Source: Micromonospora sp. NBC_01699
GTDB lineage: Bacteria > Actinomycetota > Actinomycetes > Mycobacteriales > Micromonosporaceae
DNA length: 64,000 nt
Reading direction: 5' to 3'
Assembly (NCBI RefSeq): GCF_036250065.1
Contig: NZ_CP109199.1
Coordinates: 806,001-870,000 of the forward strand
Part shown: positions 1 through 64,000 of the stretch, piece by piece
Layout of the letters: each line of letters starts with the position of its first letter
Position numbering within the stretch: the first letter of the stretch is position 1
Program-made: the position numbers and the translations under genes
Notes under the pieces: model-generated
The model's input: only the letters and a program-made list of their open reading frames with translations
What the model was told of the DNA's origin: nothing
The model's database searches: none

Positions 1-1
1 C

Positions 2-190
2 CGCAGGGTGGTGGAACTGCTGGCCGAGCGGGACGCGCAGGACATGGTCGTGTTCGGCGGCGGCATCATTCCGGAGGCCGACATCCCCGAACTGGAGCGG
101 ATCGGAGTGGCCAAGATCTTCACTCCCGGCGCGACCACCCAGGCGATCGTGGAATGGGTACGCGCGAACGTGGCCCAGCCCGTCGCCTGA
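2..190 (+). CDS. Cobalamin-binding methylmalonyl-CoA mutase-type protein, C-terminal end (partial)
   Basis: Only the last 62 codons lie in the window; the reading frame is open at the left edge. The residues GGGIIPEADIPEL and the segment IFTPGATTQAIVEW match the end of the B12-binding Rossmann domain of methylmalonyl-CoA mutase and related acyl-CoA mutases. These enzymes interconvert methylmalonyl-CoA and succinyl-CoA or similar branched acyl-CoAs using adenosylcobalamin. Whether this is the end of a large catalytic subunit or a free-standing small B12 subunit cannot be told here. Lying upstream of sucCD is metabolically sensible, because the product succinyl-CoA is the substrate of that enzyme. 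Confidence 0.85.
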   Translation, partial: RRVVELLAERDAQDMVVFGGGIIPEADIPELERIGVAKIFTPGATTQAIVEWVRANVAQPVA

Positions 191-322
191 GCCGTACGGC
201 GGCGGCCCGGCCCACGATTGCGCTGCGTGATCGATGTCGGTAACCGGTGTGATGCTGGGCACGGAACCGTCGGCGCCGATCGATGGAGTCGGGCCTCTTC
301 CTGGTTTCGGAAGTGCCGCTGG

Positions 323-385
323 CCCCTCGTCAGGCGTACTGACGGGGGGAGAGGCCGGACGCACCCCTCACACGTCCGGCCTCTC
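323..385. terminator. Tandem hairpins downstream of the mutase gene
   Basis: Two adjoining stem-loops. The first has an 11 bp stem (323-333 with 339-349, one G-T pair) and a 5 nt loop. The second has a perfect 13 bp stem, GAGAGGCCGGACG at 349-361 pairing with 373-385, and an 11 nt loop. There is no U-tract, which is common for actinobacterial terminators. They share base 349, so the two stems touch. Termination of the upstream gene is the simplest role. Confidence 0.55.
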
Positions 386-573
386 TATGCGCGATGCCCC
401 GCCGCCACCCCTCGACCGACAGGGCATCGGCCGTCTCCCGTCATCGCGCGGCTCAGCGCTCCGACACCTGACTCAACGACGGCTTCCCGTGCGGGTTACG
501 CGGTTGCCGCGAGATCGCCGTAGAAAGCTTTCCGGGATGACTCGGTCGGGCCGTCGCCGAGCGCGGGCGGGCT

Positions 574-587
574 GTGCGGTACCGCAC
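574..587. promoter_or_regulatory. Perfect palindrome upstream of the sucC promoter
   Basis: GTGCGGTACCGCAC is a perfect 14 bp palindrome ending 17 bp before the candidate -35 box at 605. Its position suits an activator or regulator site for sucCD, but no regulator is assigned. Confidence 0.3.
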
Positions 588-604
588 ACCGTGCACCCGC
601 TCGG

Positions 605-632
605 TTGCCACCGGTGCCCGTCTCGCTAGGCT
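605..632 (+). promoter_or_regulatory. Candidate sucCD promoter
   Basis: A -35-like TTGCCA at 605-610 and a -10-like TAGGCT at 627-632 are separated by 16 bp. A start near 639 would give a leader of about 95 nt before the sucC GTG at 734. Confidence 0.4.
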
Positions 633-733
633 GCGGCCGGAGGCCTGTTCCTTTCGGTACGACAGGCGTCAACTCAATTCACGCTGGCGGCGGCGCGACG
701 GCGCGCCGCGGAGACTGGACGGGACGCGCAATC

Positions 734-1912
734 GTGGACCTGTACGAATACCAGGGGCGCGAGCTGTTCGAGCGGCACGGTTTGCCCGTGCTCGCCGGCG
801 GCGTCGCCACCACCCCGGAGGAGGCCCGCGCGATCGCCGATCGCCTCGGCGGTCGAGTGGTCGTCAAGGCCCAGGTGAAGGTCGGCGGCCGGGGCAAGGC
901 CGGCGGGGTCAAGCTCGCCGACAACCCCGAGGATGCGGTGGCCCGTGCCACCGACATCCTGGGCATGGACATCAAGGGTCACACGGTCCACAAGGTCATG
1001 ATCACCGTGACCGCGGAGATCGCCGAGGAGTACTACCTCTCCTACCTGCTCGACCGGGCGAACCGCACCTTCCTCTGCATCGCCAGCGTGGCCGGCGGCA
1101 TGGACATCGAGCAGGTCGCCGCCGAGACCCCGGAGCGGGTCGCCAAGATCGCGATCGACGCCAACGTCGGGGTCGACCTGGCCAAGGCCAACGAGATCGT
1201 CGCCGCGGCGCAGTTCCCGGCCGTGGTGGCCGACCAGATCGCCGCGATCGCGGTCGGGCTGTGGCGGGCGTTCGTCGCCGAGGACGCCACCCTGGTCGAG
1301 GTCAACCCGCTGGCCCGTACGGCCAACGGCGACGTGCTGCTGCTCGACGCCAAGGTGACCCTGGACGAGAACGCCGGCTTCCGGCACCCGGACCACGAGG
1401 CCCTGGTCGACCAGGCCGCCGTGGATCCGCTGGAGCAGCGGGCCAAGGAGAAGGACCTCAACTACGTCAAGCTCGACGGTGCCGTGGGCATCATCGGCAA
1501 CGGCGCCGGCCTGGTCATGTCCACCCTCGACGTGGTCGCGTACGCCGGGGAACGGCACGGCGGCGTCAAGCCGGCGAACTTCCTCGACATCGGCGGCGGC
1601 GCGAGCGCCGCGGTGATGGCGAACGGCCTGGAGATCGTGCTCTCCGACCCGGCGGTAAAGAGCGTGTTCGTCAACGTCTTCGGCGGCATCACCGCCTGTG
1701 ACGAGGTCGCCAACGGTATCGTCCAGGCGCTGGCCCTGCTCGCCGAGCGCGGTGAGCAGGTCGACAAGCCGCTGGTCGTACGGCTCGACGGCAACAACGC
1801 CGAGGCGGGTCGGGCAATCCTCGACGCCGCCGCGAACCCGCTGGTGCAGCGGGTCGACACGATGGATGGAGCGGCCGAGCGGGCCGCCGAGCTCGCGGCT
1901 GCGGGGGTCTGA
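734..1912 (+). CDS. sucC: Succinyl-CoA synthetase (ADP-forming) beta subunit
   Basis: With SucD it catalyses succinyl-CoA + ADP + Pi to succinate + ATP + CoA in the TCA cycle. The 392-residue product starts at GTG 734 ([16 protein letters not shown]), the family's usual N-terminus; the longer in-frame upstream extension is low-complexity and unlike the family. An ATP-grasp domain (residues 1 to about 200, with [14 protein letters not shown] near 46-60 and EVNPLA) is followed by the CoA-ligase domain ([24 protein letters not shown]). Length is normal. The sucD ATG follows after one base, so the two are co-translated. Confidence 0.97.
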
Positions 1913-1913
1913 C

Positions 1914-2801
1914 ATGGCAATCTGGCTGACCAAGGACTCGAAGGTCATCGTCCAGGGGATGACCGGCTCCGAGGGCTCCAAGCACACCCGACGGATGCTC
2001 GCCGCCGGCACCAACGTGGTCGGCGGGGTGAACCCGCGCAAGGCCGGCCAGACCGTCGACTTCGACGGCACCGAGCTGCCGGTATTCGCCAGCGTCGCGG
2101 ACGCGATGGCGAGCACCGGGGCCAACGCCACGGTCATCTTCGTACCGCCGCAGTTCACCAGGGGCGCGGTGGTCGAGGCGATCGACGCCGGCATCGACCT
2201 CGCCGTCGTGATCACCGAGGGCGTACCGGTGCACGACACCGCGGCGTTCTGGGCGTACAACGTCAGCAAGGGCGAGCAGACCCGGATCATCGGGCCGAAC
2301 TGCCCCGGCATCGCCTCGCCGGGTGCCTCCAACGCCGGCATCATCCCGGCCGACATCACCGGCTCCGGCCGGATCGGCCTGGTCAGCAAGAGCGGCACGC
2401 TGACCTACCAGATGATGTACGAGCTGCGCGACATCGGCTTCTCCACCTGCGTCGGCATCGGCGGTGACCCGATCATCGGCACCACCCACATCGACGCGCT
2501 CGCGGCGTTCCAGGCCGACCCGGACACCGACGCGATCGTGATGATCGGTGAGATCGGCGGCGACGCCGAGGAACGGGCCGCCGAGTTCATCAAGGCCAAC
2601 GTGACCAAGCCGGTGGTCGGCTACATCGCCGGCTTCACCGCGCCGGTCGGCAAGACCATGGGGCACGCCGGGGCGATCATCTCCGGTTCGGCCGGCACCG
2701 CCGACGCCAAGAAGGCGGCCCTGGAAGCGGTGGGAGTCAAGGTGGGCAAGACGCCAACCGAGACCGCCCAACTCATGCGGGAGCTCATGTCCGGCAACTG
2801 A
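1914..2801 (+). CDS. sucD: Succinyl-CoA synthetase alpha subunit
   Basis: This 295-residue subunit binds CoA and carries the phosphohistidine. A CoA-binding Rossmann domain ([15 protein letters not shown] near residue 12) is followed by the ligase domain with the active-site GHAGAIISG, His about 251. It starts one base after the sucC stop codon and ends just before a strong terminator at 2827, so sucCD is a self-contained bicistronic unit. No anomalies seen. Confidence 0.97.
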
Positions 2802-2826
2802 CCCGCCACCGCCCACCCCAGATCGC

Positions 2827-2859
2827 AAAAGGGCTGACCGCCGCGCGGTCAGCCCTTTT
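2827..2859. terminator. Intrinsic terminator of sucCD
   Basis: A perfect 14 bp stem, AAAAGGGCTGACCG (2827-2840) pairing with 2846-2859, has a 5 nt loop and ends in TTTT. Because it is A-rich at the left foot it can act on both strands, serving sucCD and possibly the convergent small gene at 2980. Confidence 0.9.
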
Positions 2860-2865
2860 ACGCGC

Positions 2866-2941
2866 GCCGATCTTGCAGTTGTGGTCGCTCACATATCCGG
2901 ACGAGCACCCCAACTCGGGGCACCACAAGTGCAAGATCGGC
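2866..2941. repeat. Folded intergenic repeat, copy 1 (70 bp core)
   Basis: Outer arms 2866-2885 and 2922-2941 pair over 20 bp with one mismatch (GCCGATCTTGCA with TGCAAGATCGGC). The interior can form two small hairpins (GCTC/GAGC and CCCC-AACTC-GGGG), giving a three-way junction. The 70 bp core 2869-2938 is matched at about 80% identity and equal length by 18809-18878. A G-rich tract (2950-2975) follows immediately. It lies between convergent genes, beyond the ordinary sucCD terminator, so it is not simply that terminator. Confidence 0.85.
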
Positions 2942-2979
2942 GACGAGCCTGGGGGAGGGAGGGGGAGGGGGGGAGGGGT

Positions 2980-3243
2980 TTAGCGCCAGCCGGGGTAGTT
3001 GCCGGTGCCGCGGAGGATCGCCGTACCGAGGATGTTGAGGATGCTCAGCACGATGGCGACCCATCCCAGGACGGGTGAACCGCCGTATCGCCGGGCGTCC
3101 CGGATGGACAGGTAACCGAGGATGACCCCGAGTACGCCGCAGCAGACCAGCCCGATGACTATGCCGAGTACGCCCCACAGCGTGGTCCGGTCCCGACCGG
3201 AGGGCACCGGCCGGGGCGGCGGGTACGGATACTGACCCGCCAT
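2980..3243 (-). CDS. Small DUF4190-like membrane protein
   Basis: An 87-residue protein with a short proline-rich N-terminus (YPYPPPRPVPSG) and two hydrophobic segments at about 22-45 and 57-77, separated by a loop YLSIRDARRYGG. This resembles DUF4190-type actinobacterial membrane proteins; no biochemical role is known to me. ATG 3243 is preceded by GAGGTGAGG, a good ribosome site. It is convergent with sucCD and its 3' end abuts a G-rich tract. Confidence 0.75.
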   Translation of the reverse strand: MAGQYPYPPPRPVPSGRDRTTLWGVLGIVIGLVCCGVLGVILGYLSIRDARRYGGSPVLGWVAIVLSILNILGTAILRGTGNYPGWR

Positions 3244-3406
3244 GCCTCACCTCCGCAGTGGGTGACGCGGGAGAGCGCCCGAATCAGATGCTGGGCCGAC
3301 GCTAACCCCGCGACCGGGGTGATTGCTTCGAAATTGAGGAATCCGTGTGGCTTCGCCGGTGGTGTCGCCCCCCAGCCCGCGCGTCGGCGTGCCAGAGTAG
3401 GTCACG

Positions 3407-5074
3407 ATGCCACCCGTCACCCCCGATCAGCCCGGGCGTCCGGCACGGCCCGACCCGGCGGACCCCACCCCGACCACCGGCCACCCGTCGCCGGCCCCGG
3501 CGGTTCCGGCTGCCCGCCGGGGCGAACCCGACCGGGTGCCGACCGACCGTGATCCCGACCGGGACCGGCGGCCCACCGACCGGGAGTCGGACCGGGACCG
3601 GCTGCCCGCCGGGCGCCGACCGGACCGGACCCCGGCCGGCCGTGACTCCGACCGGGACCGGCTGCCCGCCGGCCGTGACTCCGACCGGGACCGGCTGCCC
3701 GCCGGCCGTGACTCCGACCGGGGCCTGACCCCGGCCGACCGTGACCCTGACCGGGACCGGCTGCCCGCCGGCCGTGATGCCGGCCGGGGCCTGACCCCGG
3801 CCGGTCGTTCCGCCGCCGGGGCGATGACCCGGACCGCCCGACCGGACGGCCCGTCGGGTGTTCCCAAGCGCCGGTCCGGGCGGGCGCCGCTACCGGTGGC
3901 CGCCGCCGTGGCGACCGGCTGGGCAGCCTCCCTGTCGTACCTGCCGGTCGCCGTCATCCTGGGCTTCGCCCGGTTCACCGAGGACGCCGGCGCGGTGGGC
4001 GGGGCGGCCCGGGTCGGGCTGTCCGGCTGGCTGCTCGGCCACGGTGTGCCGCTCGACACCGACGCCGGGACCCTGCACCTGCCCCCGCTCGGGCTCGCCG
4101 TACTGGCCGCGTGGCGGGTCGCCCGTGCGGGCGTACACACCAGCCGGGCGATCGGGGCCCGGCAGCACGGCACCCCGCGGCAGGCGTTCTCCGTCGCGGG
4201 CGCGGTCGGTGTCGCGTACGGGCTGCTCGGTGTCGTCGCCGCCCTGATCGTCAACGCCGGGGGCCAGCAGGTGGCGCCGCTGCGGGCGGGGCTCACCCTC
4301 ACCGTGTTCGGTGCCGTCGCGGCGCTGGCCGGGGCGCTGCCGATCACCGGGACGCTCGGCGCACTGGCCCGGCGTACCCCGTCGGTGCTGCGCGACGGGC
4401 TGCGTACCGGCTTCGTGGCCGCTCTGCTGCTGCTCGGCGCCGGTGCCGGTGCGGCCGGCCTGGCGGTGGCCACCGGCGGTGGCGCGGCCAGCGACATGCT
4501 CACCGCGTACCGGACCGGCGTCCTCGGGCAGGCCGGCATCACCGTGGTCAGCGTGGCGTACGCGCCGAACGCCTCGGTCTGGGCCGCCTCCTATCTGCTC
4601 GGACCGGGGTTCGCCATCGGCACCGACACCAGCGTGAGCACCACCGAGGTCACGCTGGGCCCGCTGCCGGCCGTACCGCTGCTCGCCGGCCTGCCGTCCG
4701 GCCCGATCGGCGGCCTCCGGGTGGCGCTGCTCGCCGTACCGGTGATCGCCGGCATGGCCGCCGGCTGGCTGCTCACCCGGCGCTCGCTGCGCCGGGCCGG
4801 GTTGCCGCCGTCGCCCGCCCCGCTGCCCCGGATGTCCGGCCGGGACCTGTCGGCGATGCGCTGGCCACCGCTGCTCGCCGCCGCCGCGATCGGGGGACCG
4901 GTTGCCGGCGCGGTGCTCGGCCTGGCCGCCTGGGCCTCCGGCGGTTCGCTCGGCGGCGGCCGGATGGCCGAGGTCGGCCCGGTGAGCTGGCAGGTGGCGG
5001 CGATCGCCACCGTGGTGGTGGCGGTCGGCGCGGTGGTCGGCGCCGCCGTCACCCGCGCCTTCGCCCGCCCCTGA
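3407..5074 (+). CDS. perM: PerM/DUF6350 family polytopic membrane protein with repeat-rich N-terminus
   Basis: From about residue 165 onward the protein is a chain of hydrophobic segments typical of DUF6350, the family of M. tuberculosis PerM (Rv0955), which supports cell division and persistence. As in Mtb, purN and purH follow directly, which is the main support for orthology. The first 140 residues are hydrophilic, proline- and arginine-rich, and contain eight 11-residue repeats of the type RDSDRDRLPAG. ATG 3407 gives 555 residues; an in-frame ATG at 3824 would give 416 residues and skip the repeats, so the true start is uncertain. Confidence 0.8.
   Translation: MPPVTPDQPGRPARPDPADPTPTTGHPSPAPAVPAARRGEPDRVPTDRDPDRDRRPTDRESDRDRLPAGRRPDRTPAGRDSDRDRLPAGRDSDRDRLPAGRDSDRGLTPADRDPDRDRLPAGRDAGRGLTPAGRSAAGAMTRTARPDGPSGVPKRRSGRAPLPVAAAVATGWAASLSYLPVAVILGFARFTEDAGAVGGAARVGLSGWLLGHGVPLDTDAGTLHLPPLGLAVLAAWRVARAGVHTSRAIGARQHGTPRQAFSVAGAVGVAYGLLGVVAALIVNAGGQQVAPLRAGLTLTVFGAVAALAGALPITGTLGALARRTPSVLRDGLRTGFVAALLLLGAGAGAAGLAVATGGGAASDMLTAYRTGVLGQAGITVVSVAYAPNASVWAASYLLGPGFAIGTDTSVSTTEVTLGPLPAVPLLAGLPSGPIGGLRVALLAVPVIAGMAAGWLLTRRSLRRAGLPPSPAPLPRMSGRDLSAMRWPPLLAAAAIGGPVAGAVLGLAAWASGGSLGGGRMAEVGPVSWQVAAIATVVVAVGAVVGAAVTRAFARP
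3548..3805 (+). repeat. 33 bp tandem repeat (8 units) inside perM
   Basis: Units start at 3548, 3581, 3614, 3641, 3674, 3707, 3740 and 3773. All are 33 bp except the third, which is 27 bp, so every length change keeps the reading frame. They encode 11-residue units such as RDSDRDRLPAG and RDSDRGLTPAD. The array looks like a coding minisatellite that can vary in copy number. Confidence 0.9.
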
Positions 5075-5169
5075 CGGGCGCACCGCGCCTTCGCCTGCCC
5101 TGACGGGAACCCGCGGCCACGGCCGGGGGACTACCGTGAGCCGCCGCAGAGCGGGGCTGAGCTGCCCGA

Positions 5170-5175
5170 TAGGGT
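5170..5175 (+). promoter_or_regulatory. Leaderless-type -10 box of purN
   Basis: TAGGGT ends 6 nt before the purN GTG at 5182, the spacing expected when transcription starts at the start codon. There is no Shine-Dalgarno sequence in the gap. No clear -35 box is seen. Confidence 0.6.
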
Positions 5176-5181
5176 GCTCGG

Positions 5182-5802
5182 GTGACTGAGCCCGTGTCGG
5201 CCGCCCGAGTTGTCGTCCTCATTTCCGGGTCCGGTAGCAACCTCCAGGCGTTGCTCGACGCGGCCACCGACCCGGCGTACGGCGCCTCGGTGGTCGCCGT
5301 CGGCGCGGACCGCGACGGCATCGCCGGACTCGACCGGGCCACCGCCGCCGGGGTGCCGGTCTTCGTCGACCCGCTCAAGGCGTACGCCGATCGGGACGAG
5401 TGGGACCGGGCGCTCGCCGCGCACGTCGCCGAGCACAAGCCCGACCTGGTGGTCTCCGCCGGCTTCCTGAAGCTCGTCGGCCCGCACTTCCTCGCCGCCT
5501 TCGGTGACCGTTACCTGAACACGCACAATGCGCTGCTGCCCGCCTTTCCCGGCATCCACGGCCCGCGTGACGCGCTCGCCTACGGGGTGAAGGTCGCCGG
5601 GGCCACGCTCTTCTTCGTCGACGCCGGCGTCGACACCGGACCGATCGTCGCCCAGGTGACGGTGCCGGTGCTCGATGACGACGACGAGGAATCCCTCACC
5701 GAACGCATCAAGGTTGCCGAGCGCCGACAGCTCGTCGAGCAGGTCGGCCGGCTGGTCCGCGAGGGCTGGACCATCACCGGAAGAAAGGTCACGATCCCAT
5801 GA
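5182..5802 (+). CDS. purN: Phosphoribosylglycinamide formyltransferase
   Basis: Transfers the formyl group of 10-formyl-THF to GAR, the third step of purine synthesis. The 206-residue protein has the family's N-terminal [17 protein letters not shown], the folate/active-site segment [15 protein letters not shown] and VDTGPIVAQ with the catalytic Asp. A GTG start directly downstream of a TAGGGT box suggests a leaderless message. Its stop overlaps the purH ATG by 4 bp, so the two purine enzymes are coupled. Confidence 0.96.
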
Positions 5803-7370
5803 GCACCACTTCGGACGGCCGGCGGGCGCTGCGCCGCGCGCTGGTCAGCGTGTACGACAAGACCGGGCTGATTGAGTTGGCCCAGGCGCTGCACGCCGCC
5901 GGGGTAGAGATCGTGTCGACGGGCAGCACCGCCGCCACCATCGCCGGTGCCGGTGTCCCGGTGACCCAGGTCGAGGAGCTGACCGGCTTCCCCGAGACCC
6001 TGGACGGGCGGGTCAAGACGCTGCACCCGAAGGTGCACGCCGGTCTCCTCGCCGACCTGCGGCTGGACAGGCACGCCGCGCAGCTCGCCGAGTTGGGCAT
6101 CGCCCCGTTCGACCTGCTGGTGTCGAACCTGTACCCGTTCACCGAGACGGTCGCCTCCGGCGCGGACTTCGACGCCTGCGTGGAGCAGATCGACATCGGC
6201 GGTCCGGCGATGGTCCGGGCCGCGGCCAAGAACCACGCGTCGGTGGCGGTGGTGACCTCGGTCCAGTCGTACCCGTCGGTGTTGGACGCCCTGGCCGACG
6301 GCGGTTTCACCCTCGGCGAGCGGCGCGCGCTCGCGGCGCGGGCCTTCGCCGACATCGCCGAGTACGACGTGGCGGTGGCCCAGTGGTTCGCCCGGGGGCT
6401 GGCGTCGGAACCGGAGTGGCCGGACTTCTCCGGGCTCGCCCTGCGTCGTGGCGCGACCCTGCGGTACGGCGAGAACCCGCACCAGCGGGCCGCCATCTAC
6501 CTGGACCCGGCCGCTCCCGCCGGGCTGGCGCAGGCGCGGCAGTTGCACGGCAAGGAGATGTCGTACAACAACTACGTCGACGCGGACGCGGCCTGGCGGG
6601 CGGCGAACGACTTCGGCTCGGACGTGCCGGTTGTGGCGATCATCAAGCACGCGAACCCGTGCGGCATCGCCACCGGCGTCGACGTTGCCGACGCGCACCG
6701 CAAGGCGCACGCCTGCGACCCGGTGTCGGCGTTCGGTGGCGTGATCGCGGTCAACCAGCCGGTCTCGGTCGAGCTGGCCAAGCAGATCGCGGACATCTTC
6801 ACCGAGGTGGTGGTCGCCCCGGCGTTCGCCGACGGTGCGGTCGAGGTGCTCGCGGGCAAGAAGAACATCCGGCTGCTCCGGGTGCCCGCCTGGCAGCCGG
6901 CGTCGGTCGAGTGGCGGGCGGTCAGCGGCGGGGTGCTGACCCAGTCGGCAGACCGGATCGATGCCCCCGGTGACGACCCGGCCACCTGGCGGCTGGCCGC
7001 CGGCGACGCGGCGGCGCCGGAGTTGCTGCGGGACCTGGTCTTCGCCTGGCGGGCGATCCGGTCGGTGAAGAGCAACGCGATCCTGCTCGCCGCCGACGGC
7101 GCCACCGTCGGCGTGGGAATGGGGCAGGTCAACCGGGTCGACTCGGCGCGGTTGGCGGTCTCCCGGGCGGGTGCCGACCGGGCCAGGGGCGCGGCTGCCG
7201 CCTCCGACGCCTTCTTCCCGTTCGCGGACGGGTTGCAGGTGCTGCTCGACGCCGGGGTGCGCGGGGTGGTCCAGCCCGGCGGCTCGGTACGCGACGACGA
7301 GGTCATCGCCGCCGCCCAGCAGTCCGGCCTGACCATGTACTTCACCGGCACCCGGCACTTCTTCCACTGA
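5799..7370 (+). CDS. purH: Bifunctional AICAR transformylase/IMP cyclohydrolase
   Basis: Carries out the last two steps of IMP synthesis. The 523-residue protein has the N-terminal MGS-like cyclohydrolase domain ([28 protein letters not shown]) and the C-terminal transformylase domain ([20 protein letters not shown] with the catalytic Lys-His; [15 protein letters not shown]-like end). It overlaps purN by ATGA. It uses 10-formyl-THF, as purN does, and folD in this window supplies that pool. A terminator follows at 7390. Confidence 0.97.
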
Positions 7371-7389
7371 TCGCCCCCGGAACGTAGCG

Positions 7390-7427
7390 AGGGCCCCTTC
7401 CCGTCGAAAGCGATGAGAAGGGGCCCT
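7390..7427. terminator. Bidirectional terminator between purH and the ABC importer
   Basis: A perfect 11 bp stem, AGGGCCCCTTC (7390-7400) with 7417-7427, and a 16 nt loop. It lies between convergent genes (purH on plus, ATPase gene on minus) and can serve both. Confidence 0.8.
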
Positions 7428-7437
7428 TCACCACACG

Positions 7438-8466
7438 TCAGGCCACGACCTGCTTGAGCTCGGCGAAGTGGCAGGCGGACGGGTGCGGGTCGACCGCCCG
7501 CAGCACCAGCTGTGGGTCCTGGGTGGCGCAGATGTCCTGGGCCTTCCAGCACCGGGTACGGAACCGGCAACCCGACGGCGGGTCGGCCGGCGACGGCACG
7601 TCCCCGGTCAGCCGGATGATCTCGCGGTGGGCGCGGGCCGACGGGTCCGGCACCGGCACCGCCGACAGCAGCGCCTGGGTGTACGGGTGGGTCGGCCGCT
7701 CGTAGATCTCCTCGTTCGTACCGATCTCCACGATCTTGCCGAGGTACATCACCGCCACCCGGTCGGCGATGTGCCGTACCACCGAGAGGTCGTGCGCGAT
7801 GAAGACGTACGACAGGCCCAGCTCGTCCTGGAGCTTCTCCAGCAGGTTGATCACCTGAGCCTGGATCGACACGTCCAGCGCCGACACCGGCTCGTCACAG
7901 ACGATCACCTCGGGGTTGAGCGCCAGCGCACGGGCGATCCCGATCCGCTGCCGCTGCCCACCCGAGAACTGGTGCGGGTACCGGTTGATGTGCTCCGGGT
8001 TCAGCCCGACGATGTCGAGCAGTTCACGTACCCGCCGGCCGCGGTCGCCGCGTGGCGCCACCTCGGGGTGGATCTCGTACGGCTCGCCGATGATGTCGCC
8101 GACCGTCATCCGCGGGTTCAGCGACGTGTACGGGTCCTGCATGACCATCTGCACGTTGCGGCGCAGCCGGCGCAGGCCGGAGCCGGACATCTTGAAGATG
8201 TCCTGTCCCTCCAGCATGGCCCGGCCGCCGGTCGGCGTCTCCAGCCGCATGAGCAGCCGGGCGAGCGTCGACTTTCCGCAGCCGGACTCGCCGACCACGC
8301 CGAGGGTCTCGCCGCGACGCAGTTCGAAGCTCACCCCGTCGACCGCCTTGACGGCGCCGATCTGCTTCTTGAAGACGATTCCCTGGGTGATCGGGAAGTG
8401 CTTGACGACGTTGTCGACCTGCAAAATCGTTTCGCCGCGCACCTTGGTTGCGCTAGAGCCGGCCAT
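7438..8466 (-). CDS. Peptide-type ABC importer ATPase (DppF/OppF-like)
   Basis: A 342-residue ATPase that powers the importer encoded upstream. Walker A GESGCGKS at 59-66, signature [10 protein letters not shown], Walker [12 protein letters not shown] and the C-terminal oligopeptide-transport extension with CRFRTRC. It is the last gene of a minus-strand five-gene operon; its start overlaps the end of the other ATPase gene by 14 bp. The family assignment is secure, but whether the substrate is dipeptide, oligopeptide or nickel cannot be read from the ATPase. Confidence 0.93.
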
Positions 8467-9490
8467 CGAGGACCTCCTGGGCGAAGTGACATGCGCTGGT
8501 CCGGCCGTTGCCGAGGTCCCGGTTGGCGGGCACGACGTCGACGCAGACCTGCTGGGCGTACGGGCAGCGCGGGTGGAAGGGGCAGCCCGAGGGGATCCGC
8601 ATCAGGTTCGGTGGCAGGCCCTTGATGGTGGAGAGTTCGTGGCCGCGCTGGTCCAGCCGGGGAATCGACTCCAGCAGACCCTTGGTGTACGGGTGGCCGG
8701 GAGACGAGTACAGCGAGTGGACGTCGGCGTGTTCGACGATCCGGCCGGCGTACATGACGGCGATCCGGTCGGCGACGTCGGCGACCACACCGAGGTCGTG
8801 GGTGATCAGGATCATCGCCATGTTGAGTTCCCGGCGCAGGTCGCCGAGTAGGTCCATGATCTGGGCCTGCACGGTGACGTCGAGCGCGGTGGTGGGTTCG
8901 TCGGCGATCAGCACCCGCGGGTTCAGCGCCAGCGCCATCGCGATCATGACGCGCTGGCGCATGCCGCCGGAGAACTGGTGCGGGTAGTCGCCGACCCGCT
9001 GCTTCGCCGCCGGGATCTTCACCAGTTCCATCAGCTCGATCGCGCGTCGGCGGGCGTCGGTGCGGGACATGCCCTCGCGTTGGCGCAGCGTCTCGCCGAT
9101 CTGCCAGCCGACCGGGAAGACCGGGTTCAGGGCGGAGAGCGCGTCCTGGAAGATCATCGCGATCTGCTTGCCGCGAACCTGCCGGCGCTGCTCCTCGGGC
9201 ATCTTGAGCAGGTCGCTGCCGTCGTAGAGGATCTCGCCGGACGGGATGACGGCCGGTGGCATGTCCAGGATGCCCATGATCGCCTGAGCGGTGACCGACT
9301 TGCCGGAGCCCGACTCACCGAGCACGGCCAGGGTCTCCCCGGCGTCCAGGTGGTACGAGACACCGTTGATCACCTTTGCCACGCCGTCCTGGGTACGGAA
9401 CTCGACGTGCAGGTCCCGTACCTCAAGCAGGTGCGGGTGGTCGCCTCGGGCGGACGGCGACGCGACGGGCTGGGCGGAAAGGTAGCTCAT
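8453..9490 (-). CDS. Peptide-type ABC importer ATPase (DppD/OppD-like)
   Basis: The 345-residue partner ATPase. Walker A GESGSGKS at 58-65, signature FSGGMRQRV, Walker [13 protein letters not shown], and the C-terminal [14 protein letters not shown] motif of the OppD/DppD subgroup. It lies 7 bp downstream of the permease gene at 9498 and overlaps the second ATPase gene, consistent with a heterodimeric ATPase pair. Confidence 0.93.
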
Positions 9491-9497
9491 GATTTGA

Positions 9498-10451
9498 TCA
9501 CCGCAGCTTCGGGTCGAAGGCGTCGCGGATGGCGTCGCCGAGCATGATGAACGCGAGCACCGTCAGGGCGAGGAACGTGGACGGGACGATCAGCGGGGTG
9601 GCGGCTTCCCGCATGTGCACTCGGCCGGCGTCGATGTCCATACCCCACGAGATCGTCGGTTCCCTGAGGCCGATCCCGAGGAAGGAGAGGGTGGCCTCGG
9701 CGGCGATGAACGCACCGAGCGCGATGGTGAGCACCACGATCACCGGGGCGAGCGAGTTCGGCAGGATGTGTCGCCACATGATCCGGCCGTTGCCGGCACC
9801 GAGCATCCGGGCCGCCGCGACGTAGTCCTGCTGCTTGGCGCTGATCACCGAGGACCGGATCACCCGGGCGGCGGTGGTCCAGCCGAGGATGGCGAGCACG
9901 AAGATCAGTGCGGAGATCCGGGCCCACTGGTTGTCACTGTTGATCCGCTTGAGCAGCACGATCGCGGCGAGCAGCAGCGGAAGGCCCAGGACGATGTCGA
10001 TGACCCGGGAGAGCACGGCGTCGACCCAACCGCCGAAGTAGCCGGCGAGCATCCCGACCACCACGGCGATGATGCCGGTGAGCAGGGCGGACAGGGCGCC
10101 GACCAGGAGCGACGCGCGGGCGCCGTACACCGAGCGGGCGTAGATGTCGCAGCCCTGGAAGTTGTAGCCGAAGATGGCGCCGCCGGTCGGGCCCTGGTGC
10201 TGTCGGGACAGCGTGCAGTCGGTCGGGTCGTTCGCGGTGAGCAGGCTCGGGAAGGCCGCCATCAGGGTGACGATGACGACCAGGGTGAGCGAGATCCAGA
10301 AGATCGGGTTGTGGCGCAGGTCGCGCCAGGCGTCGCCGGCCAGGCTGCGCGGCTTGTGCACCTCCACCTTGCCGGGCTTGCCCGGCTCACCGGTGGGTCC
10401 GCGTCGCGCGCTCGGGTTCTCGGTCGCGGCGACCGTGTTGAAGTCACTCAT
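9498..10451 (-). CDS. Peptide-type ABC importer permease (DppC/OppC-like)
   Basis: A 317-residue inner-membrane permease. After a hydrophilic N-terminus, a first membrane segment (about 55-75) is followed by a periplasmic loop with a Cys pair, then the BPD_transp_1 domain. The EAA-type cytoplasmic loop is AARMLGAGNGRIMWRHILPN, which docks the ATPase. A GAGGTGCAGG ribosome site precedes ATG 10451. It works with the permease gene 75 bp upstream. Confidence 0.92.
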   Translation of the reverse strand: MSDFNTVAATENPSARRGPTGEPGKPGKVEVHKPRSLAGDAWRDLRHNPIFWISLTLVVIVTLMAAFPSLLTANDPTDCTLSRQHQGPTGGAIFGYNFQGCDIYARSVYGARASLLVGALSALLTGIIAVVVGMLAGYFGGWVDAVLSRVIDIVLGLPLLLAAIVLLKRINSDNQWARISALIFVLAILGWTTAARVIRSSVISAKQQDYVAAARMLGAGNGRIMWRHILPNSLAPVIVVLTIALGAFIAAEATLSFLGIGLREPTISWGMDIDAGRVHMREAATPLIVPSTFLALTVLAFIMLGDAIRDAFDPKLR

Positions 10452-10526
10452 GCCTGCACCTCGCTGCGCTCGTACGTGTCGCGCTCACCGCGCTGGTCGA
10501 ACCGGTACTCGGATGTCCGGGGGCGC

Positions 10527-11465
10527 TCAGACATAGCGGATCCTCGGGTCGAGTACGGCGTAGAGGACGTCGACCACGAGGTTGCAGACCAGGTAGACCA
10601 CGACCAGGATGCTGACGATCCCGACCACCAGCGGCCCGTCCTCGGTACGGATGCCGCGGAAGAGGTTGAATCCGATGCCGGGGATGTTGAACACGCCCTC
10701 GGTGATGATCGCGCCGCTCATCAGGTTGCCCAGCTCGACGCCGAGGAAGGTGACCACCGGGATCAGCGAGTTCCGCAGTACGTGCACGCCGACGATCCGG
10801 CGTCGGCGCAGGCCCTTGGACTTCGCGGTCCGTACGTAGTCGGAGCGCATGTTCTCGGCGACCGACGTACGGGTCAGTCGCAGCGCGGTGGCCAGCGAGA
10901 GCGACCCGAGCACGATGCCGGGCAGCAGTAGAGCGTAGAAACTCGGCTGCGCGCCGGCGGTCGGCGGGAACCAGCCGAGCTTCACGCCGAGGAAGTACTG
11001 CGCGAGCGGGGCCAGCACGATGGTGGGGATGCCGAGCACCAGCAGGGTGAGCAGCAGCGTCGCGTTGTCGAAGAAGCCACCCCGGCGGATACCGGCGATG
11101 ACCCCGGCGGTGACGCCGAAGATGATCGCGACGGCGATGCCGATCAGGGCGAGCTTCAGCGTGACCGGCCAGGCGGTGGAGATCATGTCGCTGATCTTGC
11201 GCTGGGTCAGCGACATGCCGAGGTCGCCCCGGAGCAGGTTGCCGATGTAGTCGAAGTAGCGGTAGAAGAAGCCGCCGACCCCGGTCTTGTCGAGATGGAA
11301 TGTCTCGGTCAGGTATGCCCGCTGGGCGGGGGTGACCGGCCGCTCGCCGGCAAGTGCCTGGATGGGGTCGCCCTGGCCGGCGAACATCAGCGCGTAGACG
11401 ATCAGAGTGGTCCCGAAGAAGGCCAGGACCATCTGTAACAGGCGCCGCACAATATAGCGGAACAT
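10527..11465 (-). CDS. Peptide-type ABC importer permease (DppB/OppB-like)
   Basis: A 312-residue permease with the typical DppB N-terminus (MFRYIVRRLLQMVLAFFGTT), a large external loop and the BPD_transp_1 domain with the EAA loop TAKSKGLRRRRIVGVHVLRN. It forms the channel with the DppC-like protein. It lies 226 bp after the binding-protein gene, with a hairpin between them that could lower readthrough and keep the binding protein in excess. Confidence 0.92.
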   Translation of the reverse strand: MFRYIVRRLLQMVLAFFGTTLIVYALMFAGQGDPIQALAGERPVTPAQRAYLTETFHLDKTGVGGFFYRYFDYIGNLLRGDLGMSLTQRKISDMISTAWPVTLKLALIGIAVAIIFGVTAGVIAGIRRGGFFDNATLLLTLLVLGIPTIVLAPLAQYFLGVKLGWFPPTAGAQPSFYALLLPGIVLGSLSLATALRLTRTSVAENMRSDYVRTAKSKGLRRRRIVGVHVLRNSLIPVVTFLGVELGNLMSGAIITEGVFNIPGIGFNLFRGIRTEDGPLVVGIVSILVVVYLVCNLVVDVLYAVLDPRIRYV

Positions 11466-11591
11466 ACCTTAGCTTTCTCTCCGAATATGGATGAAAGTCG
11501 TACGAACGATGTTTTCGGCGTACGAAAGTATCCGGGCCCCGGGCCCGGACGATTCGGCGGTGAACACCCTGCGGGGGTGTGCCCGGCGGAA

Positions 11592-11628
11592 CAGTCCGGC
11601 GTCGGCGTTCTTGGGCGACGCCGGACTG
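11592..11628 (-). terminator. Intercistronic hairpin between binding protein and permease genes
   Basis: A perfect 13 bp stem, CAGTCCGGCGTCG (11592-11604) with 11616-11628, loop 11 nt. It lies just after the binding-protein stop codon on the minus strand. In many ABC importers such a hairpin stabilises the binding-protein mRNA and reduces downstream transcription; that role here is inferred. A second short dyad, TCCGGGCCC/GGGCCCGGA, lies near 11530-11548. Confidence 0.6.
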
Positions 11629-11691
11629 CTCCATCCACGGCCCGAGCCAGCGGGATTACCGGATGGCTGGGACCAGATTCGGGGGGTCAGC

Positions 11692-13329
11692 TCAGCTGAC
11701 GGCCTCGATCTTGGTCAGATTGACCCGCTGGAACAGGTCGATCTCGACGTTCTTGACCTTGCTCGAATAGCCGAAGTTGTTCTGACCGAAGCGGAGCGGG
11801 ATAACCGGCAGGTCGTTCGCCAGGATGTCCTCGGCCGCCTGGTACTTCTTGATCGCCTCGTCCGGGGTGCCGGCCGAGACACCTTCCTTCACCAGCGCGT
11901 CGAACTGCGGGTTGCTGTAGCCGTAGTAGTTCGACGAACCGTTCGTGGTGTAGAGCGGGCCGAGGTAGTTCTCCATGGACGGGTAGTCCATGATCCAGCC
12001 GAGCCGGAACATGCCGACCGGCTGCTTCTTCTCGACCTTGTCCAGCAGGTCGGCGAACTTCGGCTCGGCAGCGCCGACGCAGTCCACACCCAGGTTGGTC
12101 TTGAGCTGGTTGCAGGTCGCGTCGACCCAGTCCTTGTGGCCACCGTCGCCGTTGTACGAGATCGTGATCTTCGCCGGACCGCCGGCGGCCGCGTACTCGG
12201 ACTTGGCCTTGGTCGGGTTGAACTCGCAGGCGGCGCCGCAGGTGTTGTCCCGGTACCCGGCGACAACCGGCGAGACGAACGAGCGGGCGGACTGCTGGGA
12301 GTCCTTGAAGACCGACTTGATGATCTCGTCGCGGTCGATCGCCTCGGAGATCGCCTTGCGCACCTCGGGCTTGCTGTACGCCGGGTCGAACGTCGGGAAG
12401 GCCAGGAACTGGAACGACGACGCCGGGCTCTGCTGGAACCGGTCACCGAGGTCGCTCGCCACGCTGGTCAGGTTCTCGGTCGGGATCGTCGGGACGACGT
12501 CCAGGTTGTCCGAGATCACGTCCGCGTACGCGGCGGTCAGCTGCTGGTAGATCCGGAACTCGACGCCGCCCACCTTCGGCTTCTCGCCGGGGAAGGCGTC
12601 GTAACGCTCGACCTCGACCTTGGCGTCGTGCTGCCAGGTGCCCTTGATCTTGAAGGGGCCATCGCCGATGATGGCGTCCTCGAAGCCGTCCTTGATCACG
12701 CCGGGGGCGGAGAAGGCGGCGTTCGGCAGCGGGTAGAACGCGTTGTACCCGAGCATCGTCTTGAACTCGCTGTACGGCGCGGAGAGCGTGACGGTGAAGG
12801 TCAGGTCGTCGACCTTCTTCAGGCCACTCATGGTGTTCGCCTTGGGCTCCGGCGCCTTCTGCGGGCCGTCGCCGTCCGGGTCGGTCGCCTGGAGGTCGGT
12901 GTAGCCGGCGATCTTCTCGAAGAAGTAGCTGGCACCCTGGCCGTTCGGGGCATAAGCGCCGTAGTTCCAGGCGTTGATGTAGCTGTCGGACGTGACCTTC
13001 TCACCGTTGTGGAAGGTGTAGCCGTCCTTCAGCTTGATCGTCCAGGTGGTGTTGTCGGTGCTCTGGATCGACTCCGCCTGAACCTCGTACGGCTTGTTCT
13101 GGGCGTCGTAGTCCACCAGCGGGGTGAACAGGGCGCTGAGGACCTGGTTCCCGCTCGTCTCGGTGGTGTTGGTCGGGATCAGGTGCTGCGGTTCGCCGAT
13201 CTGGATCGACACCGTAGCGTTGGGGTTGCTTTCCCCGGAACCGCCGTCGTCGCCGCTGCCACAGGCCGCGAGGCCCAGGGTTGCGACGAGCGGTACGGCG
13301 GCCCAGGCAGCGAGCCTACGGACCTGCAT
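11692..13329 (-). CDS. Peptide-type ABC importer substrate-binding lipoprotein
   Basis: A 545-residue extracytoplasmic family 5 solute-binding protein. It has a lipoprotein signal peptide with lipobox LAAC (Cys 23) followed by a Gly/Ser/Asp linker, then the SBP_bac_5 fold (DNTTWTIKLKDGYTFHNGEK, DYPSMENYLGPLY). ATG 13329 is preceded by GAGGAGG at ideal spacing. It is the first gene of the operon and likely its most highly expressed. The substrate is probably a peptide, but this family also binds other ligands. Confidence 0.93.
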   Translation of the reverse strand: MQVRRLAAWAAVPLVATLGLAACGSGDDGGSGESNPNATVSIQIGEPQHLIPTNTTETSGNQVLSALFTPLVDYDAQNKPYEVQAESIQSTDNTTWTIKLKDGYTFHNGEKVTSDSYINAWNYGAYAPNGQGASYFFEKIAGYTDLQATDPDGDGPQKAPEPKANTMSGLKKVDDLTFTVTLSAPYSEFKTMLGYNAFYPLPNAAFSAPGVIKDGFEDAIIGDGPFKIKGTWQHDAKVEVERYDAFPGEKPKVGGVEFRIYQQLTAAYADVISDNLDVVPTIPTENLTSVASDLGDRFQQSPASSFQFLAFPTFDPAYSKPEVRKAISEAIDRDEIIKSVFKDSQQSARSFVSPVVAGYRDNTCGAACEFNPTKAKSEYAAAGGPAKITISYNGDGGHKDWVDATCNQLKTNLGVDCVGAAEPKFADLLDKVEKKQPVGMFRLGWIMDYPSMENYLGPLYTTNGSSNYYGYSNPQFDALVKEGVSAGTPDEAIKKYQAAEDILANDLPVIPLRFGQNNFGYSSKVKNVEIDLFQRVNLTKIEAVS

Positions 13330-13399
13330 TGAGCCTCCTCATCTCCTCACGCTGGGCAGCGAGGTCCCGGGTACGGGTCACTCTGCGCAACGCTCGGCA

Positions 13400-13429
13400 A
13401 AGGTAGGCCGCGCCGGCACCCTAGTCCAA
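13400..13429 (-). promoter_or_regulatory. Candidate promoter of the ABC importer operon
   Basis: On the minus strand TTGGAC (13429-13424) and TACCTT (13405-13400) are separated by 18 bp. Transcription would start near 13393, about 64 nt upstream of the ATG at 13329. Confidence 0.4.
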
Positions 13430-13725
13430 ACCAGTAGATTACGACTGAATAACGAGCCCCTGGGAGTCTGCTTGCGGCATGGGCTGACCTCTGGTAAAGA
13501 AGATCCGGCGCGAACGGCACCATCTATCGCCGTATTTCGTCATTTGCTTACCCGAACCACGCAATCGGCGGTGATCGCCGCGTGGGCTATACCACCTGGG
13601 GTTTGTCCGGCTTATGCCCGGCTGGACGTCCAGATTGTGGACAACTCCACAGTCCCCTACCCGGAGTGACGAACGACACGGTTACAGAAAGTTACATCAT
13701 CTTTGGTTACGTGATCGCGCGTGCA

Positions 13726-13840
13726 GGTCGGCCGGGAGCCGGACACCGGGTCGGCCGGGAGCCGGACACCGGGTCGGCCGGGAGCCGGACACCGGGTCGG
13801 CCGGGAGCCGGTCAGCGGGTCGGCCGGGAGTCGGTCAACC
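13726..13840 (+). repeat. 23 bp tandem repeat upstream of folD
   Basis: Five units start at 13726, 13749, 13772, 13795 and 13818, each 23 bp and beginning GGTCGGCCGGGAGCCGG; the last two are diverged. There are no intervening spacers, so it is not a CRISPR array. It ends about 45 bp before the folD start codon, so copy number could change promoter geometry or leader length. Confidence 0.9.
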
Positions 13841-13885
13841 GGGTGTCCGGGAAGCCGGGCCGCCCGTCGTGAGACGATCAGGGGC

Positions 13886-14746
13886 GTGACGGCGACCCTT
13901 CTGGACGGCAAGGCAACCGCGGCGGAAATCAAGGACGAGCTACGGGTGCGGGTGAAGGCCCTCGCCGAGCAGGGCCTGGTCCCCGGGCTCGGCACCGTAC
14001 TCGTCGGCGCGGATCCCGGCTCGCAGGCGTACGTCAACGGGAAACACCGCGACTGCGCCGAGGTGGGCATCGCCTCGATCCGCCGCGAACTGCCCGCCGA
14101 CGCCACCCAGGCGCAGGTGGACGAGGTCATCGCCGAACTCAACGCGGACCCCGCCTGCCACGGCTACATCGTCCAGCTGCCGCTGCCCCGGCACCTGGAC
14201 ACCCAGCGGGTGCTGGAGCTGATCGATCCGGAGAAGGACGCCGACGGGCTGCACCCGGTCAACCTGGGCCGGCTGGTGCTGGGCTACGACGGCCCGCTGC
14301 CGTGCACCCCGCGCGGCATCGTCGAGCTGCTCCGCCGGCACGACGTACCGCTGCGCGGGGCCGAGGTCGCGGTGGTCGGCCGAGGTAACACCGTGGGTCG
14401 CCCGCTCGGGCTGCTGCTGACCCGGCGCAGCGAGAACGCCACCGTCACCCTCTGTCACACCGGCACGCTGGATCTCGCCAAGCACACCCGTAACGCCGAC
14501 ATCGTGATCGTGGCGGCCGGCGTACCGGGGTTGCTCACCGCCGACATGGTCCGGCCCGGCGCCACCGTGGTCGACGTCGGCATCACCCGCGTGATCGGCC
14601 CGGACGGCAAGGGCCGTTACACCGGCGACATCGCCGCCGAGGTCGCCGAGGTGGCCGGCGCGATGGTGCCGATGCCCGGCGGAGTCGGACCGATGACCCG
14701 GGCCATGCTGCTCACCAACGTGGTCGAACGGGCTGAACTCGGCTGA
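13886..14746 (+). CDS. folD: Methylenetetrahydrofolate dehydrogenase/cyclohydrolase
   Basis: Interconverts 5,10-methylene-THF and 10-formyl-THF, the donor used by PurN and PurH. The 286-residue protein starts at GTG 13886 ([16 protein letters not shown]), the family N-terminus; an upstream in-frame extension would only translate the tandem repeat. Motifs present are [14 protein letters not shown] with the catalytic Lys, [14 protein letters not shown] and the NADP loop [15 protein letters not shown] weak leaderless-type box (GACGAT, 7 nt before GTG) may drive it. Confidence 0.95.
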
Positions 14747-14918
14747 CCGGGGTACCCGGACAGCGGACCGCCGTGGACGTCGGTGGACCGGTCGGGCGGG
14801 TCCCGGCCGGATCGGTCAGCCGGGGACGATCAGGCAAATCAGCCCCTGGCCGGACCGGTGGTCCGTTGGCTGATACGGTCCGGAAAAGAACCCGTCGGTA
14901 ACAGAGAGTGGGACGACC

Positions 14919-15869
14919 ATGGGCAAAAAGGTCACCGTCGTCGGCGCCGGTTTCTACGGCTCGACGACCGCACAGCGCCTGGCGGAGTACGACGTCTTCG
15001 ACACGGTCGTGATCACCGACATCATCGAAGGAAAGCCCGAGGGGCTGGCGCTGGACATCAACCAGTCGCGGCCGATCGAGGGCTTCGAGACCAAGGTGGT
15101 CGGCCAGACCACCGGCCCGAACGGCGAGGGCTACGAGGCCATCGAGGGCTCCGACGTGGTGGTCATCACCGCCGGCCTGCCGCGCAAGCCGGGCATGAGC
15201 CGGATGGACCTGCTCGCCACGAACGCCAAGATCGTACGTGTGGTGTCCGAGAGCGTGGCCAAGTTCGCCCCGAACGCGGTGGTCATCGTCGTCTCGAACC
15301 CGCTGGACGAGATGACCGCGATGGCGCAGCTCGCCACCCAGTTCCCGAAGAACCGGGTGCTCGGCCAGGCCGGCATGCTGGACACCGCCCGGTTCACCAC
15401 CTTCGTGGCCGAGGAGCTCGGCGTACCGGTGGCCTCGGTGAAGACCCTCACGCTCGGCTCGCACGGCGACACCATGGTTCCGGTCCCGTCGCGCAGCACT
15501 GTCGACGGCAAGCCGCTGCGCGAGGTGCTCTCGGACGCCAAGATCGAGGAGCTGGTGGTCCGTACCCGTAACGGTGGCGCCGAGGTGGTCGCGCTGCTCA
15601 AGACCGGTTCGGCGTACTACGCCCCGTCCGCCGCCGCAGCCCGGATGGCGAAGGCCGTCGCGACCGACTCCGGCGAGGTCATGCCGGTCTGCGCCTGGGT
15701 CGACGGCGACTACGGCATCTCCGGGGTCTACCTCGGCGTCGAGGCCGAGCTGGGCCGCGAGGGTGTCCGCCGGATCGTCACCACCGACTTGGACGCCGAC
15801 GAGCTGGCCAGCCTCAAGGCCGCGGCCGAGGCGGTCCGGGCCAAGCAGGGCGACATCGCGAACCTCTGA
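14919..15869 (+). CDS. mdh: Malate dehydrogenase (LDH-like type)
   Basis: Oxidises malate to oxaloacetate with NAD in the TCA cycle. The 316-residue protein has the N-terminal Rossmann loop VVGAGFYGSTTAQ, the substrate loop AGLPRKPGMSRMDLL and the catalytic GSHGDTMVP with His 182. This is the short, lactate-dehydrogenase-like class, with an Arg in the substrate loop as expected for malate. It follows folD by 172 bp and lies 188 bp before icd, all in the same direction. A purine-rich leader precedes ATG 14919. Confidence 0.94.
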   Translation: MGKKVTVVGAGFYGSTTAQRLAEYDVFDTVVITDIIEGKPEGLALDINQSRPIEGFETKVVGQTTGPNGEGYEAIEGSDVVVITAGLPRKPGMSRMDLLATNAKIVRVVSESVAKFAPNAVVIVVSNPLDEMTAMAQLATQFPKNRVLGQAGMLDTARFTTFVAEELGVPVASVKTLTLGSHGDTMVPVPSRSTVDGKPLREVLSDAKIEELVVRTRNGGAEVVALLKTGSAYYAPSAAAARMAKAVATDSGEVMPVCAWVDGDYGISGVYLGVEAELGREGVRRIVTTDLDADELASLKAAAEAVRAKQGDIANL

Positions 15870-15904
15870 TCGAGCTTTCGCCCGCGCGGGCGGAGGTGAT
15901 CACC

Positions 15905-15945
15905 GGAAAAGAGTGGCTGTCCGACCCTGGGCTGCCACTCTTTCC
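15905..15945 (+). terminator. Hairpin downstream of mdh
   Basis: GGAAAAGAGTGG (15905-15916) pairs with CCACTCTTTCC (15935-15945), with one bulged A and an 18 nt loop. It separates mdh from icd. Confidence 0.65.
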
Positions 15946-16057
15946 GTGTATCGGGGGAAATGGCGGTGGGCCGAGGTAGGCCGGGCGTGCGGCATCAGGC
16001 AGAGCCAGTACGCTCGTACTGCTTGAGCATGAGTCCCCCGAGAGGAGCGCCCGGCCG

Positions 16058-17275
16058 ATGGCGAAGATCAAGGTAACCAACCCGGTCGTAGAGCTCGACG
16101 GCGACGAGATGACCCGGATCATCTGGAAGCAGATCCGGGAGCAGCTGATCCTGCCCTACCTCGACGTCGACCTGCACTACTACGATCTGTCGATCCAGTA
16201 CCGCGACGAGACCGACGACCAGGTCACCGTTGACGCGGCCAACGCCATCAAGACCCACGGCGTCGGCGTGAAGTGCGCGACCATCACCCCGGACGAGGCC
16301 CGGGTCGAGGAGTTCGGCCTCAAGAAGATGTGGCGCTCGCCGAACGGCACCATCCGCAACATCCTCGGCGGCGTCGTCTTCCGTGAGCCGATCATCATGT
16401 CCAACGTGCCGCGCCTGGTGCCCGGTTGGACCAAGCCGATCATCATCGGCCGGCACGCGCACGGCGACCAGTACAAGGCGACCGACTTCGTGGTCCCCGG
16501 ACCGGGCACGGTGACCATCACCTACACTCCGGCCGACGGCAGCGCGCCGGTCGAGATGGAGATCGCCAAGTTCCCCGGCGGCGGCATCGCGATGGGCATG
16601 TACAACTTCGACGAGTCGATCCGCGACTTCGCCCGCGCCTCCCTGCGGTACGGCCTGGACCGCAACTACCCGGTCTACCTGTCGACCAAGAACACGATCC
16701 TGAAGGCGTACGACGGCCGGTTCAAGGACATCTTCGCCGAGGTCTTCGAGGCCGAGTTCAAGGCCGACTTCGACGCCGCCGGGATCACCTACGAGCACCG
16801 GCTGATCGACGACATGGTCGCCGCCGCGCTCAAGTGGGAGGGCGGCTTCGTCTGGGCCGCCAAGAACTACGACGGTGACGTGCAGTCGGACACCGTCGCG
16901 CAGGGCTTCGGCTCGCTGGGCCTGATGACCTCGGTGCTGATGACCCCGGACGGCCGTACGGTCGAGGCCGAGGCGGCACACGGCACGGTCACCCGGCACT
17001 ACCGGCAGTGGCAGAAGGGCGAGAAGACGTCGACCAACCCGATCGCGTCGATCTTCGCCTGGACCCGTGGGCTGGCGCACCGGGGCAAGCTCGACGGCAC
17101 CCCGGCGGTCACCGAGTTCGCCGAGAAGCTGGAGCAGGTCTGCGTGGAGACGGTCGAGGGCGGTCAGATGACCAAGGACCTCGCCCTGCTCATCTCGCGG
17201 GACGCCCCGTGGCTCAGCACGGACGAGTTCATGGCCGCGCTGGACGAGAACCTGGCGAAGAAGCTCGGCGCCTGA
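16058..17275 (+). CDS. icd: NADP-dependent isocitrate dehydrogenase
   Basis: Decarboxylates isocitrate to 2-oxoglutarate, giving NADPH. The 405-residue length and N-terminus ([20 protein letters not shown]) mark the homodimeric eukaryote-like subfamily. The substrate motif [13 protein letters not shown] and the cofactor region [14 protein letters not shown] are intact. A GAGGAGC ribosome site precedes ATG 16058. A strong terminator follows at 17300. Confidence 0.96.
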
Positions 17276-17299
17276 TTCTCGAATTTCGACCGCGTTTCC

Positions 17300-17332
17300 G
17301 AGAGCCCGCCGGCAGGCCGCCGGCGGGCTCTC
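17300..17332. terminator. Terminator of icd
   Basis: A perfect 14 bp stem, GAGAGCCCGCCGGC (17300-17313) with 17319-17332, loop AGGCC. Confidence 0.85.
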
Positions 17333-17549
17333 GCGTACCCGTGGGTAGCGGCCGTCGGCCGGGTCGGCGTGATATCGACGTACGCCAAGATCGAACTGGT
17401 GGCCCCGTTACCGGCGCCGGCCCGCGCTCGTTGACCAGGGTGGACGTGATGCCAGTCGCGTCCAGGAGGACCAGCCACTCGATGTCGCCGGAAACGGCGC
17501 CGGTCGGGCAGCCCTCCCGGCTGTTGCGCACAGCCAGCCGTCCCTTCCC

Positions 17550-17579
17550 TGCGGGGGGCCCTGTCCCGGGCCCCCCGCA
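17550..17579. terminator. Terminator of galT
   Basis: A perfect 12 bp stem, TGCGGGGGGCCC (17550-17561) with 17568-17579, and a 6 nt loop. It lies 26 bp past the galT stop on the minus strand. Confidence 0.75.
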
Positions 17580-17605
17580 CCCTCTTTCTCCGCTTTCGCT
17601 CCCGG

Positions 17606-18718
17606 CTAGCCGGCGGCCTGGCGCAGCCGCTCAGCCGCCTGTTCCGGCCGGATGTCGTTGACGAACACGCCCATCGCCGACTCCGAACCGGCCAGGTACT
17701 TCAACTTGTCCGCCGCCCGCCGGATACTGAACAACCGCAGGTGCAGGTGACTGCGCTCCCGGCCCTCGCGCACCGGCGCCTGGTGCCAGGCCGAGATGTA
17801 CGGCATCGGCATGTCGAACAGCCGGTCGAATCGGCCCAGCAGATCCAGGTAGAGCGGCCCGAAGGCGTCCCGTTCCGCCTCGTCCAACGCCGGAATGTCG
17901 GGCACCGCCCGGTGCGGAGCCAGGTGCACCTCGAACGGCCAGCGCGCGGCCGCCGGCACGTACGCGGTCCAGTGCTCGTTCGCGGCCACCACCCGGTCCC
18001 CGGCCGTACGCTCGGCGGCGAGCACGTCCGCGTACAGGTTGCGGCCGCCGGTCCGCTCGGCGTGCCGGCCGGCGGCGGCCAGCAGCGCCCGCGTCCGGGG
18101 CGGCAGGAACGGGTACGCGTAGATCTGCCCGTGCGGGTGCTGGAGCGTGACGCCGATCTCCTCACCCCGGTTCTCGAACGGGAACACCTGCTCGACCCCG
18201 GGCAGCGCGGACAGTGCCGTGGTCCGATCCGCCAACGCCTCCAGTACGGTCCGCACCCGTCGCGGCGACAGGCTGGCGAACGACGTGTTGTGGTCGGCGG
18301 TGAAGCAGACCACCTCGCACCGCCCCACCCCCGGACGGGTCGGAGTGAACGGGGTCAGCTCACCCGCCGGCTCGCCCTCCCGGCTGCTGAACGACGGGAA
18401 CCGATTCTCGAACACCGCCACGTCATAGTCGTACGCCGGAATCTCGGTGGAGTGCGTCGGCGTCGACGGGCAGAGCGGGCACTCCTCGGCACTGGGCAGA
18501 AAGATCCGCGTCTGCCGGTGCGCCGCCACCGCCACCCACTCGTCCACCAACGCGTCATACCGCAACTCCGAAGCCGCCGGCAACGGAGGCAACCCCCGCC
18601 GATCCACCTCCCCCCGCTCCCCGCCGCCGTCCCCGCCCCCGCCCGCGCCCGCGCCCTCGCGCTCGTCGAAGTAGACCAACTCCCGCCCATCCGCCAGCCT
18701 GATCTCTCTCCGCCTCAT
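17606..18718 (-). CDS. galT: Galactose-1-phosphate uridylyltransferase
   Basis: Exchanges UMP between UDP-glucose and galactose-1-phosphate in the Leloir pathway. The 370-residue protein has the zinc Cys pair CPLC, and the active-site HPHGQ with His 194 and nucleophile His 196. ATG 18718 (MRRREIRLADGREL) is preceded by GGGAG; a longer frame upstream only translates a C-rich tract and repeat. A Gly-rich insert follows the N-terminus (about residues 23-35), probably low-complexity slippage. The neighbouring DeoR-type gene suggests sugar-responsive control. galE and galK are not in the window. Confidence 0.95.
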   Translation of the reverse strand: MRRREIRLADGRELVYFDEREGAGAGGGGDGGGERGEVDRRGLPPLPAASELRYDALVDEWVAVAAHRQTRIFLPSAEECPLCPSTPTHSTEIPAYDYDVAVFENRFPSFSSREGEPAGELTPFTPTRPGVGRCEVVCFTADHNTSFASLSPRRVRTVLEALADRTTALSALPGVEQVFPFENRGEEIGVTLQHPHGQIYAYPFLPPRTRALLAAAGRHAERTGGRNLYADVLAAERTAGDRVVAANEHWTAYVPAAARWPFEVHLAPHRAVPDIPALDEAERDAFGPLYLDLLGRFDRLFDMPMPYISAWHQAPVREGRERSHLHLRLFSIRRAADKLKYLAGSESAMGVFVNDIRPEQAAERLRQAAG

Positions 18719-18808
18719 CCCACTCCCACCCATCCCACGTCCCACCTCACTAACGATCAACAAATGCCACCCCCCTCCCCCCCTCCCCCCACCCCCCGTC
18801 ACCGCGCC

Positions 18809-18878
18809 GATCTTGCACTTCCGGTCGTACACAAACCCGAACAAGCACCCCAAATCGGGGCACCACAACTGCAAGATC
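18809..18878. repeat. Folded intergenic repeat, copy 2 (70 bp core)
   Basis: The same element as at 2869-2938: equal length, the same end motifs (GATCTTGCA and TGCAAGATC) and a nearly identical right half (two differences in the 34 nt from CACCCCAA to AAGATCG). The left half has diverged more, and the paired arms keep 9 bp plus GGT/ACC, so some pairing has been lost. A run of C-rich sequence (18765-18798) adjoins it on the left. Confidence 0.85.
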
Positions 18879-18914
18879 GCGACAAACCCCGTGACCACGC
18901 AGCAGGGGGATACG

Positions 18915-18972
18915 CGATCTAGGGCAAATACAGGTGATCGGAGATCAACTCACCTGTATTTGCCCTAGATCG
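18915..18972. repeat. Perfect 23 bp inverted repeat at the DeoR gene 3' end
   Basis: The arms at 18915-18937 and 18950-18972 are perfect complements (start CGATCTAGGGCAAATACAGG) with a 12 nt loop. The right arm contains the stop codon of the DeoR-type gene (18965-18967). It has no G+C bias and is AT-richer than its surroundings. A terminator role is likely; the arms are unusually long and exact. Confidence 0.85.
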
Positions 18973-19738
18973 GCGCGACTAGGAGCTGTCGCACGTGGGT
19001 TTGGAGGGTTTTGTGGGCGGGGGTGGGGAGGGCGGTGTTGGTGATGAGGGTGTGGGCGGCGGACAGGGGGGCTATGGAGGAGATGCCTACGGTGTTCCAC
19101 TTGGTGTGGTCGGCCAGGACGACCAGGCGTTCCGCGGAGGCGATCAGGGCTCGGTTGGTTTCCGCCTCGGTGAGGTTCGGGGTGGTGTAACCGGCCCGGA
19201 CGCTCATTCCGTGCACGCCGAGGAAGACCAGGTCCAGGTGCAGGGTACGGATGGCGGCCACCGCCACCGGCCCGACCAACGCGTCCGACGGGGTACGGAT
19301 CCCGCCGGTGAGCACGACCGTCTGGTCCGGCCGACCGGCCCGGTGGAAGACCTCCGCCACCGGGATCGAGTTCGTCACCACGGTCAGTCCGGCGGTGTCC
19401 ACCAGCCGGTGGGCCAGGGCGGCGGTTGTGGTGCCGGCCGAAAGGGCCACCGCCATGCCGGGCAGGACCAGGTGTGCGGCCGTGGCGGCGATGGCCGCCT
19501 TCTCGGCGAGTTGGCGGGCCGACTTGGCGGCGAAGCCCGGTTCGTCGGTCGAGCCCGACTCGGCGGCCGTCGCGCCGCCGTGCACCTTTGCCAGCAGACC
19601 CCGTTCGGCGAGCAGGTCCAGGTCGCGGCGGATGGTCATGTCGGACACCCCGAACTCGCCGGCCAGGTCGGTCACCCGTACCCCGCCGGTGCTGCGTACC
19701 CGGTCCACGATCGCGGCCTGCCGCTGTTGGGCGAGCAT
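18965..19738 (-). CDS. DeoR/GlpR-family transcriptional regulator
   Basis: A 257-residue regulator with an N-terminal DeoR helix-turn-helix (QRQAAIVDRVRSTGGVRVTD, DMTIRRDLDLL) and a C-terminal phosphosugar-sensing DeoRC domain (LSAGTTTAALAHRL, LTGGIRTPSDALVGP). Start ATG 19738 has GGGAGG 8 nt upstream; an ATG 24 bp further upstream is less well placed. It precedes galT on the same strand with a strong hairpin between, so it may control galactose or another sugar's genes and itself. Confidence 0.88.
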   Translation of the reverse strand: MLAQQRQAAIVDRVRSTGGVRVTDLAGEFGVSDMTIRRDLDLLAERGLLAKVHGGATAAESGSTDEPGFAAKSARQLAEKAAIAATAAHLVLPGMAVALSAGTTTAALAHRLVDTAGLTVVTNSIPVAEVFHRAGRPDQTVVLTGGIRTPSDALVGPVAVAAIRTLHLDLVFLGVHGMSVRAGYTTPNLTEAETNRALIASAERLVVLADHTKWNTVGISSIAPLSAAHTLITNTALPTPAHKTLQTHVRQLLVAPI

Positions 19739-19769
19739 CAGCCGATCCTCCCGCAGTCGCACTTAATCC

Positions 19770-19784
19770 AACAGATACGAACAT
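19770..19784 (-). promoter_or_regulatory. Possible DeoR-type operator
   Basis: On the minus strand TGTTCGTATCTGTTG contains two TGTT(C/G)G-like elements 10 nt apart, upstream of the regulator's start. DeoR-family operators often use repeated TGTT elements. Autoregulation is inferred only. Confidence 0.3.
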
Positions 19785-19848
19785 TACCGCGCGCGGAGGA
19801 GGAGGCTCCGGCGGGCTCCCGGACGTCGTGAAGCTTGCGGCTTTCGGT

Positions 19849-19892
19849 CGTTCCTCAGGACGTCCCGGCCATTCAGGACGTCCTGAGGAACG
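19849..19892. repeat. Perfect 17 bp inverted repeat between divergent regulator genes
   Basis: CGTTCCTCAGGACGTCC (19849-19865) pairs with 19876-19892, loop 10 nt. The right arm region itself contains the palindrome CAGGACGTCCTG. It lies between the starts of the DeoR-type (minus) and XRE (plus) genes, so it cannot terminate either coding message; an operator or leader hairpin is more likely. Confidence 0.75.
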
Positions 19893-20006
19893 GCGCCGGA
19901 ACACCTCAAGTTGCTGCTGAAAAGCCTGGTCGGTAAGGGGCAGACATAGACGGTGCTACTCCCTATGGTCGGTAGGCATCAGCACGTCTTAAACGGAGGT
20001 CTGGTC

Positions 20007-20768
20007 GTGAACGAAGAGCTGCGGGTGGCAATGGCGGAGCAGGGGCTGAGCTGCCAGATGGTGGCCGAGAAGGTCGGTGTCGACGTGAAGACGGTGGGAC
20101 GCTGGCTGTCGCCGGGGCGGATTCCGCACAACCGGCACCGCATCGTCGCGGCCAAACTCCTCCGGCGGGAGATTCTTGACCTCTGGCCGGACCAGGGCCG
20201 GCGGCGTGACGTCCCGTGGTTCCGGCCCTGGCGCGAGGCGGAAGCGCAGTCGGCCGCACTCCGGAGCTTCGAGGCGAGCGTCATTCCGGGCCTGCTCCAG
20301 ACCGAGGCGTACGCCCGCGCGGTGCTGGCCAGCGGCCCGATCGCCGCCGAAGACGTGGAGCGGTTCGTCAAGGTACGGATGGAACGGCAGAAGGCGGTGT
20401 TCGACCGGCCCCGGCCGCCGCTCGCCGTCTTCGTGGTGGACGAGGCGGCACTGCGACGAGGCGATCCCGACCTAATGAACGAGCAGCTTGATCACCTGGT
20501 CGAGATGGCCAGCCGGCCGAACCTGTTCGTGCACATCATTCCGTTCAGCGCCGGACTCTATCCGGGGCAGGCCGGATCATTCGTCATCGGCAGCGTCGAA
20601 GGCTCCCGCGATGTCTCGTACCTGGACAACCAGTTGGCCGGTCAGCTCGCGACCGAACCGAACGAACTGGCCGTGCTGGTACGGGTCTGGGATGCTGTTC
20701 GCGGGCACACGCTGCCCCGCGACCAATCGATCGAGTTGATGAAGGCCAGGCCATGGATGAAGCGATGA
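20007..20768 (+). CDS. XRE-family regulator with DUF5753 domain (WhiJ/Scr1-like)
   Basis: A 253-residue protein with an N-terminal helix-turn-helix (VAMAEQGLSCQMVAEKVGVD, KTVGRWLSPGR) and a C-terminal DUF5753 domain (SFEASVIPGLLQTEAYARAV, GSFVIGS). GTG 20007 has CGGAGG 8 nt upstream. Such proteins occur in large numbers in Streptomyces and relatives, next to a small DUF397 protein, as seen here. Known members (WhiJ, Scr1) act in development or secondary metabolism; the target here is unknown. Confidence 0.9.
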   Translation: MNEELRVAMAEQGLSCQMVAEKVGVDVKTVGRWLSPGRIPHNRHRIVAAKLLRREILDLWPDQGRRRDVPWFRPWREAEAQSAALRSFEASVIPGLLQTEAYARAVLASGPIAAEDVERFVKVRMERQKAVFDRPRPPLAVFVVDEAALRRGDPDLMNEQLDHLVEMASRPNLFVHIIPFSAGLYPGQAGSFVIGSVEGSRDVSYLDNQLAGQLATEPNELAVLVRVWDAVRGHTLPRDQSIELMKARPWMKR

Positions 20769-20947
20769 TCAGCCCTCACTGGCGCACCAGCACGCGCAGC
20801 AGCTCGAACGGCGGCAACTGCGTGGAGGTTGCCGACAACCTTCCCGGCCGGGTGCTGGTCCGGGACACCAAGGACCGCGACGGCGGCACGCTCAGCTTCG
20901 GTCCGGACGCCTGGCACGCCTTCGTGGAGCTGACGAAGCGTCACTGA
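20765..20947 (+). CDS. DUF397 small protein, partner of the XRE regulator
   Basis: A 60-residue protein (64 if ATG 20753 is used) with the DUF397 signature: W(R)TSTRSSSNGGNCVEVA, VRDTKD, LSFGPDAWHAF. ATG 20765 overlaps the stop of the XRE gene as ATGA, so the pair is co-translated. In studied cases the DUF397 protein modulates its XRE partner, a relation similar to a toxin-antitoxin pair. Confidence 0.9.
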   Translation: MISPHWRTSTRSSSNGGNCVEVADNLPGRVLVRDTKDRDGGTLSFGPDAWHAFVELTKRH

Positions 20948-20960
20948 ACCTTCCCGCGTA

Positions 20961-20996
20961 CGCCCTCGTGTCGTCCCGACGGACGGCACGAGGGCG
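20961..20996. terminator. Terminator after the XRE-DUF397 pair
   Basis: A perfect 10 bp stem, CGCCCTCGTG (20961-20970) with 20987-20996, loop 16 nt, between convergent genes. Confidence 0.65.
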
Positions 20997-21004
20997 TTGC
21001 CGAC

Positions 21005-21838
21005 TCAACGAGCGGCAACCCGTACCCGATGGCTTTTGTTGTCGGAGAGGAACGCGGCCAGTTCCCGGGCCTGTTCGGCGACGGCGGTGCGGTCGGCCCG
21101 GGAGAGGCTGCCCAACGGGGCCACCGCAGCCGGCAGTCCGGCGAGGCCGGACCAGGCGCGCAGGTCGGCGGTTGCCGCCGGACCGTACGCGGCCAGATAG
21201 CGCCGTACCAGCGCCTGGCCGACCGGATCGGTGCCCTCCGGGCTCGGCGGGTCGATCTCGCGACCGAGCCAGGACGATAGCGGGAGATAACGCGCCCCCG
21301 CCCTGGTACGCCACAGCCCGCGCGGCGGCAGCTGCACCACCGGGACGAGGGCGGCGATCAGCATCTCGCCCAGTGCCCGTGGGCCCGCCGTCGGCCAGCG
21401 GTCGGCGAGCGCCCGCGCGAGCTCGGCCATCGAACGGGGCTGGTCGTCGGCCAGCACCGCCCGCCCGGCCGCCGCGAGCTCGTCGAGGTCTGTCCCGTCG
21501 AGCTCGCGGCGGTAGACGCCGAGCACCCGTTGCCGCAACATGGCGTCGTGACGGGCCCGCCAGGCCAGGACGTCGTCGGCGGTGAGCAGGTGGACGGTGC
21601 GGCGCATCAGGTGGACCCGTACCACGCGTCGCCCGGTCAGCAGGTCCGAGAGCACCGCCGGGTCGAAGGCGCGCAGCCGCGACCAGAGCCCGACGTACGG
21701 TTCCTGTGGTTCCTGCGCCTGTAGGCCGCCGAGGTGCGCGACGGCGTCGAGGACCGGCAGGTCGGCGCGATCGAGCAGCAGCTGCCGGGCCAGCGTCGCG
21801 CGGTTGAGCGCCCGAGTGTCCAGTACCGCCACCGTCAC
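21005..21838 (-). pseudogene. AlkZ-like winged-helix DNA glycosylase family protein, probably with internal deletion
   Basis: A 277-residue product with the N-terminal and middle parts of the HTH_42/AlkZ family: LDTRALNRATLARQLLL, the QxQ-type GLQAQEP (40-42), VRVHLMRRTVHLLTADD and YLAAYGPAATADLRAWSGL. Family members are usually about 360-400 residues. Here the text jumps near residue 240 (about position 21118) to the normal C-terminal helix (LSRADRTAVAEQAREL), so roughly 100 residues seem missing in frame. GTG 21838 follows the DinB stop by 4 bp. It may be a pseudogene or a shortened functional variant. Confidence 0.6.
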
Positions 21839-21842
21839 CGGA

Positions 21843-22436
21843 TCACGCCTCGGCGGGCTCGTCGGCCGATCGCCGACCCTGTGCGTCAAGCGTCTCGCGC
21901 AGGATGTCCGCGTGCCCGGCGTGCTGGGCGGTCTCGGCGATCACGTGCAGCAGCACCCGCCGTACGCTGTGCACCGCTCCCGGTTCGTGCCAGGGCGCCT
22001 CCGGTAGCGGATGGGTCGCCGACAGGTCGGGTACGGCGGCGATGATCTCCTCGCTCCGGGCGGCGACCCGCTCGTAGCGCGTGATGATCTCGGCCAGCGT
22101 CTCACCGGGCAGCATCCGGAAGTTGTTCTGGTGGTCGATCGCCCACTGCGGGAACTCGCGTGCGGTACCGGCGGTGAAATCGGCCCAGGTGACACCGTCG
22201 GGCAGGTCGTAGGGCAGCGCCGAGGGGCCCTCGACCACGAAGCGCAGCCACCCTTCCTCGATCGACGCGACGTGCTTTACCAGCCCGCCCAGGCACAGCG
22301 CGCTGACCGTCGGCCGCTCGCCGGCCTGTTCGTCGCCGAGCCCGAGGATCGACTTGGTCAGGGCCGATCGTGCATTGGCGAGCTCGGCGAGCAGCTCGGT
22401 CCGCTCGGGATCGAGACCTGAGACGGGTGTGGTCAT
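21843..22436 (-). CDS. DinB family protein
   Basis: A 197-residue four-helix-bundle protein of the DinB/DUF664 superfamily, a metal-binding fold found in thiol-dependent enzymes and damage-related proteins. His residues in SIEEGWLRF-adjacent HVA, WAIDHQNNF and RRVLLHVIAETAQHAGHADI fit the metal site. Start ATG 22436 has GGAAGGA upstream; the longer frame is not family-like. It is divergent from a WYL regulator, a common arrangement, and is coupled to the AlkZ-like gene. Confidence 0.85.
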   Translation of the reverse strand: MTTPVSGLDPERTELLAELANARSALTKSILGLGDEQAGERPTVSALCLGGLVKHVASIEEGWLRFVVEGPSALPYDLPDGVTWADFTAGTAREFPQWAIDHQNNFRMLPGETLAEIITRYERVAARSEEIIAAVPDLSATHPLPEAPWHEPGAVHSVRRVLLHVIAETAQHAGHADILRETLDAQGRRSADEPAEA

Positions 22437-22529
22437 GGTGATCTGGTCCTTCCGGTCGTACTCGTCATCGCGGTTTGGCGCCGGCCAGGTGAACGAGCGG
22501 CTGTCCGGTGCAGGGAAACCCTCGCAGCC

Positions 22530-22554
22530 GAAGCGGACAGGTTGTGGCCGCTTC
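22530..22554. promoter_or_regulatory. Dyad in the DinB/WYL divergent promoter region
   Basis: GAAGCGG (22530-22536) and CCGCTTC (22548-22554) form a dyad centred 32 bp before the WYL start codon. It is a candidate operator for the regulator. A leaderless-type CAGTAT box lies at 22561-22566, 7 nt before GTG 22574. Confidence 0.4.
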
Positions 22555-22573
22555 TCCTGGCAGTATCGGAGCC

Positions 22574-23578
22574 GTGCCGAAGACATCAGCGCGACTGCTG
22601 GCGCTGCTCTCGCTGCTCCAGGCGCGCCGGGACTGGCCGGGGGCGCTGCTGGCCGAGCGGCTGGACGTCAGCCCGCGGACCGTACGCCGCGACGTCGACC
22701 GCCTGCGTGAGCTCGGGTATCCCATCCTGGCCAGCAAGGGCCCCGACGGGGGATACCGGCTCGACGCCGGCACGCGGCTGCCGCCGTTGCTGTTCGACGA
22801 CGAGCAGGCCGTCGCCATCGCCGTCGCGCTCCAGATCGCCACCACCTCCGGTGCCGGCATCGAGGACGCCGCGACCCGCGCGCTGAACACCGTCCGGCAG
22901 GTCATGCCCGCACGGCTGCGCCACCGCATCGACACCCTCCGGGTCACCGCCGTCGAGCGGCCGGCGATCCGACCGAGGCCACAGGCCGACAGTGGTGTGC
23001 TGATGGTGGTCAGCACCGCCGTCCACGCCCGCGAGGTGCTGCGCTTCGACTACACCGCCACAGCCCCACCGGGACCCGGCGACGACCCCGCCGCCACCAC
23101 GTTGCGCCGGGTGCAGCCCCACCACCTCGTCACCTGGGGTGGGCGCTGGTACCTCGTCGCCTGGGACCTCGACCGGGACGACTGGCGTATCTTCCGCGCC
23201 GACCGGATCATCCCGCGCACCCCGACGGGCCCGCGCTTCACCCCGCGTGAGCTGCCGGGAGGGGACGTTGCCACCTTCGTGACCAGGAGGTTCCAGGGCT
23301 CCGACGGCTCCGGTGGCTGGCCCTGCCGGGGCGAGGTGATTCTCCACCTTCCGGCCGCCGTCGTCTCCCGCTACAGCCGCGAGGGAATTGTCGAGGAACT
23401 CGGCCCGGACCGCTGCCGGCTGGTCCTGGAATCGTGGTCATGGCCGGGCCTGGCCGCCGCCATCGGCAGGTTCGACGCCGACATCGAGGTGATCGGGCCG
23501 ACCGAACTCAGAGCGGCCTTCGCCAACCTGGCTCGCCGGTACGCCAACGCGGCGACCGACGGACCGTCGGGCACCTGA
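22574..23578 (+). CDS. YafY-type HTH-WYL transcriptional regulator
   Basis: A 334-residue protein with an N-terminal HTH_11 (ARLLALLSLLQARRDWPGAL, SPRTVRRDVDRLRELGYPI), a central WYL sensor domain (LRRVQPHHLVTWGGRWYLVA, FRADRI) and a C-terminal WCX domain. WYL proteins respond to nucleic acid or nucleotide-like ligands and often control DNA-damage genes. Divergence from DinB and the AlkZ-like gene suggests control of these. Start GTG 22574 (VPKTSARLL) is chosen because upstream residues are not family-like. Confidence 0.9.
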   Translation: MPKTSARLLALLSLLQARRDWPGALLAERLDVSPRTVRRDVDRLRELGYPILASKGPDGGYRLDAGTRLPPLLFDDEQAVAIAVALQIATTSGAGIEDAATRALNTVRQVMPARLRHRIDTLRVTAVERPAIRPRPQADSGVLMVVSTAVHAREVLRFDYTATAPPGPGDDPAATTLRRVQPHHLVTWGGRWYLVAWDLDRDDWRIFRADRIIPRTPTGPRFTPRELPGGDVATFVTRRFQGSDGSGGWPCRGEVILHLPAAVVSRYSREGIVEELGPDRCRLVLESWSWPGLAAAIGRFDADIEVIGPTELRAAFANLARRYANAATDGPSGT

Positions 23579-23602
23579 GATCCGTACCGGCGGCGGTTTC
23601 CG

Positions 23603-25132
23603 TCAGGCCGGTTGCAGTCTCGGCTCGACCCAGCCGGTCTCGGTCAGGTGCACCAGCACCGCCGCGACCGCCTGGTCGATCGTCATCTGACTGGTGTCCA
23701 GCACCAGATCGGCGTCGGTCGGCTCCTCGTACGGGTCGTCGATGCCGGTCATGCCGGTGATCAGACCGGCGCGGGCGCGGGCGTACAGGCCCTTGCGGTC
23801 GCGTTGCTCGCACACCTCCAGCGGGGTGGCGACGTGGACCAGCAGGAACCCGGCCCCGGCCGCCTGGGCCATCTGCCGGGCGGTCGCCCGTGCCTGGGCG
23901 TACGGCGCGATCGGGCAGCAGATCGCCAGGCCCCGGTGCCGGGCCACCTCCGCCGCCACCCAACCGATCCGGCGTACGTTCAGGTCCCGGTCGGCCTTGC
24001 TGAAGCTCAGCCCGGCGGACAGTTCCCGGCGTACGACATCCCCGTCGAGCAGGGTGACGGTCCGGTCGCCGCTTTCCCGCAGCGCGTCGGTGAGCCCCCG
24101 CGCGACGGTCGACTTGCCGGAGCCGGACAGCCCGGTGAAGAAGACCACCAGCCCCCGGTGCCGGCGCGGCGGCCGGGCGCGGGCCAACTCGCGGGCCACC
24201 GCCGGTGGGGTGTGCCACTCGGGCAGCGGGAAGCCCCGGTCCAGCAGGTCGTCGATCTCGTCCGGGCGCAGGGCCAGCCGCCGGTTGCGCGGCGGGATGT
24301 CGTCGCGCCACCGCCACTGCCCGTCCCGGTTGTCGTAGGCCAGCTCGCGGGGGACCAGCACCCGCAGACCGGGGCCGGCGAGCATGTCGCCGGTGGAGAG
24401 CAGGTGGGTCACCCCGTACGCGGCGGCGACCCGGGCCCGCAGCAGGGCGTCGCGGATCTCGTCGCCCCGACCGGCCATCGGAATGGCGACCAGGGTGGCC
24501 GGGGGCATCCGGTCGCGGGCCGCGAAGACGCTGCGGACCAGCACCTCCGGTGGTAGCCCGTCCGGGTTGGTGTCGGTGACCGGGATCAGCACCAGCAGGT
24601 GCGCGGCGAGCGTACGGGCGGCGTGCGCGATCTGCGCCAGCTGGGGGCGGTGCAGCGGCCGGTCGGTGATCACCCCGAGCACCCGGCCGGGCGGCAGCAA
24701 CTCGCGCACCTCGCTCGGGGCCCGGCGCAGCCGCTGGAACGGGCCGTGTCCGCCGTCGCCGAGCGGGCGCACCGCGCCGCCGACGCCGTGGAACCCGTCG
24801 CGGGTCGGCCAGAGGTCGGTGACCTCCAGCAACGCCAGGGGCGCGTCCTCCAGGTCGGTCAGCACCAGGACCCGCCGCAACGGGTTGGCGAGATCCAGCC
24901 CCCCGGCCACGCTCGCCGGCACCTGGAGGGTCACCGGCACCGGCCACGGCGTGCCGTCGGCGAGCCGTCCGCGCCGGGCCAGAGCGGCCAGGTCGGCCCG
25001 CCCCAGGAACCCGCCCAGCGGCGCGTAGGCCCCACTGAGCAGCAGCTCCAGATCGGCCAGCTCGTGCGGACGCGGCGTGTACGCCGGCGCGTCCCGCAGC
25101 ACCTCGTCGGGTAGCACCCACCCGTTGCTCAT
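23603..25132 (-). CDS. cysC: ATP-sulfurylase-like / APS kinase fusion protein
   Basis: A 509-residue fusion. The N-terminal 320 residues resemble ATP sulfurylase (PUA-like part with GGFLGRADL, then the catalytic-type domain). The C-terminal part (about 326-509) is APS kinase, which phosphorylates APS to PAPS: Walker A GLSGSGKS (334-341), DGDVVRRELSAGLSFSKADR, and GLYARARAG. The sulfurylase part looks degenerate: the QxRNPxHxxH site reads TDRPLHRPQ (157-165), losing the second His, and GRDHAG reads TGDMLAG (247-253). So only the kinase is expected to be active. ATG 25132 has GGAGG upstream. Confidence 0.88.
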   Translation of the reverse strand: MSNGWVLPDEVLRDAPAYTPRPHELADLELLLSGAYAPLGGFLGRADLAALARRGRLADGTPWPVPVTLQVPASVAGGLDLANPLRRVLVLTDLEDAPLALLEVTDLWPTRDGFHGVGGAVRPLGDGGHGPFQRLRRAPSEVRELLPPGRVLGVITDRPLHRPQLAQIAHAARTLAAHLLVLIPVTDTNPDGLPPEVLVRSVFAARDRMPPATLVAIPMAGRGDEIRDALLRARVAAAYGVTHLLSTGDMLAGPGLRVLVPRELAYDNRDGQWRWRDDIPPRNRRLALRPDEIDDLLDRGFPLPEWHTPPAVARELARARPPRRHRGLVVFFTGLSGSGKSTVARGLTDALRESGDRTVTLLDGDVVRRELSAGLSFSKADRDLNVRRIGWVAAEVARHRGLAICCPIAPYAQARATARQMAQAAGAGFLLVHVATPLEVCEQRDRKGLYARARAGLITGMTGIDDPYEEPTDADLVLDTSQMTIDQAVAAVLVHLTETGWVEPRLQPA

Positions 25133-25302
25133 CGAACCCTCCACTACCCGGCCGGCACACAGTTTCTCAGCCGGGCGCCCATCGGTCGAGAGCGCCACCC
25201 ACTCCGGCTCGACCGAAGATCGCCGAACCCCTAGTGGCCGGCGGGTCCTTTACCGGGGAAGGGCCAGGGTGATGCGGGGCCTCCGAGCTTCCCGATCGGG
25301 CC

Positions 25303-25308
25303 TACGCT
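25303..25308 (+). promoter_or_regulatory. Leaderless-type -10 box of the ABC exporter operon
   Basis: TACGCT ends 7 nt before GTG 25316, with no ribosome-binding sequence in the gap. Confidence 0.55.
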
Positions 25309-25315
25309 GGGCCGC

Positions 25316-26236
25316 GTGACACTGATCGCGACCCAGTCGCTCACCAAAACGTACGGCAACCGGGTGACCGCGCTCGCCGATCTGACGGTCGCGGTCGAGC
25401 CGGGCGTCATCGGGCTGGTCGGTGCCAACGGCGCCGGGAAGTCCACCTTTATCAAGATCATGCTCGGTCTGCTCGCCCCGACCTCCGGTCAGGTACGGGT
25501 GCTGGGTCTCGATCCGACCACGGAGAGCCAGGCGGTCCGGGCCCGGGTCGGCTACATGCCGGAACACGACTCGTTGCCGCCGGACCTGTCGGCCGCCGAG
25601 TTCGTCACCCACCTGGGCCGGATCAGTGGCCTGCCGCGTACGGTCGCCCGCGAGCGGGCCTCGGAGGCGCTGCGGCACGTCGGCCTCTACGAGGAGCGCT
25701 ACCGGCAGATCGGCGGCTACTCGACCGGCATGAAGCAGCGGGTGAAGCTGGCCCAGGCGCTGGTGCACGACCCCGACCTGCTGCTGCTCGACGAGCCGAC
25801 GAACGGGCTCGACCCGGCCGGGCGGGACGCCATGCTCGGTCTGATCCACCGGATCGGCACCGAGTTCGGCATCTCGGTGCTGGTCTGTTCGCACCTGCTG
25901 GGCGAGGTCGAGCGGATCTGCGACACCCTGGTCGCGATCGACGGCGGACGACTGCTCCGCTCGGACCACATCGCCGCGATGACCACCGCTATCGACGTAC
26001 TCGCGGTCGAGGTCAGCGAGGGCACCGAGCAGCTCGCGGCCCGGCTCGCCGAACTCGACCTGCCGGTGGCCCGCGAGGACCGGATGCTGCTGGTCCGGCT
26101 CGACGACGACCGCACCTACGACCTGATCCTGACCGCCGTCGCCGAACTGGACCTGCCGCTGCACCGGCTGGACCAGCGCCGGCACCGCGTCGCCGAGCTT
26201 TTCGCCACCCGGGAGACGACCAATGCCCACGCCTGA
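25316..26236 (+). CDS. ABC-2 exporter ATPase 1
   Basis: A 306-residue ATPase with Walker A GANGAGKST near 40-48, signature YSTGMKQRVKLAQAL, Walker B LLLLDEPTNGLDP, and a C-terminal regulatory extension of about 80 residues. It is the first of four overlapping genes that alternate ATPase and permease. Such exporters move lipids, peptides, antibiotics or sodium. The permease ATG lies 14 bp inside its end. Confidence 0.9.
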   Translation: MTLIATQSLTKTYGNRVTALADLTVAVEPGVIGLVGANGAGKSTFIKIMLGLLAPTSGQVRVLGLDPTTESQAVRARVGYMPEHDSLPPDLSAAEFVTHLGRISGLPRTVARERASEALRHVGLYEERYRQIGGYSTGMKQRVKLAQALVHDPDLLLLDEPTNGLDPAGRDAMLGLIHRIGTEFGISVLVCSHLLGEVERICDTLVAIDGGRLLRSDHIAAMTTAIDVLAVEVSEGTEQLAARLAELDLPVAREDRMLLVRLDDDRTYDLILTAVAELDLPLHRLDQRRHRVAELFATRETTNAHA

Positions 26237-27097
26237 ACCGAGAAGCGCCCCCGGCGGGGTCATCCATGACATCGGCTATCAGCGCTACGACGGGCCGAGG
26301 CTGGGCCGGCGGCACATTGTCGGCGCGCTCTACGTGCACAGCCTGCGTACCGCCTTCGGCTTCGGCCGCAGCGCCAAGGCGAAGGTCTTCCCGTGGCTGA
26401 TCATGGGCGTGGTCGGGGTGGTCGCGGTGGTGCTCACCGCGATCCAGGTGCAGACCGGCGTGGCGGCCCTCGCCTACACCGAGTTCCCCGAGGTGCTCAG
26501 CATCCTGATCATCTTCTTCTGCGCGGCGGTCGCGCCCGAACTGGTCAGCCGTGACCTACAGACCGGGGTGCTGCCGCTCTACTTCGCCCGCCCGCTGGAG
26601 CGCGCCGACTACGCGATCGCGAAGCTGACCGCCCTGATCACGGCGACGTTCCTGCTGCTCGCCGTACCGCTGACGGTGATGTTCGCCGGTGCCGCCTTCT
26701 CCGCCGACAACCTCGGCGGGGTGTGGCGGGAGCTCGGCGACTACCTGCCCGGTATCGCCTACGCGGCGCTGCACGCGGTGGTCTTCTCCGCGGTCGCGGT
26801 CCTGGTCGCGGCGCTGGTGAAGCGCCGGGCGGTCGCGGCCGCCGCGGTGGTGGCGGCCTTCATGGTGACCCTTCCGGTCGCCGGGGTCCTGCTGGTCCTG
26901 CCGTACGAGACCAGCACGCAACTGTCCGGCCTGGTCAACCCGGCCAGCCTGGTCGGCGGGGTCGGCGACTGGCTGTTCGAATCGTCCGGCGAGATGAGTA
27001 TCGGCGGTTGGGGTCCCCTCTACGGCGTGGTCACCATCGCCCTGGTCGCGGCCTGTGTCGCCCTGCTGTTCGCCCGCTACCGGAAGGTTGCCCGCTC

Positions 27098-27101
<4 letters not shown>
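26223..27101 (+). CDS. ABC-2 exporter permease 1
   Basis: A 292-residue membrane protein with about six hydrophobic segments and the ABC-2 pattern (FFCAAVAPELVSRDLQTGVL, YFARPLERADYAIAKL). A short N-terminal soluble part (VIHDIGYQRYDGPRLGRRHI) is typical of permeases linked to bacterial exporters with paired ATPases. It overlaps the ATPase genes at both ends (14 bp and ATGA). Confidence 0.87.
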
Positions 27102-28009
<908 letters not shown>

Positions 28010-28010
28010 C

Positions 28011-28721
28011 ATGTCGACTATCTCCTGGATCACCACGCGGGGGCTCTTCGGTCGCCGTCGGTTCCTGCTGTTGGTCCCGCTGCCGGTGCTGCTGGTGGCG
28101 CTGGCCGCCATTCCCCGCGCGGCGGGCGCCGACGTCCGCCAGTGGGCGCCGGTGGTGCTGGTCGGCCTCGGGCTGGCCGTCGTCCTGCCGGTGATCGCGC
28201 TGATCGTCGGCACCGGCGTGCTCGGCGCCGAGATCGACGACGGCACGATCGTGCACATCCTCACCAAGCCGCTGCCGCGCTGGCAGATAGTGCTGCCGAA
28301 GCTGGCCGTGGCGGCCGGGGTGAGCGCGCTGACCGTGGCCGTCCCGCTCTACGTGGTCGGGGTGCTGGCGGACTCCGTACGGCTGGGGTTGGCGCTGGTG
28401 GTGGCGAGCGCGATCGGCGCGCTGGCCTATTCGGCGGTGTTCCTGGCGCTGAGCCTGCTCACCCGGCGGCCGGTGCTGCTCGGCCTGGTCTACGTGCTGA
28501 TCTGGGAGGGGCTGCTCGGCAACTTCGTCGGCGGCACCCGGAACCTCTCGATCGAGCAGTACGTGATCACGATCGCCGACCGGATCGCCCCCACCGACCT
28601 GCTCACCACCCAGGTCTCCCTCCCCGTCTCGATCATCATGGCCACCCTCCTCACCATCGGCTTCACCCTCCTGGCAATCGACCGCCTCCGCTCCTTCTCG
28701 GTAGCCGGCGAAACCAGCTAA
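28011..28721 (+). CDS. ABC-2 exporter permease 2
   Basis: A 236-residue permease with six likely membrane segments and the ABC-2 element GAEIDDGTIVHILTKPLPRW. It starts one base after the second ATPase stop. It is shorter than permease 1. Together the four genes can encode one heteromeric exporter or two related ones. Confidence 0.87.
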   Translation: MSTISWITTRGLFGRRRFLLLVPLPVLLVALAAIPRAAGADVRQWAPVVLVGLGLAVVLPVIALIVGTGVLGAEIDDGTIVHILTKPLPRWQIVLPKLAVAAGVSALTVAVPLYVVGVLADSVRLGLALVVASAIGALAYSAVFLALSLLTRRPVLLGLVYVLIWEGLLGNFVGGTRNLSIEQYVITIADRIAPTDLLTTQVSLPVSIIMATLLTIGFTLLAIDRLRSFSVAGETS

Positions 28722-28758
28722 CCCAACCCCCGCGCCCCCTCTGGAGGGCGCACCAAAC

Positions 28759-28804
28759 CAGAGAAAGAGTGCCTATCCCGGCGTGGACAGGCACTCTTTC
28801 TCTG
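28759..28804. terminator. Bidirectional terminator after the exporter operon
   Basis: A perfect 16 bp stem, CAGAGAAAGAGTGCCT (28759-28774) with 28789-28804, and a 14 nt loop. The arms are A- and T-rich at the foot and sit between convergent genes, so termination in both directions is expected. Confidence 0.9.
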
Positions 28805-28806
28805 TT

Positions 28807-29886
28807 CTAGTGAGGATCTTGGGGGGCGGGGTGGGGGCGGCGGCGGGTCCAGGAGTGGGGGACGCCGTTGCCTCGGATGGCGGCGGCGGCCAGGAGGAGG
28901 AGTAGGGCGGCTGCGGCCCAGATGGCCAGGGTGGCGGCGGGGCGGGCGGTTGCGTCGGGGCCGAAGTAGATCACCGCCCGGATCAGGTCGGTGGCGAGTC
29001 CGGGGATGTTCCACAGGTGCATGTCGCGGAAGAAGTCGGGCAGGAACTCCGGGGCGTAGATGCCGCCGGAGCCGGGATTGCCGAGCACCACCAGCAGCAG
29101 GATGACCAGCCCGGTGCCGAGCATCCCGAGCCAGCCCTGCACCGCGGCGGCGGCCATCGCGGCGGCGAACGCGGCCAACGCCCCGGCGCCCACCAGGCTG
29201 GGGAAGTGGGTGTGCCACACGTCCAGGCCGGGGCCGGTGACCAGCGCCCCGGAGAGTCCGAGCAGGGCCGAGTAGACGGCCAGGCCGCCGATTCGGGCGG
29301 CGGCCCGGGAAACCGTACGGGGAGTGGTGCCGATGGTGAGGCCGAGCACGGTGGAGCCGAGGTAACCGCCGAGCACCAGACCGATGGCCAGGTAGAACGG
29401 CACCAGCCCGCGCGGGTCGTTGGCGGCGATCGGCACCGCGTCGGTGACCGTCAGCGCGACCTGCCCGCGCTGGGCCGCCACCTGCACCAGCTGACCGATC
29501 ACCTGGGCGGCGAGCGGTGCGGCGGCGCTGGCCGTGACCAGGGTCAGTGCCGGGGTCCCGCCGCCGGTGGCCGAGGCGAGTACGGCGTACACGTCGCGTC
29601 CGGCGAGCGCGTCGTCGGCGGCGGATCGGCTGCCGTACTCGATGGGTTTGAGTGCCCTGTCCTGTTGCCGGATGGCCGCCAGCAGCATTCGTGCCGGCTG
29701 GTCACCCCGAACCACGGCGACGGGTACGTCCTTCGGCGTCGGCTGGTGCAGCGCCCCCGCATACGCGGCGATGAAGGCGGTGGCCAGCACCAACGTGCCG
29801 AACAGCAGCAGGGTGCCCCGGATCACCGACCGCCGCCACGACTCCCGCCCCACCGGCTCCGCCCGATACCCCACCCCATCCGCCAC
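28807..29886 (-). CDS. DUF3533/YhgE-like membrane protein
   Basis: About 359 residues: one membrane segment near residue 25, a long extracytoplasmic domain (VPVAVVRGDQPARMLLAAI, VYAVLASATGGGTPALTLV), then five to six membrane segments. This is the layout of DUF3533 and phage-infection/YhgE-like proteins, which resemble exporter permeases. The start is uncertain: an ATG at 29964 would translate a palindrome, whereas adjacent GTG codons at 29889, 29886 and 29874 are more sensible. Its position next to an exporter may be relevant. Confidence 0.7.
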   Translation of the reverse strand: MADGVGYRAEPVGRESWRRSVIRGTLLLFGTLVLATAFIAAYAGALHQPTPKDVPVAVVRGDQPARMLLAAIRQQDRALKPIEYGSRSAADDALAGRDVYAVLASATGGGTPALTLVTASAAAPLAAQVIGQLVQVAAQRGQVALTVTDAVPIAANDPRGLVPFYLAIGLVLGGYLGSTVLGLTIGTTPRTVSRAAARIGGLAVYSALLGLSGALVTGPGLDVWHTHFPSLVGAGALAAFAAAMAAAAVQGWLGMLGTGLVILLLVVLGNPGSGGIYAPEFLPDFFRDMHLWNIPGLATDLIRAVIYFGPDATARPAATLAIWAAAALLLLLAAAAIRGNGVPHSWTRRRPHPAPQDPH

Positions 29887-29905
29887 CACCTCAGCGTATG
29901 AAAGA

Positions 29906-29990
29906 AAGATCCACCCTGGCCGCACTTTCACTGTTTGAGTGGCTTTTCCGGCTCGGATAACCACTCAAACAGTGAAAGTGCGCGGATCTT
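29906..29990. repeat. Perfect 22 bp intergenic inverted repeat with outer GATC arms
   Basis: The arms 29921-29942 and 29961-29982 (CGCACTTTCACTGTTTGAGT start) are perfect complements with an 18 nt loop. A second outer pair, AAGATCC (29906-29912) and GGATCTT (29984-29990), encloses them with an 8 nt bulge. A G-rich tract follows to 30012, next to the ppc stop. Located between the ppc 3' end and the DUF3533 gene 5' end. Confidence 0.85.
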
Positions 29991-30012
29991 GGGGGTGGGG
30001 AGGGGGAGGGGG

Positions 30013-32799
30013 TCAGCCGGTGTTGCGCATGCCGGCGGCTATGCCGTTGACGGTGGTTAGGAGGGCTCGTTCCAGGGCGGTGCCGTCGCCGGGGGCGCGG
30101 CGGGCGCCGGGGGCGGTGGCGACGGCGCGGCCGGCGGCACCGGAGTCGCGGTACTGGCGCAGCAGGGCCACCTGGAGGTGGTGCAGCGGCTCCAGGTAGG
30201 TGTCCCGGACGGCGAGGGTGCGCTGAAGCACCGGCGAGTTCTCCAGCAGGGCGGGGGAGGCGGTGATCGCCAGCACCTCGCGCTTGGTCAGCTCGTACTC
30301 CTCGCGGATCACCTCGAAGATCGGCTGCAACGGCTCCGGGACCAGGGTCTCGACGTACCGGCGGGCGATGTTCAGGTCCGTCTTGGAGAGCATCATCTCC
30401 ACGTTGGACAGGAACGTCCGGAAGAAGTGCCAGTTACGGTGCATCTCGGCGAGGATCTCCGCCCGTCCGCTCTCGCGGGCGGCGGCCAGGCCGGAGCCGA
30501 CCCCGAACCAGCCCGGCACGATCTGCCGGGTCTGGGTCCAGCCGAACACCCACGGGATCGCCCGCAGGCCGCTCAGCCCGGCCCCGGTGTTCGGGCGCTT
30601 CGCCGGCCGGGAGCCGATGTTGAGCGCGCCGAGCAACTCGGTCGGCGTCGACGCCCAGAAGTACGCCGGCAGGTCCGGGTTCTCCACCAGCGACCGGTAC
30701 GACCGGTACGCCGAGTCGGAGACCAGCTCCATCGTGTCGTCCCAGCGTTCCAGCATCTCGGCGGGCTGCCGGGGATAGGTGTGCAGCAGGGCGCTCTGCA
30801 ACACCGCGGCCAGGGTCAGTTCCAGGTTCTCCCGGGCCAGCGACGGCAGCGTGTACTTGTCGGAGATGACCTCACCCTGCTCGGTCACCTTGATCGCCCC
30901 GTCGAGGGTGCCGTACGGCTGGGCCAGGATCGCCTCGTGCGTCGGGCCGCCACCACGGCCGACGGTACCGCCGCGACCGTGGAACAACCGCAGTCGTACG
31001 CCGTGCCGGGCGGCCACGTCGCGCAGTGAGCGCTGGGCCCGGTGGATCGACCACTGGGAGGTGGTGATGCCCGCCTCCTTGTTCGAGTCGGAGTAGCCGA
31101 GCATCACCTCCTGCACGTCCCCCCGGGCGGTGACGATCGCCCGGTACGCCGGCAGGGAGAGCAGTTCGTCCAGCAGTTCTCCGCCCGCGTTCAGCTCGTC
31201 CGGGGTCTCCAGCAGCGGCACGAAGCCGATCCGGGCCCGTCCGCTGTGCACGTCGACCAGACCGGCCTCGCGGGCCAGCACCACCGCGGCGAGCACGTCG
31301 TCCACGCCCATCGTCATCGAGATGATGTACGACTCGATGACCTCGGTGCCGAACCGTTCCTGCGCCTCGCGGATGGTGCCGAACACGTCGAACGTCTTGC
31401 GGGTCGGCTCGGTCAGCGGGCTGTCCATGTTGGACAGCGGGCGACGGCCGGTGAGTTCCTCGCTGAGCAGCTTGGTCCGCTCGACCCGGCTCAACGAGGC
31501 GTAGTCGGTGACCTCGCCGACCTGCTCGTAGAGCTGGCGCAGCACCGCGTGGTGTGCCTCGGCGTGCTCCCGCACGTCCAGCGTGGCCAGGTGCAGCCCG
31601 AACGAGGCGACGGTACGGATGGCCGAGGCGAGCCGGCCGACGGCGGTGAGTTGACCGGAGTTACGGGCCAGCGAGGCCCGCATCAGCTCCAGGTCGGAGA
31701 GGAGTTCGGCCGAGCCCCGGTAGTCCCGGCCGGGCACGTGGGCGGTGCCCCGGGTCAGCCGCAGCCGGGTGTTGGCCAGCTTCGCCTTGATGCACCGCGC
31801 CTTGAGCCGGTACGGCTCCTCGGCGTTGACCCGGCGGAACCGGGCCGCCACCTCGGGCAGCGCGTCGAGGTCGGCGGCCAGGCTGGCGGAGAGGTCGAGG
31901 GACACCCCGCGCAGCCGGCGGGAGACCGAGATTTCGTTGATCAGCGACTCCATCGCCGCCTCGGTCGCCTGGATCCCGTGGTGGTACTGGATGACCAGCA
32001 CCTCGCGGGTGACGTGCGGGGTGACGAACGGGTTGCCGTCCCGGTCGCCGCCGATCCAGGTGCCGAAGGTCAGCGGGCGGGCCGTCGGCGAGGTCTCCAC
32101 GCCGAGCGAGCGCAGCGTGTCGGCGAGGTCGTCGAGCACCTGCGGCGCGGCGGCGGCGTACAGGTCGCGCAGATAGTAGATCGCGTTACGGGCCTCGTCG
32201 GTCGGGTCCGGCCGGTCGAGCCGCAACTCGTCGGTCTGCCACATCAGGTCGAGCAGTTCGGCCAGCCGGCGGTTGGTCGGCGCCTCGTCGCTGGCGCCGT
32301 AGAGCACCGCGGCGGCGGTCTCGGCGTCCAACTCGTCGGCGACCGCGCGCAGCTTGGTCAGGATCGAGCGGCGGGCCGCCTCGGTCGGGTGGGCGGTGAA
32401 CACCGGTCGTACGGCCAGCCGCCGGGCCGCGGCGGCGATCTCCTCGGCCGGCACCCCGCGCTCGGCGATCAGCTTGGCCGCCTGGTCCAGCCAGCCGCCC
32501 TGGGTGGCCCGCTGCCGGCGCAGGTCGCGGGACCGGTGCACCTGTTCGGTGATGTTGGCCAGGTGGAAGTAGGTGGAGAAGGCGCGGGCCAGCTTGGTCC
32601 CGGTGGTCACGTCCATCGCGCCGAGCCGCTGGGCGGCGGCCTCCGGGTCCGAGCGGACCAGGGCGCGGATCTCCTCGACGAGGTCGAGCAGCGGGGGGCC
32701 TTCCTGGCGGGCGAGGGTCTGCCCGAGCAGGGTCCCGAGCCGGCGAATGTCCGCCCGAAGGGCGGCGTCCGGGCCGTCGTGATCATGCTGGTCGGTCAC
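30013..32799 (-). CDS. ppc: Phosphoenolpyruvate carboxylase
   Basis: Carboxylates PEP to oxaloacetate, refilling the TCA cycle. The 928-residue protein keeps the catalytic motifs VFTAHPTEA (His), [37 protein letters not shown] and the C-terminal RNTG. GTG 32799 has AAGGAG upstream. It is a single-gene unit. Full length suggests a functional, probably allosterically regulated, enzyme. Confidence 0.96.
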
Positions 32800-32825
32800 C
32801 GTGCGCTCCTTACGTGGTGTGCTAA

Positions 32826-32839
32826 GGACAGCGCTGTCC
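32826..32839. promoter_or_regulatory. Palindrome in the ppc leader
   Basis: GGACAGCGCTGTCC is a perfect 14 bp palindrome 27 bp upstream of the ppc GTG. A -10-like TACGAT lies just upstream on the minus strand (about 32852-32857), so the palindrome would fall at the start of the transcript: a possible operator. Confidence 0.35.
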
Positions 32840-32941
32840 GACAAGGCTGATCGTATCCGCGCGGGGGTGCTTCTTAGGAGGGGGCCACCATATCCGAGTT
32901 TTAATCACACCCTTGGCTCCGAGTGTCGATCACGCACCGCC

Positions 32942-33694
32942 TCACGCCTCGCCGGTCAGGCGGCCGAACCAGTCCCGGGCGGTCCGTACTCCGCCGTCGG
33001 CGACCGCGACCATCAGCGCGGCGCGGGCCTTCACCGGGGGCAGGCCCCGGGCACTGATCGCACCCATCCGGGCGGCGAGGGCCGCGCCGCCGTGGAACTC
33101 GTCCGGCGACACCGCGCGGGTCCGGCAGCGGGAGCTGACCACCACCGGGATGTCCCACCCGGTCAGCTCGTCGATCGCGGTGAGCAGGCCGACCGGCACG
33201 TTCGCCATGCCGGTGCCCTCCAGCACCACACCCCGGGCCCCGCCGTCGGCCACCGCGTGCAGCAACGCCGGGCCGATGCCAGGGTACGTCTTGATCAGCG
33301 CGATCGCCGACTCCGGCTCGCCGGTCGGGGCCGGCGGTCGGGGCGGCGGCGGGCCCAGCAGCTCCACCCCGCCGCCCACCACCCGACCGAGCAGCGGGTA
33401 CGGGGCCGACGAGAACGCGGCCACCCCGCCGGCGTCGACCAGCCCGACCCAGCGGGCGGCGTGCAGTTCGTCGTTGAGGCAGGCGACCACGGCCCGGCGG
33501 GCCAGGCGCAGCATCGTCTCCGGGTCCAGGTCCCAGCTCGGTTCGGCGAGCGTGTCCTCGACCGTCACGTCGGCCGGGACCGAGCCTGCGGGCAGTGCCG
33601 CCAGCAACTCGGCCCCGGACGCGAAGGCACCTCGACCGGGACGCGGGTCGAACGCGATCGTGTCGCCGGTGGTGAGCAGGAGCAGTCGGGTCAA
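32942..33694 (-). pseudogene. Asparaginase-family protein lacking the second catalytic motif
   Basis: A 250-residue product where asparaginases are usually about 320 or longer. The N-terminal TTGDTIA motif and the C-terminal domain (GVVLEGTGMANVPVGLL, IPVVVSSRCRTRAV) are intact. The middle jumps from LDPETMLRLARRAV to CLNDELHAARWVG near residue 70 (about position 33485), so the segment with the catalytic HGTDT and the GAMR region, some 70 residues, is absent. The TTG start overlaps the stop of the upstream RHH-Clp_N gene (TTGA). Probably inactive as an asparaginase. Confidence 0.65.
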
Positions 33695-34500
33695 CGTGCG
33701 GCCCCGGCTTCCGGTCCGGCGGTGTCGGGTCGGGCCTCGATCCGCTGTTCGAGCCGGTCGAGGCGGGCCAGGATCGGCTGCAACTGCCGGGCCAGGGCGG
33801 CCTGGAGCGCGGCGACCTGGTCGGTGCCGCCCGACGCCGAGCCACCGGCCGCCGGGGCGCCGCCCTGGGTCTGTGCGCGCAGGTGGACGTAACCGGCGAG
33901 CGCGGCGGTGACCGCCCGGCGGGTCAGTCGGTAGTCGGCGCCGAGCGCCCGCAGCACGTGACCGGCGGTGCCGTCCGGCTCGGCGATCAGCCCGAGCAGC
34001 AGGTGTTCGCAGCCGACGTAGTTGTGGCCGAGGCTGGTCGCCTCGGTCACGGTCAGCTCCAGCGCGTTGGCGGCGGTCCGGCCAAACCGCCGTACGCCGG
34101 CCTGGTCGGCTGTCTCGGCGGTGTCCTTCGGAGCCTGGCGGGCCAGTTCGCGGCCCACCGCCTCGGGGTCGATCTCCATTGCCCGGAGCACCTGGATGGC
34201 CAGGTTCTGTCCCTCGGTGAGCATGCCGGCGAGCAGGTGCGCGGTGTCGATGCTGGTCGCGCCCTGCTCCCGAGCCTGGGTCAGGCCGAGCGTGACGGCG
34301 GTCCGCGCGCGGGGGGTGAACTGGGTCAGCGTGGCGGTGGGGTCGTCCCGGTCGGTCTCGCCGAGGGTCGTCTCCCGGATCGCGGTCACCCGGCGCACGG
34401 CCTGTTCCAGGGCGCGCTGGCAGATCGCGGAGACCGGCACGCCGGACTCCCTGACCGCCTCGGCCAGCTCGTCGGGCAGGTACACGTTGATTTTCGGCAT
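33691..34500 (-). CDS. RHH and Clp_N repeat protein
   Basis: A 269-residue protein. The N-terminal MPKINVYLPDELAEAV segment looks like a ribbon-helix-helix DNA-binding motif. Two Clp_N-type repeats follow (FTPRARTAVTLGLTQAREQG, TAHLLAGML; and ALELTVTEATSLGHNYVGCE, HLLLGLI), as in the substrate-receiving N-domain of ClpA/ClpC, but there is no AAA+ domain. It ends in a linker and a helix that may form a coiled coil (LQPILARLDRLEQRIE). ATG 34500 has GAGG upstream. Could be a DNA-bound adaptor of the Clp system; this is inference. Confidence 0.8.
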   Translation of the reverse strand: MPKINVYLPDELAEAVRESGVPVSAICQRALEQAVRRVTAIRETTLGETDRDDPTATLTQFTPRARTAVTLGLTQAREQGATSIDTAHLLAGMLTEGQNLAIQVLRAMEIDPEAVGRELARQAPKDTAETADQAGVRRFGRTAANALELTVTEATSLGHNYVGCEHLLLGLIAEPDGTAGHVLRALGADYRLTRRAVTAALAGYVHLRAQTQGGAPAAGGSASGGTDQVAALQAALARQLQPILARLDRLEQRIEARPDTAGPEAGAAR

Positions 34501-34600
34501 CGTCGGCCTCCTCTGGCGTTGCGGGAGGCTTATAACCCCCCTGTGACCCCACTGTACCCCCAGAGCCGAAAATGGGAAGCCCCTCGTCGTGGTCGATCGC

Positions 34601-34606
34601 TAGGGT
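34601..34606 (+). promoter_or_regulatory. Leaderless-type -10 box of the S66 peptidase
   Basis: TAGGGT ends 6 nt before ATG 34613; it is identical to the purN box. Confidence 0.6.
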
Positions 34607-34612
34607 GGGTCG

Positions 34613-35674
34613 ATGTCCGATGTGACCAGCTCGGCCGCACTCAGGCGTTATCCGGCGAAACCGCGACCGGGGGACCGGGTCGCCGTACTCTCGCCCTCCG
34701 CCGGGCTGCCGGCCGTCTTCCCCCACGTGTACGACCTGGGCCTGCGTCGGCTGCGGGACGAGTTCGGCCTGATCCCGGTCGAGTACCCGACGACCCGGGC
34801 CGCCGCCGCCCACCCGCGTGAACGCGCCCGTGATCTGACCGCCGCCTTCGCCGACCCGTCGATCCGGGCGGTGCTCGCCACCGTTGGCGGGGACGACCTG
34901 ATCACCGTGCTGCCGTACCTGGATCCGGAGGTGATCGCGGCGAACCCGAAGCCGTACTTCGGCTACTCGGACAACACCAACGTGCTGTCGTACCTCTTCG
35001 AACTGGGGCTGGTCGGCTATCACGGGGGCTCGGTCCTGGTGCACCTCGGCCGCCCCGGTGCGCTGCACCCGGCGTCCGCCGCGTCGCTGCGGGCCGCGCT
35101 GTTCACCGACGACTGGTACGAGCTGACTCCGTCGCCCGAGTACAGCGACGAGCCGAGCGACTGGCGGGACCCGTCCACCCTCGCTGCCGAACCGGTGATG
35201 TTCCCGAGCGAGGGCTGGCACTGGCACGGCCCCCCGACCGTGGTCGAGGGGGCGGTCTGGGGCGGCAACCTGGAGATCCTCGCCTGGCTGCTCCAGGCCG
35301 GCCGGGTCGGCCCGAACGCCGCGTACGCCGGTTGTGTGCTGTTGCTGGAGACCTCCGAGGAACTGCCGTCCGATGTCGAGGTGTTCCGGATCCTGCGCTG
35401 CATGGGCGAGCGTGGCCTGCTCGCCGGTTTTCCGGCGGTGCTGGTCGGGCGACCGAAGGCGTGGGACTTCGAGCAGCCGAAGGACGCCGAGGGGAAGCGG
35501 GCGTACACCGAGGCCCAGCGGGCCGCCGTGCTGCGGGTGCTGGCCGAGTACAACCCGGACGCGGTTGCCGTCTTCGGGCTCGATGTCGGCCACACCGATC
35601 CGCAGTTGATCGTCCCCTACGGCGGGCTCGCCCGGATCGACCCGACGGCGCGCCGGATCACCGTCCGTTACTGA
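34613..35674 (+). CDS. S66 family peptidase (LD-carboxypeptidase / MccF-like)
   Basis: A 353-residue cytoplasmic serine carboxypeptidase. The N-terminal DRVAVLSPSAGLPAVFP and the triad, Ser 119 in GYSDNT, Glu 221 in GGNLEI and His 327 in GHTDPQ, fit family S66. LD-carboxypeptidases trim murein tetrapeptides; MccF-type members instead cleave the self-toxic nucleotide antibiotic microcin C and similar compounds. The length and the SDNT motif are closer to the MccF branch. It is divergent from the RHH-Clp_N gene. Confidence 0.85.
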   Translation: MSDVTSSAALRRYPAKPRPGDRVAVLSPSAGLPAVFPHVYDLGLRRLRDEFGLIPVEYPTTRAAAAHPRERARDLTAAFADPSIRAVLATVGGDDLITVLPYLDPEVIAANPKPYFGYSDNTNVLSYLFELGLVGYHGGSVLVHLGRPGALHPASAASLRAALFTDDWYELTPSPEYSDEPSDWRDPSTLAAEPVMFPSEGWHWHGPPTVVEGAVWGGNLEILAWLLQAGRVGPNAAYAGCVLLLETSEELPSDVEVFRILRCMGERGLLAGFPAVLVGRPKAWDFEQPKDAEGKRAYTEAQRAAVLRVLAEYNPDAVAVFGLDVGHTDPQLIVPYGGLARIDPTARRITVRY

Positions 35675-35746
35675 CCTTCGGCGTACACCCTGTCCGGGTT
35701 TCTGGGGATGTTCGTGTGAGTAAGTCCGGTTTCGGCCTAAAGTAGC

Positions 35747-35752
35747 TATCAT
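35747..35752 (+). promoter_or_regulatory. Leaderless-type -10 box of the secreted repeat protein
   Basis: TATCAT ends 8 nt before GTG 35761. No ribosome-binding site separates them. Confidence 0.5.
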
Positions 35753-35760
35753 CGCTCAAT

Positions 35761-38010
35761 GTGAGGGTTAGGGGTAATTGGCGCCTCGGGCTCGGAGGAT
35801 CACGGGGTAGGTCCGCCGCTATGGTGCTACTCATCGCTCTGACCTGGGCGATCGTGACGATCGACCGGGCCGGGGCGGCCGTGGTGCGGCCCTTCGGGGC
35901 ACGGTTCCAGACCAGTGAGCGCGGTGACGTGATCTTCGCGTCGAACACCCTGGTGACCTGCACCCTGCCGGTTCTGATCACCGCACCGAGCTGCGCCAGC
36001 GCCCGCGCCGGCGCGGTCGCCGACAACGACAACTACCTCGCCGGGTACGTCGACATCGACACCAACCTGACCACCCTCAACTCCAGCAGCGCCACCCTGT
36101 CCGTGCCGGCCGGCGGCGCCGTGCTCTGGGCCGGGCTCTACTGGTTCGGCAGCGCACTCAACGGCGACCCGAGCCGGGCACAGATCCGACTGGCCCGGAC
36201 CGGGCAGGACTACACCACGGTGACCGGGACGGTGAGCACCGGCGCGGTGACGACCAACGGCGGGTATCCGTACTCGGCGTTCGCGGACGTCACCGCACTC
36301 GTGCAGGCCGCCGGGGTCTACACGGTCGCCGGCCTCGCCACGGCACTCGGCACGAACGCCCGTGGTGGCTGGGCGATCGTCGCGGCGGTACGCGACTACA
36401 CCCAACCGTTGCGCAACCTCGCCGTCTTCGACGGGTACGCCGAGGTCAACAACAACAGCGGCAGCTCGCGGGTGAGCATCACCCTGTCGAACTTCCGTAC
36501 CCCGACGACCGGGGCGGTCTCGGCCCGGGTGGGTGCGGTCAGCTCCGAGGGCGACCTGGCCTCGACCGGCGACTCGTTGGAGTTCAACGGGGTGAACATC
36601 GGTGACGGGCTCAACCCGGCCACGAACCTGTTCAACAGCTCGATCACCAGGCTCGGCAGCCGGGTCACCGCGAAGACGCCGGACTACGCCAACCAACTCG
36701 GCTTCGACGTCGACTACCTGGCGGTTCCGGCCAGCGCGATCAGCAACGGGCAGACCTCGGCCAGCGTCGCGTTCACCACCGGCGCGGACTCGTACGAGCC
36801 GATCGCGCTGTTCACCGCGATCGACGTCTCCGAACCCGACGTCGACGCCACCAAGACCGCCGCCCGGATCGGTGGCGGCACCACGGTCAACCCCGGCGAC
36901 CAGGTCCGTTACACGATCCAGGCCACCTCGACCGGCAACGAGAGCGCCACCGGTGTGCAGTTCGTGGATCCGGTCCCGAGCGGCACCACGTACATGCCGG
37001 GCACGATCACCGTCGGCGGCTCACCACGAACCGACGCGGTCGGGGACGACGTCGCGCACTGGGACACAGCCAACAACCGGCTGGTGTTCCGGCTCGGCAC
37101 CGGCGCGAACGCCACGGTCGGCGGCACCATGACCCCGACCACGAGCCTGGCGGTGACGTTCCGGGTCCGGGTGATCGACCCGGCCGTCGCGAACCTCGTC
37201 CTCTCCAACCAGGCCACCGGCACCTTCGGCTCACCGACCACGAGCACCCAGTACACCCGGGTCACCGACGATCCCGGCGTGCCCGGTATGACGAACCCCA
37301 CCCTCACCGAGATCAACGACGCACCGATCGCCCGGGACGACACCGCGACGGTGCTGGAGAACGAGTCGGTGACGGTCGCCGTGCTGGCCAACGACACCGA
37401 CGCGGAGGGCGACGCGTTGACCATCGTGGCCGGCAGTCGGCCCACCACCCACGGCAACGTCTCCTGTACGAGCGTGTCGTGCACGTACACCCCGGACCGT
37501 TACTACTTCGGCTTCGACAGCTTCGCGTACACGGCCATCGACCCGGGCAACGCCGTCGCCTCGGCGACCGTCTCGGTGACGATCAACCCGCGCCACTACG
37601 CCGGCCTCTCCATCAGCGTCCCCGACCAGGCCGACCTGGGCACGGCCGTCGGGGGCTTCGCGACGGGGCAGCTCGGCACGGTCACCGTCACCGACGACCG
37701 TGGCCCTTTTGCCGGTGACTGGGTGGTGCTGGTCTCCGCCAGCGACTTCGTCACCGGTACGGCCGGCGCCAGCGCGACCATCCCCAACGACCTCGTCACG
37801 TACTGGTCCGGGCCGGCGCTGGACACCACCGGCAGCGGCACCTTCGTCCCCCAGTACGGCGCGGTGCTGGCCGCCCCACAGGTCGCCGCCCAGTGGACCG
37901 GCGACATCGACCGGAACTCCGCCTCCTGGGACCCCACCCTCTCGGTCGAACTCCCGGAGTTCTTCGTAGCCGGCACCTACCAAGGCACCATAACCTTCTC
38001 CATCCTCTAA
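35761..38010 (+). CDS. Large secreted protein with DUF11 and Ig/cadherin-like domains
   Basis: A 749-residue protein with a signal peptide (hydrophobic 20-36, likely cut after AGA near 40). The first 300 residues resemble the N-terminal part of DUF11-repeat surface proteins (NDNYLAGYVDIDTN, AGLYWFGSALNGD, GGWAIVAAVRDYTQPLRNLA). A DUF11 domain lies at about 364-470 (TKTAARIGGGTTVNPGDQVR) and an Ig/cadherin-like domain at about 515-610 (ARDDTATVLENESVTVAVLA). There is no LPXTG motif or C-terminal membrane anchor, so it is probably released or held non-covalently. Function unknown. Confidence 0.8.
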   Translation: MRVRGNWRLGLGGSRGRSAAMVLLIALTWAIVTIDRAGAAVVRPFGARFQTSERGDVIFASNTLVTCTLPVLITAPSCASARAGAVADNDNYLAGYVDIDTNLTTLNSSSATLSVPAGGAVLWAGLYWFGSALNGDPSRAQIRLARTGQDYTTVTGTVSTGAVTTNGGYPYSAFADVTALVQAAGVYTVAGLATALGTNARGGWAIVAAVRDYTQPLRNLAVFDGYAEVNNNSGSSRVSITLSNFRTPTTGAVSARVGAVSSEGDLASTGDSLEFNGVNIGDGLNPATNLFNSSITRLGSRVTAKTPDYANQLGFDVDYLAVPASAISNGQTSASVAFTTGADSYEPIALFTAIDVSEPDVDATKTAARIGGGTTVNPGDQVRYTIQATSTGNESATGVQFVDPVPSGTTYMPGTITVGGSPRTDAVGDDVAHWDTANNRLVFRLGTGANATVGGTMTPTTSLAVTFRVRVIDPAVANLVLSNQATGTFGSPTTSTQYTRVTDDPGVPGMTNPTLTEINDAPIARDDTATVLENESVTVAVLANDTDAEGDALTIVAGSRPTTHGNVSCTSVSCTYTPDRYYFGFDSFAYTAIDPGNAVASATVSVTINPRHYAGLSISVPDQADLGTAVGGFATGQLGTVTVTDDRGPFAGDWVVLVSASDFVTGTAGASATIPNDLVTYWSGPALDTTGSGTFVPQYGAVLAAPQVAAQWTGDIDRNSASWDPTLSVELPEFFVAGTYQGTITFSIL

Positions 38011-38076
38011 CCCCTCCCGCCCTCCCTCCCTCCCTCCCTCCCGCCCTCCCCGCCGCCCTCTCCCCGTCCCCACCCT

Positions 38077-38137
38077 GTTGATCATGAAGTTAGCGCCGCT
38101 TTTGGCGATCAACAGTGTCGTTAACTTCATGATCAAC
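38077..38137. repeat. Intergenic inverted repeat between C- and G-tracts
   Basis: Arms GTTGATCATGAAGTTA (38077-38092) and 38122-38137 pair over 16 bp. A second GATCAAC at 38107-38113 can pair with the left arm instead, so two alternative folds exist. CCCTC repeats (38013-38072) precede it and GGGAGGGGGT repeats (38142-38170) follow, which could themselves pair or form G-quadruplexes. It separates the secreted protein gene from mfd. Confidence 0.85.
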
Positions 38138-38285
38138 GAGTTGGGAGGGGGTGGGAGGGGGTGGGAGGGGGCGCACGCGGGGTGGGGGTGGGGGTGTGAG
38201 CTGGGGGATAGGGTGGGGGTGGTAGACCCCCGGCCGATTGCGGAGCGGGGGTAGTTGCGTGTGTTGACGTCCGAAGGTAGTGATC

Positions 38286-41200
38286 GTGACGATGCTCGCC
38301 GGTCTGCTGGCTGCCGCCCTCGGTGACCCGGCTCTGACCCGTACCCGTGATCTTGCACGGGGTGGGTTCGCGCAGGCGGACGGTCTGGATCTGACCGCCC
38401 CGGCGGCGCTGCGGCCGTTCGTGGTGGCCGCCCTCGGCGCCGAGCCCGACCGGGGCGGCGCCGGGCGGCCCGTGCTCGCGGTCACCGCCACCACCCGCGA
38501 GGCCGACGACCTCGCCGCCGCCCTCGGCAGCCTGCTGCCGGCCGAGCAGGTGGCCGTCTTTCCCGCCTGGGAGACGCTGCCGCACGAGCGGCTGTCCCCC
38601 CGCTCGGACACCGTCGGCCGTCGGCTTGCCGTGCTGCGCCGGCTGGCCCACCCGGACGGCGTCGACGGAACCGGCCCGCTGCGGGTCGTCGTCGCCCCGG
38701 TCCGCTCGGTGCTGCAACCGCAGCTCAAGGGGCTCGGCGACCTGGAACCGGTCCGGCTGACCAGCCACGCCGAAGTTGATCTCGACGCGGTCGCGCACCG
38801 GCTCACCGACCTGGCGTACTCGCGGGTCGACCTGGTAACCAAGCGCGGCGAGTTCGCCGTCCGGGGCGGCATCCTGGACGTCTTCCCGCCCACCGACGAG
38901 CACCCGTCCCGGGTCGAGTTCTGGGGCGACGAGGTGGAGGAGATCCGCACCTTCGCCGTCGCCGACCAGCGCACCATCGAGCAGGTCGACCAGCTCTGGG
39001 CCCCGCCGTGCCGGGAACTCCTGCTCACCCCGGAGATCCGGGCGCGGGCGCGGGCCCTGGCCGACGCCCATCCCGAGCTGGCCGAGATCCTGGAGAAACT
39101 GGCCGAGGGCATCCCGGTCGAGGGCATGGAATCGCTCGCCCCGGCACTCATGCACGGCACGGACAGCATGGAGACGCTGCTCGACTGCCTGCCGGCGGGC
39201 GCGCACGTGCTGCTCTTCGACCCGGAACGCATCCGTACCCGGGCGCACGACCTCGTCCGTACCTCGGAGGAGTTCCTCCAGGCGAGCTGGGCCGCGGCCG
39301 CCGTCGGCGGCCAGGCCCCGATCGACGTCGGCGCCGCCGCATTCAAGACCCTGGCCGAGGTACGGGCAACAGCCACCGCCCTCGGCCAGCCCTGGTGGTC
39401 GATCTCCCCGTTCGGGCTGGTCGAAGCCACCCCGGCCACCGACGACCAGCCGTGGCTCGACCCGGTACGCACCGAGGTCACCCCCGACGAGGGGGCGTCG
39501 ATCACCCTCGCGGCGCAGCCGACCGCTCTCTACCACGGCGAAACCGACCGGGTGGTCGCCGACCTCAAGCGGTGGACCGCCGACGGCTGGGCGGTGGCGC
39601 TGGTCTTCGAGGGCCACGGCCCGGCGCAACGGGCGGTCGAGGTGCTCCGCGACGGCGGGCTCGGCGCCACCGCGGTCGAGGCCATCCCCGCCGCGCCCGC
39701 CCCCGGTGAACTGCTCGTCACCTGCGGCTCGCTCAACCACGGCTTCCTGCTCGACGGCGCCAGCGCCACCAAGCTCGCGGTGCTCACCGGCAACGACATC
39801 ACCGGGGGACGGGGCACCTCCACCCGCGACATGCGCAAGATGCCGAGCCGGCGGCGCAACACCATCGACCCGCTGGAGCTGAAGACCGGCGACTACGTCG
39901 TACACGAGCAGCACGGCATCGGCCGCTACGTCGAGCTGGTGCAACGTACGGTCAACGGCGCCGAACGCGAATACCTGGTCCTGGAGTACGCGTCGACCAA
40001 GCGCGGGCAGCCCGGCGACCGGCTCTTCGTCCCCACCGACCAGCTCGACCAGCTCTCCCGTTACGTCGGCGGGGAGACCCCGACGCTGCACAAGATGGGC
40101 GGCAGCGAGTGGCAGAAGGCCAAGGCCCGCGCCCGCAAGGCGGTACGCGAGATCGCCGCCCAGCTCATCCAGCTCTACGCCGCCCGCAAGGCGTCCAAGG
40201 GGCACGCGTTCGCCCCGGACACCCCGTGGCAACGTGAACTGGAGGACGCCTTCCCGTACACCGAGACGCCGGACCAGCTTTCGGCGATCGAGGAGGTCAA
40301 GCGGGACATGGAGCAGTCCGCCCCGATGGACCGGCTGATCTGCGGTGACGTCGGCTACGGCAAGACCGAGATCGCGGTCCGGGCGGCGTTCAAGGCGGTC
40401 CAGGACGGCAAGCAGGTGGCGGTGCTGGTGCCGACCACCCTGCTCGCCCAGCAGCACTACAACACCTTCGCCGAGCGGATGGGGCAGTTCCCGGTCCAGA
40501 TCAGGCAGCTCTCCCGGTTCCAGACCCCGAAGGAAGCCGAACTGACCCTGGAGGCCGCCGCCAACGGCAGCGCCGACATCGTCATCGGCACCCACCGGCT
40601 GCTGGCCGCCGCCACCCGGTTCAAGGCGCTCGGCATGGTCATCGTGGACGAGGAGCAGCGGTTCGGGGTCGAGCACAAGGAGCACCTGAAGACGCTGCGG
40701 ACCGCGGTCGACGTACTGACCATGTCGGCGACGCCGATCCCGCGGACCCTGGAGATGGCGATCACCGGCATCCGGGAGATGTCCACCATCGCCACCCCGC
40801 CGGAGGAGCGGCACCCGGTGCTGACCTTCGTCGGCGCGTACGACGACCGGCAGGTGGCCGCCTCGATCCACCGGGAGCTGCTCCGCGACGGGCAGGTGTT
40901 CTACCTGCACAACCGGGTCGAGTCGATCGACCGGGCGGCCCGCCGGATCCGGGAGCTGGTGCCCGAGGCGCGGGTCGCCGTGGCGCACGGCCAGATGGGC
41001 GAGGATGCGCTGGAGAAGGTCATGGTCGGCTTCTGGGAGAAGGAGTACGACGTCCTGGTCTGCACCACGATCGTGGAGTCCGGCATCGACATCCCGAACG
41101 CCAACACGCTGATCGTGGAGCGGGCCGACCTGCTCGGCCTGGCCCAGCTGCACCAGATCAGGGGCCGGGTCGGCCGGGGCCGGGAACGGGCGTACGCGTA

Positions 41201-41918
41201 CTTCCTCTACCCGCCGGAGAAGCCGCTGACCGAGCACGCGCACGAGCGGCTGGCCACCATCGCCCAGCACACCGAGCTGGGCGCCGGCATGTACGTGGCG
41301 ATGAAGGACCTGGAGATCCGGGGCGCCGGCAACCTGCTCGGCGGCGAGCAGTCCGGCCACATCGAGGGCGTCGGTTTCGACCTGTACGTCCGGATGGTCG
41401 GCGAGGCGGTGCAGACGTTCAAGGGGGAGCGGCCGGAGGAGGAGGTCGACGTCAAGATCGACCTGCCGATCGACGCGCACCTGCCGCACGACTACGTGAG
41501 CGTCGAGCGACTCCGCCTGGAGATGTACCGCAAGCTCGCCGAGGCCCGCGACGCCGCCCGCCTCACCGAGGTCGTCGCCGAAATGACCGACCGGTACGGC
41601 GAGCCGCCGGAGCCGGTGCAGAACCTCGTCGCGGTGGCCCGGTTCCGCCTGCTGGCCCGCGCGTACGGTCTCAGCGACGTGTCGGTGCAGGGCAAGCACG
41701 TCCGGTTCGGCCCACTGCCGCTGCCCGACTCGAAGCAGCTGCGGCTCAAGCGGTACCACCCGGACGCGGTCTACAAGCAGGTCAGCGACCAGGTCAGCGT
41801 GCCCCGGCCGAGCACCCGCCGGATCGGTGGCGAGCCGCTGCGCGACCAGGCACTGCTGGAGTGGTGCGGGCAGCTGCTCGCCGACGTGCTCGGCGCGCCG
41901 GTGTCGGCCGGTCGGTGA
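38286..41918 (+). CDS. mfd: Transcription-repair coupling factor
   Basis: A DNA translocase that removes stalled RNA polymerase and recruits UvrA. About 1210 residues with the full order: UvrB-homology N-terminal domains, CarD-like RNA polymerase-interaction domain (VHEQHGIGRYVELV), RecG-like motor with Walker A GDVGYGKTE (about 687), DEEQRFG (about 788) and TRG region RGRVGRG, and the C-terminal TRCF domain. GTG 38286 has GAAGG 8 nt upstream; GTG 38280 and ATG 38292 are alternatives. As in Mtb, mazG follows nearby. Confidence 0.96.
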   Translation: MTMLAGLLAAALGDPALTRTRDLARGGFAQADGLDLTAPAALRPFVVAALGAEPDRGGAGRPVLAVTATTREADDLAAALGSLLPAEQVAVFPAWETLPHERLSPRSDTVGRRLAVLRRLAHPDGVDGTGPLRVVVAPVRSVLQPQLKGLGDLEPVRLTSHAEVDLDAVAHRLTDLAYSRVDLVTKRGEFAVRGGILDVFPPTDEHPSRVEFWGDEVEEIRTFAVADQRTIEQVDQLWAPPCRELLLTPEIRARARALADAHPELAEILEKLAEGIPVEGMESLAPALMHGTDSMETLLDCLPAGAHVLLFDPERIRTRAHDLVRTSEEFLQASWAAAAVGGQAPIDVGAAAFKTLAEVRATATALGQPWWSISPFGLVEATPATDDQPWLDPVRTEVTPDEGASITLAAQPTALYHGETDRVVADLKRWTADGWAVALVFEGHGPAQRAVEVLRDGGLGATAVEAIPAAPAPGELLVTCGSLNHGFLLDGASATKLAVLTGNDITGGRGTSTRDMRKMPSRRRNTIDPLELKTGDYVVHEQHGIGRYVELVQRTVNGAEREYLVLEYASTKRGQPGDRLFVPTDQLDQLSRYVGGETPTLHKMGGSEWQKAKARARKAVREIAAQLIQLYAARKASKGHAFAPDTPWQRELEDAFPYTETPDQLSAIEEVKRDMEQSAPMDRLICGDVGYGKTEIAVRAAFKAVQDGKQVAVLVPTTLLAQQHYNTFAERMGQFPVQIRQLSRFQTPKEAELTLEAAANGSADIVIGTHRLLAAATRFKALGMVIVDEEQRFGVEHKEHLKTLRTAVDVLTMSATPIPRTLEMAITGIREMSTIATPPEERHPVLTFVGAYDDRQVAASIHRELLRDGQVFYLHNRVESIDRAARRIRELVPEARVAVAHGQMGEDALEKVMVGFWEKEYDVLVCTTIVESGIDIPNANTLIVERADLLGLAQLHQIRGRVGRGRERAYAYFLYPPEKPLTEHAHERLATIAQHTELGAGMYVAMKDLEIRGAGNLLGGEQSGHIEGVGFDLYVRMVGEAVQTFKGERPEEEVDVKIDLPIDAHLPHDYVSVERLRLEMYRKLAEARDAARLTEVVAEMTDRYGEPPEPVQNLVAVARFRLLARAYGLSDVSVQGKHVRFGPLPLPDSKQLRLKRYHPDAVYKQVSDQVSVPRPSTRRIGGEPLRDQALLEWCGQLLADVLGAPVSAGR

Positions 41919-41991
41919 CGGACAGTGGCGCGAGGGCCCGCCGGTGACCCCGTACCGGCCGGGCCGGGCGGCGCGTGAGAGAGTGTCGGCC

Positions 41992-42690
41992 ATGCAGCGT
42001 GCTCGCCGTCTGGCGCCGATCGCCGTGGTTGCCGCGGTCGGCATCATCGCCCTCACCGGTTGCCGTGCCCAGCCCGGAGCCGCCGCCTATGTCGGCGACC
42101 GGCAGATCACCGAGAACCAGGTGACCGACCTCATCGACGAGCTGCGGGCGAAACCCGCCCCGGCCGCCGCTGCCGGCGCCCCCGAGGTCAAGCCGCCGAC
42201 CCGTACGTTCGTGGTCAGCGTGCTGGTGCTGGGCGACGTCTGTGACCGGTTCACCAAGGCCGAGAACCTCCAGGCCAAGGAGCAGGCCCCGGTTGACCAG
42301 GTGGCCCAGCAGTTCGGCGTGGCGCCGGAGACCGAGTTCGCCAAGCGGGCCGCCGGGCTGTTCACCTGCCTGTCGGCCGTACCGCCGGGCGAGCCGGTGA
42401 CGCCGACCCCGACCGAGCTGCTCGCGCTCGGCAAGGTGGCCAAGGCCGCCGGTGCGATCGAGCCCACCGTCTCCGACCAGGCCGCCGGGGACCAGCTCAA
42501 CGGCGAGCAGTTGCAGTCCGCGCTCGGCAACCGCAAGGTGCTCGCCGATGCGGTCGCCCGGTTCGACGTCACGGTCAACCCGCGCTACCGGCCGCTGGAG
42601 TTCCCGATCCTGTCCTTCCAGGGCGGCCCGGCCGCGGTGAGCGTGCCGCTGGGCGAGGGCGACACGGGCGCGGTGGCCGACCGAAGCTGA
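41992..42690 (+). CDS. SurA-like N-terminal domain lipoprotein
   Basis: A 232-residue protein with a lipoprotein signal (LTGC, Cys 24) and the beginning of a SurA/peptidyl-prolyl isomerase-like helix region (AAYVGDRQITENQVTDLIDE). There is no parvulin domain, so it is probably a chaperone-type or structural lipoprotein. It sits between mfd and mazG, 13 bp before the latter, an arrangement I recall from other actinobacteria. Confidence 0.8.
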   Translation: MQRARRLAPIAVVAAVGIIALTGCRAQPGAAAYVGDRQITENQVTDLIDELRAKPAPAAAAGAPEVKPPTRTFVVSVLVLGDVCDRFTKAENLQAKEQAPVDQVAQQFGVAPETEFAKRAAGLFTCLSAVPPGEPVTPTPTELLALGKVAKAAGAIEPTVSDQAAGDQLNGEQLQSALGNRKVLADAVARFDVTVNPRYRPLEFPILSFQGGPAAVSVPLGEGDTGAVADRS

Positions 42691-42703
42691 GCCGGCGCAC
42701 CCG

Positions 42704-43699
42704 ATGACCGCCCGAGTCGTACTCCTGGTCACCTCGCCCCGGCTGCCGGCCGGCCTGCTCACCGCGTCGGCCTGGGACCTGGTCCGCGAGCATCCGGTGC
42801 TGGCCGGCGTCGAGAGCGAGCTGGCCACCGCCGTACGGGTGGCCGGCGGCACCGTCACCCTGACCGAATCGCCGGTGCCGGACCTGCTCGCCACCGCCGG
42901 AGTCGACGGCACGGTGGTCTGGTTGGCCGGTCCCGCCGGCGACGACCGGATGGCCCGCGAGCTGGGGCTGCGGCTGGCCCGCGAACCCGGCCTGGCCGAG
43001 CTGGAGCTGATGTACGGCTCCTGGGATCCGCCCGGCGCCCGGCTGCTCGACGCGGTCGCCGTGATGGACCGGCTCGTCTCGCCCGGCGGTGACCCGTGGA
43101 AGCGGGCCCAGACCCATGCCACGCTCGCCCAGTTCCTGCTGGAGGAGTGTTACGAGGCGTACGACGCGATCTCGGCCGGTGACCTGGACGCGCTCCGCGA
43201 GGAGTTGGGCGACGTGCTGTTGCAGGTCGTGCTGCACGCCCGGCTGGCCGAGGAACTGCCCGAGGACGAGCGCTGGAACGTGGACGACGTGGCCGGCGGC
43301 CTGGTCGAGAAGATGATCCGCCGCAACCCGCACGTGTTCGCGGACACCGAGGTCGGCTCGATCGACGAGATCATCGCCAACTGGGAGCAGATCAAGAAGA
43401 CGGAGAAGGCCCGCGACTCGGCGCTGGACGGGATCGCCCTGGCCCAGCCGGCCCTCTCCCTCGCCGCGAAGATCCTGCACCGGGCCGAGCGCGCCGGGCT
43501 CGACGTCCCGCCGCCGTTGCCGGCGACCCCGGACGACGAGGCCCGGCTCGGCGCCCGGCTGCTGGACGTGGTTGTCGAGGCCCGCGCCGCCGGGCTCGAC
43601 GCCGAGGCCGCCCTGCGCCGGGCCGCGCTCACCTACGCCGACGCCGTACGCGCCGTCGAGACCACCACCGGCTCCGCCACCGCGTCCGGTACCGCCTGA
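42704..43699 (+). CDS. mazG: Nucleoside triphosphate pyrophosphohydrolase
   Basis: Hydrolyses NTPs and dNTPs to NMPs and PPi, removing abnormal nucleotides. The 331-residue protein has a variable N-terminal part of about 110 residues and the MazG domain with DPWKRAQTHATL, LEECYEAYDAI and EELGDVLLQVVLHA, then a second half-domain (ARDSALDGIALAQPALSLAA). Its last 67 bp overlap the convergent transporter gene. Confidence 0.93.
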   Translation: MTARVVLLVTSPRLPAGLLTASAWDLVREHPVLAGVESELATAVRVAGGTVTLTESPVPDLLATAGVDGTVVWLAGPAGDDRMARELGLRLAREPGLAELELMYGSWDPPGARLLDAVAVMDRLVSPGGDPWKRAQTHATLAQFLLEECYEAYDAISAGDLDALREELGDVLLQVVLHARLAEELPEDERWNVDDVAGGLVEKMIRRNPHVFADTEVGSIDEIIANWEQIKKTEKARDSALDGIALAQPALSLAAKILHRAERAGLDVPPPLPATPDDEARLGARLLDVVVEARAAGLDAEAALRRAALTYADAVRAVETTTGSATASGTA

Positions 43700-44688
43700 C
43701 TGCTCGCGTTCGGCACCGGCTGGCTGCCCGGGTCCGCCACCGCCTGACTGTCCGGAGCCGGTACCGCCTGGCTGTCCGCGTCCGGAAGCGCGGGCTGGTC
43801 CAGGTGGGTGATCGACAGGCCCAGGGCCAGGCCGAGCGCTACCACCAGCACCCCGGCGCTCGGGCCGAGTGCGGGCGGGCGGCCGTCCTGCACGGCCGCG
43901 GTGACCAGGGTGGCCACCGGCATCAGGCCGACCAGGATCCCGGCCCGCTCGACCCCGAGCCGACGTAGCCCGGTGAACCAGGCCACGAACGCGACCACGG
44001 TCATCAGGGCCGCCAGATAGCCGTACGTGGCCGCCTCCACCCCGGTCGGCAGCCGCCACCTGGTCGCCTCACCCGCTACCAGAGCACCGGCCAGCAGCAG
44101 CGGTACGGCCAGCGAGCAGCTGTACGCGGCCACCCGTACCGGGCCGAGTCGGGGCAGCACGGCGGCGGCGAGCAAGGAGAAGGCGATCTCCCCGCCGAGC
44201 GCCCCGACCGAGGCGAGTACGCCGATCCCGTCCGCCCGCCCGGTGCCCTGCACCAGCACGGTTCCGGCGACGACGATACCCGCCGCGCCGAGCAGCCGTA
44301 CGGTCGGCCGCCGGCCGCGCAGTAGCGGCCCGAGCAGCGCCAGGCCGAGCGGGGCCGCGCCGATGAAGGTGCCGACCAGGGCCGGCTCGGCGTGCGGCAG
44401 TGCGACCAGGATGAAGGCGTTGAACGCGGCCAGTCCGGTGGCCGCCAGCGCGGTGAGGATGACCCACTCGCGTCGGGTCGGCCGACCGGTCGTGGGCACG
44501 GTGTCCAGGCCGAGGCCGGGCCAGCGTCGGGCGATGGCGAGCAGTACGACGGCGGCGAGCGCGTACCGGGCGGCCTGTCCGGTCAGGGCGGGGAAGTCGA
44601 GGACCAGTTGGCTGATCGAGACCGAGCTGCCGACGATTGTCATGCCGGCGGCGCAGAGCAGGACCGCGCCGGTGTTGGAGATCTTCAC
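43633..44688 (-). CDS. EamA/DMT family transporter with repeat tail
   Basis: A 351-residue protein with ten membrane segments in two EamA halves. The last 45-50 residues are hydrophilic and consist of imperfect repeats around DSQAVPAP; this tail overlaps the convergent mazG end by 67 bp. The GTG start at 44688 has a TAACGT box 7 nt upstream on the minus strand, suggesting leaderless transcription. It is divergent from a MocR-type regulator, which probably controls it. Substrate unknown; relatives export amino acids or metabolites. Confidence 0.87.
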   Translation of the reverse strand: MKISNTGAVLLCAAGMTIVGSSVSISQLVLDFPALTGQAARYALAAVVLLAIARRWPGLGLDTVPTTGRPTRREWVILTALAATGLAAFNAFILVALPHAEPALVGTFIGAAPLGLALLGPLLRGRRPTVRLLGAAGIVVAGTVLVQGTGRADGIGVLASVGALGGEIAFSLLAAAVLPRLGPVRVAAYSCSLAVPLLLAGALVAGEATRWRLPTGVEAATYGYLAALMTVVAFVAWFTGLRRLGVERAGILVGLMPVATLVTAAVQDGRPPALGPSAGVLVVALGLALGLSITHLDQPALPDADSQAVPAPDSQAVADPGSQPVPNASSQAVPDAVAEPVVVSTARTASA

Positions 44689-44695
44689 CCGTCCG

Positions 44696-44701
44696 ACGTT
44701 A
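44696..44701 (-). promoter_or_regulatory. Leaderless-type -10 box of the EamA transporter
   Basis: On the minus strand TAACGT ends 7 nt before GTG 44688. Confidence 0.55.
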
Positions 44702-44755
44702 GGGTGCCGGTGGTCCTGCGTTGAGGGCCAATTCCGTGGACTTACGGAGGACCAG

Positions 44756-46285
44756 TTGACCACCCCGGAGACGCTCGTCGAACTCGACCGGGGCCGACCC
44801 GGCCTCACCGGCCAGCTCACCGTCGCGCTCCGGGAGGCGATCGTGCAGGGACGGCTCGCCCCGGGCACCCGGCTGCCGTCCAGTCGCGGGCTCGCCGCCG
44901 ACCTGCGGCTGTCCCGGGGCGTGGTGGTCGAGGCGTACGAGCAGTTGGTGGCCGAGGGGCGACTGGTCGCCCGGCCCGGAGCGGGCACCCTGGTCGCGCC
45001 CGACACCGGGGTCTCGCGTAGCCGTCGGCGCACACCCGACGCCCCGGTGGCCGCCCCCACCGGGATCGGCCCGACGACAAGACCGAGCCTGACCGGGACC
45101 GGGATCGGGCCGGCGACCCGAACGAGCCCGACCGGGAACGCGTTCCGGTCCGGGGTGCCGGACCTGGCGATGTTCCCCCGCGTCCAGTGGCGGCGGGCGT
45201 ACGAGCGGGCGCTGAGCCGGGCCCGCGACGCCGACCTCGACTACGGCGACCCGGCCGGCGCACCCCGGCTGCGTGCCGAACTCGCGAACTATCTCGGCCG
45301 GGTCCGGGCGGCCCGGGTCGACCCGGCCGACCTGGTGATCACCACCGGCGCGGCCCAGGCGTTCTCGCTGATCGCGACCGTGCTGCGGAGCCGGGGCGCG
45401 ACCGAGGTCGGGATCGAGGATCCGGGCAGCGCCGGCATCCGGGGTCACCTTGAGGCGCAGGGGCTGCGGTTGGTGCCGGTGCCGGTCGACGCCGAAGGGT
45501 TGGACGTCGAGGCGCTGTGGCGTACCGGGCTGCCGGCGGTGCTGACCACGCCGGCACACCAGTATCCGACCGGCGTGGTGCTCGCCCCGCGCCGCCGGGC
45601 CGCCCTGCTCGCCTGGGCCCGGCAGACCGGCGGTCTGGTGGTCGAGGACGACTACGACGCCGAGTTCCGGTACGACCGCGATCCGGTCGGCTGCCTACAG
45701 GGCCTCGCCCCGGAGCTGGTGGCCCACGTCGGCTCGGCCAGCAAGGCACTCGCCCCCGCGCTGCGGCTCGGCTGGCTCGCCGTACCGCAGGGTTGGCGGA
45801 CGGCGGTGGTCGCGGCCAAGTTCGCGGCCGACGTCGGCGGGCCGGTGTTGGAGCAGCTCGCCTTCGCCGAGCTGCTGGCCAGTGGTGGCTACGACCGACA
45901 CCTGCGCCGCTGTCGGCAGGCGCACCGGCAGCGGCGGGACGCGCTGACCGAGGCCCTGCGCCGGTACCTGCCGGAGGCCCGGATCTCCGGTGTCGCGGCC
46001 GGACTGCACCTGGTGGTGGAGCTGCCTGACGGCATCGACGACGAGCGGTTGGCCGACGCGGCGCAGCGGGTCGGCCTGGCACCGGTGCCGCTGTCCCGGC
46101 TCCGGCTGGCACCCGGTGGCCCGCCCGGACTGGTGCTCGGTTACGCCGCCAACCCGCCCGCCGAACTGACCCGCGCGGTACGCACCCTGGCCGGCCTCGT
46201 TTCCCCACCGCTGACCGTGCCGCCGGCCGGGGACACGCCCGTGCCGATCCGTCCGCCGCGCGCCGCCGGTCCCGGTACTCGCTAG
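44756..46285 (+). CDS. MocR-type regulator (GntR HTH with aminotransferase domain)
   Basis: A 509-residue protein with an N-terminal GntR winged helix (GLTGQLTVALREAIVQGRLA, LPSSRGLAADLRLSRGVVVE), a linker containing TGIGPTTR-type repeats (about 100-125), and a type I aminotransferase domain with the PLP Lys 330 in GSASKALAP. TTG 44756 has GGAGG 5 nt upstream. MocR proteins sense PLP, amino acids or amines. Divergence from the EamA transporter suggests that the transporter is its target. Confidence 0.9.
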   Translation: MTTPETLVELDRGRPGLTGQLTVALREAIVQGRLAPGTRLPSSRGLAADLRLSRGVVVEAYEQLVAEGRLVARPGAGTLVAPDTGVSRSRRRTPDAPVAAPTGIGPTTRPSLTGTGIGPATRTSPTGNAFRSGVPDLAMFPRVQWRRAYERALSRARDADLDYGDPAGAPRLRAELANYLGRVRAARVDPADLVITTGAAQAFSLIATVLRSRGATEVGIEDPGSAGIRGHLEAQGLRLVPVPVDAEGLDVEALWRTGLPAVLTTPAHQYPTGVVLAPRRRAALLAWARQTGGLVVEDDYDAEFRYDRDPVGCLQGLAPELVAHVGSASKALAPALRLGWLAVPQGWRTAVVAAKFAADVGGPVLEQLAFAELLASGGYDRHLRRCRQAHRQRRDALTEALRRYLPEARISGVAAGLHLVVELPDGIDDERLADAAQRVGLAPVPLSRLRLAPGGPPGLVLGYAANPPAELTRAVRTLAGLVSPPLTVPPAGDTPVPIRPPRAAGPGTR

Positions 46286-46288
46286 ATT
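46283..46288 (+). promoter_or_regulatory. Leaderless-type -10 box of the DUF885 gene
   Basis: TAGATT ends 6 nt before ATG 46295 and overlaps the MocR stop codon. Confidence 0.6.
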
Positions 46289-46294
46289 CTTCCC

Positions 46295-47920
46295 ATGTCG
46301 TCTTTCGTCCCCATCGCCGAACGCATCGTCGACGCGCTGCTGGAGAGCAGTCCCCCGCTGGCGTCCTCGGTCGGCGACCACCGCTTCGACCACCGGTTGC
46401 CGGACCTGTCCGACGACGGGGTGACGGCCCGGTCGGCGATGCTGCGGGATGCCGCCGGTGCCCTGTCCCAGGTGGACGACGTCGCGCTCGATCCGGCCGA
46501 GCAGGTCGACCACAGCCTGCTCGCCGCCCTGGTCGACCGGGAACTGTTCGAGCTGTCCGAGCTGCGTACGCACGAGTGGAACCCGTCGCGGCACAATCCG
46601 GGCCCGCTGCTGCACGCGCTGATCGCCCGCCCGTACGCGCCGGTGGAGGTTCGGCTGGCGAGTCTCGCCGGGCGGCTCGCTGACGTACCGGATGCGCTTG
46701 CCACCGCTCGGGTCACGCTGCGGGACATGCCCCGGATCCACGCCGAGACCGCCGCCGGGCAGTTCGACGGCACGGCGGCGCTGGTCCGTGACGAGCTGCC
46801 CGCGCTGCTCGCCGAGGCGCCGGGGATGCGGGACGCGGTCGAACCGGTCGCCCGGGACGCGATCCGGGCGCTGGGCGGGTTCGCCGACTGGCTCCGGGCG
46901 GGCCTGCGCGACGACGCCGGACCGGGGCGGGACCCGCGGCTCGGCCGCCGCCGCTTCGAGGCACGGCTGTGGCACACCCTGGACACCGAACTGTCCGCCG
47001 CGCAGGTCTTCGCCCGCGCCGAGGCGAACCTGGAGCGGGTCACCGACGAGATCCGGGAGGCGGCGGCCGAGCTGGTCGGTGGTCCGGCCACCGACGAGAC
47101 CGTACGCCGGGCGCTGGACCGGCTCGGTGCCGAGCACCCGGACAACGGCTCGATCGTGGGGCTGGCCCGTACGACGCTGACCGAGACGACCGATTTCGTC
47201 CGCGCCCACGACCTGGTGTCGCTGGTCGACGACCTGTGTGTGATCCAGGAGATGCCAGAGTTCGCCCGTGGGGTGGCGGTGGCCTACTGCGACCCGCCGG
47301 GCCCGCTGGAGACCGCCGAGGTGCCGACGTTCTACTGCATCGCGCCGACCCCGGCGGACTGGTCGGCGCAGCGGGTCGAGTCGTTCTACCGCGAGTACAA
47401 CGATCACATGATCCGCAACCTGACGGTGCACGAGGCGATGCCCGGTCACTTTCTCCAGTTGGCGCACTCGCGCCGATACCGGGGTAGCACCCGGGTCCGC
47501 GCGCTCGGGCACTCCGGCCCGTTCGTCGAGGGCTGGGCGGTGTACGCCGAGGAGATGATGGCCGATCTCGGCTTCGGTGGCCTGCCGATCCGGTTGCAGC
47601 AGCTCAAGATGCAGCTCCGGATGACCATCAACGCCCTGCTGGACCAGTTGGTGCACTGTGACGAGCTGCCCGAGTCCGAGGGCATGGCGCTGATGACCGG
47701 GCGGGGCTTCCAGGAGGAGGGGGAGGCGGCCGGCAAGTGGCGCCGGGCACTGCTCACCTCGACCCAGCTGTCGACGTACTTCGTCGGCTACAGCGAGGTC
47801 GCCGAGATCGCCGCCGCCCGTCCGGTCGGGCCGTCCGTACGGCAGTGGCACGACGCGATGCTCGCGCACGGCTCGCCGCCGCCCCGCCACCTGCGTACGC
47901 TGCTCGATCCCCTGGGGTGA
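46295..47920 (+). CDS. DUF885 family putative metallopeptidase
   Basis: A 541-residue, probably cytoplasmic protein (no signal peptide). It carries the zinc motif HEAMPGH (379-385), followed by FVEGWAVYAEEMM, a pattern seen in DUF885 proteins related to M32-like peptidases. The substrate is unknown. It starts 9 bp after the MocR stop and has its own leaderless-type promoter. Confidence 0.87.
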   Translation: MSSFVPIAERIVDALLESSPPLASSVGDHRFDHRLPDLSDDGVTARSAMLRDAAGALSQVDDVALDPAEQVDHSLLAALVDRELFELSELRTHEWNPSRHNPGPLLHALIARPYAPVEVRLASLAGRLADVPDALATARVTLRDMPRIHAETAAGQFDGTAALVRDELPALLAEAPGMRDAVEPVARDAIRALGGFADWLRAGLRDDAGPGRDPRLGRRRFEARLWHTLDTELSAAQVFARAEANLERVTDEIREAAAELVGGPATDETVRRALDRLGAEHPDNGSIVGLARTTLTETTDFVRAHDLVSLVDDLCVIQEMPEFARGVAVAYCDPPGPLETAEVPTFYCIAPTPADWSAQRVESFYREYNDHMIRNLTVHEAMPGHFLQLAHSRRYRGSTRVRALGHSGPFVEGWAVYAEEMMADLGFGGLPIRLQQLKMQLRMTINALLDQLVHCDELPESEGMALMTGRGFQEEGEAAGKWRRALLTSTQLSTYFVGYSEVAEIAAARPVGPSVRQWHDAMLAHGSPPPRHLRTLLDPLG

Positions 47921-48074
47921 GTTTCGGCGGTCGGCGCGAGGCAATGACGTCAGTCAATGTATTTGCTTGATGATCGCATAGTGATGAATCGAGGTTCCGT
48001 CGCCCGACCGAGATATGGAGACTTGTCTCGGTCGATGTCTGGCCGGAAAGTGGCCGACGCGGAGGGAGACGGAT

Positions 48075-51535
<3,461 letters not shown>

Positions 51536-51570
51536 TTTCCCTATCGGCCTCGGGGAGGGGGTGCGTCCAC

Positions 51571-52191
51571 GTGACGGCTCGTCGCATACCCAGCGGCCAG
51601 CGGCCCGCCCGGCGGCCGGGGCAACCCGGTCGTGGCGGCGGGACCCGTGGCACCGGCCGGGAGTCCTCGGCCCGGCTGCCCTCGCGCGGCATCTCCACCC
51701 GTACCCCTCGGGGCACGGACTCCCCACGGTCGGCCACCCGTCCGGCGGCGGCGCGACGCGCCGCCGCCGCGGGTGCGACCAAGCGCACCTCCGCCCCCCA
51801 GCCGCGCCGGTTCACCGGCCGGGCGACGGCCCTGTTCGCGGTGTTCGTCGCGCTCGCGCTCGCGTACACCTACCCGGTCCGGGTCTACCTGGGACAGCAG
51901 GCGGACATCGCCCGGATGGAGGCCGAACAGCAGGCCCAGCGGGAGCACATCGGTGAGCTGTCCCAGCAGGCGGAGCTGTGGCAGGACCCGGCCTTCATCA
52001 CCACGAAGGCCAAGGAACGGTTCTTCATGGTCCGGCCCGGTGAGCGGCTGCTGGTGATCCTCACCGATCCCGAGGGCGCCGCCCGCGAGGCCGGCGACGC
52101 CGCCGCGCCGGCACCGAAACCGGCGGAGCCCTGGTACGACACGCTCTGGTCCAGTGTCCGGGCCGCCAACGAGGAAGGTCCAGCACGTTGA
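51571..52191 (+). CDS. Septum formation initiator family protein (FtsB/DivIC-like)
   Basis: A 206-residue bitopic membrane protein: a basic, disordered N-terminus of about 80 residues, one membrane segment (about 87-105), then a coiled coil (QQADIARMEAEQQAQREHIG) and a short tail with ERFFMVRPGE. It is the divisome FtsB/DivIC fold, which bridges FtsQ and FtsL. GTG start. The stop overlaps the DUF501 TTG start (TTGA). Confidence 0.9.
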   Translation: MTARRIPSGQRPARRPGQPGRGGGTRGTGRESSARLPSRGISTRTPRGTDSPRSATRPAAARRAAAAGATKRTSAPQPRRFTGRATALFAVFVALALAYTYPVRVYLGQQADIARMEAEQQAQREHIGELSQQAELWQDPAFITTKAKERFFMVRPGERLLVILTDPEGAAREAGDAAAPAPKPAEPWYDTLWSSVRAANEEGPAR

Positions 52192-52736
52192 CCGTCGTAC
52201 CCCCGCAGCGGCCGGCGGCCGGTCTGGTTCCCCCGCCCGCCCGCGAACCCGCCACCGAGCAGGACCTGGCCGCGGTGGGCGCGCAACTCGGCCGTACGCC
52301 GCGCGGCACCCGAGCGGTCGCGCACCGCTGCCCGTGCGGGCGCCCGGACGTGGTGGAGACGACGCCCCGGCTCGCCGACGGAACCCCGTTCCCCACCCTG
52401 TTCTACCTGACCTGCCCGCGCGCGGTCGGCGCGTGCAGTCGGCTGGAGTCGGCCGGGGTGATGAAGGAGATGGCCGACCGGCTGGCCGAGGACCCGGAGC
52501 TGGCGGCGCGTTACCGGGCCGCGCACGAGGACTACCTGACCCGGCGGGACGCGATCGGCGCGGTGCCGGAGATCGACGGCATCTCCGCCGGCGGCATGCC
52601 GGGCCGGGTGAAGTGCCTGCACGTGCACCTCGGTCACGCCCTGGCCAGCGGCCCCGGCGTCAACCCGTTCGGTGACGAGACGCTCGAACTGATCGAGCCC
52701 TGGTGGCTCGGCGGCTCGTGCGTGGACGTGCCTTGA
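52188..52736 (+). CDS. DUF501 domain protein
   Basis: A 182-residue protein of the DUF501 family (VAHRCPCGRPDVVETTPRL, GTPFPTLFYLTCPRAVGACS, KCLHVHLGHAL). Four Cys/His residues suggest a bound metal. It is conserved between divIC and ppx in actinobacteria; its role is unknown. TTG 52188 overlaps the preceding stop, and its own stop overlaps the next TTG. Confidence 0.88.
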   Translation: MTVVPPQRPAAGLVPPPAREPATEQDLAAVGAQLGRTPRGTRAVAHRCPCGRPDVVETTPRLADGTPFPTLFYLTCPRAVGACSRLESAGVMKEMADRLAEDPELAARYRAAHEDYLTRRDAIGAVPEIDGISAGGMPGRVKCLHVHLGHALASGPGVNPFGDETLELIEPWWLGGSCVDVP

Positions 52737-53242
52737 CCACGGATCCTGTCGTCCGGCGGGCGCGGACCGCCGACATCCGCGGCATCCGCGAGCTGATCGA
52801 CACCTACAGTCCCGGCGGGCGGCTGCTCAGCAAGGCCACGGTCACCCTGTACGAGCACGTGCAGGAGTTCTGGGTGGCGGTCCGCCCCGACGACGGCGCG
52901 GTGGTCGGGTGCGGGGCACTGCACGTGATGTGGGAGGACCTGGCCGAGATCCGTACGGTGGCGGTCCACCCCGACTGCCGGGGCCTGAAGATCGGGCACC
53001 GGATCGTCGCGGAGCTGCTGGCGGGTGCGCGGGAGCTGGGCGTGACCCGGGTGTTCTGCCTGACCTTCGAGACCGGCTTCTTCGGCTCGTTCGGTTTCGT
53101 CGAGATCGACGGGGCGCCGGTGCCGCAGGCCGTGTACGAGCAACTGCTGCGCTCGTACGACGAGGGTGTGGCCGAGTTCCTCGGGTTGGAGCGGGTCAAA
53201 CCGAACACCCTGGGCAACGTACGGATGCTGCTGCGCCTCTGA
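52733..53242 (+). CDS. GNAT acetyltransferase, ArgA-like N-acetylglutamate synthase
   Basis: A 169-residue GNAT protein. RRARTADIRGIRELIDTYSP, EIRTVAVHPDCRGLKIGHRI (acetyl-CoA loop) and CLTFETGFFGSFGFVEIDGA match the short actinobacterial N-acetylglutamate synthases. This would supply acetylglutamate for arginine synthesis. TTG 52733 overlaps the DUF501 stop (TTGA); GTG 52703 and 52718 are alternatives. Confidence 0.82.
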   Translation: MTTDPVVRRARTADIRGIRELIDTYSPGGRLLSKATVTLYEHVQEFWVAVRPDDGAVVGCGALHVMWEDLAEIRTVAVHPDCRGLKIGHRIVAELLAGARELGVTRVFCLTFETGFFGSFGFVEIDGAPVPQAVYEQLLRSYDEGVAEFLGLERVKPNTLGNVRMLLRL

Positions 53243-53244
53243 CG

Positions 53245-53250
53245 TAGGGT
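53245..53250 (+). promoter_or_regulatory. Leaderless-type -10 box of ppx
   Basis: TAGGGT ends 7 nt before GTG 53258. It begins 3 bp after the acetyltransferase stop and supports GTG 53258 over 53249, which lies inside the box. Confidence 0.5.
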
Positions 53251-53257
53251 GGCTGCC

Positions 53258-54244
53258 GTGACGACCAGAGTGGCGGCGATCGACTGCGGTACCAACTCCA
53301 TCCGGCTGCTCGTGGCCGATCTGCCGGATCCGGCGGCCGGTCCGACGGCGTCGCTTACGGACGTGAGTCGCCGGATGGAGATCGTCCGGTTGGGGCAGGG
53401 CGTGGACCGGACCGGTCGGCTCGCTCCGGAGGCGATCGAACGTACCCGGCTGGCCCTGGCCGGTTACGCGGCCGAGCTGACCGACCTGGGCGTGACCCGG
53501 GTACGGATGTGCGCCACCTCCGCCTCCCGCGACGCGAGCAACGCCGACGAGTTCCGGGCGATGGTCCGTGACACTCTCGGCGTGCCCCCCGAGGTGGTCA
53601 CCGGCGACGAGGAGGCCCGGCTCTCGTTCACCGGCGCCGTACGCGGCCTGCCGGCCGACGCCCGGTCGCCGATCCTGGTGGTGGACATCGGCGGCGGCTC
53701 CACCGAGTTCGTCGTCGGCGAGCGCGGCCCGGCGGGCGGCAACGGCGGCCTGGCGACGGGGGAGTCGGTCCGGGCGGCGATCTCGGTCGACATCGGCTGT
53801 GTCCGGATGACCGAGCGGCACCTGCACGACGATCCGCCGACGCAGGCACAGGTCGCGGCGGCCGAGGCGGACATCGCCGCTGCCGTGGACCGGGCACTGG
53901 AGGCGGTGCCGGGTCGGGAGGCGGGCACCCTGATCGGCCTGGCCGGTTCGGTGACCACGGTGGTGGCGATCTCGCTCGGGCTCGACTCGTACCAGCCGGA
54001 GCGGATCCACCACGCCCGGGTGTCGTACGACGAGGTGGCGAGGGTGACCGGGGACCTGTTGTGCCGGTCGTCGGCCCAGCGGATGGAGTACCCGGTGATG
54101 CACCCCGGCCGGGCGGACGTGATCGGGGCGGGTGCGCTGGTGCTCCGTGTGATCATGGAGCGGGCCGGCATGCCCTCGGTCGTGACCAGCGAACACGACA
54201 TCCTCGACGGCATCGCCTACAGCCTCGTGCCGGTCGCGGACTAG
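53258..54244 (+). CDS. ppx: Exopolyphosphatase / guanosine pentaphosphatase family protein
   Basis: A 328-residue Ppx/GppA protein with the two ATPase-like phosphate loops AIDCGTNSIRLLVADL and VVDIGGGSTEFVVG, and DVIGAGALVLRVIMERAG near the end. It degrades polyphosphate or pppGpp. The short single-domain form matches the two Mtb paralogues, the one next to eno and DUF501 being the syntenic match. Confidence 0.92.
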   Translation: MTTRVAAIDCGTNSIRLLVADLPDPAAGPTASLTDVSRRMEIVRLGQGVDRTGRLAPEAIERTRLALAGYAAELTDLGVTRVRMCATSASRDASNADEFRAMVRDTLGVPPEVVTGDEEARLSFTGAVRGLPADARSPILVVDIGGGSTEFVVGERGPAGGNGGLATGESVRAAISVDIGCVRMTERHLHDDPPTQAQVAAAEADIAAAVDRALEAVPGREAGTLIGLAGSVTTVVAISLGLDSYQPERIHHARVSYDEVARVTGDLLCRSSAQRMEYPVMHPGRADVIGAGALVLRVIMERAGMPSVVTSEHDILDGIAYSLVPVAD

Positions 54245-54267
54245 CGGGTCGCCCAGGCCGGGGGCGG

Positions 54268-54273
54268 TATGAT
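54268..54273 (+). promoter_or_regulatory. Leaderless-type -10 box of the antitoxin gene
   Basis: TATGAT ends 6 nt before ATG 54280. It is the closest match in the window to a -10 consensus. Confidence 0.65.
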
Positions 54274-54279
54274 TTCCAT

Positions 54280-54483
54280 ATGGTCACCACGGTCAATCTC
54301 CCGGACGAGCTGCACGAGCGGCTCAAACAACTCGCCGAGCAGGAGCACCGGTCGATGAACGCCACCATCGTCGTGGCGGTGGAGGAATACATCACGGCGC
54401 ACAGCCGACGCGCCCGCGTACGGGATCTCGCGGGAGAGGTTGCCGAACGCGACGCCGAACTGCTGCGCCGGCTGGCCGAGTGA
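54280..54483 (+). CDS. Ribbon-helix-helix antitoxin
   Basis: A 67-residue Arc-type protein: VTTVNLPDELHERLKQLAEQ, then SMNATIVVAVEEYIT, and a charged C-terminal tail that would wrap the toxin. It is co-translated with the Doc-like toxin (stop overlaps GTG 54480). The complex is expected to repress its own promoter. Confidence 0.85.
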   Translation: MVTTVNLPDELHERLKQLAEQEHRSMNATIVVAVEEYITAHSRRARVRDLAGEVAERDAELLRRLAE

Positions 54484-54857
54484 CCGAGTATCTGGAGGTC
54501 GACGACCTCGTCGAGATCGCCTCCATCGTGCTGGGCGGGACGCCGCAGGTCCGTGACTTCGGTCTGCTGTCGTCGGCGGTCGTGCGCCCGGCCACCGTCG
54601 TGTTCGGCCACGAGGCGTACCCCGATCCGTGGAGCAAGGTCGGCGCGCTGCTGCACTCGGTCTGCATGAACCACGCACTGGTCGACGGGAACAAGCGTCT
54701 CGCCTGGGCGGCCGCACGGGTGTTTCTGGCCCTCAACGGGATCCGGATCCAGGATGTCGACGTGGATCAGGCCGAAGCGTTGGTGATGTCCGTGGCGCGC
54801 GGTGAGCTGACCGAGGTTTCCGCCATCGCCCACGAGCTTCGCAAGCTCTACCTCTGA
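54480..54857 (+). CDS. doc: Doc/Fic-family toxin
   Basis: A 125-residue Doc protein. It has the Fic/Doc core HALVDGNKRLAW from residue 65 (Doc-type HxFxDGNKR, with Leu replacing the Phe) and an N-terminal region LEVDDLVEIASIVLGG. Doc toxins phosphorylate EF-Tu and stop translation. The partner is an RHH antitoxin rather than a Phd-type one, a known alternative pairing. Confidence 0.87.
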   Translation: MTEYLEVDDLVEIASIVLGGTPQVRDFGLLSSAVVRPATVVFGHEAYPDPWSKVGALLHSVCMNHALVDGNKRLAWAAARVFLALNGIRIQDVDVDQAEALVMSVARGELTEVSAIAHELRKLYL

Positions 54858-54900
54858 GTCCCTGTCCCGGCCAGCCGGGACAGGACTGCCTGCAACGCTG

Positions 54901-54930
54901 TTGACGGTACTGCGCAATGCGCACTAGTGT
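54901..54930 (+). promoter_or_regulatory. PadR promoter with operator-like palindrome in the spacer
   Basis: TTGACG (54901-54906) and TAGTGT (54925-54930) with an 18 bp spacer. The spacer contains the palindrome TGCGCA-A-TGCGCA (54911-54923). The -10 box ends 7 nt before GTG 54938, giving a leaderless message. Repressor binding here would block polymerase, so autoregulation by the PadR protein is likely. Confidence 0.65.
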
Positions 54931-54937
54931 GCTTCGC

Positions 54938-55270
54938 GTGGACACTACCCAGCTGCTCAAAGGCGTGCTGGATCTCGCGGTCCTGGCCGTCCTGAAGGAA
55001 GAGGACGGCTACGGCTACGACATCATGCGTCGTCTGCGTACCGCCGGTCTGGACGAGATCGGGGACGCCTCCGTCTACGGCACCCTGCGCCGGCTGTTCC
55101 AGGCCGGACTGCTCACCACCTACGTGGTGCCCAGCGAATCGGGACCGCACCGCAAGTACTACGCCCTCAACACCGCCGGGCGGGACCAGTTGGACCGGTC
55201 CGGCAAGGTGTGGCGGGCCTTCGCGTCCACCATGGACCAGCTTCTCGACGAACGGGGGCGTACGGCATGA
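54938..55270 (+). CDS. PadR family transcriptional regulator
   Basis: A 110-residue regulator with the PadR winged helix (LLKGVLDLAVLAVLKEED, GYGYDIMRRLRTAGL, SVYGTLRRLFQAGLL) and a short C-terminal helix. Its stop overlaps the start of the HAAS-domain gene as ATGA, the usual partner. Confidence 0.9.
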   Translation: MDTTQLLKGVLDLAVLAVLKEEDGYGYDIMRRLRTAGLDEIGDASVYGTLRRLFQAGLLTTYVVPSESGPHRKYYALNTAGRDQLDRSGKVWRAFASTMDQLLDERGRTA

Positions 55271-56340
55271 CCGCGCGCAACGAGGAGGGTGTCACCCAGC
55301 GAAGCGAGGACGGCATGACCGAGCACGAGATCACCGACTACGTGGCGCGGGTCCGGCTGGCCCTGGCCGACCTGCCCCCGACCGACCGGGACGAACTCCT
55401 CGAAGACCTGCCCGAACATCTCGCCGAGGTGGCCGCCGAGGACGCCGGGGCGCTCGTCGACCGGCTCGGCACCCCGGAGGCGTACGCGGCCGAACTGCGT
55501 ACGGCCGCCGGGCTGCGGCCCGCGGATCCCTCGCCCGGCGACCGGCGGGTGGCCACCGCGGTGCACCGGCTGCGCGCCCGGCTGCGGGTCGTCGACGCCC
55601 GGGTCGGACCCGTGATCGGGTACGCCAAGGCCAGCGACTTCCTCCGGCTGCTCGCTCCGGCCTGGTGGGTGCTGCGCGGCTACCTGGTGGCCATGTTCGT
55701 CACGGTCATGCTCACCGGTCGCGGCTACGGACTGCTGCCCCGGCTCGGCGGCAACGACCTCGCCGCGGTGCTGCTGCTCGGTCTCTGCGTGGTCGGCTCG
55801 ATCTGGCTCGGCCGGCGTACGGCACCGTTGCTGGGCTGGCGGCGGCACCTGACGAACCTCGCCACGGTGGCGCTGGTGCTGTTCGGTCTGGTCGGGTTCG
55901 CCGACATCGACCGACGGGGAGCGCAGAACGTCTACTACACCCCGTCCTACAACGAGGATCCGTACTCCGGCGTACAGGACGTCTACGTCTATGACGCACA
56001 GGGCCGGTTGGTCGAGGGCGTACGACTGTTCGACCAGGACGGTCGGCCGATCCGGCTCGGACACCCGTGGTGCACGCCGGAGGAGCAGTTCCCCGGTGCG
56101 CGGGCCGAGGTGGTACGGGATCCGCTGCGCCAGCCGTACCCGTACTGCCCGGAGGGTGCGCCGTTCCGGGTCTCGGACGTTCCGGTTCCCGGCGGTACCG
56201 CGCCGCCGCCCGTGCCGGCGGTCACGCCGACGCCACCGCCGGTGGCGGTAACGCCGACACCGGCGCCGACCGGGGCGGTCGTCCCGGCCACCCCGTCGGT
56301 GGTACCGAGCGCGGGCGGAACGGGCGGCAATACCGGCTGA
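55267..56340 (+). CDS. HAAS-domain (DUF1700-type) membrane protein
   Basis: A 357-residue protein. The N-terminal HAAS-type helical domain (ITDYVARVRLALADLPPTDR, DELLEDLPEHLAEVAAEDA) is followed by three to four membrane segments (about 145-230) and a long external tail rich in Pro/Thr/Val. HAAS proteins are linked to PadR regulators as membrane sensors. The tail's LVEGVRLFDQDGRPI and the Pro-rich end are not assigned to any family. Confidence 0.8.
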   Translation: MTARNEEGVTQRSEDGMTEHEITDYVARVRLALADLPPTDRDELLEDLPEHLAEVAAEDAGALVDRLGTPEAYAAELRTAAGLRPADPSPGDRRVATAVHRLRARLRVVDARVGPVIGYAKASDFLRLLAPAWWVLRGYLVAMFVTVMLTGRGYGLLPRLGGNDLAAVLLLGLCVVGSIWLGRRTAPLLGWRRHLTNLATVALVLFGLVGFADIDRRGAQNVYYTPSYNEDPYSGVQDVYVYDAQGRLVEGVRLFDQDGRPIRLGHPWCTPEEQFPGARAEVVRDPLRQPYPYCPEGAPFRVSDVPVPGGTAPPPVPAVTPTPPPVAVTPTPAPTGAVVPATPSVVPSAGGTGGNTG

Positions 56341-56449
56341 AAGGTGGAGGGAACCGGGGCAGCGAATGTCGGGGGCGATGGATACCGTATTCCCCGCACT
56401 TGATCAATTGGTGCGGATCGACATACCCCCTGTCTCGAAAGGACTGTCA

Positions 56450-56944
56450 GTGACGGACCAGGCACCCCCGCCGCCCGTAGCCCCGGCATCGCCCCCGCCG
56501 GGAGCGTCGTGGCCGCCGCCGGTCGACGCCGGCGCACCTGTGCCGGTTCCCCCCGCGCCGGCCAAGAAGAGCCCGATCAAGAAGATCGTCAGCGTGCTGG
56601 TGGTCATCGTGGTGGCGGTCGCGGTGAAATTCGGCGTCGGCGCCGTGCTCGGCGGCGAGGAGGACAAGGCCGCCGAGGCGAAGGTCGGCGACTGTCTCGC
56701 CGCGCTGCCCGAGGTGGCCCAGGGCGAGGAGAAGGACGCCCCGAACGCGAAGGTGGTCGAGTGCACCTCGACCGAGGCCGCGTACAACGTCGTCGGCCGG
56801 ATCGACAACCAGACCGAGGCACAGGCGAAGGCCACCACGGACTGCGAGCAGTACGCCGCCGAGGGCGAGGAGTACTCCATCTACTACGCCATCCCCGCCG
56901 GTGGCACCGGGTACGTGCTCTGCCTCAAGCCGAAGGCGGCCTGA
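56450..56944 (+). CDS. Membrane-anchored proline-rich protein (LppU/SCO3897-like)
   Basis: A 164-residue protein: a proline-rich N-terminus of about 45 residues, a single membrane segment (IVSVLVVIVVAVAVKFGVGA), then an extracytoplasmic domain with three Cys (KVGDCLAAL, VVECTSTEA, TTDCEQYAA) and a final CLKPK. The pattern resembles small LppU/SCO3897-type proteins. GTG 56450 has AAAGGA 7 nt upstream. Function unknown. Confidence 0.7.
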   Translation: MTDQAPPPPVAPASPPPGASWPPPVDAGAPVPVPPAPAKKSPIKKIVSVLVVIVVAVAVKFGVGAVLGGEEDKAAEAKVGDCLAALPEVAQGEEKDAPNAKVVECTSTEAAYNVVGRIDNQTEAQAKATTDCEQYAAEGEEYSIYYAIPAGGTGYVLCLKPKAA

Positions 56945-57169
56945 GCGGGTACGGATCTAGCCGTTGGAGGCATCCCGTAGGCGGGAGTCGGACAGACTCG
57001 ACCCACGGGTGACGGACGGAGCGGACGGCGGGGTGGACGTCTACCGATACGGGAGGCGTACGCCACGCCGTCTTCCCCGCTGACGGTCAGGCATGGCAGG
57101 CTACCCGCACGCAACGGAACGATAACTGTGCGACCAGCCAATGATGACTGACCGACAGGAGGCCGGCCG

Positions 57170-57856
57170 ATGGGCGAAAAGGTGACCTACCAGAGCAATG
57201 GTGGGACCAGCGAGGGATACCTGGCCCTACCCGCGAGCGGTGCGGCCGGCCCGGCTGTCATCGTGATCCAGGAATGGTGGGGCCTGGTCCCACACATCAC
57301 CGCCGTCGCCGACCGGTTCGCCGAGGCCGGCTTCGTCGCGCTCGCCCCCGACCTCTACCACGGCGCCTCCACCACCGAGCCGGACCAGGCCCAGCGGTTG
57401 CTGATGGGCCTGGCGATGGACCAGGCCGGTCGGGACATCGCCGGTGCCGCCGACTACCTCGCCGACCGCCCGGAGGTCACCGGCCAGGTGGGTGCGGTCG
57501 GCTTCTGCGCCGGCGGCAGTCTCGCCCTCTGGTCCGCGACGATCTCCCCGCGGATCGTCGCCGCGGTCGGTTTCTACCCGGCCCTGCCGTGGGAGCGGAT
57601 GCGCCCGGAGTGGTCCGGTTACGCCGGCAAGGCCGCCATCATCCACTGCTCCGAAGAGGACGGCACCTCGGCCGGCGACGGCGTACAGGCCGCCCAGCGG
57701 GCGATCAAGGAAGCCGGCGGCGAGTGCTCGCTGCACGACTACCCGGGCACCCGGCACGCGTTCTTCAACGACGACCGGCCGGAGGTCTTCGACCGGCAGG
57801 CGGCAGCCAGCGCCTGGGCCCGTACGCTCGAATTCTTCCGGGGCCGGCTTGGCTGA
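57170..57856 (+). CDS. Dienelactone hydrolase family protein
   Basis: A 228-residue alpha/beta hydrolase with the nucleophile Cys 113 in GFCAGGS and the catalytic His 196 in GTRHAFF, plus an Asp between. The natural substrate is unknown; family members cleave carboxymethylenebutenolide. ATG 57170 has AGGAGG upstream. The 225 bp before it have no gene. Its end overlaps the glycosylase gene by 8 bp. Confidence 0.9.
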
Positions 57857-58589
57857 GCCCCGTACCGCAGGTCAGGTCCTCGCCCGCGCCGCGCGGGCGG
57901 GTGACCTGCCCGACCTCGACGGCGCCATCGCCGACTGCTTCGCCTGCCCGCGCCTGGTCGCCTGGCGCGAGGAGGTCGCCACGGTGCGCCGGGCGGCGTT
58001 CCGGGACCAGGAGTACTGGGGTCGGCCGGTGCCGGGCTACGGCGTCGCCGACGCCCGGATCGCCATCCTCGGCCTGGCCCCGGCCGCGCACGGCGGCAAC
58101 CGCACCGGACGGATCTTCACCGGCGACCGGTCCGGCGACGTGCTGTTCGCCGCGATGCACCGGGCCGGGCTGGCCAACCAACCGACCAGCGTCGCGGCCG
58201 ACGACGGGCTGAGCCTGCGGCACACCCGGATCTTCGCCGCGGTCCGGTGCGCGCCGCCGGACAACAAGCCCACCCCGGTCGAACGGGACAACTGCGCACC
58301 CTGGCTGCACCGGGAAGTGGAGTTGATCAGACCGACGCTGCGCGTCGTGGTCGCCCTGGGTGCCTTCGCCTGGGCCGCGTGGTGGCCGGTGCTCCACCAG
58401 GTGTACGGCGTCCGCCCGCCCAGTCCGCGTCCCGGCTTCGGGCATGGGGCACACTGGTCCGGCGGAACCGGTCCGGAGTTGCTGGGCTCCTACCACGTCA
58501 GCCAGCAAAACACCTTCACCGGACGGTTGACACCAGCGATGCTGGACGAGATATTCACCCGGGCCAAGGGTCTGGCCGGGTTGGACTGA
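57849..58589 (+). CDS. Family 5 uracil-DNA glycosylase (UdgB-type)
   Basis: A 246-residue glycosylase that removes uracil and other damaged bases. Motif [15 protein letters not shown] (75-88) and motif [16 protein letters not shown] are those of family 5, which lacks the polar motif A residue of classical UDGs. Cys residues at FACPRL and CAPPD...NCAPW fit the [4Fe-4S] cluster. TTG 57849 overlaps the hydrolase gene by 8 bp. Confidence 0.9.
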
Positions 58590-58623
58590 GACATCGGCGA
58601 GAAGTTCGGGGGCGGTAAGCGGG

Positions 58624-59325
58624 ATGGCCAGTTCCGCTCTGCGCAGATGGTGGCCGCTGGCGGCGGTGGCACTGCTGCTCGCCCTCGCCGCGCTGTCGAC
58701 CGCCCAGTCGTCGCTGCGCATCGACCGGCTGGAGCAGGCCGAGGAGGCCCCGCCCCCCGACATCATCATCCCCGAGTACGAGCAGCCGACCGAACCCCCG
58801 ATCGAACTCGCCCCGGCCGCGCCGTGGACGGTTCCCGGCTGGTTGATCAACGGCGCGATCGGCCTCGCCGCCCTCGCCCTGCTGGCGCTGATCGTCGTGC
58901 TGGCCCGGCGGCTGCTCCGCGACCTGGCCCGGCGGCGGCGCGCGAAGATGCCGGCCGGAGCCGGCCAGGCGTCTGCCGCGCAGACCGCCGAGGCGGTGGT
59001 CGCCGCGCTCGACGCCGGACTGGTCGACCTCTCCGACTCCGACACCGACCCACGGAGCGCGGTGATCGCCTGCTGGGTGCGGCTGGAACAGGCGGCGGCC
59101 GCCGCCGGCATGCCCCGACGGGTCGGCGACACCCCGACCGACCTGGTAACCCGCCTGCTCCGGGACGGCACCGGAGTCGTCAGCGCCGAGGTGCTGGCCG
59201 CGTTCGCCCAGGTCTACCGGGAGGCCAGGTACGCCACCCGCAGCGTGGACGAGCGGATGCGGACCCAGGCCCGGTCCGCGCTCCAGCGGCTGCGTACGGA
59301 ACTGACCGCCGGGGTGGTGTCGTGA
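58624..59325 (+). CDS. DUF4129 domain membrane protein
   Basis: A 233-residue protein with an N-terminal membrane segment, an acidic/proline-rich external loop, a second membrane segment (about 75-100) and a cytoplasmic DUF4129 domain (SAVIACWVRLEQAAAAAG, DTPTDLVTRLL, EVLAAFAQVYREARYATR). First gene of the MoxR operon, whose genes are linked by 4 bp overlaps. Confidence 0.87.
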   Translation: MASSALRRWWPLAAVALLLALAALSTAQSSLRIDRLEQAEEAPPPDIIIPEYEQPTEPPIELAPAAPWTVPGWLINGAIGLAALALLALIVVLARRLLRDLARRRRAKMPAGAGQASAAQTAEAVVAALDAGLVDLSDSDTDPRSAVIACWVRLEQAAAAAGMPRRVGDTPTDLVTRLLRDGTGVVSAEVLAAFAQVYREARYATRSVDERMRTQARSALQRLRTELTAGVVS

Positions 59326-59927
59326 GCGAACGTACCGCCAGCATCGACGACCTGCTCGGCAGTGGTGACCCGCTCGGCCACGAGGAGGAACCGGAGGCGT
59401 CGCCCCGCAGGCGGCGGTTCCGGCCGGGCCGGTGGCTCTGGACCGGGCTCACCGCAGCCGGGTTCACCGCCGTGACGGTGGTCGCACTCCGGATCTTCGA
59501 GCTCGGGATCTCCGTACCGGCTGCCTACGCGGCCTGGCTGGCCCTGCTGCTGCTGCACCGGGCCACCGGGCAGGTGAAGGCGCCGGCCCGGCGTACGGCC
59601 CAGCCGCTGCGCTCGTCCGCCACCGAGGACGGGATGTACAACTTCGGTGCCCTGGACTCCCTGCGCGGTGTGGTCGACCGGTGGGAGAACAGGCTGATCT
59701 GGTCCCAGGCCGAAACCGGCCGGTACGCCAAGGGCGTGCACCCGGACCTCGGTGACCTGGTCGACGAGCGGCTGCGCCAGCGGCACGGACTGACCCGGGC
59801 CAGCGACCCGGCGCGGGCCCGGAGCCTGCTCGGCGAACAGGTGTGGAAGTTCCTCGACAGCCCCCCGAAGCGGACGCCCGCACCGCGTGACCTCGCGGTG
59901 ATCGTCGCTCAATTGGAGAAGCTATGA
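59322..59927 (+). CDS. Membrane protein of the MoxR operon
   Basis: A 201-residue protein with two membrane segments (about 45-85) and a soluble C-terminal part (NFGALDSLRGVVDRWENRLI). GTG 59322 overlaps the previous stop (GTGA). Seen between DUF4129 and MoxR genes in other actinobacteria as I recall, but no function is known. Confidence 0.8.
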   Translation: MSERTASIDDLLGSGDPLGHEEEPEASPRRRRFRPGRWLWTGLTAAGFTAVTVVALRIFELGISVPAAYAAWLALLLLHRATGQVKAPARRTAQPLRSSATEDGMYNFGALDSLRGVVDRWENRLIWSQAETGRYAKGVHPDLGDLVDERLRQRHGLTRASDPARARSLLGEQVWKFLDSPPKRTPAPRDLAVIVAQLEKL

Positions 59928-60937
59928 ACGACGCGGACCAGGTCCAGACCACGCCCATCTTCGAGGTGGCCCGACTGGCCCGGGCGGTGCTGGACCAGGT
60001 CTGCACCGTGGTGGTCGGCAAGCGGGACTCGCTGGAACTGGTACTGGCCGGCATCCTGGCCGGCGGTCACGTACTGCTGGAGGACCTGCCGGGGCTGGGC
60101 AAGACGCTGACCGCGCGGTCGTTCGCGCAGGCGCTCGGGCTGGACTTCCGCCGGTTGCAGTTCACCCCGGACCTGCTGCCCGCCGACGTCACCGGCTCCT
60201 TCCTGTACGACCAGCGCAGCGCCGACTTCACCTTCCGGGCCGGCCCGGTCTTCACCAACCTGCTGCTCGCCGACGAGATCAACCGGACCCCGCCGAAGAC
60301 CCAGTCCGCGCTGCTGGAGGCGATGCAGGAGAAGCAGGTGTCGGTCGAGGGCGTCACGTACCGGCTCGACCCGCCGTTCCACGTGCTGGCCACCGCCAAC
60401 CCGATCGAGTACGAGGGCACGTACCCGCTGCCCGAGGCACAGCTCGACCGGTTCCTGCTCCGGGTCTCGTTCGGCTACCCGACCCGCGAGGAGGAGGGCG
60501 AGGTGCTCCGCCGCCGGATGTCCCGCCGCCAGGAGGAGGCCGAACTGGCCCCGGTGGTCGACGCCGCGCGGTTGCGCGAGATGCAGGCCGCCCTGGAGGA
60601 CGTGGTGGTGGAGGACTCGGTCGGCCGCTACATCGTCGAGCTCACCGCGGCCACCCGCGAGCACGCGTCGGTGCTGGTCGGGGCCTCGCCGCGTGGCTCG
60701 CTCGCGCTGCTGCTGCTGGCTCGGGCGAAGGCCGCGCTCGCCGGCCGGGACTACGTCATCCCGGAGGACGTCAAGGAGGTGGCGGCACCCGCGCTCGCGC
60801 ACCGGATCACCCTGCGCCCGGAGATGTGGCTGCGCCGGGTCGACCCGTCCTTCGTCGTCCACGAGGTGCTGGACCGGACCCCGGCTCCGGCCAGCGGCGC
60901 GCTGCCCAGTTACGCCGCCGGAGCACGCGCGGTATGA
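59924..60937 (+). CDS. MoxR family AAA+ ATPase
   Basis: A 337-residue AAA+ protein with Walker A GLGKTLTARS (57 onward), Walker B LLADEINRTP, and sensor motifs (ATANPIEYEGTYPLPEAQLD). MoxR ATPases act as chaperones for the maturation of protein complexes, with a VWA or DUF58 partner; the DUF58 gene follows directly (ATGA). Confidence 0.92.
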   Translation: MNDADQVQTTPIFEVARLARAVLDQVCTVVVGKRDSLELVLAGILAGGHVLLEDLPGLGKTLTARSFAQALGLDFRRLQFTPDLLPADVTGSFLYDQRSADFTFRAGPVFTNLLLADEINRTPPKTQSALLEAMQEKQVSVEGVTYRLDPPFHVLATANPIEYEGTYPLPEAQLDRFLLRVSFGYPTREEEGEVLRRRMSRRQEEAELAPVVDAARLREMQAALEDVVVEDSVGRYIVELTAATREHASVLVGASPRGSLALLLLARAKAALAGRDYVIPEDVKEVAAPALAHRITLRPEMWLRRVDPSFVVHEVLDRTPAPASGALPSYAAGARAV

Positions 60938-62343
60938 CCAGCAGCCCCGGGCCACTGCGGGCCGCCGTACCGCAGCCGCGTCGCCGTCCGGCGGTCGGTG
61001 AGCAGCGGGCGGAGCCCGTACCGCAGTGGTGGACGCCGACCCGGGCGCTCGGCCGGGCGGTGCTGCTCACCGGCCTGCTGCTGCTGGCCGCGGTGCTGTT
61101 CGGCCGGGTCGACCTGGTCGTGCTCGCCGCGCCGTTCGCGCTCGGCACCGCGTACGCGCTGCGTCGCCGGCCCACCGAGGCACCGCGGATCGCGGTCGGG
61201 GCGCAGGACGGGGCGCTGGTCGAGGGGAGCGACATCACCGGCGCGGTGACCGTCGGCAACCCGGATCTCGTCGGTTACGACCTGGCCTTGGTCCGGACCA
61301 GGGTCTCGCCCTGGTTCAAGCTCACCGAGGTCGGCTTCGCCGGTCCGGCCGGGGTGGACCGGCCGCTCGCGCTCACCGTGTCAGCGGGTGAGGCGGTCGA
61401 CCTGGAACTGCGCGGCGAGGCGCTGCGCTGGGGCCGGCACCCGCTCGGACCGGCCGGTATCCGGGCGGTCGCCTGCGCCGGTCTGCTGGCCAGCCGACCG
61501 GTGCTGATCGACCCGCACCCGGTGCCGATCTATCCGAAGACCGAGCCGTTCGACGCCGACGAGGCGATGCCGAGGGCCGCCGGACTGGTCGGCGGGCACC
61601 GCTCCCGCCGGCCCGGCGAGGGCGGCGAGTTGGCCGGCGTACGCATCTTCGGCCCCGGTGACCGGCTGCGTCGGATCGACTGGCGGGTGTCGCTGCGGGC
61701 CCGGCAACTGCACGTGGCGGCCACCCTCTCCGACCGGGACGCCGAGGTGGTGCTCCTGCTCGACGTGCTCGCCGAGGCCGGCCGCTCCGGCGGCGTACGC
61801 GGTTCCGCCTCGGTGCTGGACACCACCGTCCGGGCCGCCGCCGCTATCGCCGAGCACTACCTGCACCGGGGCGACCGGGTCTCGCTGCTGGAGTACGGTC
61901 CGGCCGCCCGCCGGCTCCGTCCCGCCACCGGCCGGCGGCAGTACCTGATCGCGTTGGAGTGGCTGCTCGACGTCACCGCCGCGAACTCCGAGCACGAACC
62001 GTACGACCAGGTCTTCGGGCCGCAGCTGCTCTCCTCGAACGCGCTGGTGGTGGTGCTCACCCCGCTGGTCGACCCCCGCTCGGCGGCGATGCTGGCCCGG
62101 CTGGCCCGGTCCGGCCGGTTCGTCGTCGCGGTGGACACCCTGCCCGAGAAGACCGACCCGCCCCGGCGCGGCCAGTGGACCGAGGTGGCGCACCGGCTGT
62201 GGCGGCTGGACCGGGAGAACACCGTCGGCCAGTTGCGTGAGCACGGCGTACCGGTGGTGGCCTGGGCCGGCGCGGGCAGCCTCGACCTGGTCCTGCGGGA
62301 CGTGGCCCGCCTCGCCTCCGCACCCCGGGCGGTCGGCCGATGA
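60934..62343 (+). CDS. DUF58 domain protein
   Basis: A 469-residue protein with two N-terminal membrane segments (about 42-75), a beta-rich domain and the C-terminal DUF58/VWA-like domain (GVRIFGPGDRLRRIDWRVSL, EVVLLLDVLAEAG). It is the expected MoxR partner. Its stop overlaps an ATG that starts a 35-codon repeat ORF (ATGA). Confidence 0.88.
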   Translation: MTSSPGPLRAAVPQPRRRPAVGEQRAEPVPQWWTPTRALGRAVLLTGLLLLAAVLFGRVDLVVLAAPFALGTAYALRRRPTEAPRIAVGAQDGALVEGSDITGAVTVGNPDLVGYDLALVRTRVSPWFKLTEVGFAGPAGVDRPLALTVSAGEAVDLELRGEALRWGRHPLGPAGIRAVACAGLLASRPVLIDPHPVPIYPKTEPFDADEAMPRAAGLVGGHRSRRPGEGGELAGVRIFGPGDRLRRIDWRVSLRARQLHVAATLSDRDAEVVLLLDVLAEAGRSGGVRGSASVLDTTVRAAAAIAEHYLHRGDRVSLLEYGPAARRLRPATGRRQYLIALEWLLDVTAANSEHEPYDQVFGPQLLSSNALVVVLTPLVDPRSAAMLARLARSGRFVVAVDTLPEKTDPPRRGQWTEVAHRLWRLDRENTVGQLREHGVPVVAWAGAGSLDLVLRDVARLASAPRAVGR

Positions 62344-62447
62344 GCACGCCCGTACGCCGAAACCCCGACCCGGTGAACGCGACGTTCGTACGCCGAAACC
62401 CCGACCCGGTGAACGCGACGTTCGTACGCGAAAGGCGGACCCGGTGA
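62340..62447 (+). CDS. 35-residue repeat ORF bridging DUF58 and the next gene (doubtful)
   Basis: ATG 62340 overlaps the DUF58 stop, and the stop at 62445-62447 overlaps the next GTG start, so it fits the overlap pattern of the operon. It encodes two copies of VRRNPDPVNATF. It is made of the 36 bp tandem repeat, so it may be a by-product of duplicated start-site DNA that happens to keep translational coupling. Confidence 0.35.
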   Translation: MSTPVRRNPDPVNATFVRRNPDPVNATFVRERRTR

Positions 62448-62458
62448 ACGCGATCTCG
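62352..62458 (+). repeat. 36 bp tandem repeat duplicating a translation start region
   Basis: Units begin at 62352, 62388 and 62424. Each ends with CCCGGTGAACGCGA, which contains the GTG start context of the downstream gene; the third unit, with AAAGG before it, holds the probable true start at 62444. Copies 1 and 2 are identical, so the duplication is recent. Confidence 0.9.
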
Positions 62459-63013
62459 GAGCGGATCCGGTCGATCTACACGATGATCGTCCGCGCGACG
62501 CTGGCTCCGCTGCTGCTGCGCTGCGCGATCTTCCTCGGCGGGCTGGCCGCGTTCGTGCTCGCGTACCCGGTACCGGTCCTGGGCGGGCGCGGCATCGCGT
62601 TGCTGCTGCTCGCGGCGCTGCTGCCGGCGGTGGCACCGGGCCGGGCCTGGCCCACCCTGGCCGCCCTCGCCGCCGTTGCCGGCTGGGTCGCCCAGACCAG
62701 CTACTACGGCGAACCGGTCGCGTTGTGGCGACTGCTCGGCCTGGCCACCTTCCTCTACCTGACCCACAGTCTCTGCGCGCTGGCCGCCCAACTGCCGTAC
62801 GACGCGGCGGTCGCGCCCGAGGTGTTCGCGAGCTGGGTGGGCAACGCGCTGGCGGTGGTGCTCGCCACGGCCGTACTGGCGGTGCTGCTGATCGCGCTGG
62901 CCGAGCGGTGGGACCGGGGGAGCTTCGTGGTCGCCGCGATCGCCGGCATGGCCGTCGCCGTGCTGGCCGCGTCTCTGCTGGCCTGGCTGCTCCGGCGCGC
63001 CCGGACGGAGTGA
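62444..63013 (+). CDS. Membrane protein, end of the MoxR operon
   Basis: A 189-residue protein with about five membrane segments (AIFLGGLAAFVLAYPVPVLG onward). No family recognised; similar proteins end MoxR-DUF58 operons in this group. GTG 62444 has AAAGGCGG upstream and lies in the third repeat unit. Confidence 0.75.
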   Translation: MNAISERIRSIYTMIVRATLAPLLLRCAIFLGGLAAFVLAYPVPVLGGRGIALLLLAALLPAVAPGRAWPTLAALAAVAGWVAQTSYYGEPVALWRLLGLATFLYLTHSLCALAAQLPYDAAVAPEVFASWVGNALAVVLATAVLAVLLIALAERWDRGSFVVAAIAGMAVAVLAASLLAWLLRRARTE

Positions 63014-63117
63014 CGCGGGTCGCAGCCGGACCGGGTAGGGCAACTCACTGCGGCGTTCTCCATCACAACAAGGGCATCTACCGCACACAAATTCTCCGAC
63101 CGGGGAAAGATAGAAGA

Positions 63118-64000
63118 GTGAAACAACGGATCCTCGTAGTTGGCGCTGGGCACGTCGGGTTGTACGCGGCCCTGCGGTTGTCGAAGAAGCTCCGCTCGTG
63201 GGAGGCCGAGGTGATGGTGGTCGATCCCCAACCACACATGACCTATCAGCCGTTCCTGCCCGAGGCGTCGGCGGGCAACATCTCCCCCCGGCACGCGGTG
63301 GTGCCGCTGCGGCGCGCACTGCGTAACTGCACGATCGTCGCCGGTGAGGTGACCCGGATCGAGCACGCCCGCAAGACGGCGACCGTACAGCCGATCATCG
63401 GCCCGCCCCGCGAGATCCCGTACGACCACATAGTGGTGGCGCCCGGGTCGGTGTCGCGGACCCTGCCGATCCCCGGCCTGCGCGAGCAGGGCATCGGCTT
63501 CAAGACCATCGGCGAGGCCATCTACCTGCGCAACCACGTCCTGGCCCGGCTCGACGTGGCCGCCGCCACGACCGACCCGGAAACCCGGCGGAACGCGTTG
63601 ACGTTCGTCTTCGTCGGCGGCGGCTACGCCGGCATCGAGGCGTTGGCCGAGATGGAGGACATGGCCCGGGACGCGCTCAAGTACTACCCGGAACTCTCGG
63701 CCGAGGACATGCGCTGGGTGCTGGTCGAGGCCACCCTGCGGGTTCTGCCGGAGGTCGACCGGGACATGGGCGCGTACACCGTGCAGCAGCTGCTCAAGCG
63801 CAAGATGGACATCCGGCTCGACACCCGGTTGGAATCCTGCGTGGACGGCGTGGTCAAGCTCTCCGACGGGGACAGCTTCCGGGCCGACACGATCGTCTGG
63901 ACCGCCGGGGTGAAGCCCTCGCCGGTGCTCGACCAGACCGACCTGCCGCGCGACGACCGGCGTCGGGTCACCTGCCTGCCGACCCTCCAGGTGGTCGACG
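63118..64000 (+). CDS. NADH dehydrogenase type II (partial, C-terminus beyond window)
   Basis: The first 294 codons of a flavoprotein that passes electrons from NADH to quinone without proton pumping. It has the FAD loop VVGAGHVGLYAALRL (5-19, GxGxxG), PHMTYQPFLPEASAGN, the second nucleotide loop FVFVGGGYAGIEALAEM and TIVWTAGVKPSP. GTG 63118 follows an A-rich leader (GGGGAAAGATAGAAGA). It is typical of actinobacterial NDH-2 enzymes. Confidence 0.9.
   Translation, partial: MKQRILVVGAGHVGLYAALRLSKKLRSWEAEVMVVDPQPHMTYQPFLPEASAGNISPRHAVVPLRRALRNCTIVAGEVTRIEHARKTATVQPIIGPPREIPYDHIVVAPGSVSRTLPIPGLREQGIGFKTIGEAIYLRNHVLARLDVAAATTDPETRRNALTFVFVGGGYAGIEALAEMEDMARDALKYYPELSAEDMRWVLVEATLRVLPEVDRDMGAYTVQQLLKRKMDIRLDTRLESCVDGVVKLSDGDSFRADTIVWTAGVKPSPVLDQTDLPRDDRRRVTCLPTLQVVD

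Follow-up and report, generated by a model that had tools for sequence, protein, structure and literature searches.

The 64,000-nucleotide stretch analysed here (the window) corresponds to positions 806001-870000 of the single 8,280,328-base contig of Micromonospora sp. NBC_01699, hereafter genome G000. Near its left end lies a succinyl-CoA ligase alpha-type gene, whose open reading frame (1698-2801) has Pfam matches to PF02629 and PF00549. The gene is followed by a terminator-like hairpin of its own, with counterparts in the two sister genomes G001 and G002, then by a folded intergenic element (copy 1), a G-rich tract and a small gene predicted on the opposite strand (Table 1). The first-pass annotation had described this element as a 70-bp unit occurring twice in the window, with about 80% identity between copies and a G/C tract beside each. 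The exact pattern GATCTTGCA N45-55 TGCAAGATC was found at 2869-2938 and 18809-18878 only, and in none of 100 dinucleotide shuffles of the window; copy 2 is 85% identical to copy 1 by blastn, and a G/C tract does adjoin each copy. The size had been underestimated: with the outer pairs included, both copies measure 78 bp (20 + 38 + 20).

Table 1. Features of the window discussed in the text
Feature	Position	Strand	Basis or detail
Succinyl-CoA ligase alpha-type gene	1914..2801	+	gene caller; stop 63 bp upstream of copy 1
Separate U-tailed terminator-like hairpin of ligase gene	2827..2859	+	read from sequence; upstream of copy 1
Copy 1, 78-bp element	2865..2942	+	arms 2865-2884 and 2923-2942; interior 2885-2922
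G-rich tract right of copy 1	2951..2978	+	reaches stop codon of predicted small minus-strand gene
Predicted small gene after copy 1	2980-3243	-	weak prediction
C-rich tract left of copy 2	18770..18797	+	sequence
Copy 2, 78-bp element	18805..18882	+	arms 18805-18824 (TTCCGG) and 18863-18882
C-rich tract left of second-type element	38004..38054	+	C/G tract scan
Second-type element	38080..38134	+	arms GATCATGAAGTT / AACTTCATGATC; layout like first type
G-rich tract right of second-type element	38138..38200	+	C/G tract scan

RNA folding of copy 1 reproduced the outer arms and two inner hairpins noted earlier (12+7 bp outer, two 4-bp inner; -43.6 kcal/mol, z -8.1). Copy 2, as had been remarked, has lost part of the outer pairing and folds less well (-23, z -3.7); the TTGTGG of copy 1 is replaced by TTCCGG in its left arm. 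At the copy 1 site, G001 is without an element and G002 has one in the opposite direction, and at the copy 2 site the element is absent from both sisters.

The first-pass proposal had been made to depend on further copies in the genome, and these are present. A covariance model of 30 copies found 65 places in G000 at E <= 2e-4 and one more at E 0.09, with strands merged; 150 of 4258 first-look candidates were scored, so 65 is possibly a lower bound. Exact outer words at the family spacing occur 60 times in G000 (control: 0). The same model found 60 places in G002 and one weak match in G001 (E 0.003). The earlier estimate of hundreds of copies genome-wide overshoots for this first arm type (65 clear places and one marginal); a second type with GATCATG arms, described below, adds 40 exact matches. 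No departure from a uniform chromosomal spread was detected in G000 (KS p 0.23), and copies are depleted beyond 5.6 Mb in G002 (5/60 in 5.6-8.5 Mb; p 1.7e-4 versus uniform).

The proposed search of other Micromonosporaceae also yielded carriers: exact-arm pairs were present in 15 of 250 sampled genomes and in 5 of 44 genera (reversed-pattern controls: 0), six of the 15 genomes having a single pair only. The carriers named among the matches listed are Dactylosporangium, Virgisporangium and Micromonospora pattaloongensis. No exact-arm pair was found in 16 genomes from other families of the same order, and a virus-borne element was rejected on 0 exact matches in viral contigs. Within genera the copy number is patchy, with 119 exact pairs in G080 versus 4 in G121, and one genus can hold both carriers and non-carriers (G000/G002 versus G001; G080/G110 versus G096/G130). 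For arms and placement, we used the 63 of 66 G000 places that passed an arm filter (<=4 mismatches per arm, 6 in total) and 58 of the 60 G002 places, 6439351 and 8033453 being left out. The named genera contributed at least 120 stretches, 80 of them in the arm and placement set and 120 in a later placement and flank set.

In the first-type element, inverted arms of 20 bp (CGNCGATCTTGCASTTGTGG and the complementary sequence) flank an interior of 36-38 bp, and inverted 16-bp arms, GATCTTGCASTTGTGG, are near-invariant. Its length is 76-78 bp in 62 of 63 G000 copies and 89 bp in the other. At locus L199 (2020-2108), the interior between intact arms is 49 bp, which exceeds that of the other copies by about one helical turn. 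With a tolerant model, the inner-arm letters of G000 and G002 are 97-100% constant except at one C/G position, and all inner-arm positions are intact in 55/63 and 52/58 copies, respectively. The named-genera loci were found by their exact arms, so that their arm conservation is no evidence and the statement rests on G000 and G002. The outer positions, CG-N-CGATC, are mostly paired and N varies freely. When G000 and G002 copies are paired at random, the mean difference between their interiors is 39%.

The three-way junction seen in copy 1 does not extend to the family. Pairing in the 30 best-matching copies amounts to 97% for the outer helix, 91% for the CCCC/GGGG hairpin, in which one pair of the four has letters in only 3/30 copies, and 50% for the second inner hairpin. 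In the CCCC/GGGG hairpin, every one of the 14 one-sided standard changes turns C-G into U-G, read on the interior-defined plus strand; 8 cells are unpaired. Covariation between the arms, which had been anticipated, was seen at the variable N position in three of four sets, and clearly at the C/G position in G000, and for the whole fold in 30 copies it exceeded shuffles by little. At N, the two sides match in 37/63 G000 copies (17.9 expected) and 36/58 G002 copies (18.2 expected); among the matches listed, they do so in 25/34 Virgisporangium copies (15.3 expected) and, with no excess, in 34/49 Dactylosporangium copies (34.6 expected). The C/G position matches in 44/63 G000 copies versus 32.9 expected (Fisher p 0.003; G002 p 0.06). 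All these match counts are inflated by kinship among copies. Of 500 shuffles, 25 attained the whole-fold covariation score, and 420 had at least as many pairs with changes on both sides. Most arm pairs show no variation at all, and the arms are better called frozen than covarying. In the loci examined, arm instances numbered 548 paired (overlapping loci counted repeatedly) versus 9 distinct unpaired; these loci were mostly taken around full copies, and several of the unpaired arms apparently lie in coding sequence.

Gene calls around the copies were made with a simple codon-usage caller. Neighbouring genes are convergent for 32/63 G000 and 33/58 G002 copies, tandem for 26 and 20, and divergent for 3 and 3; one copy in each genome lies inside a called gene, and for one in each the caller left the context undetermined. 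In the window as a whole, 6 of 54 gene pairs are convergent (4/36 at gaps of >=40 bp) and 6 divergent; its intergenic bases number 8759, of which 1772 fall in divergent gaps. Among the matches listed for the named genera, 64 loci are convergent, 47 tandem and 6 divergent of 131. A facing stop codon lies within 100 bp of 101 of the 114 G000 and G002 copies that have one (median 43.5 bp), and 40 of 46 copies between tandem genes are nearer the upstream stop than the next start. Element direction is not tied to gene direction: in tandem contexts the same/opposite counts are 11/15 in G000 and 9/11 in G002, and 4 same and 12 opposite in Dactylosporangium among the matches listed.

The flanks of the element are polarised in base composition. 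Over 60 bp on each side of 62 G000 copies, C and G fractions are 0.59/0.16 on the left and 0.15/0.58 on the right, and this polarity holds for either interior direction, in convergent and tandem contexts alike. Little skew (C 0.36-0.40, G 0.32-0.34) is seen at G000 gene ends that lie more than 300 bp from any element, 7 of them convergent and 43 tandem. The skew is weaker in Dactylosporangium and Virgisporangium among the matches listed (0.45/0.28); gene ends there have C 0.40-0.41 and G 0.29 near an element and C 0.34-0.40 and G 0.35-0.37 without one. The C/G flanks may arrive with the inserted unit rather than by selection. At L012, about 100 bp of CCCCCA-type simple repeat follows the stop codon left of the element, and the orthologous gap in G002 is of a few bases.

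Two-sided flank matches at an element in G002 were found for 12 of 63 G000 copies, once the two cross-matches that the double locus L037/L047 produced among 14 matches had been set aside; for some further copies one flank matched. Since most G000 copies are without a two-sided match, gain and loss look frequent. Nine sites, with interiors in the same direction in both genomes, were used as inherited copies because their interiors are closer than those of random G000-G002 pairs (p 1.7e-4). In these nine, 1 of 270 inner-arm sites differs compared with 74 of 329 interior sites (Fisher p 3.6e-20), and the flanking DNA is 88.4-92.8% identical. This comparison covers nine copies from a single pair of species, two of the nine belonging to the same double locus, and it took arm-recognisable copies only, so that fully decayed partners were missed; a filter that passes up to six arm mismatches does not by itself yield 1/270. 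The arms seem to be constrained in place rather than simply decaying after insertion.

The suggestion that the element is a non-autonomous mobile one, REP- or MITE-like, is upheld in part. A left flank of about 103 bp is common to L003, L009 and L024, and a right flank of 41-51 bp to several G000 and G002 copies. These common flanks end in an outer inverted repeat, CTAGACGA..TAA..CTAACTC, and similar ends occur on both sides of L009 and L024, with traces elsewhere; they are not recognisable in most copies. At L018, an intact CTAG stands in G001 and G002 exactly at the G000 insertion point. CTAG also abuts the L018 insertion, the left copy reading CCAG, and is present on both sides of L009; with the CCAG/CTAG pair imperfect, a CTAG target duplication is suggestive, not proven. 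In an empty-site comparison (5 of 9 loci), element-free sister sites among the matches listed were L012, L021 and L024 in G002, and L021 and L007 in G001. Young copies thus look mobile, with their common flanks, outer inverted repeats, CTAG and empty sister sites; the unchanged arms of inherited copies fit poorly with pure selfish decay.

Membership in the REP/RAYT system was not borne out. The check for RAYT genes gave 0 PF01797 (Y1) matches in G000, G001 and G002, which leaves a RAYT-driven REPIN without support, and none was found in G041, G071, G080, G090 or G110 either. Among 16 genomes, PF01797 turned up in two: G121, which has 4 exact pairs, and G010, which has 8 pairs and where the PF01797 matches are partial and close to contig starts. 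Of 14 control genomes, 5 gave matches. Scans for arms or outer repeats in approximately 1.6 Mb of loci found no related autonomous element. The two close copies at 961.5 and 962.7 kb were considered as possible neighbours of a transposase, which is unsupported; the gene between them is a 290-aa ORF, which also lies between two copies in G002.

A scan for 50-bp stretches of >=72% C or G found one close C-then-G tract pair in the window, around a 55-bp hairpin with a second arm type (Table 1). Mean flanks of 17 such GATCATG-type elements are 0.52/0.21 on the left and 0.22/0.52 on the right. Of 55 genomes examined, 17 have GATCATG-type arms at either spacing, with 9 of 40 genera represented (controls: 0); they include genomes with a single exact first-type pair and each of the three members of this genus (40 pairs in G000, 25 and 45 in the others). 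Paired differences between the two types keep the dyad (CTTG/CAAG versus CATG/CATG; TTGTGG/CCACAA versus TTATGG/CCATAA), the arm variants being GATCTTGCASTTGTGG, GATCATGCASTTGTGG and GATCATGAAGTT. The G000 site shares its right-hand side, and that side only, with G001 and G002, where second-type elements adjoin the same sequence. G001 and G002 agree in the end of the left-hand gene and in the G-rich flank on the right, and their arms are identical but for one base at the C/G position. Their 30-bp interiors, however, are 6 edits apart when one is reversed versus 13 directly, unrelated pairs being 8-14 apart either way; we read this as a probable inversion of the loop in place. The G000 interior has the direction of that in G001 (12 versus 18 edits) and is reversed relative to G002 (9 versus 15), distances of 9 and 12 being within the unrelated range. 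Flipped first-type sites at L001, L013 and L194 were not counted as inversions: their interiors are no closer than random pairs (0.39-0.42 versus 0.39, p 0.91), so that they may be independent insertions.

From these sequences we infer that the copies are mobile in origin and were then kept for their arms. The reading that we tentatively prefer, at somewhat short of an even chance, is that extragenic dyad hairpins spread as small non-autonomous insertions, apparently at CTAG, and were then retained at gene ends for their arms, where they would form a two-way transcript-end or read-through barrier. Coming from either side, transcripts would first meet sequence rich in C and poor in G and after it a strong hairpin; Rho-like loading on the C-rich RNA and template-strand G tracts may help. 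The interior would be a spacer under little sequence constraint, flipped by exchange between the arms. Because the arm sequence is kept, and not only its pairing, a sequence-specific factor would read the two arms, as a protein on the DNA dyad or on an RNA stem; termination alone does not explain the frozen arm sequence. A two-way barrier with such a factor joins most of the observations, namely insertion, gene-end placement, symmetric flank polarity, fixed spacing and frozen arms. Against the barrier stand the terminator-like hairpin that already follows the ligase gene ahead of copy 1, the U-tract not seen by eye in 30 copies and an element direction that is independent of gene direction.

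The main rival is a miniature element, MITE- or REPIN-like, that is wholly selfish and without a host role: a transposase recognising the arms would move it in trans, and the arms would look invariant because only intact copies transpose and are counted. We consider it unlikely. It does better on turnover, given the patchy copy number within genera (119 pairs in G080, 4 in G121), the two-sided flank matches of only 12/63 G000 copies and the young copies with common flanks, outer inverted repeats and a CTAG site, and worse on the constraint on arms in place: inherited copies keep their arms (1/270) while interiors change (74/329). Against it also stand the arms occurring as pairs (548 versus 9 unpaired, in loci mostly around full copies) and the lack of a Y1 gene in the eight genomes listed above as PF01797-negative.

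A site read purely as DNA, in which a nucleoid, segregation or repair protein binds the dyad on two arms and transcription is incidental, would suit the fixed spacing (76-78 bp in 62/63 G000 copies), the strand-symmetric layout without orientation bias in G000 and the mismatches tolerated at two arm positions; the strong 3'-of-gene placement, the positions mostly not found in both species and the lack of a chromosomal pattern common to species (G000 KS p 0.23; G002 p 1.7e-4) make it rather improbable. Less probable still is a transcribed structured RNA, a 3'-UTR stability or processing element, despite the very stable fold of copy 1 and a CCCC/GGGG hairpin that is 91% paired with one-sided standard changes all C-G to U-G: the other inner hairpin is 50% paired and not kept, element direction is independent of gene direction, and the window holds no gathering-level Rfam match. 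The barrier reading may be extended to a Micromonosporaceae-wide system in which a trans-acting factor reads paired 16-bp arms (GATC[A/T]TG[A/C]A[C/G]TT...) at gene ends and insulates transcription units, its sites derived from mobile elements, with arms kept by selection and a spacer that drifts and flips. This extension is doubtful; if it were true, the arm 'dialects' GATCTTGCASTTGTGG, GATCATGCASTTGTGG and GATCATGAAGTT would reflect coevolution with the arm-reading factor.

Bidirectional intrinsic terminators sit between convergent genes, and the element resembles them in position, strand symmetry and strong hairpin, stable hairpins after stop codons being what was found. It differs in its near-invariant arm sequence across genera and in the U-tract, none of which was seen by eye after the stem in 30 copies, where other, often G-rich, sequence stands. 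The elements are small and gene-less, as MITEs are, and young copies look MITE-like in their outer inverted repeats, apparent CTAG target and insertion missing in sisters, but the conserved part is the internal dyad, not the ends, and most copies are without recognisable ends. REPs and REPINs, as described in PMC3733652 and PMC3116915, are likewise short high-copy extragenic palindromes forming inverted doublets with a spacer and a predicted hairpin, and the family shares this trait (65 clear places; 1/63 inside a called gene). CGTC REPs are also said to have no dedicated transposase, and GTAG families have stems of 6-13 bp, compared with 20 bp here. The present family further differs from REPs by its lack of an unpaired GTAG/CGTC tag at the stem foot and of a RAYT in G000, by arms unchanged in inherited copies and by C/G-polarised flanks.

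Neisseria uptake sequences in terminators are also conserved short sequences in close inverted pairs, said in PMC2397512 to terminate transcription; the spacer is about 37 bp here and 21 nt or less in the grouping given there. An uptake-sequence terminator was rejected because single arms are rare (9 distinct unpaired versus 548 paired, in loci biased to full copies). The loop inversion recalls chloroplast stem-loop small inversions, which, according to PMC2939885, span 5-50 bp flanked by 11-24 bp repeats and invert an interior between inverted arms at an orthologous site, whereas the stem here is a dispersed, sequence-conserved repeat. No description of this hairpin family was found in the literature searched, subscription papers lying mostly outside it, and the arm strings appeared as text only in three papers on plants or salmon. 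With arms seemingly constrained in place, the family is a dispersed bacterial palindrome on which such constraint can be tested. Should there be an arm-reading factor, pull-down ought to identify it, and the elements would become candidates for two-way insulators; genera with carriers and non-carriers make a trans-acting partner searchable by gene presence.

Rfam gave 0 matches at gathering level anywhere in the window. Laxer searches gave none for copy 2 and, for copy 1, only matches far under the gathering threshold; a known Rfam family was rejected, the laxer matches being of microRNA type and all far under gathering scores. The best of them covers 18910-18978, a neighbouring inverted repeat, not copy 2. 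This repeat, a perfect 23-bp one (CGATCTAGGGCAAATACAGGTGA, 12-nt loop) at 18915-18972, adjoins copy 2 in DNA missing from both sisters and is possibly another hairpin family. More hairpins were noticed at window positions 28759-28804 and 29921-29982 and in L261 from position 187; the loop of the 29921-29982 hairpin ends in CTCGGATAA, as in L261.
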